Shown here piece by piece: positions 1 to 64,000 of a stretch of DNA of 64,000 bases. The position numbers and the translations under genes were made by a program. The notes under the pieces are model-generated. The model had not been told where the DNA came from, ran no database searches, and worked only from the letters and a program-made list of their open reading frames with translations. Source of the DNA: Fistulifera solaris. Taxonomy: Eukaryota > Bacillariophyta > Bacillariophyceae > Naviculales > Stauroneidaceae. The DNA lies in contig AP026125.1 of the NCBI GenBank assembly GCA_030295235.1, positions 682,001 to 746,000 on the forward strand. The letters run 5' to 3'. The first letter of the stretch is position 1. Every line of letters begins with the position of its first letter.

Positions 1-753
1 TTGGCTTTGACCCATCCATTCGCACTACAGATACCTGATTCTTCATCTTTCTGTTTGTATTTCGCGAAGTTGTAGTTGATGGCAAACGCTTTCGAGGATT
101 GTGTCGTCTGGATGGCGTTGATCCACTTTTTGGCCGCGGGATTCGACTTGGGAAGCATGAAACCGTCCGTTTCATTCTTTTTCTTCTGAATTTCAGTTGC
201 GGTCTTCTCTTCTTTGGAAGGAACTTTTGTTTCATCTTTCTTCGACGAAGTATTCTTTGCGGTCGGCACGGAGAATGAGGCGATGGGGAGATTCAAATTA
301 AGGAATGGGGGCGTGGTCGATTCCACAGGGGTTTTGGGTACCTTCTTTTGCTTGTTATTATTCAAAGGTGTAGTAGAGCTGGGGTTGACAGTCGTTTCGA
401 CTTTGACTTTCTTTTGGGGTTGGCAAGGGGAGGTCGTCCTCGGAGCGTTTTCCCCTGCGATTTTTTCTTTTTTGCGGCGCTATCTTCGCCTCCCTTATTT
501 CTCGGAGGAGCGAAAGGATCATTCTTGTCGTCATTCTGTTTCGACTTACCCATTTCTGGTTCGCTTTCCGAGCTCACCACAGAACCGTGCTCGGTAACTT
601 TGTGAATGTCGTCGGACGCGTTCACTTCGTGAGAAAACTTACATGAATCACCGTGTCGACAGCCAGCCGCCGTTACAAAAAGGCACACGGCGCCTTTTTC
701 CCGTCAGCTGGTGCAGCGAAAAGCTTGTATTTCTTGTTGCTCATTGTTGACAT
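1..753 (-). CDS. CCCH zinc-finger protein, 3' part outside the window
   Basis: Reads leftward from an ATG at 753 and is cut by the window edge. The N-terminus MSTMSNKKYKLFAAPADGKK leads straight into a zinc finger spaced C-x8-C-x5-C-x3-H (ending CRHGDSCKFSHE), the common RNA-binding CCCH type. A lysine/serine/proline-rich, low-complexity region follows. The reading frame changes twice. The first change is at a run of five A (677-681, plus strand), exactly inside the zinc finger, where one more base restores the canonical x8 spacing. The second is in A-rich sequence near 460-480. Both look like run-length errors. A role in RNA binding is inferred from the finger alone; the missing C-terminus could hold a catalytic domain. 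Start choice: it gives the full finger and is the first ATG in frame. Confidence 0.6.
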
Positions 754-1430
754 GTACGTAGTATGCTGTTTATTATCGAAAAGATCTTCGAAATGGGTAC
801 GAAAGAATTTTTTGTTGATCGATGCATGCTTTTATTGGTTGGCCCGCCCTTTCCCGTACAAATGACGGACGGAACAAGGCCGATTGTCTATCCGGTACTA
901 CTATCTCTAGGTCGGAAACAGCTTCTGTACAGCATGTGCCGCATTGGCTTTTGGTCTTGGCACGCGTTCATTCACGCGGGTGACAAAGCGCGCAAAAATC
1001 CTACGCACCCATTTCTGTGATACTACATTGTCTCCTATACAAAGAACAGGAGGCCGCGAAATTGACAAGCACGATTGACGGCGTCGTTCCTTTGTCCATG
1101 AAAATCGTACACTAGCTTCCGTGTAATTTTCCGTTGGAAGATGTTTTACGTTCCGTTCGCACGCTTTGATAGGACTGATTTTCGGTAACAGTAATAAATA
1201 ATTTGAGTCCTCCGAGGAAAACTGTAGTCCGTGGCAGTACTATCGCGCGACTGTTCGCTTTTCTCGTCCGCAACGAAAACCAAAGCTGAACAAACAAGTC
1301 CACTTTTCGGCAGCTTCCACCGCCAAATCAACACAACTCCTTTTGGCTTTTGGACGAAAGGTTGATCCTCGGAGCCGCCAAGCCACACAAAAAAGCTTGT
1401 CATTTCCCCTTTCATCCTCTAAATTCGAAG
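754..1430. other. Divergent intergenic region
   Basis: This stretch separates the leftward zinc-finger gene from the rightward beta-helix gene and must hold both promoters. Short open frames occur on both strands but show no family features. I see no repeat or RNA gene. Confidence 0.5.
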
Positions 1431-2842
1431 ATGAAGTTTGCGTTAAGAACTACCGCCTGGTTGCTGGCTCTCGGCATCGCCTCGTTGGCTTCCGCTCAAT
1501 CGACGGGTGCCTGCGTCGAAACGATTAACGATATTGCGCTCCGCGAAAGCTTGGTGACGGATACGTCGCTTCTTCGAACGTACACGTTATGCTCCCAAAT
1601 CACTCACACAATTGGGACACTCGACTTGAACTACGATCTGGTTGACGGACAAGTCATGTTGCCCTTACGACCGAACATGAAAATCCAATGCGGCGTCGAC
1701 GGAAAGAAGGAAAACAATTGCTTGATCACCGGAGGAGATATTCAAGTCGACGGCACGTCGCGCTTTGGGATTGGTGCTGACGTGCCTCTGGATAACATTG
1801 AGTTTCAGGGTATCACCTTTCAAAGCAGCTCTCAGTACAGTGTATGGCTGACGCGTCCTGGATCGGTTACCTTTACGGACTGTGTGTTCCGCGTAAGTTC
1901 CTTTCATTGTTGATTAACGGTCGCTGAGTGCTGTATCTGACCCTTGTTGTCTTTCTCTTTTCGTGGTTTCACAGGACAACTCCCAGGCAATTACACCCGT
2001 CTTTCTAGATTATTTCAATCCCTCGAATGCGGCCAGTGAGCTTTCGGTCACCTTCAATCGCTGCCTCTTCGACGCCAACCGATACTTTGGTGAACCCGCC
2101 CAGCCTGCCCTCGTGGTTGGAAATGGAAGACAAAACCGTCTCATCTTTGATAGAACCAAATTTACCAACAACAATATGAAGACTGACTTGGTACGGTTGT
2201 GATGGTTGACTTTTTGCGTTTCGTGTTTTTCTTTTTTAAAAATTTGCTCATCTCCTGCGCTTACAGAATGCAACTATTTCCAGAACCTACAGAAGCTATT
2301 TGGTAGAGACCAACGGTCCCTTGACTATGACGAATAACTGTTTCGAAAACAATCAGATTGGCATCGCACCCGTCGGAGTCTACGGCGGCGAGAATCTCTT
2401 TGCCGGAAACTTTGAATCCATGTCGACCGGTGATATCTGTCCCTTTGTGAGCAACTTTGAAACGGACGAACAATTCGAAGCCAACATGCCCCGATGCAGT
2501 GCATTTGAGTTGAGCGGAACCGGAGCCACTTGTCAAGCCGACGTTCCACCGGGTCCCACGGCCACACCGACTTCGATGCCCAGTTCCTTTCCTTCGTTGG
2601 TGCCCACGGATACGTTTGCGCCTTCGAGTTCGACGGATGCCCCCACGCTGGCTCCTACAGGGAGCCCGGTGGTGGCGCCAGTGGCGGTACCCAATGCCGC
2701 GCCGGCTCCGGATGGCGCTGGACCGGAAGCAGTATTGACTTCTACTCCCACGACAACTTTTGACGGTTTCCCAGACACTTCGAACGCTCGTTCTATGCAG
2801 TCTTTGTCGTTGTTGGGAGTTGCCCTTTTCATTTGGTTGTAA
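1431..2842 (+). CDS. Secreted beta-helix surface protein with Pro/Thr/Ser stalk
   Basis: Three exons (1431-1892, 1975-2190, 2267-2842) join in phase to give 417 aa. The introns start GTAAGT and GTACGG and end in ACAG. The ATG at 1431 begins a clear signal peptide (WLLALGIASLASAQS). The body has recurring IxxxGITFxxS / VTFTDCVFR / LIFDRTKFTNN strips typical of right-handed parallel beta-helix (pectin-lyase-like) folds. After a Cys-containing end comes a PTATPTSMPSSFPS...PTLAPTGSPVVAP stalk, and the protein ends in a short hydrophobic stretch (SLSLLGVALFIWL), which suggests a GPI anchor or membrane tether. It is probably an extracellular or frustule-associated protein. Whether it has carbohydrate-active function cannot be told; no catalytic residues are recognisable. 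Confidence 0.75.
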
Positions 2843-3454
2843 ACGGAGCTTTTTTTGAAGACGAGGCCAAGTGAGAGAAATATAAGTTTTCTTTTAGTCG
2901 CTTGAAGCACTCTATGATAAGACATAAACTATAATACACCAATTGGCGCCTGGTTTTAGCTAATACTCCGTATGATTCAATTGTGAAGAGAAGGATAGAA
3001 TTAGAATGGAGGGAATAATAGCTAAAGCAGGAGCATCATGACACGGTAAAACGAACTGATGTCTCATAGCGTTCCACTTACAATAAGGGATATAGTAGCG
3101 ATCCGTGAGCGCGAGTCATACTCCCAATGTGCCCACAAAGTACAGTACACCGTCTACGTAGCGGACCCGCAAGTCCTTTGTGACCGAGAGGCATTTGCGC
3201 TTTTCGCACCGCGGATGGTGGCCGGAGAGGTTCGGTGTTATTGTGTTGCAAGAACATTGCGCTCTCTATCACCTCAGCCGGTCTGAGACCCTTGTGAAAC
3301 ATCGTGTCAATAGCAGAGAGGCGTCATTGCCGCAGTTGCCCGGGAAAATTCTTGATTTATCAGCTTGGTGGCAGTCATTAATTTCATTGCATTCATTCAT
3401 TGCATTCGAACTCTGTAACCATCGTCGCGTCGATTCCGGCTTCTTGAATTAAAA
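2843..3454 (+). other. Intergenic region upstream of the kinase gene
   Basis: AT-rich terminator side of the beta-helix gene and presumed promoter of the following kinase. Short open frames at 3059-3452 have no recognisable features. Nothing else is visible. Confidence 0.45.
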
Positions 3455-6400
3455 ATGGATTTATTTTCTAAATTAAAAAAGAAAAGCAACACGAATGAGA
3501 AAGGCGAAGATTTGAGAGAAGCGGAAGTTACGCAGAAATTACCAGCATCAAACAAAGATGACGATTTTTGCAATTCGATTGATGCTCTGGTAGATTCGGA
3601 TGCGGAGGGCGCTGATATTTTCGACGACGATGACGAGGATGAAGTCGCGTCAGCAACTCATACCGGAAGCATTCACAGTAAGACGAGCAGGACGAATGAC
3701 TCGGTTACGGCCGAAACCAACTACACCGAGGTCGTTCAGAATTTAGCAACCTCCCCATTTTTATCGCCTTTAGCGGCTAGGGGGAGACCTCAGTACGGGT
3801 TCGTTAGATCTTGATATCAATTTATCTTCGAGGCATTCAAAGCAGTCCATGTCGTCAAAACTTTCATCAAAGGACTCGGTAGTACATGGACTGTCAGAAC
3901 GTTTCGAAGAGCTATCCGTAAAAAGCGATGGACACAACAAAGACGATGACAATGAGTCGAAAACATCTCAAAATGATGACAGAGGTAGCGACAGTGCTGA
4001 GGATTATTCCGACGATGAAGACGAAGGACAGGACGGATACAAACCCGGCGGATATCATCCTGTTAAAGTTGGCGAAGTGTATAATCAAAGGTGCGTGCGT
4101 TTGTGACTATTGAAACACTACATTCGACCTTGCTCAAACACATTTTTTAGATACGTCATCATTAAGAAGCTGGGTTGGGGACATTTTTCCACTGTGTGGA
4201 TGGTGAAAGATCGAAAGGCTATGAAATCGGGCAATAGTGCTCCTTTCTACGCTTTAAAGGTTCAGAAGTCAGCCGAGCATTACACCGAAGCAGCTGTCGA
4301 TGAGGTAGAGTTATTAAACTGCATCGCAACAGAACGAAAGAAAGCGGAATTGAAATTGGCGAATGGGGCATCGAAAGAAGCGGCGATCACTGTAGATCGA
4401 TCTCGTTTTGTGGCCACGTTGCACGATTCGTTCTTTCATTCTGGACCAAATGGGCGGCATATGTGCATGGTCTTTTCCATGCTCGGTTGCAATTTATTGA
4501 CTGTGATCAAAGCTTACAATTATCGTGGTATCCCTGTCGACGCCGTTAAAGTAATGATCCGTGGAGTTTGTAAAGGACTTGATTTTCTGCATCGTAAATG
4601 CCAGGTCATCCACACCGACTTGAAGCCGGAGAACGTCCTGCTGCAATTTCCACATCAAATTGATAAAGACGAAGACTTCGCTTTTGGAGTAGCGGCGCTT
4701 GCTATGGAAAATTCGCACAATATTGAAAGTCACACCGTTGGAACGTCTGTTGAGGATTTAGAGGCAGCTTTAAATGATACGACACTAACACCAGAAGAGC
4801 GCAAAAAGTTGAAAAAGCGTTTGAAGAGGAAGCGGCAAAAGAAAGAAAACAGGCATTTAATAGCAACGACGATTCAGATGACGACGATGACGAGAGTGTC
4901 TCGTCCTTTATCCAAGACTTAGCAGATGAGATGTCCGGCAATGCTAGCTACGCAACATCTGACAAAGAACTCAGCAATTCAATAGGAAAGGAAGCAGAAC
5001 TGATCTTGTCACAAAATCATGTTAGACGAAGAATCGAACGCAATCGCTTTCTCGCGACTAATTTCGGGCCGCAACGGTTAGTTGAATCTGCCTTAACGAG
5101 TATCGCAAAAAAAAGAATAATTGCCAGCAAAGCAGACAGCCAAGAGCTACAGAGATTTTTTTGAAGAAGTTGGTGAATCTGAAATTGCAAGAATATGTAT
5201 TATTTTAAGACAATTTTCGAGCGATGAGGAGCTTTTCGACGCACTGAACTGCAGCCTTGGCGGTGTAAGTTTTGATGGCGTGGGCCAGGAGAGAGAGTGG
5301 CCAATTAAGCTTTCACTGTGTGCTCCGGAATCGACGGACTCGAGTTCACATACATACATCAAGCTCACACAATCATCACCGCTCGATGTTGCCGAAAGTC
5401 AGTATTTCACGGAGCTGGTACATCTTCTCGGAGAAAATTTTAATATCAATGAAGAATCGAATGCATCGGAGTTACCAGATAATACTACTGAAGCACTCTC
5501 TGGTGCTTTTGAAGCGTTTCCATTCGCAATTCTGTCATTGCAGTGTCCAGCTTCGTCGACAATGGTCGGGTTAAGCTTTCTTGAATCCAAACTTCCCGGG
5601 GTGGCTTTTTTGACGTATCGGCGAGATGACGGAGTTCCAAATCTTGACAAGCTAGTTTTTGGGCATCACAACATGAAAATATGCGATCATCCTTTGGCCA
5701 TGCGAATCAATGACGCTCTGTCGCAACCCTTATGTAGCAAGGGAAGTAGCATTTTCGGGTTTGACATGCGGTTGGTCTCCAGTCTTAATGCTTCTCCAGC
5801 GATAGATGATTCCGGACTGACATTTGCCCTGACAGCTGACAATGACGAACTATCTGGAATGTGGGGGCTAGGAATCCGTTGGAACAGCGTGTCCAATCTT
5901 TCTGTGCTATTGATTTGTCAAGCCAACTTATCAATTTAGTGGGTCCAGAAGGTGCACGAGAGTCCCGTAAATTATCTCAAGACACTGACGCAGGATTTCA
6001 GGAAGGCGAAAAGAAATCGCCTGTTGCCGAGATTCAGACCGCTCCTTCGTCGTTTGAAAATTCGACGAATTCTCCGACACCATCCATAACCCAGGTTCCA
6101 GACTTGAAAGATGTCGACATGCTTACGTCTTGCCGGGCAGTAATCGTTGATCTTGGAAACGCATGTTGGACCTACCGCCATTTTAGTGAAGACATTCAAA
6201 CGAGGCAGTACCGTGCACCTGAGGTGCTGATTGGAAGCAAGTATGATACTTCCGCCGATATTTGGTCTCTTGGTTGTATGGTGTTTGAGTTACTGACTGG
6301 CGATCTTCTCTTCGATCCTCGGGCTGGAGAAGACTATGACCGTGACGAGGATCATTTGGCCATGTTCCAGGAGCTTCTTGGTCAAATGCCAAAAAGACTC

Positions 6401-6634
6401 GCTTTAGATGGTAAATATTCCAGGAACTTCTTTGATAAGAAAGGCAATCTACGGCACATCAAGCAACTGAAGTTTTGGCCGATGGAAGACGTATTATCGG
6501 AAAAATATCACTTTCCACGAGATGAAGCAGTAGCAATAGCTGATTTTGTAAGGCCTCTGCTCGATTTCGATCCCAAGACAAGAATGACGGCAGAGCAAGC
6601 TCTTCAATCCGACTGGCTACAATCCATCCCGTAG
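3455..6634 (+). CDS. SRPK: SRPK-type SR-protein kinase with a long spacer
   Basis: SR-protein kinases phosphorylate Arg/Ser-rich splicing factors. The N-terminal ~210 aa are acidic and low-complexity, followed by the SRPK signature GYKPGGYHPVKVGEVYNQR. A 60-bp intron (4091-4150) then rejoins at RYVIIKKLGWGHFSTVW. The ATP lysine (YALKVQKS), catalytic loop HTDLKPENVLL, VDLGNACW in place of DFG, activation segment RQYRAPEVLIG and DIWSLGCMVFEL are all intact. Between catalytic loop and VDLGNA lies a spacer of about 500 aa, beginning with the family-typical KKLKKRLKRKRQKK and longer than in animal SRPK1. The frame shifts about four times (G run 3780-3784; A-rich 4800-4860; T run 5156-5162; G run 5863-5867). 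These shifts cancel, leaving an exact 1039-aa frame. The intact kinase motifs argue against a pseudogene. Confidence 0.88.
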
Positions 6635-6738
6635 CTCGGCAGGCCACGAGTGGATAATTAGTAAAGCCTTTCGTACTTGTCTAAAAAATTAATGAGATAG
6701 TGAAGCGATAGTTGTTTCTCTAAATAACAGGTAAACCT

Positions 6739-8106
6739 TTAAAAATCATTCCTATGCAAGATCCTCGCACCATGTTCTTCATACTCCGCTCTCGAAACCC
6801 ACATGTCCTTAAATGTTGCAAGGCTAGCCAAGATCGATCCACCGACGTAACATGAGTATAGACGCTCCGGAGGTGCTGAAATCCGTATGCGAGTATGGGA
6901 AGGAGACCGTGCCTTCACTTCATACAGTAGACGCTCGCCGAAACCTGGTGTCAGAGTGCTCCCACCGGCAAGAACAATCTGGGAGAAGAGCTTTGGACGC
7001 AAGTCGATGTCACTCTTTTAATAGAATCGACCAGTAGTTCGGCTGCACCGGGTTCTTCGGAACCAAGAAGTGATGGGTCGAAAAGAACACTTGGAGCCAT
7101 GTAGCGCTCCGATGCTAGGGAAATAGCCTGCCCATCAGGGAGTTGATACTGCGTCTTTGACTCTTTCTCGGTTGCGTCGTCGTAGTGGCCAGATGGTGCC
7201 AAATAGCACACCTCTTCTTTCATAAGCTTTACCAGGTCAGCCTCTGCTGTGGTTGTAAAGCTAAGTCCTGCTTTTCGAAGTAAAAGCTGCAGGTGACGAG
7301 TGACTTCTCGTCCGGCAATATCGCTACGAGAAACCGAATGCTGCAGGGCAAACCCTTCATATACGGGTACCGCGTGTGCCACCCCTTCGCCAATATCCAA
7401 AACGACACCCGTAGTGCGACCCGATGCGTACAAACTCAACACCGATGGGGGCGAGAAAAACAAAGCGGGTGCACGAATTGACTCGAAGAAAACTTCCGCG
7501 ATTTTGTCACGATTTCCTCTGTGGTTTAATGGGGCCTCTGTCATCAAGACGGGGTGCTCTTCACGCTTTGCGTTCAGTGACTGCTTCGAATAAACGTGCT
7601 AAACAGAGATTTTGGCAATGTCAGACTGGGCCTTTTCCAGCAGGTCGCAACAAACACTGCATTGAATCTTCCACCTACCTCCCACAAACGCTCCATAGAG
7701 TCCCAACCATTTTCTGTGACAACCCCCTTGTCCATAGGATATTCCAACACGAAAGCACCGCGGTGCTCGTCGAGTTTCCGTCCAACAAAAACAGACGACG
7801 GTCCCAAATCCTGTTCCCCTTCCAAAGCACCGCCCGGCATGATACGCATGTGTTTCGGTCGTCCCACTTTTGTACCTAGAACAAGCTAAAGATACAGCAG
7901 AACGCGTGTGTTAGCTAATGATGAAAAATTCTTACAAGAACGAGGCTATTCCGTTAAAGAGAGGTATTTCTAACATTGCTTACCTTGGGTTTCGAGGACC
8001 CGGCGAAGCCAGCTTTGATAGACGAAGTGCCATTATCAATAACGATCGGCTGATTCAAAAGAAGAGAGCCTACGTCTCCGCCGGTTCCAGGATCTTTATT
8101 ACTCAT
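6739..8106 (-). CDS. Arp1-like actin-related protein (centractin)
   Basis: Three exons (8106-7984, 7885-7679, 7598-6739) give 396 aa with the actin fold: [17 protein letters not shown] (phosphate-1 loop), [63 protein letters not shown] and [17 protein letters not shown]. The C-terminus ([41 protein letters not shown]) matches Arp1 better than conventional actin. Arp1 forms the short filament of dynactin, the dynein cofactor. The N-terminus has about 15 extra residues. One frame change lies at a T run (7016-7019, plus strand); one extra base there restores [15 protein letters not shown]. It overlaps no neighbour and shares a divergent promoter region with the gene at 8507. A divergent actin or another Arp class is the alternative. 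Confidence 0.8.
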
Positions 8107-8506
8107 GGTTAAGTTTGACGTCGATGTTTTGAGGATTGTAGTCTACCTGGTAGCTGGTAAATGAAGTATAATCTGCCTCTCCGATGAACTCGACAAAATA
8201 ACAACGTCCTCCGCCGCCATTATTATGCGCGCCCACGCCATGGCGACCATATTATGTACTCCGTAAAAGTAAATTATGTCCATCCGTTACTCGCATTCCC
8301 CGTAAACGAACTTTCAAGACGACAGTACATTACCGAACGGACATTCCTTGATAAAGCAGGGACGAAAGTAAAAATAAGTGCCGGAGCGATTTACTTGTAC
8401 CAGGTACTTCGGTGGCAACTACTTGCATTCACTTCTTTTCACAACTAACGTGATAAACAAAAGAGCTACGGAGAAACGCTTATTTGACCTGAAGAGACGC
8501 CGCATA
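8107..8506. promoter_or_regulatory. Divergent promoter region with two TACCWGGTA palindromes
   Basis: Lies between the divergent Arp1-like and DUF3054 genes. It contains TACCTGGTA at 8144-8152 and TACCAGGTA at 8398-8406, near-palindromes that recur in other intergenic regions of this window. No gene is visible in it. Confidence 0.4.
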
Positions 8507-9121
8507 ATGAAACTGCTCTCTTCAATACCTTTATTCTTAGCTGCGGGATACAGTTGCGCTTTCTCGGTTCGCCCAACAAGTGTTTTCATCAAGTCAATTG
8601 ATTTGACAAAGGACCTTTCGGCGCTTGGCGCACCTCGCCCCTGTGGCTTCCACAGTCGAAGTTGTAGACAACTGGCACGTCAAAGGAATGAGTCTGGTGA
8701 AACTTCAAAGCTAAGCACTCCATTGGACCGCCCAGTTCTCGCCTTGGTCGATGTGGTTTCTCTGCTCACATTTGCGGCGGTCGGTAAAGCAAGTCACACA
8801 CCCGACGGAGCTATTGATCCTATCGCCACAGCTACAGTGGCTTTTCCTTTTCTACTGTCTTGGTTTGTAACCGCTCCTTTTACCGGAGTTTATGCGGAAG
8901 ACGAGCGAGAGGGCAACTTAGTTCTTGAGACTTTTCTGAAACCGGGAAAAGGTTGGATTGTCGCGATTCCCCTTGGCTGCGTGATCAGAGGCATCATTAA
9001 AGGATACGTACCACCAGCACCCTTTGTTATTGTGACGATGGTTGCTACTTTTGTGATTCTTGGCCTGGGTAGACTTCTCTTCGCTATTTTGGAAGATTTC
9101 TTTGTTGAACTTGCTAACTGA
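8507..9121 (+). CDS. DUF3054 family membrane protein, plastid-targeted
   Basis: 204 aa from the ATG at 8507. The N-terminus MKLLSSIPLFLAAGYSCAFSV is a signal peptide with Phe right after the predicted cleavage (SCA^FS), the hallmark of diatom bipartite plastid targeting. A transit-like Arg/Ser-rich stretch follows. The mature part shows the DUF3054 pattern: DVVSLLTFAAVGKASH, then FPFLLSWFVTAPFTGVY, a conserved loop with KGWIVAIPLGCVIRG, and a last membrane helix (FVIVTMVATFVILGLGRLLF), so about four membrane segments. The family is found in bacteria and plastids and has no established function. Upstream in-frame codons exist but lack an ATG before the signal peptide. Confidence 0.75.
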   Translation: MKLLSSIPLFLAAGYSCAFSVRPTSVFIKSIDLTKDLSALGAPRPCGFHSRSCRQLARQRNESGETSKLSTPLDRPVLALVDVVSLLTFAAVGKASHTPDGAIDPIATATVAFPFLLSWFVTAPFTGVYAEDEREGNLVLETFLKPGKGWIVAIPLGCVIRGIIKGYVPPAPFVIVTMVATFVILGLGRLLFAILEDFFVELAN

Positions 9122-9931
9122 CGCAAAATATAATATTCCTTTTAACCGAACACGACATTAGCCCGAAGCCGCGCTTCTGTGGTATACTTCTGTAAAAAAG
9201 ATACCTAGCAGCATAATTACTTATCATAACAGCATTTTAGTCGAAGTTAGGTATTCGAGGGAACCGTCAAGGAACCGTCATCATCGGGTTCGTGCATGGA
9301 AGCCTAAAAGACCGTCTACAGTCAGTATTTTATAACTTGGAACAAGCGTACATGTGATGCTGTTAGCGGTTAATCAAGTTTACATTGATCAACGCGTGTT
9401 TCGCCTAGACGACTTGACTAGGTTCTAACGTTTACATTCCCTTGACTGGTCCATTCAGGCATGAGCTTTCAAGGTTTCTTTCCGCGTCGTAACGGTTTTA
9501 CTGTTTAATTGCAGAAAGCAGAAAAGCAGCAAGCACGCAGCACACGCACTTTATAAACAAACATGACGACGAGCAAAATCGCCGCATTTATTGCTGTATT
9601 GCAGCGTTGTTGCTCTTCATACTTGTTTCAACAAATATTGATCGCTTGAAGAGGCATTTTCTTTTTACGGGAAAGGATTTTCGCGAATGATCGATTGGGC
9701 AGTATAGTGAACCACGACACCTTCAGTGTGACATTTGTTGTACCTGTCGAAACTTGCCACCGAAAATCCGAGGCAAAGTCAAAAATTAGTCGCCACAAAT
9801 CATGTTGCCTCTAAACCGTGAGGCTTCACCGTCAGCAAATGAATGATTGTAACTAATCCAAGCCGCGAATAGGTTTATCACTTTCATCTCGTCGTCCTGT
9901 CAACTGCTTGTCGCGCAGAAATCCTTTCAAG
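9122..9931. other. Intergenic region before the HSF cluster
   Basis: About 0.8 kb without a supportable gene. A small direct repeat (GGAACCGTCA twice) occurs near 9260-9280. Presumably includes the promoter of the first HSF gene. Confidence 0.4.
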
Positions 9932-11462
9932 ATGTCATCATTGCGAAAGAAGAAAATCCACATCCCCACCGAGAAGCGAAAGAAGACGCTGGAAGTCGCT
10001 TTGAACAACGAAGGAAAATCTCTCGGTGATGATGGTATCAGTTCGGGTGGTGTTCTTTCTCGTTCTGCAAACAAGCGAATTGGAGATGGGCTAAATAATG
10101 CGCTGTCGCTCATCAGCCCTGAGGTGCGCTCGATCTTGTCAACGCCAGCAAAAACCACCCATTCGAAGTCGAAGTCCTTTGTTGAAACTACAATGGAGAT
10201 GATCAACTTCTTTTCGAAGGAGGAGCCAAGTCTCATGGGATGGGGAGACGATGGTCAGCATTTCTATGTCAACACACATGCAAATTTGGGAAGAGTTAGC
10301 TCGGCGATGAAGCCGTTCTTTGATCGTAAGTACCAATGACATATCTGTTGAAAGTCTCATAGTGAACGGACGTCTAATTACTTCTTTGTTGTGAAGATGG
10401 TAATTTCTCTTCGTTTCGTCGTCAGCTTTGTGCGTACAACTTCATTCGCTTACAACAAGGAAGGTAAGTGAAGCAAGTCAATGCTGTTGCCGCAAAAACT
10501 GCATTCTCACGTATCGCACCCTTCTAGATACCGCGGCCACTGGTATCATCCATTATTTCATCGCTTTTCAACCGCGCAAGACATCCTCGAAATACAATCT
10601 AGCCGACGTCGTCGCGGCCAAGGTGTTCGCACATCAGATACTCTATCGGAGCGTTCACGTCGAATCAAAATTCGTCGACCAGGCGACCTTGAACAATCTG
10701 CCCAATCTTCTGTTGAACCGGATGAACAAAGCGGCTTGTGTGATTTTCCAGGATCCGAGTATGCGCACATGCTCGTTCTTGATTCGGTGGCATCGCTTTT
10801 CCCTCTGGAGAGTTTGCAGAAAGATGAAGTCCTCAACGGAGGCTTCGTCAAAAACGTCAATAACGTCTCTTCCGATGTCATTCAACAATCGCAGGAAGGA
10901 CCGAAAGTTGTTGAAAGTGACGGAAGCCGCACGTCTCATGTTATTCCTGTATCTCAGCTGAAAACGGAATTGGTCGAAGACCGCCCTCTTCTCAAGCTAC
11001 CTGTCATGTACGCCGATAAAGCCAAACATCTTCAACCTTCCAATGTTACGCAGTGCGTTTAGTCCACCTGTAAGCCAAGCTGGTGTGTCTGGATTGGTTG
11101 ATTGCTGTGGAGACACTGACGGCGACAAAGAGAACTCGATGGAGGAGTCGAATCTTTATCAGAGCGCATTCGGCCAGTTTTCACCCGCAACTCCAGGCAA
11201 CCTGCTGCCTATGTTCCGTCGCTCCTCTCCATTTGGGTATGAATTTGAACTGACTCGGTTGTTTTGCAGTCCTTGTCGGCAGTGCCCTGGAGCTATTCCG
11301 ACTGAGACTCATAAGCCTATCATGTTTTCTTTCCATGGCAATCCTCCCGCTACCGAACTCACTTCTCCAAATATTCTAATAGAACTGCCAGGCAATCAAA
11401 CGGAGTCGAAACGCGACCATGAATCGGACTCGAAGCCAGCTGCTGTGAAACCCATGGATTGA
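9932..11462 (+). CDS. Heat-shock-factor type transcription factor
   Basis: Exons 9932-10325, 10397-10463 and 10528-11462 encode about 464 aa. After a basic N-terminus (MSSLRKKKIHIP) the HSF DNA-binding domain spans roughly residues 85-195: FSKEEPSLMGWGDDGQHFYV, MKPFFDHGNFSSFRRQLCAYNF (recognition helix) and GRYRGHWYHPLFHR. Both introns interrupt this domain. HSF-domain proteins bind nGAAn-type elements as trimers; I see no clear heptad-repeat trimerisation region here. The rest is Ser/Pro/acid-rich. The frame changes once around 11020-11040 (a three-A run is the likely place). Without the change the protein would stop at 11061, with it the open frame runs to 11462. HSF families are strongly expanded in diatoms. 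Confidence 0.82.
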
Positions 11463-12135
11463 TGGAATTGTACCCATGCAATGATGACAACGCATGCTCC
11501 CGTGAATGCAAGTGCCTTTCATCGTTTTTTCATAGAACGATTTCTTACAAATCGATCGTATAGCGCACTAAAAATGTCTAGAGTTGAACCTTGAAGCCTT
11601 TTGGAGTATTTCTTAATTCCGTTTTCCTTTCTCCCTAGACCGCGGAGGCGGAGAGACTTGCCTAATAGACCTACAGCTAGCCGTATTTTTTCTAGCCTAC
11701 AGTACAGACCTAGCGTACTAGATTAGTACCGAGTACTTAACTACCTATAGAGAAATTCAAATTGCGCAACCGCTATGTTTCCAATTAGTTCAGTATGTTT
11801 CGAGGACGTTATTGCTTGGTACATCCAGCAAGGTGAACGGAAAAGCCGATCTATGTTTTAGTACCGCTTTGGGAGTGGTGCGCGCGCGATCTCCCTCCTC
11901 ACGAGCTTTGGCGCAGACAACGCGCAAACGCGAGAAGGTCGTCAAAGCGCTTCCTAAAAGCAATCCAAAGAATCCATTCCTGCAAAGCCTCTTTTCCATT
12001 TCCATCCTACATCTTGATTAGGCAGCTTTCTTGGACAACAAGATCTGACAACAACGGGATTTCTATTGGCTTCTGAAGTAATATTCGCTTAGACACAGTT
12101 TGGGATTACTCACAAAGAGAGGATACAGATTGAAC
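11463..12135. other. Intergenic region between the two HSF genes
   Basis: About 670 bp without a supportable gene; holds the promoter of the second HSF gene. Short CTAG-rich words recur at 11680-11760 but make no defined repeat. Confidence 0.4.
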
Positions 12136-13432
12136 ATGTCGCACGATGAGACTGAGCAAACATCTGATGATGGACGCAACTCCTTTCCTGTACTTTTTCA
12201 TCGCTTACTAACAACCGTTTCGAAGAAATCTCCTCATCTCATGGGATGGGGGGATCGCGGAACAACGTTTTACATGGTGTGCTCCGGCAATGAAGAAGAA
12301 ATGCAAAAGGCCATCACCCCTTTCTTTGCGCGTGAGTGTGAATTCTCTTTTAAACTTTTTTCGATAATCTTCTCCTCACGCATGTTATGTATTTGTTTCT
12401 CAGATGGAAACTTCGCATCCATGCGGAGACAGCTTAGTTCATACAGATTTTCGAGAGGAAAGAATGGTCATTGGTATCATCCACGATTCCACAAGAAGTC
12501 AACACCTGCGGACCTTTTCTTTATTCAAGGAAACCGGCGAAAACGCAATGAATATAGAGAACAATTACAACAAAGCAAGAAAGAATCGTTCAATTCAAAC
12601 GCGCGAACAGGGAGATCGGCCTTTGCACCACGAAACATGAAGGGGAACGGTCCGCTGTCGAATGTCGATATCAACGCAATTAATGCTCACGAAGCGCATG
12701 AACAGGAGAGAGCCTTTCCAGAGAAACTTGGTGAAATGCTGGATAGTCTGTCCCCTAAATACCCTCGCCTTCTTGGGTGGTCTCGTGACGGAAAAGCCTT
12801 CTTCATCGACCGGAGATTGTTTGAGGATCATCCTTCGAAAGTCAAAGTATTTTTTCCTCGTAAGTTGCCATGCCCACGCTGTTCGTCATTTCTACGCAAT
12901 CTAACATTTACTTTTCAACCAGGCGATAATCTGAGGAACTTTCAACGTCAACTGAGTGCTTGCGGTTTTCGCCGGCATCCCAGTGGAACGTAAGTCACAT
13001 CTTTCGACCTCGTTTCAAACTGTTCTTGCATCCTCTTACAAGCTAGGCTTTCCTTTTATATCTAGTTTGGAGGGTTATTGGTACCATCCGCATTTCTCGT
13101 CAAAGCAAACGATTCTGCCTTCGTCAGCGTCAAATCCGTCAGATCCAACATCTTTTGAGTCAGCCGATTTTGACTCTGACGACTCGGATGTCATTGACGA
13201 ATCGCCTGTGTTCCTCGGTAGTACCTGTCCTCTTACGACGGTTATCGATGGAATGCGTGCAGCAGACATCACGAAACGAAACATTCTAGGTGCTTTTTAC
13301 TGTAAAAGATGTCTCTATATGGAAGGCAAGGTGTGTTGTGACAAGTGCCCTAGCCTACATCATGGAAATTGCCACACTAGTCGATGTGTTAGTCATGTTC
13401 AACATGCCGATTTCGTGCATCTTACGACATAA
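12136..13432 (+). CDS. Dual HSF DNA-binding-domain protein with Cys/His-rich C-terminus
   Basis: Four exons (12136-12331, 12404-12859, 12923-12989, 13066-13432) join exactly into 361 aa. The first HSF domain is FPVLFHRLLTTVSKK, HLMGWGDRGTTFYM, HGNFASMRRQLSSYRF and NGHWYHPRFHKK. A second complete domain follows after ~90 aa: FPEKLGEMLDSLSPKYPRLL, GWSRDGKAFFI, NLRNFQRQLSACGFRR and EGYWYHPHFSSKQ. The C-terminal 40 residues hold a Cys/His cluster (CKRCLYMEGKVCCDKCPSLHHGNCHTSRC), which may bind zinc. Normal HSFs have one DNA-binding domain plus coiled-coil trimerisation. Here the second domain may replace oligomerisation by covalent pairing; that is inference. No frame change is needed. The gene follows the other HSF directly, and the shared LMGWGD motif suggests local duplication. 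Confidence 0.85.
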
Positions 13433-13529
13433 ATATATTAAGAGCCTTTATAATAAAAAAATCTTTGATCTTTGTTTTATATATCTGACTGGGGTTCCGT
13501 CTTCTTCTCGATTACCAGCCCCCGTCGCT

Positions 13530-14688
13530 TCAGCTCTTTTCCCATTCACGGTCTTCGCCAAGGTCCTTTTCGTGGATCCATCCATGCGTTTCGACTTTAT
13601 GCTGCCCAACGTAGGGGAGAAGTCCCAAGCTACGAGCACGTTTTACCAGCTTTGCTACGCGGCGCTGGTCACGAGCTCCGAGTCTCGTTTGAATGCGATG
13701 TTTAATCTGACCCGTTGGGTTCAAAAAGCGTTGAAGGAGAGGAATGTTATTGTGGTGCAAAACGTTTACAGGAATTTGCTTGGCTCTCTTGCGATTCACC
13801 AGCCGAGATGGACTTAAATCTCCAGGCATGAGATCCGAATATGGGTTGTCATCGAGAAAGTCGTCCATCTGTCGCTGCGCCCTGGCGGTGAGCCATTTCA
13901 AAGCCAACTCCTGTTCATCGGGATCCAAGTCATCGTCCTTCTTCTTTTGAGGTGCAGAAGAAGCAGTAGGAATGTGATCTTCATCAATTTCTAGCTTAAA
14001 CTCCTTTTTCATGAACTTGGAAAAAGCTTTGAATTCCGATCCTGAAAGCGGCTTTGTAAAGCTTTCACCAGAAGACTGCTCAATATCGGCACTTTGCGGC
14101 GCACTGCTGGTCGAACGAGGGCTGCGACCGAGAACGTTCAGCCCTAGATTTGTCTTGCGAATTCGTTCACCAAGCTTATTGAGCTCAACGGGAATCCCAA
14201 TCTCATCTGTTCCCGACTCTTGCCAGTGCTTCTCAAGGCTTTTGAGAAGCCATTTCTCTTGATCGATAGGATCCGCTTTCAAAATGCGCTTTTCCTCTTC
14301 TGTAAGTTCCTTTTTGATAACACCCGTCAATCTACCGGTTGTGGCATCTCGTTCGTAAATGGGAGGAAGTTCTTTTTCGGGGCCGATCCTTCCCTCACCG
14401 TCTTCGTAATTCAATCCGAATGGATCGTCCCAGGTGTCTTCGGCGGAGACTGCGTCTTCCGCGACGTCCGGTGGTAAAGCGTCTTCTTCTTGAAATTCCT
14501 CATCAAACGCTACTTTCACTCCTTTTCGTCCCTTTGGCTTTTTTATCGTCACTAGAAAAGAACCGCTTGCTGGCGGTAAGTGATTGCAAGGTAAACGATC
14601 GATGGGTATCAACAATTCGAAGATTTCCGAACGAGGACGACGAAATTGAAACCCGAGCGAGTTTGGTTAAAAGCGATCGAGTTGCCAT
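13530..14688 (-). CDS. Mitochondrial small-subunit ribosomal protein bS18m with long N-terminal extension
   Basis: About 385 aa. The start at 14688 gives a typical mitochondrial presequence (MATRSLLTKLARVSISSSSF, then RFFSSDDKK). The C-terminal ~70 residues are the bS18 fold: NPTGQIKHRIQTRLGARDQR followed by RRVAKLVKRARSLGLLPYVG. bS18 binds 16S rRNA on the small-subunit platform. Between lies about 270 aa of acidic, Lys-rich sequence (EEDALPPDVAEDAV, DPDEQELALKWLTARAQRQM) not found in bacterial S18, which is only ~75 aa. The frame changes once near a T run at 14523-14526 (plus strand), linking the presequence to the body. It converges with the dual HSF gene, with a 97-bp gap. Confidence 0.75.
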
Positions 14689-15020
14689 TTTGATTTTAGA
14701 AATAGATGGCTAATAATCAAATGAAGAAGTCAGTTCACAGCGATCTTTCCATCATGGTGTGTTGACGATGCTGGCCAGCCGCTCATTCGTTATGTGAGTG
14801 TGCGAAAGCGGTTCGATGAACAGGCCGAACGGTACTGCATTGCTTATTGACATAACCAAAGTATGTCTCACCGTGAAACGTAACCTCAGCTGTAATGCGG
14901 TACAAGTACCGCATTTATTTTGTGGTCTTCCAAAAGCTAGCGAGAGAAGTAAACGAAAAGCAAGTTTGAATCTGGTAAAATACAATGCATCATTATATAA
15001 TAAATATAGCGGGGAACTAA
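14689..15020. other. Intergenic region with a strong palindrome
   Basis: Contains a perfect 10-bp inverted repeat with a 2-nt centre at 14894-14915 (arms AATGCGGTAC / GTACCGCATT). It lies between the 5' end of bS18m and the 3' end of CASP, both leftward, so it could be a promoter operator or a hairpin in a transcript end. No gene is visible. Confidence 0.45.
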
Positions 15021-17348
15021 CTAATTTGAATCCTTGTAATCCGCTCGGAAATGATCAGCAGCGTTCGGAGGAAGGTGCGCTAAGTGATCCAAGTCCACGG
15101 CATTGCATTGATCAGAATGGGACCAATGGTAGGTAGTAGCAAAGACAAGAAAATGTAAAACAAGAACATAAAAGAACAGAGCAGTTCGCATCTCACGGGT
15201 GGCTTGCGTTATAATAAGAACGTTCTTTGAGTAAAACCGTGCAATAGATCAATTTTTATCCCGCAACAAATGACGTACCTAAGACTGTTTTAGCGACAAC
15301 AAACACTGTTCGCTCCATTGGAGGCATTTCGTTTAGCTTGCGTTGACGCTCCGCTCTACTAAATTGGCGGAAAGGATCAACAGAAGCTTCATAGCGCTGC
15401 TCTAATGCCTCTAGATCCATATCATGATCAGGCTTAAAGCCACGGTTGTTTTTGCTGGAGAAATTTTGCAGATAGCGAACTTTTTCGTAAAGCTTGGTGT
15501 TATCCGCCTTAAGAGAATCAGAGGCGGATACTTGTGCTTGTAGTTCACGCTTGAATGAGTCTCGTTCAGCTTCGAGAGCTTCGCATCGCGCTCTCAGTCT
15601 ATCTCGCTGTGCCATAACAATGGTCGCAACCGAATGGTCGTCTTCGGATTGTTCTGTCGACTTTTTCGAGACAACGGGTTCTTTTGCTACAACTTTGGAA
15701 CTTGGCCGTTCAGCTGATGCCTCCAAAACACTTTGAAGAATATCGGAGTTCTCAGTTTGAGGGACCAGGAGTGCTGGACTGGCCTGTGGTGGCGTACGAG
15801 CTGCGATAGCTCTAGCCAAATCGGCTTCTAGAGAAGCCAACAACTTCTCTTGCTCCTTCTTCGTATTCTCCATCTCTTTTAATTGGGCTTGTAGCTTCGT
15901 ACATTCCTTTTCCAGTTCATCTCGACTTACACGCTCCGTCACGAGCTCTGACTCTGCTTTCTTCAGCTTCGACACTAACACCGATTCTAGGTCTGTCACA
16001 TCATCCTGGTTACCAGCTATTTCAGGGTTCTGATCAGTGTCGGCGTTGTACTCTAAGCGCTTCAAAATACGGAGCTCTCGTCTCATCGTTTCCACAAGTT
16101 GTGGACTCCGGAGCTGTAGCCAGATCTTGTTGCAAAGAGTCCAATTTCAGTTGCATTTGTCTTTTCTCTCGTTCGTAGGAATCCATTTTTGTCCTGGAAA
16201 TTCGTCTTTCTTCCGTAAGTTCATCATCCTTTTACGTAGCTCCTCTCGAAGTAGATTGGCTGTTTGGGCTAGTTCGGCAACCTGTAAAAATAGTTGAGAG
16301 CCATCTAACTATGTGTTGATGTAAGGACATGGAGACGATAACTTACCTCGGCTTCGTACGCGTCACGCTCCAAGATGAGTTCCTCAACTTGATTTCCGCC
16401 TGAAAAGTGCGCGTCACCACTTTTGCCTTGCAGCGCAGCCACTTTCAGTTGCAATTCGTCTTTTTCCTGCGTTGTGATTTGAACGACTTCTCTGAGACGT
16501 TCCAGATCGTCCGTGAAAATTTGCTTTTGTGCCTCCCACGCCGCCTCTCTTTGCGAAACACCTTCGTCTGCATCAAGCAGATGAGCCTGGGTTGCTTCAC
16601 GTCCCGCACGTTCCGCTTTCAGCTCTAGTTCCAACTTTTGCACTTTTCGTGCCATTGAAGCCTCGCGCTCTAAAGCTTCTGCAGCTCTGCGTCCTTCCGT
16701 GTCGATCAGTTCCTCCCGCGCTTTGGCGAGTTGCTCCTGTAACTGTTCCTCAGCTACCGCTTGTAATTCAACAATCTTCGCTTCAAGTTTACGGATGGTA
16801 ATATCTTGGTTCTTCAGCGACCGAAACTCTACTTCGTATTCCGCTACTTCTCGGCGTAATTCCATCAGTTCATCCCGTTCTTGCGTCGATAAGCCGCTAC
16901 TTGACTGGGGCGCCTTTCGCGTCTGCACTTCTTCAGCGCACGACAGGAGTATGATCGCCGGGTCGGGGAGCTCTTGAAGAGTCTGAGCAAGCGAGGTGTA
17001 AGCGCTTTCTATCGATTTGCACCGACGCGTAAGATTGTCAATTTCCTCTTTGTACGAGTTGACGATACGTTTCGCATCACTTGTGACACTGTCGACGGCT
17101 TGAATAGCTGTCGCTACATTTTCTGGCGTGGCCTCTTCGGTCAACGATGACCCAGTCTGTGACAGCGTCTTAATGGATTTTTTGAATTGTTTTGTAACAT
17201 CCGCCAAGTTCTTACGAGCAGCTAGCGACTGTTCACGGGCCTCAACGCTCGCTTGAAGCGTCGGCTCAATTTGCGACTTTTGTGATAGGTTCCATTCTTT
17301 CCATTTCTCCGCGGCTTCGGAAATTTCTTGCAAGGGCACTGTCCGCAT
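15021..17348 (-). CDS. CASP: CASP golgin (CUX1/COY1-type Golgi coiled-coil protein)
   Basis: Three exons (17348-16347, 16281-15279, 15202-15021) give 728 aa. Most of the length is heptad-rich coiled coil. The end is diagnostic: DNTKLYEKVRYLQNF, then YEASVDPFRQFSRAERQRKL and PPMERTVFVVAKTVL, followed by the membrane anchor in the last exon (MRTALFFYVLVLHFLVFATT, then YHW). This is the CASP C-terminus, which anchors the golgin in Golgi membranes for intra-Golgi retrograde tethering. Two compensating frame changes occur: a T run at 16186-16190 and a spot near 16105-16112. The start at 17348 begins MRTVPLQEISEAAEKWKEW, matching the CASP N-terminal W-K pattern. I am confident because of the last exon, which is too short to stand out as an open frame. 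Confidence 0.87.
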
Positions 17349-18123
17349 TTTTATCTAATCCAATTTTCGGTGCAATCAACGGCAGCTTAGAAAGATAATG
17401 TCAATAATGCAATCGAACTTGTGCAATGACCGTTTCGATTTTGAAGCTCACGTTGGTTTTATACAGTAAGGGTTAGCCGTCTCTACATGCTGACGTCGAC
17501 TATAGAAGAGATAGTAGAATTATTTCCAGTCACGGTTTCCCAGTTTTGTCACGAGTCTGAAAGTGGGTCCGGTCTGTCCGTGCGTCCCCAAAGACATCTT
17601 TCGACAAACGCTCCGACATGTCGCACTTGATAAGTACCGCTCCGAGCCCAAGGCTACTTACTTCATCCACATTGGCTTAGAACCTACTTTACGATGCTAG
17701 TGTATCAAACCGTGAATTTTTGCTCCAAAATGCAAGGGGGTTGCCCATGATTTTGGCCCATTCCTTTGCACCCACTTCATTGAATCGCAACAATCGATTT
17801 TGGGACGGAAAATCTTTCGTTTCGTGGCAGTTCTTTCGTGAACATTATCTTTCTTCCTCAATACGATGGTATGACGACGGAATGACGCCGAAGGCACGTA
17901 AAGTTAGCAAAATACAAATGGTTGTCAAGCTGTGAACAGTGAACACAACATGGTATATTCATTCATGGTCATTAACGCACTCAAAGCCCAGTTATACAGT
18001 CTATGCTACATCTGGTAGTCTGAAAAGAAGCGTCAATGGGAGTCATTGCCAATTCCTTACGAAAACCAAGTATCGAGAATGCTGCGAAAACGTCTCCTCT
18101 AGCAACCGGAAATATATCGACGC
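17349..18123. other. Intergenic region upstream of CASP
   Basis: About 775 bp with no supportable gene. Small open frames at 17720-18232 have no family features. It holds the promoter of CASP and the 3' flank of the adaptin-like gene. Confidence 0.4.
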
Positions 18124-21100
18124 TTATGCAGACGGAACCAAATCACGAAGCATTGCATTAACCACGGCCTTCCTTGACAGTGGGGAGCTTACGAGCGCAA
18201 ACAACGCCGAACGACTGTCACTTCGGAAATAGAGGGCTTGTCTTCCAGGGTTGTTTCCTTGATCATCTGATACTGCGAATATACACAAAATATGATGACC
18301 GGAGAGAGTAGAAAAGGCCCATGCGCTGGCAGCAAATCCGCCGGGGATAGCCTCTCCGGGCCAATTTAGCTTGGACATGGTAGCAATCTTTTTCGAAATA
18401 GGGTCATTTATCTCTTGTTGTGGACGACTTTCTTCTTGGTCCTTTCGCTCAAGTTTCACAGGAGGTAGCTGATGTGTCATCCGAAACCAGAGAAACCGAA
18501 ACGCTTCGTAGTCACCACATCGATCCACAAAAAACACCAATCGGCAAGGTTGCAAACCAGCCATTGGCGGCAGTTGAAAAAGATCGCCTGCAACTACAAC
18601 TTTTGTAAACTTAGGGGTGTCTGCTTGCGAGCCATTTTCACTCGTAATAAGAAAATCATCTTCGCCGCTTTTACTCCCCGTTTCAACGACGCTTTCAGAG
18701 GAAACAGTAGCACCCGTATTGATGTCCAAGCTCACTCTCACGAGACCGCTTTCTTCGGGTTCAATATTCATCTTCGGGTAAATTACAGATGGTCGCAATT
18801 CCAGAGCGCAAGAAGAAGATGAATATTCTTGACCCAATGCAATGGCCCACGTAAGCGAATCCCCAGCTTTAACCTCCTGGCGGTAGACAGTTGATGTAGA
18901 GAATGGAAGCGGTGCCTCAATCATGAGTTCGCCGAACGACATGTTCAACGATTCAGCGAAGTGCTTTCCAACTGTATCATCGGCTGGTTCGCACAACGTC
19001 GAACTAACTTCCAAGCAAATCCCTTCCATAAAATCAATCGCCGTCATGTTGAAAATGCGGATAAAAATTCCGATCCGAAATTCGTCTTCGCCGTCAAGTC
19101 GTAAAAGTCGTTGGGGCGTAGCTGCCATTGTTATTTGAGTAGCATCCGATGCAGCAGAGCAAGATTTGACCCAAACATCAGACGCTGCCAGCGGATTCCC
19201 AAACGTTCCTAACTGACGGCCGTCGCGTGCGTCATTCACAGGTGGTATTGTCAGGCGCATCGGAGAAATTGCACGAGCGTACACATTCGAATCGACGGTA
19301 GTAGAGGAATAAATTGCGTGCCGGGTTCGAGAAATAACAATCTGGCGACAAAGCTGCATCCAGAAGCCTCGCTGAAAAGCATCTATAGAAACAGGAGCTG
19401 GTTTGGTCGAAGAAATAAGAGGCTTTATTTTTGTTTTGACTGGCTGGATGACCAATTCAGACAAAGAAAACTCGGTGCCACCTTCTGGACCGCTTTCATA
19501 GTGACTTTGGATCCGTCTGATTGCCGCTTCGCTGACAGGAAGAATAATTGTGGTAACTATCTCTTCGGAAAGCATATCATCTGCCTTTGCTTGTAAACTC
19601 GCGACAGCAGCTGATATTAGTTGCTTGGCATCTGACCCACCGAAACGTCGTCTCCACCCCACAGCGGTCAACGCGATGTTTTCAATGCATGCAACACACA
19701 TTTTGACTGTCTCTCCTGCTAATTTTTTCACCGAATCTCTCTTTGGCCGCCCGTCAGGGTTGACAATGGGAACGTGTGATGCATAAATAATTTTCACAAT
19801 GCGTTGAGGACTGAGGGCAGTAATGATATCCTTGCCGCTTTTTACATTGAGACTTGTTGTACCAGTACCAGTGACGGCCTCGAAATCACTTTGAGCGGCT
19901 GAAACCATATACTGTACCCAGTGATCGGCCGCCAAAGTTAACAAGAAGAGTCGCATGTGGTGCGAAGGGACTCCATGATGCAGCTCTTGTGCCACAAGCT
20001 CGTCCATCAGTTTTGTTGTTGCGACAGGGGGCCTTTATCACTTGTCTCAAATTTCGATAGTAGAGCAGCTGAATCCATCATACGGTCCCAAAGTACATGT
20101 GGGGGACAAGCATTCGTAGCTAGCTTCAAGGAAACAGATGTAGAAGGCTCTAACAATCCCACGCCGTGTAAGTAATCTTGAAGGAGCTGCACGTAAGCTG
20201 TCAATCCTGCAGTAGTCAGCGTAACGTCCTCATCGAGATAGGCTAATTTGGGACCCGACAAAACAGAAGGCACAAATGCCCTGAGTATACTCCAACTAAG
20301 ATAAAACCATTTTTCAATGCTTCACTGTTCGTCGACGCAGGAGTTCCATCTGGAGCAAGCCTAAAGCTACGGCCGATATCGAGAGCAACCGTAGCCAAAA
20401 CTAGGAGCATCTCATCTTTAATGGGTGACAAACTCCCTTCGTCATCGTCTATATTTTGTATAGCAGCGGATAGGAAAGTCTCGAAATGATCCGACGCCGC
20501 TGAAGAATCGTGATCATCCACAAAAAAGCAGAGAGCCATTTCAGTAAATAGGCCAACGCGAGTTGGAAGCCGATATCCTTTCCAGCCTTGCCAAGAAATC
20601 AGCAGTCCTGCCGTAGAAACAGACGATGATATCGACATAGACGCTGGTAGCTTGACCAGCTGCTGCACCAAAAACACCAATCGCGCAGTTCGTTCCGCTA
20701 ATGGCAATGCGCGACAAGCGATGACAGCAGCTGCCAGTCCAGCTAGTTTCTGCTCGAGCGGCAGGTCTGTCTCCATCAGATCTTCGCACAGAACGACAGC
20801 GCTATATTGATTAATGATAGCTGCCCATGGCGTGTGAGGGCAGGCATTGGCTAGTCGTAAACCGGAGAGTGCCGCCGCCCGCGCCACTGCGCCGTCTGTA
20901 CTCGTTTGCAAGAGAGGCAGAACCAGCGCGTTGACTGCCGTGTCTACCAGATTCCTCGCATCCACTTCTGACCATCGTTTCGAAAAGACTGCACGGTCCA
21001 TAAGACTCAATGTGGCCGGTGTGGTACGTACTATATGAATGAGACAAGCGGTTACGCAAGGCAAGGCGGCAGCAACAAAGGCGGTATCCGAGTATTGCGA

Positions 21101-21892
21101 AATTCGATCCAGAATTTGTAGTAGCCTCGGTGACAAAACATTTTCTTGAACTCGGATTTGTAGTTCCGCCATGGGTATGGACGGGTCTTCGTCGACAACG
21201 GCCCGAAGTGTCGGCGCATAGGGAGACGAGCGTCCAAAAGCAATGCTTTGGATCTGATAAAGTAGTTCGTCGTGAACGACGGTTCCAGGAATCGTAGAAG
21301 ACGACAATATGAGCGTTCCTATGGCTTCCATTGCCGAAGCAGAGACGCCGTCATCTTCATCGTCCAAAACCACAGTAGCGAGGGCAACTGTTACATCCGT
21401 GCCGATTTCATCTTCCAACCGATTGACGGCTGGATCGCGAACGGAATACAAGAGCGGCGAATGCCTGATTCTGGCGTACGCAGAACGAGCGACAATTGCT
21501 AAGGTCTCACATGCTAATATGCGACATCGACGGTCTTTGTGACTTTGCATGCATTCCTGAAGCGCAGCGATGCACGTGGAAATGGATGTAACATACGATG
21601 GGTCATGGAAGAGATCCGAAGAAGCATTGTTTGTTGTATCCTGAAAGATCGTATTCGACCCGTGCCCAGCAAATTGACAAAGCTGCAAGCAAGCCTTTGC
21701 GACGGAAGCGTATGCAGATTGGTCATCTCTAAGCGGAGTTAGGCATGACGATGGATCTGATGTTCGAGCAGGAAATTCCAGCTCCGGCTGTATCAATTCA
21801 CTCTCGTCTCGCTTCCCTGTACCAGCTCCAGCATTTTGATTCTCGTCATTGAGTTGATTGGAAGCAAGGGGAGTTGCGACTTGAGCACTCAT
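18124..21892 (-). CDS. Large adaptin-like protein, possible TPLATE (TSET) subunit
   Basis: About 1256 aa, no intron needed. The first ~800 residues are helical, Ala/Leu-rich and repeat-like (LPCVTACLIHIVRTTPATLS, VARAAALSGLRLANACPH), consistent with an adaptin or HEAT solenoid. The last ~350 residues look like a beta-sandwich appendage (EFRIGIFIRIFNMTAIDFMEG) plus a terminal platform (YEAFRFLWFRMTHQLPPV, GFAASAWAFSTLSGHHI). Their order and some words resemble plant TPLATE, the endocytic TSET subunit, by memory only. The frame changes twice, at T runs 20310-20314 and 20011-20014 (plus strand), each a missing base, giving an exact multiple of three. Alternative: another coat-complex large subunit. 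Confidence 0.55.
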
Positions 21893-22486
21893 CGTTTATT
21901 TAGCATTTGTTGCACTTTGGCAACTTGTTGCTTTTTGTTGCATATGAAAAAAAAAAGGTCCGCGTGTGTGTGCGGCGAACATGCGGCTGTGTACCGTACC
22001 AGGTACCTGGTAAGGGGGCAACTGCGGAAACTGCGGATACTATCGTCCAACATGTAGGCGACAAATATTATGATGACTGGATTTCAGTCATGAAACGAAT
22101 ATTGTAATCTTTACTTTTTTGTTGCTCGCATCCACCATGACCATTGTAAGCATTCCTTAATCGTTTGTGCTATTCTTCTGCAAAGCGTTTACGTTCTGAA
22201 CTGAAACTGAAACTGAAGCAATAAAATACGCCGAATAGGAGGGTCAAACTTTCCAAATTTGAAATTCAATATATTGATGTCCGAGTGGTACCTGGTAGTT
22301 TCCTGCTATACGCTATCGTGTACCGTGTTCGGGTTCTGATCGAGTGTCACTTTTTCGTAAAAACAAAATGCGAACACGGAACGGAGAATAATGGTTGGCA
22401 CACTTGTTCTGCGACTTCAAACTATTTACGAGAATGACACCATCATTAATTTCGTAACAACCAAACAACAGCAAAACATAAACAAA
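21893..22486. promoter_or_regulatory. Divergent promoter region with clustered TACCWGGTA palindromes
   Basis: Between the leftward adaptin-like gene and the rightward phosphate transporter. It holds TACCAGGTA (21997-22005) overlapping TACCTGGTA (22004-22012), another TACCTGGTA (22289-22297), and the dyad motif GACTGGATTTCAGTCATGA (22075-22093). Both motif types recur in other intergenic regions here. Confidence 0.45.
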
Positions 22487-24618
22487 ATGGCCGAAGAGCC
22501 AATGACAGAAGCCGAGCCCATAGTGGGAGAGGACGCCACCCACGATGAGACCATTCTTTTGGACGACGCGATTCATTTAGATGACACGAGGCACACAAGA
22601 GGGGGAGGTCCACCCGATCACTCGACAAGAATTGGTCGCATTTACCATGTTACCTCCCAAAAAGTGATCACACCGGCTCATTCGTTTACTTCGGAAGCTC
22701 AGCGTCAACTGAAAGCGAATAACAAAGAGGAAGAAGAGAATGCAACGTGGAGAGATGTTGCGGCTGCCTGCTTTTGCCATTCTGCTGCACAATGGAGAGA
22801 TATTTTCCTGGGCGCTATTCTTCTCTGTGGTTTTCTATACTTCTTTCTCATCGGATTGGATTTGCTTGGCACGTCCTTTCAAGTCGTCGGAGGATGCACA
22901 GCAGGCTCATTGCTCGGCAGCGACACGAATCCATTGGCAAGTCTAATGATCGGAATAGTCGCCACCGCTTTGTTGCACTCGTCTGCGACGGCGACGGCAA
23001 TCATTGTATCGCTCGTCAACGGAGGACTGGATGTGGATCAGGGAATTTACATGGTAATGGGAGCAAACATCGGGACGAGTGTGACCAGCATGATCGTATC
23101 GCTTGCGCACATGGGTGATGGCGAGGAGTTGGAGCGCGCTTTCGGTGGATGCTCCACGCTATTTGTGTTCAATTTTTATACCGTGCTGGTGCTGTTTCCT
23201 CTCGAAATAGCAACGAAGTATTTGTATCATCTCACCAAGGCGATGCTACCTTCGTCCAGCAGTCGGCAGGAAGGTGAAAGCTGGGAAAGTCCTATCAAGA
23301 AAATCATTTCACCACTGACCAAAAAGGTACTTATCGCCAACAAAGGACTGATAGATGACATATCAACGGGAGAATTGGAGGGATGTGGATCCGTGTACCC
23401 AACTTTTTGTGAAGGTGGCGATGTATCCTACGCTTCGTGCAAACAAGGCCTTATTGCCTGCGACAAGAAGACGAATAAATGTCCGACTTTGTTTCAAAAT
23501 GGGGCGGACAAACGAGACGACATGGTTTCAGGATGGGTATGTCTTTTCATTTCGTTATGTCTGCTCATTACTTGTCTCCTTGGCCTCGTAGCACTACTCC
23601 ACAGAATGCTAGAGGGCGCTTCGAAGCGAATCATATACAAAGCGACAAACATCAACGGCTACTTCTCTATTGCCATTGGGTGCGGAGTCACGGCTGTGGT
23701 CCAGAGTTCTTCGGTCACTGTCTCTGCGCTGGTCCCTCTGGTACGTAAAACAAAGTGAACAGTGAACTATCGTTCAACACCAGTCTCTGACGATCACTCT
23801 TCTTTCAGGCCGGTGTAGGGATTCTCTCCTTGGAACAAATGTTCCCTCTCGTTATCGGGGCAGATATTGGAACAACGGTTACTGCATTAATGGCTTCCAT
23901 GGTGAGCAGCAAAGTCGAAGCGTTACAAATAGCTTTGGTGCATGTATTTTTCAATATAACCGGGGCGGTGCTGTGGTATCCTGTCCCATTTTTGCGACAA
24001 ATACCACTTAAAACGGCTCGTAAACTGGGACGAATTACAAGAGAGTGGCGAAACTTCCCTGTTCTCTTCATCTTGGTCGTCTATCATCTCCTTCCGATTC
24101 TGATTCTGGGTATTAGCAGTTGCTTTGAAAGAGACAGCAAAGGATTCCGAGCGTTGGGAACTTTCCTGACAATTATCATTGCTGCAAGCATTCTGTACTT
24201 AATTTACTGGTGGAATTTCAATCGGGGCCGAGAGAAGACTCGAGCATGGCAAACCCGTCGACAACGACGCCGTGCCGCTTTAGAGCAACTAGCCGACGAC
24301 ATGGATTATTGCAAGTGCGATATTGAGTACGTGAAGAATGAAGTTGGGCGCCTCAAGGATCTGGCGGGTATCAATGTTGAAGAAGGTGTCGCTTTGCAAG
24401 AAAAGCAATCGTCTCATCGACGAGTCGGTAGCCACGGGCAGGATATGTTGACCGGAGAAGACCACGTGTCCCTCTATCATTCCTGTCAATCGCAATCTTG
24501 GGCCAATGTCATTGCTTCTGCCGGCGGATCTTTGAGAGGATCTTTGCATTCCATATTCGAGCCTACGAATGCGTCAGCGGTGCAAGAAATTGATGATACT
24601 TATGATGATGGCAAGTAG
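22487..24618 (+). CDS. SLC34-type Na+/phosphate cotransporter
   Basis: Two exons (22487-23740, 23809-24618) give 687 aa. The two inverted NaPi-II repeats are clear. The first holds GIVATALLHSSATATAIIVS with GANIGTSVTSMIVSLAHMG; the second holds GCGVTAVVQSSSVTVSALVP with GADIGTTVTALMASM. The QSSS/HSSA motifs form the phosphate and sodium site. Between them is a large loop with paired cysteines, as in animal NaPi-IIb, and the C-terminal tail is basic and cytosolic. It imports phosphate across the plasma membrane. An in-frame ATG at 22391 would add 32 residues; I prefer 22487 because the context AAAATGG is better and the acidic N-tail then starts MAEEPMTEAEP. No frame change is needed. Confidence 0.9.
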
Positions 24619-24932
24619 AAATAACGATCATTGTAACAAGCGGTGGAAAATGACAGCGTCGTCGGTCGTCCTATAAAAAAAATACGGCGTGCTCACTCCG
24701 TACTCCTATAAGAGGAGATGACTGTAAAACCTTAAGTGCTTTCCCTGTCATACAGCTTCCTTTTTATTAAGTGTAGTTTCTGCTCATTACCGGTAGTAGT
24801 ATCGGTCAGAAAGTATTGTAATTGCTTTCCGAACTCGCAAGAGGGTCGTCACCGCGAAGCGCCTCTCTCTCGTGTTGTCATTTCCCGGTTGGATTCTCGT
24901 GCGATCATAGATACCTGGTAACTCTTGAAACC
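24619..24932 (+). promoter_or_regulatory. Promoter region of the BRCT gene with a TACCTGGTA palindrome
   Basis: Short intergenic stretch. TACCTGGTA lies at 24912-24920, only 12 bases before the ATG, so it is probably in the 5' UTR or core promoter. No gene is visible. Confidence 0.4.
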
Positions 24933-27857
24933 ATGGACGACGGGGAAACGCAAGAAAGCTTGACAATGTCTCTATCCAACGCCGAAGACGCTCCGCCGTC
25001 GCTACCGAAAATGCATTCCTTGGTACAAAGCGGAACCGAGAATTATTGGGAAATTGAATCGTCGGGTGAGAATTGGCTGCGATTCATCAAGGCGAGTTCA
25101 AATCCTCCTTTCGAAAGTCAAGCATCCGATGAAAGCGAACAAGAAAGCAACAAGTCAAAAGTTTTTGCGACTATTGCATCAACGGAACCTCGAACTCAAG
25201 CATCAATTGACAGCGCGGCAAAGGAGATGATTATCCAGCTGGAAGTCTGCTCTGTGACAGATATCGGATACTTACTGGCGGTCAAAGCCATGGAAGATTC
25301 CCATGGAAAACTCTACGCCGTTCGAAAGGAGGATTACACGACAAGATCTCGGAAGTTGTTGACGCATCGAAAGCTACATCTCATGAGACCTGGGGACAAG
25401 ATTTGTTATGTACAAAGCGGCGACGAACTCTTGATGGAGTACAAGTGCGAGACGGTCATCGAAACGTCACCCTCGCAGAATCTTGGGCGGGAAAGTTTGT
25501 CGTATTTGGTTAATACCCAAGAAACGGAAGTTCCGATTACACAGCGCGACGTTCGAAAAAGCCACGATGGCGTGTTCTTCACACAAGATCCAGATCCCGA
25601 CGACCCCTATTCACAACCGACACAGGAGGCTGTTGTGCCTCCGAAAACTGACATTTCATCACATCAAGCAATTGAAAATGTGGAAGCCATTGACGATGCA
25701 AACATGAGTCAAGCAAGCTCCGGCGATACAACAATAGACCCTGATGAGGTTCAGGAAGACAAAATTTCGCCAAAGGTGCCCAATCGCTAAAGCGCGCACG
25801 AGAAAGTCCCATGTCTGTTGACACCGAAGATGATAACGGTGAATCTGGTCCAAAATCGATGCATAAAGAGCCACCGCGGAGCGCAAAATCGTTGAAACCT
25901 TCAGCGCAATCGTTGAATGATCAAGATACTCCCGCTAGAGATGAAATGAAAGAAAGTTCAGGTTCCCAAACTGTACAAAGTGTGAAAAAGACTCCCATCG
26001 GCGATGAGGTCGAAGATATTAGTGATCTAATTGTTTGTGATCACAACGGATCATTGAAAGCCGCACCTACGCTGGAGCAACCGCCTGAATTGATGAATGA
26101 CCGTGAGCCCCCCACGAAAGATGACTTTGCAAAACGTGCTTGTGCCCAACCCCAACGTGAGAACGCGAATAAATTTATCTTGAGTGATGAGATCGAAGAA
26201 AGTAGTGATATACTGGTTTCGGAATTGGTAAAGAATGATACTTCGAAAGTCGTAGATCATGTGAAGCATTCGCCTGCAGTGATGAAAGATCGAGAGACAG
26301 AACCGTCGGGGTCCCAAACTGTACGCGACAAAGCGAAGGAGACTCCCAAAAACGATAATTTATCCAACGCCGTGAAGGACCCAGTGACTCCCGGTGGTGA
26401 AGTCGAGGAAAGTCCTGGTTTGTTCGCCCCAACGCAACCTGCCGACTTGTTCAGCGAAAAATTACTAAATCCTTCAGCTCGATCGTTGAATGATCACGAG
26501 ACTCCAGCTAGAAAGGAAACGAAGGAAAGTCCACGTTCCCAAACTGTACAAAGTGTGAAAAAGACTCCCATTGGCAATGCGGTCGAAGATATTAGTGATC
26601 TACTTGCTTTTCAGTTGTTGCACAATCACAACGGATCTCCGAAAGCCGCACCTACGCCGGGGCAAGCGCCTGATTTGATGAATGATCGTGAGACCCCCAG
26701 TAAAGTTGACTTTGCAGAAAGTCCTGGTGCTAAACCTCAACTTGAGAAAGCGAAAAAACCTTCTTTTGGTGGTGAGACCAAAGAAAGTGAATTACTTGTT
26801 TCGGAACTGGTAAAGGGTGAAGCTTTGAATGCCTTAAATCTGGTGAAGACTGGAGTGATGGAAGGTGGCGAGACAGAAACGTCTGGATTCAAACCTGTAA
26901 AACGTGAGAAAGCGAAAGAAACTCCCGTAAACGATCATTCACCTAACGCCAGGATCAACCGAGAGACTCCCGGTGGTGAAGTTGAGGAAAGTCCTGGTTT
27001 GTTCGCCCCAACACAACCTGCCGACTTGTATAGCGCTGCAACAAATGGTGAATTGGGTCATCCTTCGTCGCCTGATATTACGCAAATCAAGAAACATTCA
27101 GCCCAATCCTCCACGCCGAAACGAGCGTCTGTGGTTTCTGAGAAAATGACACCGCTTAAAAGCAGATCTGAACCTGTACGGATGACGAGATCGAGGACAG
27201 GATCTGCAGTTAAGCAACCTCGGAGTGGTGGGAAGAATGGTAAGGGTCCGCAGATCTTGGTGACTGGGTACGAGGTGGACAGCATTATGGAAGAGGTAGG
27301 TCCAATGATAACCATCAACCATGACCAGTATCCATTCTCTTCTTCTCATCCGCTTTGGAACCTAGCTTGTAAGCAAAATCGGAGGTACAATAATACATGA
27401 CCTGTCAGAAGCGAAGACAGCAACGCACGTCGTGGCGAAAGACTTGAAACGGACGATAAAGCTGATGATTGGATTATGTTGTACTGACAAGATTGTCTCC
27501 CTTGACTGGCTCCGTGCGTCTGCCGAAAGTGAAACACCACTTCCGTGCAATAGTTATCTCGTTATCGACAGAAAGCTCTCGAACAAGATAACCAAAAACC
27601 TCCAGAAAGGCAAGGTCTTGGAACAGCGCAGGTTTTACTTTTGCGACTCCATTACGAAGCCTCCGCCCAATGAATGCCGCTTACTGGTTGAAGCAGCTGG
27701 AGGTACTATGCTCACGGATCGGTTGTCGTCGGAAGATAAATCAATGGAGAACCTTTTCCTGATTAGGAAGGGTAACACTTTTTCGAAGAAAGAAAAAGCC
27801 CTTTGCATGTCTTGTATCGATGCTGGTGCGGCTGTATGGACGCTTGAGGACCTTTAA
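24933..27857 (+). CDS. Tandem-BRCT protein with an internal ~190-aa duplication
   Basis: About 951 aa from the ATG at 24933. The N-terminal ~300 aa are acidic with no recognised domain, followed by two long imperfect repeats (about 25,890-26,460 and 26,465-27,040). Each repeat runs from SLNDxxTPAR through KKTPIG to GGEVEESPGLFAPTQPADL. The C-terminus has two BRCT modules. One holds LVTGYEVDSIMEELVSKIGG, THVVAKDL and IVSLDWLRAS; the other holds RFYFCDSI, LVEAAGGTML and WTLEDL. A 70-bp intron (27296-27365) splits the first. Tandem BRCTs bind phosphoserine in DNA-damage mediators such as MDC1 or PTIP, so a DNA-damage role is inferred. One frame change lies at a CCC run (25779-25781); one base restores QSLKRARESPMSVD. 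The repeat region may be an SQ/TP-like phosphorylation platform. Confidence 0.78.
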
Positions 27858-27941
27858 CCACGCTGATGACTCAGTCCCGCCCCTAATGAAAGCTTTACAA
27901 CTTCGAAAATTACTAAAAGTCTTTACTACATCCATTTGAAG

Positions 27942-30900
27942 TTACAAGTCGGCTCTGTCCACTGTCCCACTTCGAACGTGGCGAGTGTTCTGAATTTCCT
28001 CACTATCGTCAAAGTCTTTGTCTATGCTTTCAACCATCGCCATGCCTGTCAGTGGACATTCAGCTGCAATCAGACCGTCCAACTCCCCTTGAAACTCGGA
28101 CCTCGCTTTTTCTTTATCATTCAGACGTCCCAAGTGATCGTCCAGTTCTGCAACACGAAATCGTTGTTTGTCGTTGAGATGGGGTATAACGAGAGACCTT
28201 AGTGAGCTGGAAAGGAAAACATATCCAGAAGGGAAAACATAGAAGGGTTCGCCTGAACCAAGCACTGGCTTGTTTGTCACCGCACAGCGGGCATCGCTGC
28301 TGAGTTTCATATGATGGTTTTGAAGTCTTTGGATTTCCGCTCGATACAAATCGCACGTCCGATCGCATTCACCCATCTCATTCAGTAAACGGTCGATTTT
28401 CGTTGAATACGAAGTAAGCGCTTCGCATATTTCGTCTTTGATTTCGTCAATCCTTGTAAAATCAGGCCTGTCGATTACAAATGTTAGCCATGCTTTCAAC
28501 TGAAATAAAAGCACGCGATTTACGTACAGAAATGGAAGCACATCTTCAATCGAAAGTACATCGGGTCCGCAATCCTTCAACACGCTGACAACTCTGGCAA
28601 CGACCTCTCTTCCATGTAAACTACCATCAGACGCGGCATTCTTTGCAATCATGAGCCACAGTCGCTTCCGTTCTTCGAGTTCTACACTTTCTTGAGCCAA
28701 CTCACGCGCTAATTCGGGGTCGACTTTCAAACAAAGTTCCACAGCTTGGTACCTCATCCCAAAACCCATGTACAGCTTGACAGCAGAGCGGAAATGACGA
28801 CCCGAGCTTAACACAGTACGTAGCGCATATGACATGTCAAGTGGTCCCATCTCATCGGTTGAGATGGAGAGACTGTCTTCATTGAGCATGGCTTGCTTTG
28901 TAGCTGAAGACGTTTCAAAGGGAACATATTTTGTGAGAAAATGCAGCAATGGTTCTTCGTCGTCAAGCTTGATGTAGAGCGACAAAAGGTAACTGAAGAT
29001 AGCACTATTTCGGCATCCTTGCTGAATAACTCCTTCGAAATATTTGATTAAAATGCTCGAATCCTCAACGAATGAAGAGGCGTGGTGAAGACTTGATTCA
29101 ATTTTTAGTTCGTAGCCTTCGGAGGAAAGGGTCGATCCGTCGACATGAATATCTAATGCTTCTTTGCTCTCTTCTTTTCCAAAGGAACTTTTCGCTCGCT
29201 CCTCCATAGCTCGTCGTACCTGAAGACGCTGGCACCTCGTCCTTTCATAGTTCATCATTGAAGGAAGCAACTTCAGGGGACTCAATCCCTTTGAGTATTG
29301 TACTAGGAAGCTTTCAACCGCCTCTACAGGTATCCATGTTAGAAATGTCAGGGCGTGTTTGTAGTAAAGTGGTTCCGCGAGATCAAATGGAGCGTCGTTG
29401 AGGATTTTTAGGGCCGAAGATGCTCCAGTCTTTCAGTATAAAAACTGTTAGAAGGGCGTTCATCCAAACCAATATTTTCTAGATGATGAACTTACTGATT
29501 GAGATCCGATACTAAGAGAAGCATTCACCGCGGTGCTTAAATCGCCACTCTTTGCTGCAAAAGCAGCGCACTCACTGGCTCCAATGTCATGCGAAGCAAG
29601 AATTTTTAGTACCGTCTTCGCGTCCATAATCTCGATGTTAGCGTCAAGAAACTGTGCCAGCATTCCAGTACCTCCAGTGGACATCGGTCCGTTGTTGCAA
29701 TCCATCATCTCTTCTCTTTCATGGAGAATGAGTTCAGTAAGCCACGCACCAATCATCGTACAAGTCATTTTATCATCCTTCACACGGCCCGCTCGCATTT
29801 TGTCGTTCAAGTATGTTATGAGAGGCACATTTGAAGTGGTAAGGCAATCAAGAGCTTCTGGTGAAAGGTCCAGAGAGCTGCTGTCGTCAATACCAAGTCT
29901 TGGTAAAGCAAGTCGAATAGATGAATCCGCGAAAGGCTTCAAAACAGGAGGACATTGGGCCATGTACTTTGCTGCCAATTCTGCACGGCCGTGACTTAAA
30001 TGATACTCTGCTCTAACTGCAGTGACGACGGCTTTCTGAGCATTGTTGGTGCACAAAGTTTTAGCCTGTTCAAAAAGTGCCTCTTGAGCCTTTTTCTTCA
30101 GCGGTTAAAACCGTCGGAACATTGTTCCTTGCCCGAGCCTCTTTTGCACCAGCACCATGAGACGGGGTAGACGGCATACTTTTATTTTTTGATTGTAAGT
30201 CCAGACACTTTTTCAGGGTAAATTTCCAAACGTCACGATCTTCTTGCGTTGATGATATGTGCACCAGAGATCGCCCCTTCCGGAGCCACACTTGATCCGG
30301 CCGTCGAACATCCATCAAAAGCTCACCGACGCCAATCAACGTCTCGTCGGCGTTACCTTGAGAACCAACATCAACAAGTTCTTTCTGGATCATCTTTTGA
30401 GCTACGCGACTCAGGAAACGAATCTCGTTCAACTCATTCAAGGTAATCAAATGGTGCGGAGTAAGTGCGAGCGACACAGGCGTGTCCGAAATCGACTTGC
30501 TTCCACCTTCGTACGGCATTATGCCAGATTCAATTATCATGCCGCTACTGCTGCCTGTAAGCACAGCCGAACTCGACAGTGATCGATCAATAGTGCCATA
30601 AAATATTCCTGTTGCAGTGCGCAATCCGAAATGGTCGTTACAAATGCGCAAATCCGCAAAATCGACGGATCCTGGAAGTTCCATCAGAGAAGAATGCTGT
30701 TGATCTGCCATGACCATCGCAAAAGACGAATTGTGTGCAGAGTAAAATGTATAAAACCGCGTGCGTTTGCTTCTTCCAGATGTAGCTGCCATAACCAACA
30801 ATCCCGTCCTCAAGCGTTCGAAATGAATTCCTGTAACGGCAGCACCAACTTCTGTTAGATCCGCACTATCGCTTGCATACAGCTTGTGCAAGAGAATTGG

Positions 30901-31879
30901 TTGAGATAGCATCTCCTCCTGGTCTTCGCTGTTGGAGGAAGCGAGAGAATACTCGTAAATCTCGCCATAGCTCGTTCCAAGTAGTATTCGCTTACTGGAT
31001 CCTTCAGTTCCCCGTTCATTATCCCAAGCGACTGCCGTCACGTACGAGCCTGTTGTTAGACCCTTTTGGATTTTTGGACTGAAGGGTTTCATCTCGACGC
31101 CCTGCCACAAAACTGGCAGAAATACCCGTAAGAGCGTCTTTTGTCAAAAGACTACCATCTGCGTTCCGGCCAAAACCCGCAAGTTTACTAACTTGTCGTT
31201 GGCTACTGTGAAGATAATAAGCTTCACCATTGATTGCCGAAAGAAAGGTGTGACTCGCGGTAGGATCCACAAAGACGTGCGCAATGCGGCTATTTCCTTC
31301 CACCGGTGGCGGTAACGCGACCCACTGATCTGCCATGCCTCCGCGACGAACGTTCCAACGGCTCACCAGCCGCAATGTCGGTTGACCGGCGCACTCTAAA
31401 GCCGCAACAATCCATCCATTGGCGGCCGTCACACAGCCGGGCCGCGGCGGGCGGATCGGACGCGACGACCCGGCATCCACCATCTCGTCATCGGACTTTT
31501 CGGAAGCAGCGGATGTATTGAGCACGCGACTCATGAAGCCAGATAAACCGTAGCCGCCGTCGCTACTGCGTCCATCTTCCGTCGTAGTAGCAGCTTGCGC
31601 GGTATCATTTTGTGAAGAAGCATTTGTCTTTCCCGTGCTGAAAGGAGTATTTTTGGTTATTCCAAGCTGCTGCCCGGCTTGTTTGCTTGCCTTGAGTAGT
31701 CGATTGTAATTCTGCAAAGACAAAGTACTCGGAATAGGCCATTCTACGTGGCGAGCGGCCCAAATGGGTGGTTCTCCCGGAGGAGCAGCTCGACGAGGAC
31801 GCCCTGACAGGATGCGGTGCTGTCGTGACGAGGCCGACGAAGCTCGAGTGCTTTCGTCGAAGGGATTTGTACTACTCAT
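27942..31879 (-). CDS. VPS18: VPS18/Pep3, class C Vps (HOPS/CORVET) subunit
   Basis: Two exons (31879-29496, 29429-27942) give about 1289 aa. After a low-complexity N-tail comes the propeller region (TAVAWDNERG, ILLGTSYGEIYEYSL, VTGIHFERLRTGLLVMAATS, SVDFADLRICNDHFG). The alpha-solenoid follows (AEYHLSHGRAELAAKYMAQC, LLPSMMNYERTRC, DVLSIEDVLPFLYVN). The end corresponds to the family RING (AECPLTGMAMVESIDKDF), but most zinc-binding cysteines are replaced. HOPS/CORVET tether late endosomes and vacuoles. Frame changes lie at A run 31109-31112 and T run 30091-30095 (plus strand), each one extra base; correction gives ASLWQGVEMKPF and AEEKAQEALFEQAKTLC. It converges with the BRCT gene, with an 84-bp gap. 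Confidence 0.85.
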
Positions 31880-32785
31880 GGGTCCTCGTCAAGTGTACGC
31901 AAAGTAATTAGTTTTCTTTTGATGCGTTGCAATATGAATAACTACTTGCAATGCACGGATCACTTTCGACACATCGTTTATTATTGTTGTTGCGTCGTTG
32001 CATGTTGCGTGCAAAAGTGCAAAGCATGTGCTTAGTCCTACCGGTTTTACCTTCTTGATCAGTTCTGGTAAAAAGTAATCTACATTTTCCTCTATACTCA
32101 ATCGAGAAGACACCGATTAGTCCTACCGGTATTGAATTCGTGACACAAATAAGTCCCAGTCATGGTAAAAGTCGTATACATTATGCTCTATAGTCAATTA
32201 AGAAGAAACCGGTTCCCAAGGCATCTAGCATCTAGACCAGCATACATTTGTTTCTAGATGCTGAACGTTAACTATCGTCCATAGAAACAACCACACTTCC
32301 ATCGACAGCAATAATAAGGAGTGCAGCTTCGTCTACGGACGATTCGCGACGGCCGTTCCTCGCTCCGTGTGGGATGGGGAGATTGCACGCTGGGTTACTG
32401 TCGTTCAACTCACTTGCTGTCATCTGGAAATACGGATAGACAGCCGTGTTAGTAGCGTCTTACGTTTTAGTCTTTTGACTTGGTGATAAAAATAATTGAA
32501 GTGAGTTGCGATGTAGTCATAAAGGATTTTCGACGTCATTCGGTCCGCGTGAAGAGCTGTAGCACCTAATAGCACCGTCCTCTATCAAAGCAATTCGAAT
32601 GTATTACAAGTTTGAAACTTAGGATTGCGTTAACAGATTCAATTACATAAAAAATTAAGGATGTATGATTCATCAACGAATCAGTAACAGTTTATCAACA
32701 AAAGAAAGTACTGGAACCGATCTGAACGAACGACGGAAAAGCTGGAACCATTCTATTATCCTCAACTAGCTGGCGCAATATCCTA
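31880..32785. other. Intergenic region with a degenerate tandem duplication
   Basis: About 900 bp with no gene. Two related ~85-bp units stand next to each other (about 32,032-32,117 and 32,118-32,205). Both begin TAGTCCTACCGGT and end in a GAAGAMACCG-like word, with a GGTAAAA...TACATT core between. The divergence suggests an old local duplication. Nothing else is recognised. Confidence 0.45.
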
Positions 32786-33139
32786 TTACATATCCCCTTG
32801 TCTCTTTTGAAGCGCTTCCTGTACGTGCGCTCTCGTTTCTAGGTAGCGGTCTTGGCAGGCACCCATACAAGCCTGTTCTCGACTGTCCAATCGGTCACCC
32901 TTTTGTTCAATCACACGCAAAGACAAAATAATAAGATCCAGTTCACTACATCTAGAAAAGATTGTCGCCTATCAAAAGTTACTTACCGACTGTCCCACGC
33001 AAAGATTGAAGCAATTCGAAACCATTTGCTTCATCATCTCTTGCATGACTTGCTGATTCGCTTCTTGCTGCGCCTTGACCATAATTGCCTGACGCTGTTC
33101 AGGAGACAGCTGACTAATTTGAGCTCCGAGGTCTGCCAT
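32786..33139 (-). CDS. Small TIM chaperone, Tim13-like
   Basis: Two exons (33139-32987, 32899-32786) encode 88 aa, the usual size. Twin CX3C motifs are present, CFNLC and CMGAC, one per exon, flanked by QVMQEMMKQMVSN and REQACMGACQDRYLETRAHV. Small TIMs form hexamers in the mitochondrial intermembrane space and escort hydrophobic precursors; the four cysteines form two disulphides. The order of motifs and GDRLDSREQAC resemble Tim13 more than Tim8, 9 or 10, but short families are hard to separate. The second exon is too short to stand out alone; splicing restores the second CX3C, which supports the model. Confidence 0.85.
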
Positions 33140-33601
33140 CTTGGAATTAATCAAACGGGAAGATATGTAAAGGCACGATAGAACTTGATGAATAACACAA
33201 TTATTAAGAAATGATAGCAAAATGTTTATTTTCTGCGTGTGCAGCAGTACAGTGAGTGCGTGCACTTTCTCCCGGTCTGTCCCCCCGTTCGTGCAATTTT
33301 ATGTGTTTAAAGTTTTAAAGTTCGACAATGAAACAAACGCTAAATCAAGCACACCTTCTAAAAACAGCAACATCGAAAGAGAAAGGCACCTTTCAAATGC
33401 TGCTATGTTACACCGAAGAAGGATAAAAGGATACAACAAAACCTAACATCGCCATTCACGACTGAAACCAGTCGGACACCCTTACAGTTGGGATTTATAG
33501 TAATATTGAAGGCGACAAAAATGAAGCGATGCGACGTGCGACGATGCGTGATGTGACGATGATGAGCGGTGACGAATCAATTCATTCATTCTTTCAGAAC
33601 C
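33140..33601. other. Divergent intergenic region
   Basis: About 460 bp between the Tim13-like gene and the plastid-type gene at 33602. No recognisable motif or repeat. Confidence 0.4.
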
Positions 33602-34342
33602 ATGAGATCGTTGCGCTGCTCTTCTCTTTTGACGGCGGCTCTTACTGTTGCCATTCATGCATTCTCCGCACCCAAATCAACATCCTTCCGCATTGTCGGC
33701 GATTTTCGAACGGGGACCCAATACCTGCCGACATCGTACGCTTTACGTTTCGTCCGATGGGAACTGGACCGAGAAAGCCACCTGATTCGAACAGATGACC
33801 AACCATTCACTTCACAATCATCCGATGGTGTATATATCCGACCGACGATGGACTTTGTGTTGAAAGGGGGCGTTCCGGCGTATTGTATGGTGGGCTTACA
33901 AACCATCTCCTCCAGAAGTAATGCCGGTTCTCTGCATTCATCAACCATCGCCCAACAGTGGCTACCGTTTGACATGATTGTAGAACCTAATATGCGGCTA
34001 CTCGTCTTCCGTGGAGAAGGGGATGGAACTGACGAAAGACTGGCACTCTTTGGTCCGGATGATGTCGGTATGACTTTACAGCGATTGGGCGTTGCCCTTT
34101 CCATGGAATCGGAACACAGTGAGCAGCTCAATCAGGGATTTCATATTGTTTCCATACCGATAAATGACGAATGGATCAGTGTTACGAAAGATGAAGGATC
34201 ATTCCCAACAACAACATGCATGGTTACGGCAGAACCGGAGCCCAGAGAACTGCTCACCCTTGACGATTCTCTTCTCGAACTCACGGCGACGTCTCTACTT
34301 CAATTTAACCTGGAAAATACCATTCAAGAACGCATAATGTAA
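33602..34342 (+). CDS. Unknown protein with plastid bipartite targeting signal
   Basis: 246 aa from ATG 33602. The N-terminus MRSLRCSSLLTAALTVAIHAFSAP is a signal peptide whose cleavage site precedes Phe (HA^FSAP), matching the diatom plastid ASAFAP motif. The rest (FVRWELDRESHLIRT, YCMVGLQTISS, ERLALFGPDDVGMTLQRLGV) is mixed alpha/beta with no membrane segment and no family that I recognise. It is probably a stromal or plastid-periphery protein of unknown role. It converges with the GPCR fusion gene, with a 131-bp gap. Confidence 0.6.
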   Translation: MRSLRCSSLLTAALTVAIHAFSAPKSTSFRIVGDFRTGTQYLPTSYALRFVRWELDRESHLIRTDDQPFTSQSSDGVYIRPTMDFVLKGGVPAYCMVGLQTISSRSNAGSLHSSTIAQQWLPFDMIVEPNMRLLVFRGEGDGTDERLALFGPDDVGMTLQRLGVALSMESEHSEQLNQGFHIVSIPINDEWISVTKDEGSFPTTTCMVTAEPEPRELLTLDDSLLELTATSLLQFNLENTIQERIM

Positions 34343-34473
34343 CACTTTACATGAATCGCAAGTTTCACAATCTGTCGAAGCAATTAAATAAATCTCTACG
34401 ATTTTTGGGAGAATCAATGTGGAAATGCAAATTAAACACATATGAGTTATAAAATGATTAACGATACATCCTA

Positions 34474-37400
34474 CTACCTGAAATACACAATGGATCTCTT
34501 CTCTTCTAATTCCAGCTTCTTCTCGAGCAGTTCTTTCCGTCTCCTTTCTAATTTCTCTCGTATTGCGCGTTTCATCTCATCGCCGTTTGCGTCAGGTGTT
34601 GTACCTTTCGTTGGCGGAGCAGATTCACGTGGGACGTTTGATAAGTTGTTGCTGGCAAGCTCAGTGTTATTGGATGCCAGAGATGCAGTGTCTACCAGCT
34701 GCAGCGCAGATTTTTGATCCGTGTTTCCTTCTTCTGACTTATTGTTCAAGGAAGGTTCAGAACCAACATCGTTGGCAGCGGCGTCACTTACACTATTGAA
34801 CTGTTCTTTGTAGGCTCGAGACATTTCGCTGATTTCTGTACGCCGTTCTCCCCCAAATCCGTCTAAAACAATCTCAACGTTTTTGGTAGGTCCATCTTTC
34901 ATGGAAGTGTCCGATGTTCCTAGACTCTCGTCTATTGAAAAAAGAGACGACCCGGAATAAGCCGATGTCTTTCGTGGCTGAAGATCAGCATTCGGGTTCG
35001 CATCGTTAAATGGCAGACTTTCTAAATCGTCAGAAAGATGACTCAACACTGGGCCCTCCAGGCCCGATATTCTCGTCGTCCCGATGTGCTTTACATTGAA
35101 CCTGCTGCCATTTGCGCTTCCTGCCGTTGCATCTGTTCCTTGTCTTCCACCGTTCTTCCTGACCTTGTATGCTTGAATAATCATAGGCACGTAAATAAGT
35201 AGCTGCATCGACATGCTTATGGCAAAAACAAGAAAAACCTGAAGAAAATATCGAGCCGTAGGGTTATCACTGTCAATCAGAAAAAGCATAGGAAATCCGA
35301 CAGCAATCAGCTGAAACCAGCTGAAGAGTCCAACGCCCATGTTTTTAGCTTCGCTGAATTCGTCGCTTATATTTCGGGCTTGATAGGCCTGCTTACAAGC
35401 AACGAACAATGCCACAACATTCACAGCGCCCACTAGCATGGTCATCGTAAAAGAAATAGGTGTGCGACTGCCATCGTCGCTACTTTGACAGCTTCCGTAT
35501 GTGTTCCACGGCTCCCCTGCGATTTCGAGCCGTACAAATCGTAAGGGGTCAGCGAGAGTCCAGACAAGCATGAACGTAAAATTCAATGTAAACAACAGAG
35601 CAAACGGGGCCATGACGTCTACCTCCCTGACTCTCATTCGGCGCGAAGTTGCCCCAAAGAGCTTATTGATGCGCCATAGCTTTGAGAACAAAGCAGACAT
35701 AGCGACCGTGAATCCCATACTTAAGAGCCATGGCGATGCCATACAAGCGATGTCGCAACCGCGCTGCGAGCTTGTTCCATCGTCAATACTCAGGGGGATA
35801 ATCGCAAGCGCCATAACCAGCATCCCGGTCGAAATCGTCATGAGAAAGAAAGGCTGAAGAGTTTTCACAATTCGCAGGTTGCGGTAGTACCATACCCATC
35901 CGGATAGAAAAAGGGACGTGATGACAGCAACAGCTGTAAGAGTAAAACCAAGATACTTGATCGGCCCAAGATGGTTGAGGTTTTCCACCGGAGAAACACG
36001 CATTAAAACCTCAAAGGTTGCATCCTGGCCAGCACAGCCGGGGAAATTGCCACCATTTAGCACAGCGAATGCTACAGTACCTTGGGCAGTTCCAGGCTCG
36101 AGTTCTGAAGTAACAGCTTGAAAGGAATACTTAATTCGTCCGCCGGAGGGAACGGAAATTGCTTCGCCTTCCACTACTTGGACGGTGTCGCCTGATTCAA
36201 ACTTAGCAGTAGAGTAGTTGAGCCAAGCTGGTTTTGACTTGGGAACAACCATCACCTGATCAAGCTCGCTGTTGACCATCGAAATCTGGCCACTAGCCTC
36301 GTCCTTGGAACCTTGAAGTCCATCAAATTCTAATGCTTCACTTAAGAACGAAACTGCAATTCTTTCCGGGCACTTCTCACATATCGATAATTCTGGTTGC
36401 CAGAAAGTACCCGGAACACAATCGTCTGCAGTCTGAATAAAATTAAGAACTGTATCCGCGGAAGTATCGTTCACAATCCGACCGTTAATCGCAGCCTCAT
36501 AAGGAGAATCTAGATCCTGCAAGTAGTCTGTGACAATATCCTGCAGCAGAAGCGCATCAGAAGTCTTTCCAGGCTCCTCTCCTGGTGTAACAAGCTCGTC
36601 AACTAAAAATTCAGGGAACGGATCGAACCCTCCGCACATGAAGCTGTCCGTACAAAACTTATAAAGCTTCAATTGCTCAAGCGGTGCATATTCTTCTGCC
36701 TCAGAGTCCCATACTTCGATAGCCACAAGTCTGTCACCCTCTCTTTCCTTGTTAAAAACGACCTTCAAACCGGATACTTGTAGAAGCCTATCGCCGTCAT
36801 TCGTGTTCATTCCCTCAAAAGTGGCCACATTAATGGAGTAATTGAACATTTTGAAAACCGAAATACCATTCATAACGCCAGTACATGGGTTGTTTGGAAA
36901 TGGAAAGCCAGCCCAGATATCCGAGACACGTACATCGCCAGCTTCCCAACCCGATCCACGATATCCTCCGCTACTTGTAACAGCAAAGTCGGCTTTTGAC
37001 CACCACCGAAGCGCATCGGTAAACAGGTTTCCCAATTCACATTCACCGGCTTTACAGCGTCGATAGTCTTCCTCGCGACTGGCAGGCATAAAGGTAGCCT
37101 GGCCAACGACTGGATCATTCGCGGCTGCCTGGTTCGCTTGCTCCCTCAAAGCGTCAATGTTTGACGCGTACTCTTCATCTTTCAATGTAGCATTTAGGGT
37201 ATCCAGGCCATGTCGAATAAACTCGACACCGGTCACATTTTTCCCATCTGGGCTAAGCGTAAGTTTATGATGATAGTATTCTTCCGCACTGAGTGCGACG
37301 CTCGTCACCCATACGTTGCCAACTTTTTGAGGAGTCTCGAAAGCTGGGTCGTTTCCATCGACATCGATAAGAAGTGCGGGAGGATTTACGTGGTTGGTGA

Positions 37401-38163
37401 CGGCTGTCTTGAATGCTTCGTATTTTTCGAAACTATCAGCAAAGACCACAACAGGTATCCAACATCGGCTGTCACTATGGTCTGTTCGGTTCAAAAACGT
37501 ATCATAAATGCCGTATATTTCACCAGAGCAACCGTTCTGAACGTTGACACGGGCAATATAATCAAGTACACCCAGAGTTGACTCAATTTGATTGAAAGTC
37601 ATTGGCTGACCGTCATTTATATTGACGAGAACTGCCAAGCGAGTTTCGTCGTCAAAAAAGACAGGTATTGTGTATCGCGACCAACTTATACTGGGAGGTA
37701 TCGCTACATTTGTAAGCAAATAAGGAAAGTCTTCACTTTGCAACCCCGACAAGTCTCGCTGAGAAATGTCAAAATCTCCATTGTGTTGTGTCAAAAGACT
37801 CGGAGGGGCCGTGAAGACACGAAAACCGAAAATGTCCTGAAAGACTAATCGATTGACATTCCATACCAATGGATGCATCTGCACAAAGGGACTGTCTCTA
37901 TCCGCAAACGGCAGAACCAGCGAGGGCTCCCCTTTTCCGTAGTATCGCAAGAAAGCCGTAACAGCAGCCACTCCGCCCACGCAAGATTCGTCCTGTGCAT
38001 CCGCACAATCCGTCAACTCTCCGCTCAACAAAGGCGCTCCCGAAAGAACGAAATGAATGGTTTCGTTCGCCATCGTATCATTCACGTTGTCTTGTTCGCT
38101 CATGGTGATGAGAACAAAAAAGCTCGTTTTGAGGAGAATGTCTTCAAAGCGAAACACCCCCAT
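34474..38163 (-). CDS. 5'-nucleotidase-like ectodomain fused to a class C GPCR seven-helix domain
   Basis: 1229 aa in one uninterrupted exon. The ATG at 38163 is the first in frame; it gives a short hydrophobic leader (LLKTSFFVLI). Residues ~30-330 resemble a 5'-nucleotidase metallophosphatase domain by position, but the metal and phosphate motifs (DxHG, GNHE, GHTH) are not visible. Residues ~365-515 match the 5'-nucleotidase C-terminal domain (CELGNLFTDALRWWSKADFA, RLLQVSGLKVVF). A Cys pair and beta-rich stalk follow. Seven membrane helices (about 740-995) of GABA-B type come next (VWYYRNLRIVKTLQPFFLMT, LWRINKLF, PMLFLID). The cytoplasmic tail of ~230 aa ends in a coiled coil (RAIREKLERRRKELLEKKLE). 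It is probably a plasma-membrane receptor; the ligand may be a nucleotide-like molecule bound by an inactive enzyme fold, which is inference. Confidence 0.85.
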   Translation of the reverse strand: MGVFRFEDILLKTSFFVLITMSEQDNVNDTMANETIHFVLSGAPLLSGELTDCADAQDESCVGGVAAVTAFLRYYGKGEPSLVLPFADRDSPFVQMHPLVWNVNRLVFQDIFGFRVFTAPPSLLTQHNGDFDISQRDLSGLQSEDFPYLLTNVAIPPSISWSRYTIPVFFDDETRLAVLVNINDGQPMTFNQIESTLGVLDYIARVNVQNGCSGEIYGIYDTFLNRTDHSDSRCWIPVVVFADSFEKYEAFKTAVTNHVNPPALLIDVDGNDPAFETPQKVGNVWVTSVALSAEEYYHHKLTLSPDGKNVTGVEFIRHGLDTLNATLKDEEYASNIDALREQANQAAANDPVVGQATFMPASREEDYRRCKAGECELGNLFTDALRWWSKADFAVTSSGGYRGSGWEAGDVRVSDIWAGFPFPNNPCTGVMNGISVFKMFNYSINVATFEGMNTNDGDRLLQVSGLKVVFNKEREGDRLVAIEVWDSEAEEYAPLEQLKLYKFCTDSFMCGGFDPFPEFLVDELVTPGEEPGKTSDALLLQDIVTDYLQDLDSPYEAAINGRIVNDTSADTVLNFIQTADDCVPGTFWQPELSICEKCPERIAVSFLSEALEFDGLQGSKDEASGQISMVNSELDQVMVVPKSKPAWLNYSTAKFESGDTVQVVEGEAISVPSGGRIKYSFQAVTSELEPGTAQGTVAFAVLNGGNFPGCAGQDATFEVLMRVSPVENLNHLGPIKYLGFTLTAVAVITSLFLSGWVWYYRNLRIVKTLQPFFLMTISTGMLVMALAIIPLSIDDGTSSQRGCDIACMASPWLLSMGFTVAMSALFSKLWRINKLFGATSRRMRVREVDVMAPFALLFTLNFTFMLVWTLADPLRFVRLEIAGEPWNTYGSCQSSDDGSRTPISFTMTMLVGAVNVVALFVACKQAYQARNISDEFSEAKNMGVGLFSWFQLIAVGFPMLFLIDSDNPTARYFLQVFLVFAISMSMQLLIYVPMIIQAYKVRKNGGRQGTDATAGSANGSRFNVKHIGTTRISGLEGPVLSHLSDDLESLPFNDANPNADLQPRKTSAYSGSSLFSIDESLGTSDTSMKDGPTKNVEIVLDGFGGERRTEISEMSRAYKEQFNSVSDAAANDVGSEPSLNNKSEEGNTDQKSALQLVDTASLASNNTELASNNLSNVPRESAPPTKGTTPDANGDEMKRAIREKLERRRKELLEKKLELEEKRSIVYFR

Positions 38164-38877
38164 CGAATCTCCGCTGCAGAGACACCGGGGCACAAAAAAG
38201 CACGATAGGGGCGAGGATCGAGGATGGCATTTTCGAGATATTTCTTGGTCCTTTTTACTGTTTGCCTCGACCTCGGGCGTCGGAGTTCGGAGTTATTTAG
38301 AACGACACTTCCACATGTCGCTCGTGCACTTGGGTGCCGTTTCGGTACATTTCGATCAATACTGAATATAAAGTTTAACCGTTAATTAACTGTGTCGGAA
38401 CAGAGCTATAATGTAAAATTTGAGAGAACAATTATGACCCTTTGTCATAAGTCCTTTATCGCTCCTATACTGAGAGTATGGACTACTTTGTAGTTATGAT
38501 TTTCGGACTGTACCTTCTATCCAAGTGTTAGGCAGGCTAAAGGCTAAAATCTAAAATAGGTCTTCAGAGAGAGCTTGGGAGATTAGAAATTAGAAGCTAA
38601 AAAGAGATCAACATTTTTTGTCAATTTGACTATATCAGATGCCTTTATTAGCAACTGCTGTGCTAACCTGATACCGAATGTGACAATTTCCCATGTGCTA
38701 AACTACGGACTAGACCCGAAGGCAAGAACGCAAATGAAAGGGCTCGATGGTGTTACTTCACAAAGCGCAAGTCAATTCGTTTCAAATTACGACGTCTTTG
38801 CACGCTTCGCACTCTGAATCTTCTCCTTTTACCTTCAGAACGGTACTTGCGTTTGAGCCTAGCCTTCCTCACGGCTT
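38164..38877. other. Intergenic region
   Basis: About 710 bp between two leftward genes (5' flank of the GPCR fusion, 3' flank of BMS1). AT-rich and repetitive in places (38,530-38,600: TAAAGGCTAAAA-like words). No gene is supported. Confidence 0.4.
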
Positions 38878-41800
38878 CTAGTCTGACTTCTTTTGAGCAT
38901 TCGACTTCTCAACCTGACTTTTTCGTTCCTCTTTCTTCGACTTTCGGATTGCCTGCTTCGCTTTGCGGATTGTATTCAATGCTTGGATAAAACTTTCCTT
39001 TCGTCTCTCATCGGCCTCCATTATGACCGCTCTTTTGGCTAGGTAACCTTTCTTGTTTCGCTGGCGCTCATCCTTAGGCTTGCTAGCATACGGTAAAGCT
39101 TCTTCGAGTTTTTTCGGCACAACGAGCTTTGTCTTGACTTGTTCAGGACGTTCGACAGGCTTATAAATTGAATCAGGATTCACTTCGATCGGAGTCTGAG
39201 TCTCAAGTTGTAACTGTATCAAGTAAAGCCAGTGAGTTACGATAGTCCTCTCCAGACAACTTTCACCGTCAAACTTACCTGTGTCTTCCCTTTCATGGAC
39301 CTCCACCCGCTCAACCCGTTCTCCGATATATGGTTAGTCACAGGGTTATAATAACGCTTGATATCTACCGGCATCCAAGTGCGACAGAATACGATATCTG
39401 ACATGAGAATCTTATCTTCAAAGGTCGCACGAAAAGATCCCGGCTGACCCTCCCGGAGCGCCTTTTTGATTGATCCTCGTATTCCGCTGACGGTTTTTAT
39501 ACTTGCGCCTTCAAATCGACTTACTTCTAGGTCGCTGTTAAACATCCCCGAAATAAAGGCAGTGTTCTTGTATATTTTCGAAGGGGTACCTACAAGCTTG
39601 AGCTTTTTCACAACAGGGAATGAAGCATTCAACTCCAAAACCACCCCGGTTGCAGCTATACGGAAGCCCGAAATATTATCTGTCACCCTTTGAATCGCCA
39701 AGATTCCTGTATTTGGTGGACATTGAGGGCCATAGAATGTAGCAAAACAGTGCATATGCTCGGGCGTATACTTGATATGTCTCTGGCGCCCATTAGTATC
39801 CTCAGTGGATCTGTTGATCACAGAGACTAAGTGTGAGAAAACCGCTTTTGTAGGGCATTGTGGTATGCAGCATACTTACAAAACTGGAATGCTCTGGAAA
39901 CGTCTCCAACCAATCGAAAACACGAGAGGGTCATTGCTTCGAAGAATTTTCTTGTGCCATCTATGCTTCTTAAACCGACATCTGGTAAGGGAGAGAGAGG
40001 TTTCCTGAGTTGTCAGTCCTCCTAAAACTAGAGGCATCTTTGGATCGAACCCGGTGACAAACCCCGACGGTATCCCTTCAATCTTCACTCTACAGTACAG
40101 TCCCTGACGGAAACCTTCATGGCGCAATCGTGACCGCTCTCCATCGATACCGAATTCTTCTTTGTTCCTAGCAAGGCGAGCTTCCTTTTCCCTTTTCAAA
40201 GCCTCGATATATTCGTTTTCAGCAGACTCATCATTCATGTCACCACCATCTTGCTTTTTCTCGTTGTCGTAGTCGTCGTCAAATTTACTTTTCTGCTCAG
40301 CCTTCTTTTTCGCATAAAAATCACGGAGCTCTTCGTCCGTCAGACCTTCTGGAGGTAAATCATCAATAGAACCAGTCGCATCCCGACCGGAGGAAGTAAA
40401 TTTCTCTCCACTTTCAAGATCTTCGAAGTCTCCGTACTCTTCTTCCTCTTCCTTTCCCCAGTTTCCGGTTACAAATTTGTTGCGAATGCTCTCAACCAAA
40501 CATCCATCGCTGTCTTCCAACCAAGGTGTAACGTTCAAAGGAGCTTCTACCATTCGACAAGAGTCTTCCTCGTCCAATACTAACGCCTCCACGTGGTTGG
40601 ACCCGGAAAGAGAGTTGTTGGCACGCGATCCAGTTACCTTTGGCTTGAAGAACTCGTCGTCATCATCGGATGAACTTTCGTCCTCGTCTTCAAGTGCCTC
40701 GTTGATCATGCTGGATTTTTGCGATTGACCGTAGACAAGCTCCTGAAGATTTATCATTCCTGATTCTCGCTCCAAAAATGATTGCTTAGCCCGTTCCGCG
40801 ATACTGGACTTCCAGTGATTAACTCCCAACGATGTTCCTTCGATTTCGTCTTCAGATAGATTTTCATCGTCGCTGCTTTCTGTGCCTTCTTCTTCCGATT
40901 CTTCATCAATTTCGTCATCCGATGACTCCTCGTCTTCTTCTTCGTCGTCCTTTTCATCGCCACTATCGCTTTCATTTTCGTCATCACTTTCACTTTCCAT
41001 ATCCTCATTTAAATCACCCAGAGCATCTCCTCGACGAGAAGACCGACGCCGATCTGTGTCAGATCCCTCTGATTCCGAGTCGTCATCGTCGTCCTCGCTC
41101 TCCTCTTCACTATAAGAAGATGATTCCTCAGCTACAATGGCTTTGCTGCCTTTAAAAATTCGAAACGACGACTTCTTCATTTTTTCATCGACACTTGTTC
41201 TAACATCTTGCAAATTCTTTAACATGCCAGCTGGTGCATCTGAATCGTACTCCACTTCTTCTTCCTCTTCCTCATCATTGTCGGCATCGCCATCGTCCTC
41301 TTTGCGTCTCGAAATTATGGCTAAATTTTCCTTCTTAGTATAGTTGGCTTGTCGAATGTCAATGTAGACAGCGTCCTTGTCGAAAGTGACAGCCCCTACA
41401 TCCGAAAGCGGAGCAAACAACAGTGCATCTTTCTTACTGAGTGTCGTCCGATCACGCTCCTTATCTGGTAGTGGACAAGGATCCGGTAAAACGCTAATAT
41501 CCGCCATGTCGTAATCCCCGACTCCAATGAGATGAACTTTCATCTTAGGATTCAGGTGCGTCCCTCGAACAAATCCATAAAAAACCATGGTTCGGTCGCA
41601 TTCGGGATCATTTTCCACATCGTTAGGATTTGTTATATCTTCATGCCGATCAACAACAATGTACGGGTGAGTATTTTTCCATACTAAAGGTCGGAACTGC
41701 AGATTGAATAAAAGAATCAGATGACCGCTTTCAAAGCCTTATATCACTATCATATCAAATGAACGTACCTTTGCTCGAGAAATAAAGAGAGTGAGTTGTT

Positions 41801-42507
41801 TCACTTCATGTTTCAAGTACTTTCCATTGATTACACCGGAGAAGTAGAGCATCTTTGCTCCATCGTAAATCTCAGTCCAGAACCGTTGCTTCAGCAGCTT
41901 CTTTGTCTTTCTCAGATTCTTTGCCGTTTTAAATTGATCCAGATGCGTGAAAACTCCCATGACTTTCGGAAAACCATGCGTTTGCAAAATATTGAGAAAT
42001 TCGAATGTCTCCATTTCGAACCCAAACTTGGCGTCGACGCACAAGAGAACGAGGTCGGCGATTTTGGCGCAATCCAGCATGCCCGCCGTATCGTTCGGAC
42101 ACTCGAGGAGAGTGATGCGTTTCTTCTTTCCCGTAACGACAGTAATGGGTCCAGTAACGGTAGTCAAGTTGTGATTGGTGTACATTTTGACGAGCGAACG
42201 AATGAGTGTTGACTTGCCGACGCCGGGCGGTCCCATGACAACCACCATGGTCGGAGGAGTCTCGTGTAATTCCGTAGCTCTGCGATCATGGAGCGGAACG
42301 TATTCTTTCTTCTGCGATCGGTCAAGGTTTCTTTGAATATTTCGTTTGGTACGAACGACATTGGCAACGGAAAAGGCTCGGTGATTGTGACGCTCAACGC
42401 GCGTGTTGTCCTTCTTTGCCTTTTTGTCTTTTTTTCTTTTCCTTGGCTCCGACACCGGCTTTCCGGCCCTTGTGCGAGTGGTGCTCGATCTTATCTCCTT
42501 TCTCCAT
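38878..42507 (-). CDS. BMS1: BMS1 ribosome-biogenesis GTPase
   Basis: Four exons (42507-41769, 41696-39880, 39810-39279, 39213-38878) encode 1140 aa. The GTPase P-loop is [26 protein letters not shown]-like [24 protein letters not shown] and [20 protein letters not shown] follow, then [15 protein letters not shown] and the conserved [20 protein letters not shown] very long Asp/Glu/Ser-rich linker leads to [10 protein letters not shown], the KYTPEHMHC motif and YNPVTN near the end. BMS1 acts with Rcl1 in the small-subunit processome. One T run (42429-42435, plus strand) has one base too many for the Lys-rich N-terminus [18 protein letters not shown] to stay in frame. All other joins are exact. 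Confidence 0.93.
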
Positions 42508-42774
42508 GTTGGCAATTAGAATGGAACAAGAAATTTAGCGCATTGCTACCTTGTGCATGTGACGAGAAAGCTGAAAGAAAAAGAAAAAAATAAAAGCAGG
42601 GTGCTTTTTTGGATGGTGTCCTGCGCACGGTTGAACGGAGGACAGACGTACAGTGACCCAATGTGTACAGGGAGCTACAGTTGCTAAGGCGAATCAATTA
42701 GTTTAACCACTTTTAAATGCATGAACGATTTAAGGTAATGCGAGAACATTTAGGTAAAAAGTTCTCTGAAAAAG

Positions 42775-43773
42775 CTACTCGAAAGAAGAGCTTTTACTTT
42801 GTACATAGAGGCCCAGTCTTTCATCAATTGCTTGCACTCGCTGCACGAGACCTGGATCAACCCCACCAGGAATACCGCTGAATCCATTGAGAGCTTCGGT
42901 AGTCAAAGACTTCATCTCAGACGCAAAACTTAGCCCCCGTACCGTCAAGCCGGCATCCAAGACAGCCAAACACTCCGCCAAATCATCATACCCCACCAAC
43001 TGGCCAAGCACTTGCGCCGCTTCTCCTAAATCCCCACTCAGCTCTTCCACGACTCTCGCCTGAATAATTCGTAGTATTTGTAGCAATCGCGAGCTTTCTT
43101 TGGTTATCCGTGGAGAATTTGCTATTCGTTCGCATTCGCCCTCTAAGTGCCGGAGAAACCCGGCTGTCAAATTTTCCTGCGACAAGATGCGATCCAACGA
43201 ATCCTCACGCTCCCTTTCTGTCAAATTCTGATCCGAAATCGTTCGTATAATCTTGCCAAGAAGTTCCTTGTTGCTGTTATCAATTCCCACGGCTTCTTCG
43301 ACAAAGCCTTCCGCGAAGGAAAAAATAACATCAATGGCTTCGGACACTTGTTCTCCCGCTGCTTCTCCTTGTTCGTGCACCGTCTTGGCCAAAATATCTT
43401 GCACTATCCCAACACCGCGTTCACCATCCGACAAAATGTCCAGAACGAGCGGAATCTGCTTCGTCAGGTACGACGGAATGTGAGTCGGATCTTTCACGGA
43501 CAGTATCTGATCGACAAGAAGACGAAAATCTCGCTTTCGGTCTTCGAATTGGGACTCGTCTACTTCTTTGGGTGAGTATTGATGTCCGTCTGCGCCCAAA
43601 GAAGGACCGTATTTCGGTATTGCCGCCAATCGAATCCGAGGGTCCGGAAAATAGGTGCTACATCTCGCCGTCTCTCTGTGGAAAGGACGGCTCGGTGAAA
43701 ACCCTCGAACGCTTGGTTTCGCTACCAATAGCAATATTAATCTAATTGTAATTCTATTCATTCTCGACCGCAT
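42775..43773 (-). CDS. Unknown helical protein, probably plastid-targeted
   Basis: 332 aa in one exon from ATG 43773. The leader MRSRMNRITIRLILLLVAKP ends at SVRG^FSPSR, that is, a signal peptide followed by Phe and then a Ser/Arg-rich stretch (PFHRETARCSTYF), as in diatom plastid precursors. The mature part is almost all amphipathic helix with many Glu and Leu (VQDILAKTVHEQGEAAGEQV, EREREDSLDRILSQENL). No known domain or membrane segment is recognised. Function unknown. Confidence 0.6.
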   Translation of the reverse strand: MRSRMNRITIRLILLLVAKPSVRGFSPSRPFHRETARCSTYFPDPRIRLAAIPKYGPSLGADGHQYSPKEVDESQFEDRKRDFRLLVDQILSVKDPTHIPSYLTKQIPLVLDILSDGERGVGIVQDILAKTVHEQGEAAGEQVSEAIDVIFSFAEGFVEEAVGIDNSNKELLGKIIRTISDQNLTEREREDSLDRILSQENLTAGFLRHLEGECERIANSPRITKESSRLLQILRIIQARVVEELSGDLGEAAQVLGQLVGYDDLAECLAVLDAGLTVRGLSFASEMKSLTTEALNGFSGIPGGVDPGLVQRVQAIDERLGLYVQSKSSSFE

Positions 43774-44072
43774 TTTGATATATTTCTCGTTTGCTTTCTT
43801 TGTGATGAATCATCATCATCGCAATCCCGAAAATGGTGGATCCGGTTGTCGCGGGTCGTCTTCTCCCCCGCTTGCCGAGACTGGATTTTCAGTCATGAGT
43901 CAGAAAACAGCATGCCATTTTTTCGTCCAGCTTCTCATTTTGGCGGTATAGTCCGCGCCAACAACGGAAAGTGACTTCGACAAAAATTAGTATTAGAAAG
44001 TCTGTAGACTAATGACTCACCTCATCGTAGGTCTAACAAAAAGTACTTTGGACCCGGCACTCGCGCGTAGGA

Positions 44073-45166
44073 ATGTCCCTCCTCCGCTTCCCTCATCTTT
44101 CCCCCCCATCTGAAACAGAAAACACGAGGAAAGACCTCGAACATCAAAAAGTCTTCGGTGAAATACAAGCATTCACCATTTTGGCTCAAAGAACCGAGGA
44201 AGAGAGACACCAAGGTGAAACGAGTGTTCCCTTACCCCAAAAGAATCACAAAAGAATAAGTCGAGAAGAAGAAATGAGCTCCGAATCGGGCGAATACTCC
44301 TCAAACAGAATGAATTCACTGGACATTCTCGCTGCCACTTTCTTTGTTGTCGCTGGCGCCTGGCTGATCATCGCTTTGGTATATTCCTACTTTGTAATTA
44401 TATTTTTAAGACTGAGAGCACGAGGCGAGTTGAACTCGATCTACGAAGAAGACTTTGGTCGAGTGTACCTGTGTGGCAGCACTCGATTCTACATTTCCTT
44501 TGGTGGCATCTTCCGCCGATACATTCGCCATATACAACCCGAGCCTTCGCCGGGAGAACAAGTGATTCAATCCGTCAAATTTATGACCCGAGCGGAACGG
44601 CGAGAAGCCATGGAAATATTACTGTACGATTCAGTGGATAAGGGGTTTTCGAGGGTCGAAAATAAGCTCGAACAGGCGCTACCCACCGACGGGGACCTTG
44701 AACTCGGCCAAGCGAGTTCCGCATCAAATGATTATCTAGATGCCAATCCAGATACGACTTCTTCACAAGAACCAGTCTGCTCTATTTGTTTGGGTGAATA
44801 CGAATCGGATGACGATATACTGCGATCCAAAACATGTCCTCACGAGTTTCACAAAGAGTGTGTCATGGATTGGCTGCAACGCCAAATCAACACGGAATGC
44901 CTTGTTGCCGCTCGCCAATGGTAGACGAGCAGGATGTTTGGGCTACGGTGAAAAGGCAAAGAAAGTTCAAGAAAAAGGTATCACGACACGAAGTCATCTC
45001 CAAAGTCCTTCGGAAAAGGTCGGATCTTTCCGACACGGGGCGAAATAATACTAGTGATGGAAACGATTCCAACAGTAGTTCCGAATCCACCGTGCCCGAG
45101 TCACCGCCGCGACGTGATTTACGAATAGAGTCAAGCGATGCCAGCCAGGATTTGCCGGAACCGTAA
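44073..45166 (+). CDS. RING-H2 membrane protein, probable E3 ubiquitin ligase
   Basis: About 364 aa. One membrane helix (ILAATFFVVAGAWLIIALVY, continuing YFVIIFL) lies near residue 90, and the RING-H2 finger is near 235-280: CSICLGEYESDDD, CPHEFHKECVMDWLQ, then CPCC. The last two Cys are restored only if a CC at 44900-44901 has one more base, giving NTECPCCRSPMV; the shifted frame then continues 90 aa of Lys- and Ser-rich tail to 45166. It resembles plant ATL-type single-span ligases that act on endomembranes. The start may be at 44073 or at 44274 (MSSESGEYSSN); the first ~65 residues lack features. Confidence 0.75.
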
Positions 45167-45340
45167 ACATCGTTAGTTGTTAAGCTCCGTAGGAAGGAGA
45201 TACAACGTAGCTCCGTAACATTTATGGAAGATAATCTATGATTTAAGTAAATAGTCAGTAAGAACATAATGAATCAAAAGTTTCGGCACGACAAAGATTA
45301 GTAAAAAAGCTATCCAACGAGGACTAAATAATTTATTTAT

Positions 45341-46346
45341 TTACTCTTCATCAGCAGCAAGTTCAGCCTTCTTCGCATCCTTCTTGGCTTGCACACGAGC
45401 CTTGCGTTCGTCGTGAGTGAGCTTACTCTTGCGCTTGTAAGACTTGTCGGGAGTAAATTCCTTCTTCTCGGAAGGACTGGGATCCTCACGAATCTTTTCG
45501 TGCACTCCCTCGTACAATTCTTCCAAACCATCACCGGCAATATCGTTTTCAAGGAACGACTTGAAGTGCGATTGGTACTTGGCATTATCTTCCTCCTCCA
45601 AATATTCCATGTACTCGGACACGTGTCCACCAAAGATGCGTTCGCGGTGCATGTCGGCATCGTATTCCTTCGTGTCACGGTCGTATCCAGGGAATCGCTT
45701 CTCGGAGTGAGGAATGTCCAAACCACCGTCAGCGGCGCCCTTCAAGGCACCGAAAATACGGCAACCCGTACTGGTAGTGCGGCAACCCACATCCAAAAAA
45801 GCAACGGAAGGGCTTCTTGTCGTCATCGACTTCATCGACGTAGTACTTCTTATTGTCGTACTCGGTGCTGACAATTTGTCCATCGACTTCGGTGTTGCCC
45901 TCGTAAACATCATCGAGTCCGAGTTTCTGCAACACACGACGAGCGACCAAAAGACCCGTGCAGTAAGCGGCGGCGTAGTTTTTCAAACCAACCGAAAGAC
46001 CATAGCGGGCGAGTTCTTTCGAAGTGGCTTGAGCGAGGACGCGGTCACCGTCAATGAGCGAATACACAATCTGGCAAATGACTTGCTGGTTGGTGAATCG
46101 GACGACCAAACGGTACTTGGGCGACTGGTATTTGTTCTTGTCCTGGCAAACAAGTCTCTTGCGCTGACGGTAATCCGTTTTTCCTTCGCGGCGACGTCGG
46201 AACTTGACCTGATATCGCGAGAAGTACGCTTTGGTTTTGGTGGCTTGGACGAACGGCTGTTGAAAAGAAAAACGAGATATTTTGTTAGCTGATTGACTCT
46301 TTCTCAGATTTTACGGACGACTTAGACTCGAACAGATGCTTACCAT
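45341..46346 (-). CDS. RPL5: Cytosolic ribosomal protein uL18 (RPL5)
   Basis: 305 aa with the diagnostic N-terminus FVQATKTKAYFSRYQVKFRR, YRQRKRLVCQDKNKYQSPKY and the core FGALKGAADGGLDIPHS. RPL5 binds 5S rRNA in the 60S subunit. The first exon carries only the ATG (46346-46344); an 87-bp intron (46257-46343, GTAAGC...CAACAG) follows, then one large exon. The run of six A at 45794-45799 (plus strand) has one base too many: with five, PFRCFLDVGCRTTSTGCRIF reads through. Since this is an essential and highly conserved gene, the run is most likely a sequence error. The gene is divergent from TMEM18. Confidence 0.93.
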
Positions 46347-46656
46347 GGTGAAAGAGTTGACGTTGAACTATAAAAGTTGTTGATATCAACAAATCTGTTT
46401 TCCTAAACAGAGCTATCGTTTTCGTTTCTTGCACTTTTGGGGAAGTTCATCCATTTTTTAGTAGAGCGGTAAACGACGACCCAACTGATACACGACTGTT
46501 TTCAGTCCCGCGTATGCTCCCACCATCACTCCCCATTTTATCCGTTGCGCAGCGTTTTGCGAAAAAAGGTCGACCCATTTTGCGAATATAAACAGTAATG
46601 ATTGATCGATCGCAATAGAAAAATAAACTAACAATAGAATCACAACAATTATAACT
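46347..46656. other. Divergent promoter region of RPL5 and TMEM18
   Basis: 310 bp between the RPL5 start exon and the TMEM18 ATG. No distinct motif is recognised. Confidence 0.4.
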
Positions 46657-47319
46657 ATGACAAAATCACTGTTTGAAAAAGTCGCCAACGATATGCTCGA
46701 GGCCTCCGAAAAGCTCGTCAACGGCGTCGAAGAAGGCCTCGCCATTTTGTTTTCAAGCAAAAAGGAACCACCGCAATCAGCAGAAAAAGAAGAATGGGAC
46801 GACGAAAGCATGACCGAAGAATTCTTGACGCAATCATCACCCTTGAGCGGAATTGCCGAAAGTGTCATGGGCAATATTTTGGAGGGACAACAAACACCAC
46901 AAACGTTTCTAGAACACTTTCATGCGTTCCGGTACGCGATTACTTGGTCCGAACCCTTTGTCATGGGACTTATCGCGTTTCAAGTTGTCATGTTGTTGTT
47001 GACATTGTGGGTGTCACGCAAAAATCAAAGTTTGGCGCCGCGCGTCATTCTCATGTTACTGATATTGGGATTGGTGCGCTTGGCGGAACGATGGAATGAA
47101 CTGGGCGCTCGGCATTGGCGCAGTTTTGCTACACAGAATTACTTTGATCGACGCGGGATCTTTGTTTCGATAATGCTTTGTGCTCCTCTTCTGTTCGATA
47201 GCTTGATTATGATGATTTTGTTTCTGCGCGAGGCATCGCAGCTTCTAGTAGAAGTGAAGGCGGCGCAAATCAAACGGAAGCAAAAGGTAGACAAGAAGCG
47301 ATCAAAGAAGGATCAATGA
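46657..47319 (+). CDS. TMEM18: TMEM18 homologue
   Basis: 220 aa, single exon. After an acidic N-tail of ~90 aa comes the TMEM18 core: AITWSEPFVMGLIAFQVVML, the Arg-rich loop, WNELGARHWRSFATQNYFD, RGIFVSIMLCAPLLFDSLIM, and a Lys-rich end (KRKQKVDKKRSKKD). TMEM18 is a nuclear-envelope membrane protein in animals with three to four spans. The N-terminal ~90 residues have no counterpart in the ~140-aa animal protein and are acidic with a helical start (LFEKVANDMLEASEKLVNGV). Confidence 0.88.
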   Translation: MTKSLFEKVANDMLEASEKLVNGVEEGLAILFSSKKEPPQSAEKEEWDDESMTEEFLTQSSPLSGIAESVMGNILEGQQTPQTFLEHFHAFRYAITWSEPFVMGLIAFQVVMLLLTLWVSRKNQSLAPRVILMLLILGLVRLAERWNELGARHWRSFATQNYFDRRGIFVSIMLCAPLLFDSLIMMILFLREASQLLVEVKAAQIKRKQKVDKKRSKKDQ

Positions 47320-47707
47320 AGCACAATGGAAGTCAAATTCGGAGATAGGAGTTAGAGTTGAAGACTAGTCTAGCGTCTAGCGTCTAGCTATCTATTTGAG
47401 TTCGAATTCCGAAAAACTGTATGTATCTTACCGGGACCCGTTGCGCGAAAATATTCTTTCAAAGAAAAACAACACGCAACGGAGAAATAATAAACACCAT
47501 AAACACATCATCGGCATCATCGTCGTTATTGTTGATGTTGCTAACTGCTACCATTCATTATTAGTATATCATTCTTTAAAATACCTTAGGATGCATTCTC
47601 ATTTCATTTATAAAGATAAGAGAATTTAAGGTTTAGAGGGAATAACTTTGAAAGCCCGAGCACAGTAAGGTTGACCGAAAAGCAGCAGTGTCACAACGCA
47701 CGCAACA
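47320..47707 (+). other. Intergenic region before the macro-domain gene
   Basis: AT-rich 388 bp. A small triple repeat of TCTAGCG-type words lies near 47,365-47,390. No gene. Confidence 0.4.
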
Positions 47708-48435
47708 ATGTCCTCCAAAGCGCTCTACCTTCAACGCGTCGATCCATCTATCCTCTATCGTTACCAGAGTCCGCAGAAGAATCGACGATTCATCGAAATT
47801 TGGAAGACACCCTGTATTGTGAGCAAATTCGGCAAACAATCCGAAGCCAACTGCTCCATACTCGTCAACCCTGCCAATCCACAACTTTCCGGCGTGACCC
47901 AGTTTCCTTACTTTCCCCGAGGAGGACCTGTTCCGAAAAGACCGCCCCGTATTTCGGCCCACCATATCATGGGATACGTCACCGAATGGGGTGGTATGGA
48001 TGTGGGGAATGGTATGTTGTTTCCGGTTTCGGTGGTCGATGGATTGGTGCATCTGCACGGAGGATGGAAGCTGCAGGCCGAATGCAAATGGTTGAACATG
48101 AAACATGGGGAGAACCTTGTCCCGTCGGTTCTGCTGTAAAGACATCGGCCGGAAATGCGACGCTGGCTGAACATTACGATACGATCATTCATACGACGCC
48201 ACCGTTCTATCAGCATCATGAGGAATCGGAACGACGGTTGGCAGACTGCTACCAATCCGCACTGAAAATAGCATTTACACAGCATAAGAATGGCGTTCGC
48301 CGCGTGGCGATTCCGTTACTCGGAGCTGGAGCACGTGGTTTTCCATTGGATGTGGCGGTTCAAGTTGCCGGAGAGAATGTATGGAACTGGTGCAACCAAA
48401 AGATACAGCATCGCTGTATCACGATGAGCAAGTAG
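47708..48435 (+). CDS. Macro-domain protein (ADP-ribose binding or hydrolysing)
   Basis: About 242 aa. The macro fold is read from SILVNPANPQLSG (ADP-ribose loop), VVDGLVHLHGGWKLQAEC, PCPVGSAVKTSAGNATLAEH, YDTIIHTTPPFY, RLADCYQSALKIAF and RRVAIPLLGAGARGFPLDVA (phosphate loop). Macro domains bind ADP-ribose or remove it from proteins. Between NPAN and VDG there is an insertion of ~45 aa (GGPVPKRPPRISAHHIMG). The frame changes once at an AAA run (48086-48088): one more A gives CKMVEHETWGEPCPVG. The gene ends about 270 bp before the satellite array. Confidence 0.78.
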
Positions 48436-48705
48436 CTGCGATGGGTGTTTTAGAGGAGACAGTAGCCGAAGAGCTGATCAAGGTTTTGTCTTCTATGAAA
48501 GCCAATGATTGAAGATGGCAAGATCTTATCGCTCAATGTCCTGCATCTGATGACAGAGTATTATTTCTTGTCCAGACGCAGTGCATTTTCCCGCTATTCT
48601 CGACATCTCTTGCCATATCATTCTCTCTGCGCTGTAACACTGCAATGTTAAATGCAAAGGAGGGACTGTCGAAAGCGCAAAGTGGCGAAATTATCGAGTT
48701 CAGAA

Positions 48706-50300
48706 TTTCTGGACCAATGACAGAATTTTTGTATGATGAGATCGCGGTTTTCAAATTTTCTGAGATTTGCACAGAAATGCTGTTTGCTGAAAGCCACAGT
48801 GTCCAGACTTTCTGGAATTTTGCACCGAATCCTTGTATGATCCATTACAACGAGGGCCAAGGGTTTTTGAAGACGCACACAATTTCTGTGAGATGAAATC
48901 ACTTGGTCCAGACTTTCTGGACCATCAAACAGAATTTCTGTATGATGAGATCGCGGTTTCCAGAATGTCTGGAATTCGCACAGAAACGCTGTATGTGGAA
49001 AAATACCGTGTTTAGACTCTCTGGAAACAATACGGACTCATTGTACTGTAGTATGATCCATGACGCTGCTATACAAAGTATTTGGATTGTGCACACAACT
49101 TCTGTGAGATGAAAACACTTCTTGGTCCAGAATTTCTGGACCATCAAACAGAATTTCTGTATGATGAGATCGTTGTTTCCAGAATATCTGGAATTCGCAC
49201 AGAAACGCTGTTCGTTGAAAAATACCGTGTTTAGACTCTCTGGAAACAATACGGACTCATTGTACTGTAGTATGATCCATGACGCTGCTATACAAAGTAT
49301 TTGGATCGTGCACACAACTTCTGTGAGATGAAAACACTTCTTGGTCCAGAATTTCTGGACCATCAAACAGAATTTCTGTATGATGAGATCGTTGTTTCCA
49401 GAATATCTGGAATTCGCACAGAAACGCTGTTCGTTGAAAAATACCGTGTTTAGACTCTCTGGAAACAATACGGACTCATTGTACTGTAGTATGATCCATG
49501 ACGCTGCTATACAAAGTATTTGGATCGTGCACACAACTTCTGTGAGATGAAAACACTTCTTGGTCCAGAATTTCTGGACCATCAAACAGAATTTCTGTAT
49601 GATGAGATCGTGGTTTCCAGAATATCTGGAATTCGCACAGAAACGCTGTTCGTTGAAAAATACCGTGTTTAGACTCTCTGGAAACAATACGGACTCATTG
49701 TACTGTAGTATGATCCATGACGCTGCTATACAAAGTATTTGGATCGTGCACACAACTTCTGTGAGATGAAAACACTTCTTGGTCCAGAATTTCTGGACCA
49801 TCAAACAGAATTTCTGTATGATGAGATCGTTGTTTCCAGAATGTCTGGAATTCGCACAGAAACGCTGTATGTGGAAAAATACCGTGTTTAGACTCTCTGG
49901 AAACAATACGGACTCATTGTACTGTAGTATGATCCATGACGCTGCTATACAAAGTATTTGGATCGTGCACACAATTTTGTGAGATGAAAACACTTTTGGT
50001 CCAGAATTTCTGGACCATCAAACAGAATTTCTGTATGATGAGATCGTTGTTTCCAGAATATCTGGAATTCGCACAGAAACGCTGTATGTTGAAAGACACC
50101 GTGTCCAGACTTTCTGAAATTTTGCACGGAATTCTTGCAGATCCATTACAACGAGGTCCAACGGTTTTTGAAGACGCAAAAATTTCTGTGAGACGAAAAC
50201 ACCCGGTCCAGAATTTCTGCTTTCAGTCGGATCGCGGTTTCCTGAATTTCTGGAATTTGCACAGAATTTTCGTATGATCTCCAGAGTCCAGAGTTTCTGA
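48706..50300. repeat. 219-bp tandem satellite array
   Basis: Five near-identical full units start at 48904, 49123, 49342, 49561 and 49780 (exact spacing 219, last one 217), followed by a partial unit at 49997. A diverged copy precedes the array (48706-48903) and another follows (about 50,130-50,300). Each unit is rich in CAGA...TCTG dyads, for example GGTCCAGAATTTCTGGACC and TTCCAGAATATCTGGAA. Since 219 is 3 x 73 and lacks stops, the array reads as one long open frame on the minus strand; this is a by-product of the period. Stretches 48436-48705 and 50301-50583 around it hold no gene. Confidence 0.9.
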
Positions 50301-50583
50301 AAAGACCCTATTAATTGCGCGCCAAACTTTATGAAAGATCCAGTCGGTCCGCTAGCTCGTTGAAAAAACTGGCAACGTCGCCGTGTTTCGCATTTACTAT
50401 AAGCCAAAATGTATATGACTTTTTTCACGACTGCATTCCAGTCATGAATCTTAGTTCAACGACTTCTTCCGACAACAACAAGGTTTGACTGCGTTGCAAT
50501 GCATTCGATCTAATTATCTTCCAATAAATCCCCTTTCTTATCTTAATACTCCATACCCTTAACTTATAAACTATTGAAGTGAG

Positions 50584-51872
50584 ATGGCGAAACGCAGTAA
50601 CGAAACGTTGCGGATGATGGAATTTTTCAGTGGGATCGGTGCGTGACGGGGGTGAAAGAAAACTGCCATATGCTTCACCCTGATTTTTTCGTTTCACTCC
50701 ACAGGCGGTATGCGTTGTGCCGTGGAACAGGTCCTTTCAAAGAAGAAACTGTTGTGTCGAGCGTTTGATATCTTTGAGGAGGCCAATGCCGTATATCGCC
50801 ACAATTTTAGGGACGATGAAAGCGTCGACTTTCCCACCGGAGTGAGCACAAAACTGGTGGAACAGCTTCGACCGGACGATATACCCGCATCTGATTTATG
50901 GACCATGTACGTTGTTCTATATATTTAAGAATCTTTCTCTTCGGCTGATTCAAATTTATTCTCATCAAGAATGGTAGGTCACCACCCTGTCAACCATTCA
51001 CAACCACACGCTTTGCCAAACAGAAAGATTTAGACGACAAACGCACGGCGGGCTTTCAAGCATTAATGAAACTTTTGTGTGCCTTACCGTCCGGGAAACG
51101 GCCCCGCTGGATTTTCTTGGAAAATGTTCCCGGTTTCTTGCAGAGTCGTGCCCGCATCTTTTTACACGAACATTTACGAACAGCGGGATATCCGACTTGG
51201 AGTGAATTTGTTCTTTCTCCGGCCGATCTGGGCATTCCCAATCAACGCACGCGTTATTACATCATGACGGAGTTCGGTAGTCGACGATTCGACAATCATC
51301 ACAGTACTTGTTGCGAGGAGCTGTCGCCTTTTCTGGTCACTGAGTGTTTTGACGCTATGCAGTCCAAGAAGCGAAAACGTGAGACGACTCCTCTTCGACG
51401 AAACTTAGCATCGTTTGTGGACAGATCATTACATCAACAGTCGCCTCGATGGAGTCAGTTCGTATTATCGGACGAAATACTTTCGAAAGACTGGGCTCGC
51501 GAACTACCGATTGTCCGCCTTTCGAATGACGACAACGACGACGATGAAGGATCAACTCGAACGACGTATTGTTTTACGGCCGGTTATGCCCGACAACTGC
51601 ACAAATCGACTGGAAGCATACTATATGTCCCGAAAGAACGTTCAAAGGACCAAAAGGAGCAAAGAATAAGCGATTCATCGATGGTGGAGCGATACAGCAA
51701 TCAACTCAGACGATTTTCACCCGAAGAATTAATTGGGCTCTTCGGTTTCCCTTCCAGTTTTGCGTTTCCCGCCACTACTGGATTGGAACACCGTTATCGT
51801 CTAGTGGGGAACTCAATCAACTTGTTCGTAGTCTCGGCACTGCTGAAGGAGCTTCTTGGAGGTGAAGCATAG
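50584..51872 (+). CDS. TRDMT1: Dnmt2-type tRNA cytosine-5 methyltransferase
   Basis: Three exons (50584-50638, 50705-50906, 50978-51872) join to 383 aa. The cytosine-5 methyltransferase motifs are intact: motif I EFFSGIGGMRCA (S-adenosylmethionine site), motif IV MSPPCQPFTTTRFAKQKD with catalytic Cys, motif VI LENVPGF, motif VIII QRTRYYIM, and GNSIN near the end. The Dnmt2-specific CFT motif is present (TYCFTAGYARQLHKSTGSIL). Dnmt2 methylates C38 of tRNA-Asp and related tRNAs. The third exon begins inside the catalytic loop; the acceptor GGTAG at 50973-50977 is chosen because it restores MSPPCQPF. Compared with human (391 aa) the length is normal. Confidence 0.92.
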
Positions 51873-52438
51873 GCGAAAAAGAATGGACCATCATGCTAAT
51901 GTAGGGTGTTGCATACAACATAGATCTACAATTTGAAGGGGGGGATAAGTTGAATTTTTTTCTTTGTAATAAATAGAACGAGTACGGAGTCAGTAAAACG
52001 AGTACGCAAAGTTTTGACGGATTGTCGCAAAGACTGGATTTTCAATCATGATCCACAACGTAAAAGCATCAATTCGCGTTTCGTGCTAACGTCATGGTCA
52101 ACCTTTCCCCTAAAATTATGACCTTTCTTTGATCAACTTCTTAAAAGCAACATTTGTTGCTACATGTACGATGCAAATAACCTAGATAACTGAAGCCTTC
52201 TTCACGTGAAATGGACTATCGTCCAGAGTGTAGTTCCTATCTCTCCAAGACTGAAATTTTGGTCACCAGTCATGAGTCATTAGACGGAACAAAATAATCG
52301 AAATACCTGCGGTACCAGGTACAGTACCAGTACGTCGAAACACACGCCACTACCCTTGTATCGTATTACTGTTACAATCGTTTAAGTCGACCTGCTAACG
52401 ATCTCATAATCAATCGTTTAACGATACAGAGGCGGAAA
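51873..52438. promoter_or_regulatory. Intergenic region with recurrent motifs
   Basis: 566 bp. Contains the dyad word GACTGGATTTTCAATCATGA (52032-52051), a looser relative near 52,249-52,278, and TACCAGGTA (52313-52321) inside a GGTACC-rich stretch. These match motifs upstream of other genes in the window. No gene. Confidence 0.45.
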
Positions 52439-53243
52439 ATGGCGGACAACAATACAGCTAGTAGTTCTTCGAAAGGGATCGATATCCGACAAGCACTGGA
52501 AATTCTGTCGGCACGAGGAGACCATACTGGCCCCATTCGAGACGGTCCTCGATGCGGTTGTTGCGAAAAGCCGCCCAACTTTGCCTCCTTAGGACAGACG
52601 ATTCAATTGATCGATTCTGAAAATAATGGAAGCACCACTGATTTACAGGAAATTGAAGACTTGAGGAACAAAGTGAGCGAAGAACGTGCGAAGCGACGGA
52701 ATGAAATGGAGGAGAAACTAAGCAGCTTGAACAAAGAAGAGTTGATGAAATGCTTCTTTGAAGCACAAGAACAACGCGTTAAAACCTATCGGCTTTATGA
52801 TCAGTAAGTGTAAGCATCAATCTGATTTTAAGTGAGTGGTCTGCGTAAAATTCTCACAAGCTTTACAATGTAGAGGACTGGAACGTATCCTGAAAACGGG
52901 TCAGATCCATGAATATCCCTCCCTGTGTACGGAAACAACGGCGACCTTCTCGGTTCTTAGTGACAGCATTAATAATATCCGCAAGGTATTACTCGAGACA
53001 CTGAAACAGACATCGATTGCTGATTTGATCGCACAATTACAAGACAAGGAACGAACCAAATTGAATCTGACGGCAGCCCTACATTTAGAACGGATTCGTA
53101 TACAAAATCAGCAAGCTTCCGATGATCGTATTACAAAGCTTCTAGTGGAAGGTGCCGCTTCTTTGCGTTCACAAATGGGAGAGAACGTTGAAGAGATTAA
53201 TGGAATAATGGACGAGTTGCGGTGTTCTTTGGTAGACGAATGA
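52439..53243 (+). CDS. Unknown coiled-coil protein
   Basis: Two exons (52439-52803, 52874-53243) give 244 aa. The N-terminus has RGDHTGPIRDGPRCGCCEKP with a CGC-C cluster. Two helical stretches follow: IEDLRNKVSEERAKRRNEME and LDINNIRKVL-like DSINNIRKVLLETLKQTSIA, with Glu/Lys/Leu heptads. No family is recognised. A further open stretch at ~53,290-53,412 (TATRATESMLRSKKDLRYF) may be a downstream exon; a GTAGAC donor near 53,230 and TAG acceptor at 53,289 exist, but the phase does not fit without a length change. Confidence 0.6.
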
Positions 53244-53856
53244 AGGCGACTTGCTTCTTGGATTGTTTTCATTTTTCACTTGCGTCTAGAAAAGGAACAT
53301 TTATCGGAGAGACGGCAACTCGCGCTACGGAGTCCATGTTGCGGTCGAAGAAAGATCTCCGTTATTTCCACGGAAGACTATCGGAATGCATTCAAGACCT
53401 TAGTCCAACGTAATTAGTCGATACACTTACGAGAGTAATACGGAGATAAATTCGCTTTAGTCGACAGTTTACACACGCTAGTAGGCATTGAGGTGATTCC
53501 AGCGGACCTGATTTAGTTGATGTGGAACAACAGTATCGACAACTGTTAGTTTCTGTAGAGCAACCGTATCAACAACTGCGCTTCAAAACGATGCAATCTA
53601 AATATTATCTCATACCGAGCAGGAAACGCGGGTCAAACGTAGTTCGTGAAAGAGCAGGCTATTTCAGAAATAATAACGGACGTTTCTTGTCTTGTGACAT
53701 AAAACATCCGGGACTGACGTAAATTCTGAGTCGGTATTTCTCGCGACAAAAAGATTTTACGGAGTACTGTATGACAACAAAAATGGTGTACGTGGGAGAA
53801 AGGAATTTAATCATCAGTCAATAAACATGCTTACACAAACAAGAAAGAATGAATAA
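53244..53856 (+). other. Region between the coiled-coil gene and the K+ channel gene
   Basis: About 610 bp. The first 170 bp may hold a last exon of the preceding gene (see that entry). The rest is AT-rich with no motif. Confidence 0.35.
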
Positions 53857-55646
53857 ATGAAACGCAATCATTATCGTTTAGAAACCTCCAACGGATGGAT
53901 TGGTTTCCTCGATACTGCAGAGGAGAACGCGCAAACGCAAAGCAGCGACAATTTGCACCTCGAAGAATCTATCGACGATGACGATGCAGAAACTATAACA
54001 AAAAGCAACAATCTGAATGCGGATAGGCGAACAGCAGAAGAAATTGAAGATGAACGGGAAGATGTGGATGTCAGAAAAACTAAAGGGGGAGACAGATGAC
54101 GACGATGACGAAAAGGTGCTCTGTTTGAACTGCTGTTGCTGTCGACTTTGCCCCCGGATCTCGCTGCTATTCATCGGTATTCTGTTTCCATTATGGACCT
54201 TAATATCCATCAGTACACTTTTTGGAATTGGCCTGTCGGCCATGGAATCTCCCGCGAAGGTACGTCCCTTAGATTCATGATTTATCTTTAACAAAGACAA
54301 TCGCACAGCTTATATCATCCTGAAGTCCACCTGAATGACCAATTCATGGCCAGTCGGACCGAAATATTACTATACTCATCCGGTGCAAAGAACTTTACAA
54401 GACGGATCCCTCGAATCTGCCTCGCAATATTTCTAGAAAAGTCGCGACAGAACAATGTGGAAGAGATTACCAAGTTGATCCAGACCCTCTATTTCAATGA
54501 CTCAAGCTTTGTTCCGCCTCTTATGGATGTGCTCAACCTCACGGAACTAGTATTGATTAACGTCACCGACCTCGACGAGCACATGACGGCGTGTGGGGTC
54601 GCGGCCGATCCTGTTGTGGAACGATTGCTGACTACTCTTCTCGATGCCTATCACAATCTTCCTGGAGCATTGACGTTTAACTGGATACGCTGTGTCAACA
54701 GGACAAGCGAGTTTGTCAACGTAACAAACATTCGTCCCGATTCTCAAAGGAAATATTACGAAAGAATATGGGAAACACACCAACAAGATTTATACAGGGA
54801 ATATTTAGTTGAAGAACTCGAGCGTGTCAACCGCTTTCCAGAATTGAATTTAACATTTGATGCGACCGCCCGATACCGCGCATTCAATCGGTCCATTCAT
54901 GACGCCACTGGTGGTACTGGTTGCGATAACAATATAGCCGCGTCCGGTACGTATGCAGTTCCCGTACTTGTCGCGCATTCGAAAATCTCCTAACGATGAT
55001 GTTCCTTTTCCTTAAAGTCTGGTTTTGGTTTACTGTTATGACCACCATGGGCTACGGAAACCAAGGTCCTGCCACATGGCAAGGGAAAGGGTTGATTTTC
55101 TCTCTGGGATTTATTTCGATTTTGATGTTTGGTGTGATTTTGCAGCGAGCGGGTCGTGTAATTAGTGCCCTTTTGATGACGTTTTGTCCCGTTTTCGTTT
55201 GCGAGTTTTAACCAGACCATGGTTTTTGTGCGCCGTATGGGGAATGATCTACTTTGGTTACATGACGATCAACGCATACTACATCAAATCATGGAAACTG
55301 AGTCGTTTAGGCGAGACATTCTCACTCGCGGAAGGCTACTGGTTTTCATTCATCAGCTTCACGACCATTGGTCTCGGTACGTTTCTTTGTCATCCAATGC
55401 TGATAAAAGTATCTTCGTGCGCGACCTCATTTTCTGAATTCATTTCTGGTTAGGTGATATCTTCATCGAGCCCGAGGTACTTATACCGGTAGACATGATC
55501 AATCTACCTTTCATCTACTTGGTCGGTTTCACATTTTTGCTGCCTTTATAGAGAATGTTGTAGCCTGCTTTCCCAAAGGTAAAAGGTTGAGGCTGTTGGA
55601 TGCTTTGATAGAGAGGATTCAAAAACGAAATAACAGTAAACACTAG
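53857..55646 (+). CDS. Two-pore-domain potassium channel
   Basis: Acidic N-tail, Cys-rich patch (LCLNCCCCRLCPRI) and TM1 (LLFIGILFPLWTLISISTLF). A long luminal loop with NxS/T sites comes next, then pore 1 WFWFTVMTTMGYGNQ, TM2 (LIFSLGFISILMFGVIL), TM3 (WFLCAVWGMIYFGYMTINAY), pore 2 YWFSFISFTTIGLGDI, and TM4 (INLPFIYLVGFTFLLPF). The two pore loops TMGYGN and TTIGLGD form the K+ filter; the second has Leu, as in animal K2P channels. Introns at 54947-55017 and 55377-55453 are clear; the join around 54,260-54,440 is unresolved. Frame changes sit at G run 54085-54089, T runs near 54,430, 55,171 and 55,545. One more indel must exist. Intact pore motifs argue for a working gene. Confidence 0.75.
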
Positions 55647-55940
55647 CTTGTAAAACTAAAAGACGTGTGGCTTGGTAGCGCCATAAATCAGTACCGATAC
55701 GATAAGTATTGCCATAGATTGGCTATGTCACTCGTGTCGGAATGGTTTATGCTCTGTCCTTCGTCCCATGTCCCAACGAAGAGCTGCAAAGAACTTGGAC
55801 GAAGGCTGCTGTTATTTGCGATCACGACGATGGCAAGCAACAAAACCTTTTCATTAGAAAGCTGGCATTGTGCAATCATTCGCCCTCATCATTGAATACT
55901 ATTCTTAACTTTCAAACGTTGGCTGTCACATCATATAAAA
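55647..55940 (+). other. Intergenic stretch before Rpn3
   Basis: 294 bp without a motif or supportable gene; presumed promoter of the proteasome subunit gene. Confidence 0.35.
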
Positions 55941-57546
55941 ATGGTGGAAGATACAAATATGACGGACGCTGTCGACACGGCTGAGCCCGTATCAACCGAG
56001 AAGAAAGAAGAGATTGAACTACCTCCTTTGGAGGCCGCAGCTCGGCGTCTCGAGAGACTTCTTGGCGGAGGTCTTTCGGATAAGGACAAAATGCTGGACT
56101 TTTATACGAACCCAGTCAAGGTTGTCCGAAGATGGTTAGGTACTTCCTCTGGTGCAGCGGATCAAGCGACAGCGGAAGATGTGAAAGCCTGCGCCGCCAA
56201 AGTATTGGATCCTAGCGGACCCTGTGCTGGAGGATACAAGCTTCTCGTGTCTGCCCAACAAACGCAAAATGAAGGGTCTTTTCTCTCAATGTCCTCCTGT
56301 CGTGAAGTAGAGAGCTGGTTGTTGAGTTTGGCGGTGAGAATTTTGTGGAAACAGGGTAGTTTCAGCGAAGCGCTCGATTTGTCGAACAAAGCGGTCGACA
56401 TAATGGTTTCCCATATGGAAGAAAATTCATTCCATGCCTCCACGGCTCCGGCGTCTTCGCTTTTCCCTTTGGTGGCGCGTATGTATCGTCTCCGCGCATT
56501 GGTTGCGGAGTCGATCAATGATGCCAACACATCCACGATGCTTCGCCAAGACATGGCTCATGCCTACAACATGGCCACTTTGCGTCGAGATGTCGATACG
56601 CAAGCAACGCTGTTGAATTGTATGCTGAGAGATCTGTTGAAGAATTCTCAAGGTGAGCAGGTTATGTTTTCAAATTGCAATTTCAGGCGAGATAGCATGA
56701 TTCTCACTTTGTGATCGTCTCTTTCATAATTTTTTAGTCGAACAAGCCGAAAAACTGCTTTCGAACTCAACTTTCCCGGAAACAGCCTCCAACAATCAGC
56801 TTTGTCGCTACTTGTATTACAGTGGGCGCATCCAAGCTATGCGCCTAGAGTACACCTCTTCGTATTCAAATTTAAGTCAAAGCCTACGAAAAGCTCCTAC
56901 AAACACAGGAACTGGTTTTCGCATTGCGGCACAGCGTCTTCTCATCGTGGTCCAGCTCCTCATGGGAGAGATTCCGGAGCGTCATGTGTTTTTTACAACA
57001 GGAATGAAGCAAGAAATGGGACCGTATCTTTCCATCACGCAGGCAGTGCGATGCGGAGACTTGGCCGTTTTTACAAAGGTGATCTCAGAACAGTCTGCGC
57101 GTCTACAGCGCGATGGCACCTACACGCTCATCTCGCGACTTGCCCATCAAGTGGTGAAGGCGGGATTACGTAAGCTTCATATGAGTTACAGCCGCTTATC
57201 GCTACAAGATGTTGCCGACCGCCTTGGCCTACCCAGCGCAAAGTCCGCTGAATACGTTGTAGCCAAAGCTGTCCGCGATGGTGTATTGGATGCAACGATC
57301 CATCACGAAGAAGGCTACGTACAGAGTCACGACTTGGTCGATGTCTATGCGACAAAGGAGCCAACGGAAGCGTTCCATCGACGCATTGCTTACTGTCTTA
57401 CAACCCACAACGACGCCGTGAAAGGTATGCGTTATCCTCCTGATGCATACAAGAAGCAGCTGGAGGCGAGTCGTGGTAACCGCCGAAAGAGAGGCGAAGA
57501 GAAGACCGACGAGGAACTCGAGGATGAGCTTGATGATGAATTGTAG
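55941..57546 (+). CDS. PSMD3: 26S proteasome lid subunit Rpn3 (PSMD3)
   Basis: Two exons (55941-56652, 56738-57546) encode 506 aa in exact phase. Typical Rpn3 stretches are present: VESWLLSLAVRILWKQG, RQDMAHAYNMATLRRD, LNCMLRDLLKNSQVEQAEKL, CRYLYYSGRIQAMRLEYTSS and VQLLMGEIPER. The PCI domain is MSYSRLSLQDVADRLGLPSA, YVVAKAVRDGVLDATIHHEE and RIAYCLTTHNDAVKGMRYPP. It is a scaffold of the 19S lid. The end is acidic (DEELEDELDDEL). No frame change needed. Confidence 0.93.
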
Positions 57547-57779
57547 CTTGCTGGTAATTACATAAGAACGATTTACGATTAACATTGGCCATGTACTATT
57601 GAAAGCAATTTTTTGCTTGTAGAATTGAAAGTAGGGTTCTAGGGAATTAACGTTTCTAGCTCCTACAAATGACTAACAAACAAGTATGTAAAACAAACTT
57701 CATGGCCAAAATTCCGGACTGAGCATACTCAAATCCAATTGTAACAGCGCCCTCCACGCAAGGCAGCTATCTTCGTTGA

Positions 57780-59537
57780 TCAGCCTTCTTGCGGTGGCCG
57801 TGCGCTATCCTCGTGTCCAGTCGGATCCGCATCATCTTCATGGTATCCCCCGGTCTTCCCCACGTGAACTCGTTTGTGTTGAACTTTGAGTCGCTTGTTT
57901 CCGATTTGAAATCCGTTCATCTGCTCGATGGCAGTTTCAGCCGAAATCACCGAATCGTAGGATACAAACCCTATAAACAACAACGTGTTAGAATTCCGCG
58001 AAAGAAACTTTTGATGAAGGTGTCAAGACTTACCGAAACCTTTACTTTCACCAGTAAACTTGTCAACAAATACCTTTGCGCTCAATACATTTCCAAACGG
58101 GTTAAAGGCTGTTGCCAAGTCTGCGTCTGTCAAGTCATGTGGAAGGTGGTAAACAAATAGATTAGCCCCTGCAGGACCCTCCCTTGGGCGAGGGTTCGGG
58201 GGTCGCATGTCTTGCCGAGTTTGATCGTACGCATACATGTGAGGAGCATAATGTTGCGGGTACATGTATGGATGAGCTGCTGGGTGTTGCCCAGGCGGCC
58301 CATATGTTGCAGCAGCGTATTGTGGATATTGAGGTGCAGCTGCTGCATGAGGATGCATCGGCATGTGTGGCATTGGAGGAGGATACACAGGGTAAGCAAC
58401 CGGAGGTTGCATCAACTCATGTTTTCGAACGCTTCTGATTTGGCGTTGTTGTCGCTGCTGTTTATTATCAGCGAACTTGACAATAAGCGGCCTTGCAGCT
58501 CCTTCCATCATGATATTGCCATTCAGGTTTTCAATGGCGGCTAAGGCGGATTCTCGGTCCACGAAGCGAAGGAAAGCCGCACATTTGCTAGTTCCGTCTG
58601 GATTCCTTATCATGTAAATCTCACGAATTTCACCAAATTGAGCAAACAACTCCTGGATTTCTTTTTCGCCTGCTTTCCTTGAGAGCATTCCGATGAAAAG
58701 TTTATTCTCTGGGACTAAATAAAGGAGTGTGTTGAGACGTGCAAGCAGATCACAGTGAGAAAAAAACGACAAAACGTACCTGATGGTTCAGCGGGCTTCA
58801 CCTGAGTAGATCTTCTTGCCCCTGGAAATGTGAATTTGTCATGCAATGCCTCCTGTGCTCGCTGTGCATCGGCAGAAGACCAAAACGTAACGAAAGCGCA
58901 ACCCCGATGGAGTCCGCTGTGTCGGTCTCGAATGATTGCCACATCCTTTAAGGGCCCAAACGAGTCAAAGGTAGGAAAAATTTCTTCTTCGTTCATGTTC
59001 TTAGGAACCTAGAGGATAAAGCGAACAGTTTTCTCATTAGACACAACATCTCGCGCAAGCCGAAAGCCTTGTCTACGGAAAAGAACTTTCAAGACAAGTA
59101 CTCACTACAGTGTCACTTACCTGCCCTACGAAAAGCTTCATTGGTGGATCTTCGTCATAATCTTCTGCCTCATTTTCCGTTTCTTCTGGATTGTTGCTTT
59201 CGCTGTTTGGCCCCGAGCTTGATAGCTGATCAGTTCCAATGCTATCATCTTGTTTAAAACCAAGTGACTGAAATTGATTCTCGAGACCCGCCATAGCCAC
59301 TGCTCCAGGAGGCATAACGGTCATACCCGAATTCACATACAATTGTTGCTGCGTTAATTCCCCATTCATTGATGGGTGCAATTGATGACTTTGCGCAGAT
59401 TCATGTTCGTAAGCGTTTGTTGCATTGATGAGCCCCTTCTGTGAATCATAAACGCTGGGCTCGTTTCCATCTCGAGGCACGTCGTGCGAGGGAAGAGCCA
59501 CTCCAGATGGCTGTTGCATCGTAAGTCCAATAATCAT
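57780..59537 (-). CDS. CELF/Bruno-like RNA-binding protein with three RRMs
   Basis: Four exons (59537-59121, 59008-58780, 58714-58034, 57970-57780) give 505 aa in phase. After a Gln-rich N-tail come RRM1 (MKLFVGQ, HRGCAFVTFWSSADAQRAQE), RRM2 (NKLFIGMLSRKAGEKEIQEL, CAAFLRFVDRESALAAIENL), a Pro/His/Tyr-rich linker and RRM3 (ANLFVYHLPHDLTDADLATA, GFGFVSYDSVISAETAIEQM). The pattern of two adjacent RRMs, a long linker and a third RRM is the CELF/Bruno arrangement. These proteins regulate splicing and translation through UG-rich RNA. The ATG at 59537 or 59519 may be used. Introns interrupt each RRM. Confidence 0.88.
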
Positions 59538-60090
59538 AAACACCGGTATTAACGTTAATTCTCAATCGACGCGACAATTCTGTTTTGCGGCAGAGCTTCA
59601 TTCAGCATTGCAGCGAAAGAGAGGTGCGCTGCAGAATCAAGGCAGAACTACAGTCAGATTTCGTAGCATTCGGTACACAACGCACGTCGGCCGGTTCACT
59701 TTGAAATTTTGACAGTTGTTGGGCGCGCTCGTCCCGCTTTCAACGTCTAAGTATCCTCGTAAAGAACTCGTCTAACTGAATGAATTTGTATTTGAAATCA
59801 AAACTGTGGATCACAGATAAGTATAGCCGTCTAAGTACCCAAACTGAAAGTCGCGGATCAGTTGGTTTCTTAGGTGCTTTGATGTGATACAAATGTGTAC
59901 AACAAGGTACTCTTGATGTCAGAATTCTTTTGATGGAAGGTGACATTGGACATTCTTTCTTCGATGCGCTGTCGCACGTGTATGAACTATAATCTAAGAT
60001 GTACAGATGATTACCGGATGAAGCTGGCGTCTACAGTTCGTTGGATTGTATAACAGAATTGCGTCGGCACCATATTCTAGAGAGCCCGTA
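59538..60090. other. Intergenic region upstream of the CELF-like gene
   Basis: About 550 bp without a supportable gene; a short leftward open frame (59,740-59,946) has no features. Ends at the transposon-like element. Confidence 0.4.
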
Positions 60091-60406
60091 CTAGACATGT
60101 GGCTTTTTCACTGTAACTTGCAACTTCACTTGAGCACCTGAAGTTTACTTTACTTTCACTTTACTTGAGACTTCGTTGAGTTTACTTGAAGTACCCAACC
60201 TACGTAAATGTACGTAGGACTGCGTAGATTAGGGATGAGAGGGAAAGGGCTAACTTTCATAAGCTCAGTGCGACACCATTTCCTACACAAAACACCATAG
60301 TAACTCATAACCGCTTAGTTCACTGTTCACTGCAAACTTCACTTGAAGACCACTGACTTTACTTTCACTTGACTTTCACGAAAACTTTGAAAAGTCACAT
60401 GTCTAG
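60091..60406. mobile_element. MITE-like non-autonomous DNA element
   Basis: 316 bp with terminal inverted repeats. The left end is CTAGACATGTGGCTTTTTCA (60091-60110). The right end, read on the minus strand, is CTAGACATGTGACTTTTCA (60406-60388), with one mismatch and one T-run difference. It is flanked by a 6-bp direct repeat CCCGTA (60085-60090 and 60407-60412), which looks like the target-site duplication. Inside are many direct ACTTCACTTGA / TTTACTTTCACTT words near both ends and a central hairpin with 8-bp arms (60199-60218, CCTACGTA / TACGTAGG). There is no coding capacity, so any transposase is supplied in trans. The superfamily is not assigned. Confidence 0.75.
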
Positions 60407-60600
60407 CCCGTACCAGGGTACCCTAAAAGAAAAAATTGTTGTTTGATGGTGTGAACTCCCGCCCTCATTTTGCTTCATCTCCACTCAATTTGCTTCGTAT
60501 TAGCCACAAAGCAGCTTTCCTGAAGTCAGCTTTCTTATCCGTGCTATATCGCATTTATTTGTCCGGGTTTGTCGTCGCCGTCGAACAGAACATCAGTCGA

Positions 60601-61317
60601 ATGGGAGAAAACGATCATCACCCCACGAATCCGGATGCCAAAGCAGCTTTTTGGGTGGCAGTGAAAAACGGGTTTCAAAGATTTTACGAAGCAGCGCCTG
60701 AGGCATGGAGAGGGCCGGAGTCGCGCTTTTACAGAGATGAGCAACGAATGGTGTTAACTCATGTCGAACCGTTTTATTATGGGACGATGGTGGGTGTCTT
60801 CTTATTTGCGACATTCCGGATATCGGGGAGTCGGAGGTATCTTCAATTCCGGGATAAATTCATTTCTCGAAAAACCGCGAATGTTTCGCCGACTCAGGAA
60901 CACCAAAAGTCGAATTGGAAGAGTCATATTGAGAAGATGGAAGAGAAGCAGCAGTCTACTTTTGAAGAAGCGCTTAGTGGCCCCATGGACTTACTTTTGA
61001 GCGTTGTATGTGCTTTTTCTTCAGCAATGTGGCTGTCGAAGCCAAAGCGACTTGTCGAGGATCTCTCCCAATCCCCTTTACTTCCGGGACGGAGCCTGAT
61101 ATACACCTGCGCCTGCCCCGAATTCATTGATGTGTACGACAAATATTACGAAGAAGGAACGTCTCTACCTGATGGTGATGATCTCCTTGTGGCGTTTCAA
61201 GCGTTTGCCCTGAATTGCAAAGCTAGATCGCGCGTCATAGCCACACGCGAAGAGAACGGAAACGAGCAACCAGATGTCATACCTTACCCAGGAATAAAAG
61301 GAGTGCGACGGTTGTAG
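60601..61317 (+). CDS. Unknown membrane protein
   Basis: 238 aa from ATG 60601. Two hydrophobic segments are visible, YYGTMVGVFLFATFRI and GPMDLLLSVVCAFSSAMWL, separated by a basic/acidic stretch, followed by a soluble end with TCACPEFIDVYDKYYEE. No family is recognised. An in-frame extension upstream to 60,436 exists but lacks an ATG and lies close to the MITE. Location could be mitochondrial or plastid membrane; nothing decides. Confidence 0.6.
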   Translation: MGENDHHPTNPDAKAAFWVAVKNGFQRFYEAAPEAWRGPESRFYRDEQRMVLTHVEPFYYGTMVGVFLFATFRISGSRRYLQFRDKFISRKTANVSPTQEHQKSNWKSHIEKMEEKQQSTFEEALSGPMDLLLSVVCAFSSAMWLSKPKRLVEDLSQSPLLPGRSLIYTCACPEFIDVYDKYYEEGTSLPDGDDLLVAFQAFALNCKARSRVIATREENGNEQPDVIPYPGIKGVRRL

Positions 61318-61584
61318 CACGATGTTCAATTTTTCGATTGCTTTCGCGCACACTTTTCCATCTTCTTTTGGGACCATTCCTAATCATCGGGTCAGAATCT
61401 TCTACAGAGAGCCGCGCATCAGGATTATACAAAGACTAAAGGATTGGCGATATGGTGATCATTTCAAGTTACTGGTGTTAAAAGCACTAAGCACCGGAAA
61501 CCTTTTCCTACCATAATCTACCGCTTGGAAAAGAGGATTGCAAACATCCGAATAACACCGGAGCAACCGCTCGAAAAACCAAGC

Positions 61585-62797
61585 TTAAAGGCACTGCGAG
61601 AAATACGTCGAGAATCTTTTACAGGTCAATCCCGAGCAACAAGGTCGCGAGCGGCAGTTCTGGTAACGGGGAACGCACGTCGTGGGAGCAGCAACGGGGG
61701 CCTTGACGGGAGAGCTGACAGGCGCCGCAACGGGAGCCTTGACAGGGGTAGTGACCGGGGCCCTCACTGGCGCCGCGACAGGTGCAGCCACGGGAGGAGA
61801 AGGAGACGAACCATCCAAGACCGCAACTAAGGAAGAAGTGGACGAACAGTGATTAGACGACACGCGCGGTGCTACGATCCCCAGATCAATTTTAGGACAC
61901 TTACTTTCGGCACAATTCCAGAATTGTTCAGGATATCCGAGACCGTCGGTCGAGTACGGGAGTGTGCACTGTCGCAACGAAAGGTTACTGCGGCCAATAT
62001 CGGCAGGGACGCCTGCATAGTAGTCAACGTATCCAGGAGGAAGGCAACTGCAAAGATCAAAGAACAAGCGAGGAGGACATGAGCGTGTGCACATAAATTG
62101 AACACAGATTCTTCGTTAAAATGCCAATATAACTTACGAGTTGGACGTAATGTAGCGCCACTGTTTTTGTTGACGGCAATAGTGGGTCAGGCAAATTCAA
62201 AAGCTTATGAGAAAGATCAAATTCAAAAGGGAACAGAGAGCATACTTTACAACGTACCTGAAGGAGGACTTGACTGCCCACCAAGTTGCTGGGCAAGCGA
62301 AACTTCATGGTGTACGCCAGGTGTCGACCGGCCAAGTAACCGCGTTCGGGATAATTGGGATCCTGGGGCAAACCGTAGTCCACATCCTGCACAAATTCCA
62401 ACGGGTACGAGTCCAAACAGGCCTGTGTCGACTGACGACCCTTGGGACAAGCACGAAGTTCAATGTGTCCCCAATGATGCGCCGTGATTTCGGTCTCGAC
62501 CGTTATGATTTGACCGCGCTGGTACGTGGCCTGCGGCTTCCAGGGCATCGGAACTCCGGTCGAGTCGAGCCACTTGTCGTAGTCGTTGGCCTCGCCTTTA
62601 CCGCAGACACCGCTGTTGCGGTTCAAGCAATGCCAGCAATACTCCTTGGGCGGCACACCCTGCTTGGCACCAGTGGTTCCTTCCGCGTTAGCAACCTCAT
62701 TGCGACTGCGAGGCGAAACAAGACCACCGTGCGACTCGACGCCGGGCATCAAAGTCACGAAGTACATCAAAGACGAGTAGAGAAGGAAACGAACCAT
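61585..62797 (-). CDS. Secreted lytic polysaccharide monooxygenase (AA15/AA10-like)
   Basis: Three exons (62797-62258, 62160-62138, 62047-61585) give 341 aa. The signal peptide LLYSSLMYFVTLMPGVES ends before HGGLVSPRSRN, so the mature protein starts with His, the first ligand of the copper histidine brace. The second His is in TAHHWGHIELRACP. GNHE-free beta-sandwich follows, with WRYITSNSC (partly on a 23-nt exon) and the axial aromatic in PEQFWNCAE. The chain continues through a PVAAPVRAP/PVKAP linker to a Cys-rich tail (CVPRYQNCRSRPCCSGLTC) that may bind carbohydrate. LPMOs oxidatively cleave chitin or cellulose. The tail resembles diatom wall-protein stalks. Copper centre is read from sequence; substrate is unknown. 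Confidence 0.8.
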
Positions 62798-64000
62798 GTT
62801 TAAGCTTTTGTTTATCTTTCGAGTGTTGATTTTGAATGAGGATTCTGTTTTATGAGTTGCAAATGGCAAATCATCGAAATTGTGAGATCCCAGCGGGATG
62901 AGACTTTTGGGAGTTGCTGCTAAAGACTATATGTTATAGTCTTTAGGTTGCTGATGCAGATCGGTCCAGGGATTTTGAGTTGCGACTCCGAAGGACCAAT
63001 ATTGACAAGAATGGCCATCGCGATGAACATAGTAAATCAGTGCGTTTCTAGGTCGAAATTTTGGTTGCTAGATTGAGGCTGTACGCGATTGCCATTTCCA
63101 AATACGCGGAGATGTTCAGTTGAACGGATGATGCGCCAAAAGATGACGGGACCGCAAATATTTGATGCCATTTTATTTCCCAAAAATTCATGTTGCTTCA
63201 TCAACCATCAATGAAAAAAGTCAACCTCAAGAAGCAAACGATGCAGGGCGCAAATGAGGCTCTCTTTCCCTGTCAGAATTCGACGCGGAGTAGGATCGGA
63301 GTTGTGCTGAAAGTACTTGCCCAATGCAAGGAATTGGTTGAATGAATTAGCTTTGAGCGTTTCAACAAGATTGTGACGATCCCATGAGATTGTTGCAGCA
63401 GTTCGACGGGTTCAAGCTTCTACAGGGGACAGAATGGGCTTATCTATATTTTTAGCGGCAATGGTAGAGCCCGTCCCGTCACCCAGGACCGCTGTCAAGG
63501 CAATTGCAAACTCATCGTTCTGACGTACAACTACATAGGCGTCTCGGAGATTGATTAGGGAACGAAGCGCTAAGATGAAGCATCATAGCTTTGGTGATGG
63601 TTCACAAGTACAAGTGAATGATATCAGTTCTAGCATCAACATCAACACAAACGCATAATCAACGAAAAAATAATAATGAGCCTGCAATCACGTCGTAACG
63701 TTATTGGGTGTAGATACGAAGTACAGTGTAGATCTGAATATTCAGAAAATTCGTACCGGGAATCAAACTGTAGAAAGCGGCACACGACAGTAGCTTTATT
63801 TGTAGACGGAACCGTGTTGCTGCCACGTCTTTGCGAGCTCGATGCTCGATGCTCGATGCACGATGTCCGTGGGCAAATAAGCAACAAAACGTTCACCAGC
63901 AACGCAGTCATAAAACAACACTGTCAAGAAGTTTGCTTTTGGGACAAACAAGAAGTACACATTGTAGCTTAACAATCCGCTCTCTCCTTTCGCTTCGAAC
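62798..64000. other. Right-end region with no supportable gene
   Basis: About 1.2 kb including the LPMO promoter. Open frames at 63,642-63,972 overlap on both strands and show no features. A short reiteration of CGATGCT words lies at 63,838-63,866. Could be the flank of a gene beyond the window. Confidence 0.35.

Follow-up and report, generated by a model that had tools for sequence, protein, structure and literature searches.

The stretch of DNA analysed here (the window) comprises 64,000 nucleotides of contig AP026125.1 of the diatom Fistulifera solaris. On its minus strand, positions 34474-38163 were translated into 1229 amino acids with no inner stop. An earlier note on this DNA described a receptor encoded at this place by a single 3.7-kb exon. 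The receptor as a whole was confirmed by the unbroken frame and by the occurrence of the Pfam domains 5_nucleotid_C and 7tm_3 in one protein. The start at 38163 was not upheld, as it adds 20 residues that find no support in the DNA alignment with the homoeologous copy on contig C6 or in the N-termini of relatives. The receptor probably starts at the next Met (codon 38103-38101), because the upstream frame is broken in the C6 copy, with high identity from that point on, and because the close relative P0003 begins with MSET at the matching place. The corrected coding frame, based on the translation and on these two comparisons, is 34474..38103 on the minus strand and gives 1209 amino acids plus a stop. 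The C6 copy is 89% identical and reads in two frames, one of them with a stop; it may be a pseudogene or an assembly error. A hidden signal-peptide exon for this gene was considered and rejected. A script found seven possible GT-AG joins to hydrophobic starts, but no CAG or TAG acceptor among them, and the C6 copy lacks the ATG of the upstream frame at 38230.

All the features described below lie on the minus strand. The N-domain (residues 35-329; 37177..38061) was assigned as a pseudo-metallophosphatase, that is, the fold without the catalytic metal motifs, from the predicted model, its superposition on CD73 27-549, and a motif scan. It is followed by an inter-domain helix (residues 330-348; 37120..37176), which the secondary structure of the model puts at the place of the CD73 linker helix (318-336). 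The C-domain (residues 349-566; 36466..37119) is the 5'-nucleotidase C-terminal, nucleoside-binding domain, recognised by superposition and by Pfam (5_nucleotid_C, PF02872, residues 352-517, 2.7e-24). The juxtamembrane part (residues 582-725; 35989..36420), delineated from the cysteine columns, the model and Pfam, contains three invariant cysteines (582, 595, and 598) and then a strand-rich stretch; no Pfam match to the mGluR cysteine-rich domain was found in it. The class C seven-helix core of the GABA-B type (residues 733-1003; 35155..35967) was matched by 7tm_3 at residues 734-993 (1e-31; 111 bits against a cut-off of 33.5). The cysteines of its TM3-ECL2 disulfide are present in 53/55 (C807) and 51/51 (C892) of the aligned rows that have a residue there. 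Thus, both the C-terminal 5'-nucleotidase domain and the GABA-B-type domain named in the earlier note were identified by Pfam; neither Metallophos nor a Venus-flytrap (ANF or periplasmic-binding) domain was matched in the receptor up to E 10. The tail (residues 1004-1229; 34477..35154), defined by translation and by the tails of relatives, does end in a charged helix (about 1195-1229), which the note had called a coiled coil. It is not a family trait: among 12 tails compared by eye, it is clearly common to P0003 only, with partial likeness in P0005 and P0006. The C-terminal coiled coil of GABA-B receptors is likewise not evidently common to these tails.

The identity of the N-domain had to be determined from structure, as sequence comparison gave no significant match. 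Residues 30-350 reached an hhalign probability of 0.4% against 53 enzymes, the family N-domain had no significant hhalign match against 3 or against 53 enzymes, and the family profile matched only in the C-domain or the 7TM part when compared with UshA alone or with PDB sequences. For this yardstick of fold, which was not a motif control, 79 UshA frames were picked by the GNHEF pattern and further loci by metal-motif patterns. In the model, residues 34-566 match the two-domain 5'-nucleotidase fold after superposition on CD73, so that the N-domain is, as modelled, the metallophosphatase half of this fold. Its proposed placement was therefore borne out by structure and not by sequence. The order of the two domains with a helix between them is the same as in UshA and CD73. 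The overall pTM of the model was 0.54, so that neither the relative placement of the parts nor the open-like pose is certain; a third open CD73 entry, 4h2f, superposes at 6.0 Å only.

The two-metal site and the catalytic histidine of 5'-nucleotidases are marked by the motifs DxH, GDxxxG, GNHE, and GHxH. In the 69 family members scanned, GNH[ED] was found in 0/69, GH[TSDA][HQN] in 1/69, D.H[GSAY] in 4/69, and GDxxxG in 4/69, and all nine of these stray matches lie away from the position where their own motif would be expected. The lack of visible metal motifs, reported earlier for this receptor, therefore holds across the family. Control enzymes carry the four motifs in 85, 86, 86, and 86 of 86, although these 86 collapse to two kinds at the overlap used, nearly all near streptococcal Nt5e. 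Nine diverse enzymes were added; eight have all four motifs, and one (L037) has GNHD and GHDH in place without the other two. The degenerate site (37357..38037) was outlined from secondary structure and alignment columns, and UshA positions were assigned by a script that compared family and UshA profiles together with the secondary structure of the model in six settings. No intact set of metal ligands was found. The pairs D84 to D88 and N141 to N152 (UshA to receptor) were stable in 6/6 settings, the former being the one robust pair among the metal ligands. D41 was placed on D58 in four settings, on A43 in one, and on L45 in one; H43 had no partner in four and was placed on S47 in two; none of the six settings aligned N116, H117 or H217; and H252 was placed on H258 in four and on D269 in two. 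When positions were counted from the ends of strands and helices, A43 and L45 corresponded to D41 and H43, D88 to D84, P121 and S122 to N116 and H117, D243 to H217, and D269 to H252; apart from D88, these model-based assignments are less sure. The conclusion that the site is dead rests on the absence of the motifs, not on single residue pairs.

Most of the nucleobase pocket (36640..36960) is retained. UshA R410, F429, N431, and F498 map onto R402, F422, N424, and the aromatic residue 508 of the receptor in 6/6 settings, in agreement with the column counts, and D504 falls on D514 in 5/6. In CD73, the nucleobase is clamped by Phe417 and Phe500, Arg395 contacts the phosphate, and Asn390 and Asp506 contact the ribose. 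Counterparts of the clamp and of Arg395 are present in the receptor. It thus has in common with UshA and CD73 the clamp, the pocket asparagine, and one phosphate arginine, and differs from them in the missing catalytic motifs and in its fusion to a membrane signalling unit. UshA R379, at the site of CD73 Arg354, had no partner in 6/6 settings. The ribose contact at 514 is Asp here and D/E in 37/60 GPCR-type rows, and the Asn390 site (397) is Thr here and S17, T13, N11, A10, P5, and G3 in the family. Since 514 is variable and 397 is not kept, the ligand need not be a nucleotide; with the aromatic clamp kept and the ribose contacts drifting, nucleotides are plausible.

At E<=0.001, the family search found at least 43 proteins, including one that is identical to the receptor; at least 37 of them have both domains, which indicates that the pairing is not due to chance. 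These counts are lower bounds, as roughly 8000 candidates sharing most words were scored, and holozoan relatives were possibly missed; a second family search covered the best 120 of 185 matches. Sixty GPCR-type rows were aligned, leaving out P0002 (identical to P0001) and P0158 (7tm_3 only). Ten of them (P0036, P0037, P0038, P0042, P0043, P0048, P0050, P0054, P0149, and P0150) lack a listed 7tm_3 match and are possibly truncated; they are included in the 60-row column counts and excluded from the later recount. The same receptor fusion was found in other diatoms, with transcripts among the matches, which supports the ectodomain and the seven-helix part as one receptor. In other proteins, one from a kinetoplastid, the same ectodomain is followed by a strongly hydrophobic segment and then by a class III cyclase domain, with a signal-like start in 8/9. 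In a tree of 68 of the 69 rows, these nine cyclase-type rows all fall on the same side of a branch supported at 87/86; P0157 and P0053 have long branches in this tree, and the program cautions against false joins.

This second type of output bears on whether the ectodomain is a small-molecule sensor at all. It could instead be a structural, adhesion or dimerisation part, with signalling set by partner proteins or surface contact. Invariant W406 and the cysteine columns could serve folding, and the kept pocket residues could have a structural role as well. Phaeodactylum transformants with GPCR1A or GPCR4 constructs were reported to attach better to surfaces (PMC7452957); these receptors are compared here simply as diatom GPCRs. 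We consider this reading unlikely, as almost all rows retain the clamp and the phosphate arginine despite the loss of the catalytic motifs, and as the same ectodomain on two unrelated outputs is what is expected of a ligand sensor.

Much less probably, the ectodomain has remained enzymatically active by means of an unusual metal site made up of carboxylates alone (D88, D243, and D or E at 269), in which case the receptor would break down the ligand that it senses. D88, on the bridging ligand D84, is D/E in 56/57 GPCR-type rows that have a residue in this column and is D in 9/9 cyclase-type rows; D243 and residue 269 are D/E in 50/60 and 34/60 GPCR-type rows. Against this, the catalytic His and the Asn ligand lack a counterpart in every setting, and in the cyclase-type rows D243 is Ser in 3/9 and residue 269 is acidic in 1/9. 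A conserved acidic cluster forming a new metal site was rejected as too weak, the entropy ranks of D88, D243, and D269 being 71, 187, and 451 of 533 ectodomain columns. Because one acidic residue matching the bridging ligand is kept, the absence of any metal cannot be claimed, and the mostly acidic D88/D243 site could bind some metal.

Signal peptides were called by a simple hydrophobicity rule only, which missed P0054 though it looks signal-like by eye. A hydrophobic N-extension was found in 6/52 GPCR-type rows, one being the receptor itself by virtue of its 20 doubtful residues, and 28/52 of the GPCR-type rows having the first strand begin no more than 12 residues before it. The N-terminus of class C receptors lies outside the cell. 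That the N-domain stays in the cytosol and senses an internal ligand, as the short gene models would suggest, is highly improbable given the homology of the 7TM part to GABA-B receptors, which implies an outer N-terminus, the signal-like N-termini of 8/8 cyclase-type rows having the first strand, the conserved cysteine columns and sequons, and the sequon excess (1.42-fold in the ectodomain, compared with 0.99 in the tail), a weak measure since the 7TM part also gives 1.64 (37/43 rows; P0036, P0037, P0038, P0042, P0043, and P0044 left out).

The pairing of 5_nucleotid_C with a class C receptor is already in print for Capsaspora (Krishnan 2012, PMC3251606), for diatoms (Port 2013, PMC3727952), and for choanoflagellates and other non-metazoan holozoans (eLife 2025, PMC12716839). 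These receptors have the same two Pfam domains as the one described here, the holozoan ones being likened by domain names only. The available portions of the three papers name only the C-terminal domain and do not mention the N-domain, the metal ligands, the pocket or the cyclase fusions. GABA-B receptors have a flytrap ectodomain, whereas the present receptor has no flytrap match and carries a dead two-domain nucleotidase with a cysteine-containing, strand-rich stalk. The cyclase-type relatives resemble the receptor adenylate cyclases of kinetoplastids in their plan of ectodomain, hydrophobic segment, and class III cyclase, and differ in having a dead nucleotidase ectodomain. The known trypanosome enzymes have a flytrap-like one.

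Taken together, the product of the gene is likely a class C (GABA-B-like) GPCR that uses a complete, catalytically dead 5'-nucleotidase as its extracellular sensor. The C-domain pocket would bind a small ligand that probably carries a flat aromatic ring and perhaps also an acidic group (a nucleoside, a nucleotide or a similar compound). The two lobes would then rotate as in UshA and CD73, the hinge rotation of 5'-nucleotidases being up to 114 degrees, and the stalk, rich in cysteines and strands, would pass this motion on to the seven-helix core and from there to a G protein. A G-alpha match was found in the same genome (E 3.5e-97). The clamshell would take the place that a Venus flytrap occupies in ordinary class C receptors. 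Of the earlier proposal that a dead enzyme domain was reused as a ligand sensor, the loss of the catalytic motifs stood, and the sensor role gains indirect support from the joining of the same ectodomain to class III cyclases.

The occurrence of this ectodomain on a GPCR and on cyclases suggests a reusable sensor module that replaces the flytrap. More tentatively, and with somewhat less than even confidence, the dead 5'-nucleotidase clamshell may be, beside the Venus flytrap, a second bilobed sensor for general use in eukaryotic membranes, found in diatom class C GPCRs and in membrane-anchored class III cyclases of Euglenozoa. It would read extracellular nucleosides, nucleotides or similar heteroaromatics and give diatoms a chemosense for dissolved organic phosphorus or cell damage, and the hydrophobic first strand, formerly metal-binding, may double as a targeting signal in many diatom members. 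To our knowledge, few ligands of diatom receptors have been reported, and a nucleotide-type sensor would make the ligand search narrow and testable. If this holds, one dead enzyme joined to unrelated membrane outputs would be a clear example of an enzyme that became a sensor, and it could connect the behaviour of diatoms with phosphorus chemistry or with signals from broken cells.

The receptor gene (34474..38163, minus strand) was translated from the window, and its protein, P0001, comprises 1229 residues in an unbroken single frame when counted from the start chosen in the earlier note. A Pfam search matched 5_nucleotid_C at residues 352-517 (E 2.7e-24; 86.5 bits, cut-off 23.6) and, at residues 734-993, 7tm_3 (E 1e-31), with no further match above cut-off in the whole protein. 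Both expected domains were recovered inside one uninterrupted minus-strand frame, as proposed for a single-exon receptor. The first 20 residues, which follow from the proposed start at 38163, are doubtful. Alignment of the window DNA with contig C6, which carries the homoeologous copy, revealed that the receptor frame is lost upstream of the Met codon 38103-38101, with high identity downstream, and the N-terminal start of a close relative, P0003, matches residue 21 of P0001. On these two grounds, residue 21 is probably the true start, which would give a protein of 1209 aa. An upstream ATG frame overlapping the receptor (38144-38230, minus strand) begins MPSSILAPIVLFCAPVSLQ and is signal-peptide-like. 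The C6 copy, however, lacks this ATG, and a search for splice junctions from the frame to the receptor gave none that convinces.

The window belongs to a 51.7-Mb assembly of 61 contigs. Numerous contigs are paired, with matching copies, a pattern that would fit an allodiploid genome like that of the diatom Fistulifera solaris. The homoeologous copy, L034 (C6:679525-683206), is 89% identical, but its reading is split over two frames, one of which contains a stop; it may be a pseudogene or reflect an assembly error. The genome contains 22 7tm_3 matches, some of which are fragments of a single gene, and a comparison of match positions found 7tm_3 paired with 5_nucleotid_C only in the window gene and its C6 copy. 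Scanning of ten other frames revealed Peripla_BP_4, the flytrap type, in seven, five of which have 7tm_3 in the same frame. Near the receptor, adjoining frames at 39237-42515 match the BMS1/Tsr1 ribosome-biogenesis family (RIBIOP_C, AARP2CN and the GTPase part) and are apparently one gene divided by introns, and a Vps18/Pep3 beta-propeller gene occupies 30070-31876 in two overlapping frames.

All GPCR-type relatives with an organism name come from diatoms: Cylindrotheca closterium, Nitzschia inconspicua, a Bacillariaceae MAG, Cyclotella cryptica, Cyclotella cf. meneghiniana, Seminavis robusta and Thalassiosira profunda. In relatives, ectodomain and seven-helix part do share one transcript, which answers the transcript check of the earlier note at the level of the family rather than of the window gene: the MMETSP transcriptome protein P0017 has both domains, as do P0143 and P0144 from MMETSP0014 (label taxid Nitzschia). 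Another MMETSP transcript, P0149 (759 aa), has the ectodomain and a hydrophobic N-terminus with no 7TM or cyclase domain listed, and may be truncated or a free form.

The proposed class C core of GABA-B type is borne out by the 7tm_3 match, by GABA-B receptors as the best PDB sequence matches of the 7TM part and by the kept class C cysteines (C807 in 53/55 rows, C892 in 51/51). Basic TM3 residues K828 (48/60, 9 gaps) and R831 (49/60, 9 gaps) and the acidic TM6 residue E938 (48/60, 10 gaps) are also present; residues of this type are described as crucial in class C receptors in a passage of Port et al. (PMC3727952). G-alpha is encoded in the same genome. Among 12 C-terminal tails compared, six have YF as the two residues before the last (P0001 and P0003, YFR; P0005, YFL; P0006, YFV; P0007, YFT; P0008, YFK), perhaps a signal for sorting or binding.

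For the C-domain, 5'-nucleotidases (venom enzymes and CD73) rank first among PDB sequence matches. Metal motifs were scanned in 69 family members (60 GPCR-type and 9 cyclase-type rows). GNH[ED] occurred in none, GH[TSDA][HQN] in one, and a DxH-type motif and GDxxxG in four each; none of these nine stray matches was at the place proper to its motif. The 86 control enzymes, which collapse to two kinds, had GNH[ED] in 85 and each of the other three motifs in all 86. Among nine diverse enzymes, eight had all four motifs and all nine GNH[ED]. The F. solaris genome also encodes ordinary nucleotidases: the four metal motifs are all present and normally spaced in the L041 frame, and L037 contains GNHD and GHDH. 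Ligands were placed by comparison with UshA. In two structure models, counts made from the ends of strands and helices put A43 and L45 at the DxH ligands, P121-S122 at the Asn-His pair, and D243 and a D or E at 269 at two His ligands. By script alignment, N116, H117 and H217 had a partner in P0001 in 0/6 settings. D41 was paired with D58, and H252 with H258, in 4/6 settings each. The sole metal ligand confirmed in 6/6 settings was the bridging Asp, UshA D84, at D88 (57 GPCR-type rows have no gap in this column, 52 of them with D and 4 with E; cyclase types have D in 9/9). The claimed loss of the metal site thus held for the catalytic motifs, and not for this Asp. Judged from sequence, the nucleotidase is a dead enzyme; since D88 is kept, some metal binding may remain.

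In CD73, Phe417 and Phe500 sandwich the adenine, Asn390 and Asp506 hold the ribose, and Arg354 and Arg395 the phosphate, according to PMC8677862. The clamp column of F422 has F in 57 and Y in 3 of 60 GPCR-type rows and F in 9/9 cyclase types; the other clamp column, 508, has Y24, F23 and W12 of 60, and F8 and Y1 of 9. At R402, which stands for CD73 Arg395, the phosphate contact that could be placed, Arg is found in 59/60 and 9/9 rows, and Asn at N424 (UshA Asn431) in 58/60 and 9/9. With the ten rows without a listed 7tm_3 omitted, the counts are 50/50 for F/Y422 and 49/50 each for aromatic 508, R402 and N424. The CD73 Asp506 site, residue 514, is variable (D31, E6 of 60; D in P0001), and the Asn390 site, residue 397, has S17, T13, N11, A10, P5 and G3. 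Among 533 columns, R402, N424 and F422 have entropy ranks of 24, 37 and 43, but 508 and 514 rank 189 and 369. From these counts and ranks, the nucleobase pocket is largely kept, with ring stacking and anion contact retained and sugar contacts drifting; some kept pocket residues may be structural.

Of the 41-43 rows without a gap at the position concerned, at least 41 have Cys in each of eleven ectodomain columns; a twelfth column has it in 39/41. Sequons 441 and 565 occur in 37/43 and 42/43 rows. Relative to shuffles (37/43 rows), sequons were 1.42-fold as frequent in the ectodomain and, in the tail, 0.99-fold; since the 7TM region also reached 1.64-fold, the measure is weak. No signal peptide is evident in most GPCR-type models: a hydrophobic N-extension was found in only 6/52, P0001 being included only through its doubtful first 20 residues, and in 28/52 no more than 12 residues precede the first strand. 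All eight cyclase-type rows having this strand carry such an extension (P0156 is without the strand). Mean first-strand hydrophobicity is 1.38 in models without extension (n=46) vs 1.05 in cyclase types, and the more hydrophobic strand would suit, but not prove, a targeting role.

Pfam analysis revealed the same ectodomain joined to a class III cyclase domain in nine proteins (P0044, P0053, P0151-P0157), all with a strong hydrophobic segment in between; P0053 has a weaker second one within the cyclase part. FTD(I/V)xxST is present in 7/9 and GD(S/C)F in 9/9. P0153 is labelled with the taxid of the kinetoplastid Neobodo designis, and the transcript names of P0155 and P0156 presumably denote Euglena. 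A tree built from 68 ectodomains places all nine cyclase types on one side of a branch with support 87/86. The class III cyclase domain itself has 72 matches in the 51.7-Mb F. solaris genome, some being pieces of one gene. Because the same ectodomain sits on two unrelated outputs, the simplest reading is that it would be a ligand-sensing module common to both.

In earlier papers, 5_nucleotid_C was described in a Capsaspora Glutamate-family GPCR and called not reported before (Krishnan et al. 2012, PMC3251606), a figure legend names '5-nucleotide-C' among diatom GPCR domains (Port et al. 2013, PMC3727952), and 5_nucleotid_C and Ephrin_rec_like are listed in Glutamate receptors of choanoflagellates and other non-metazoans (eLife 2025, PMC12716839). 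Among the titles listed in searches of open-licence PMC papers, none dealt with metal-site loss or cyclase fusions. The domain pairing has already been noted by others; what is fresh is the analysis of the ectodomain as a pseudoenzyme and its swap onto a cyclase. We conclude that this is a real, conserved receptor family. It belongs to the same receptor class as other class C GPCRs, but its ectodomain is a dead two-domain nucleotidase, most likely serving as a Venus-flytrap-like ligand sensor.
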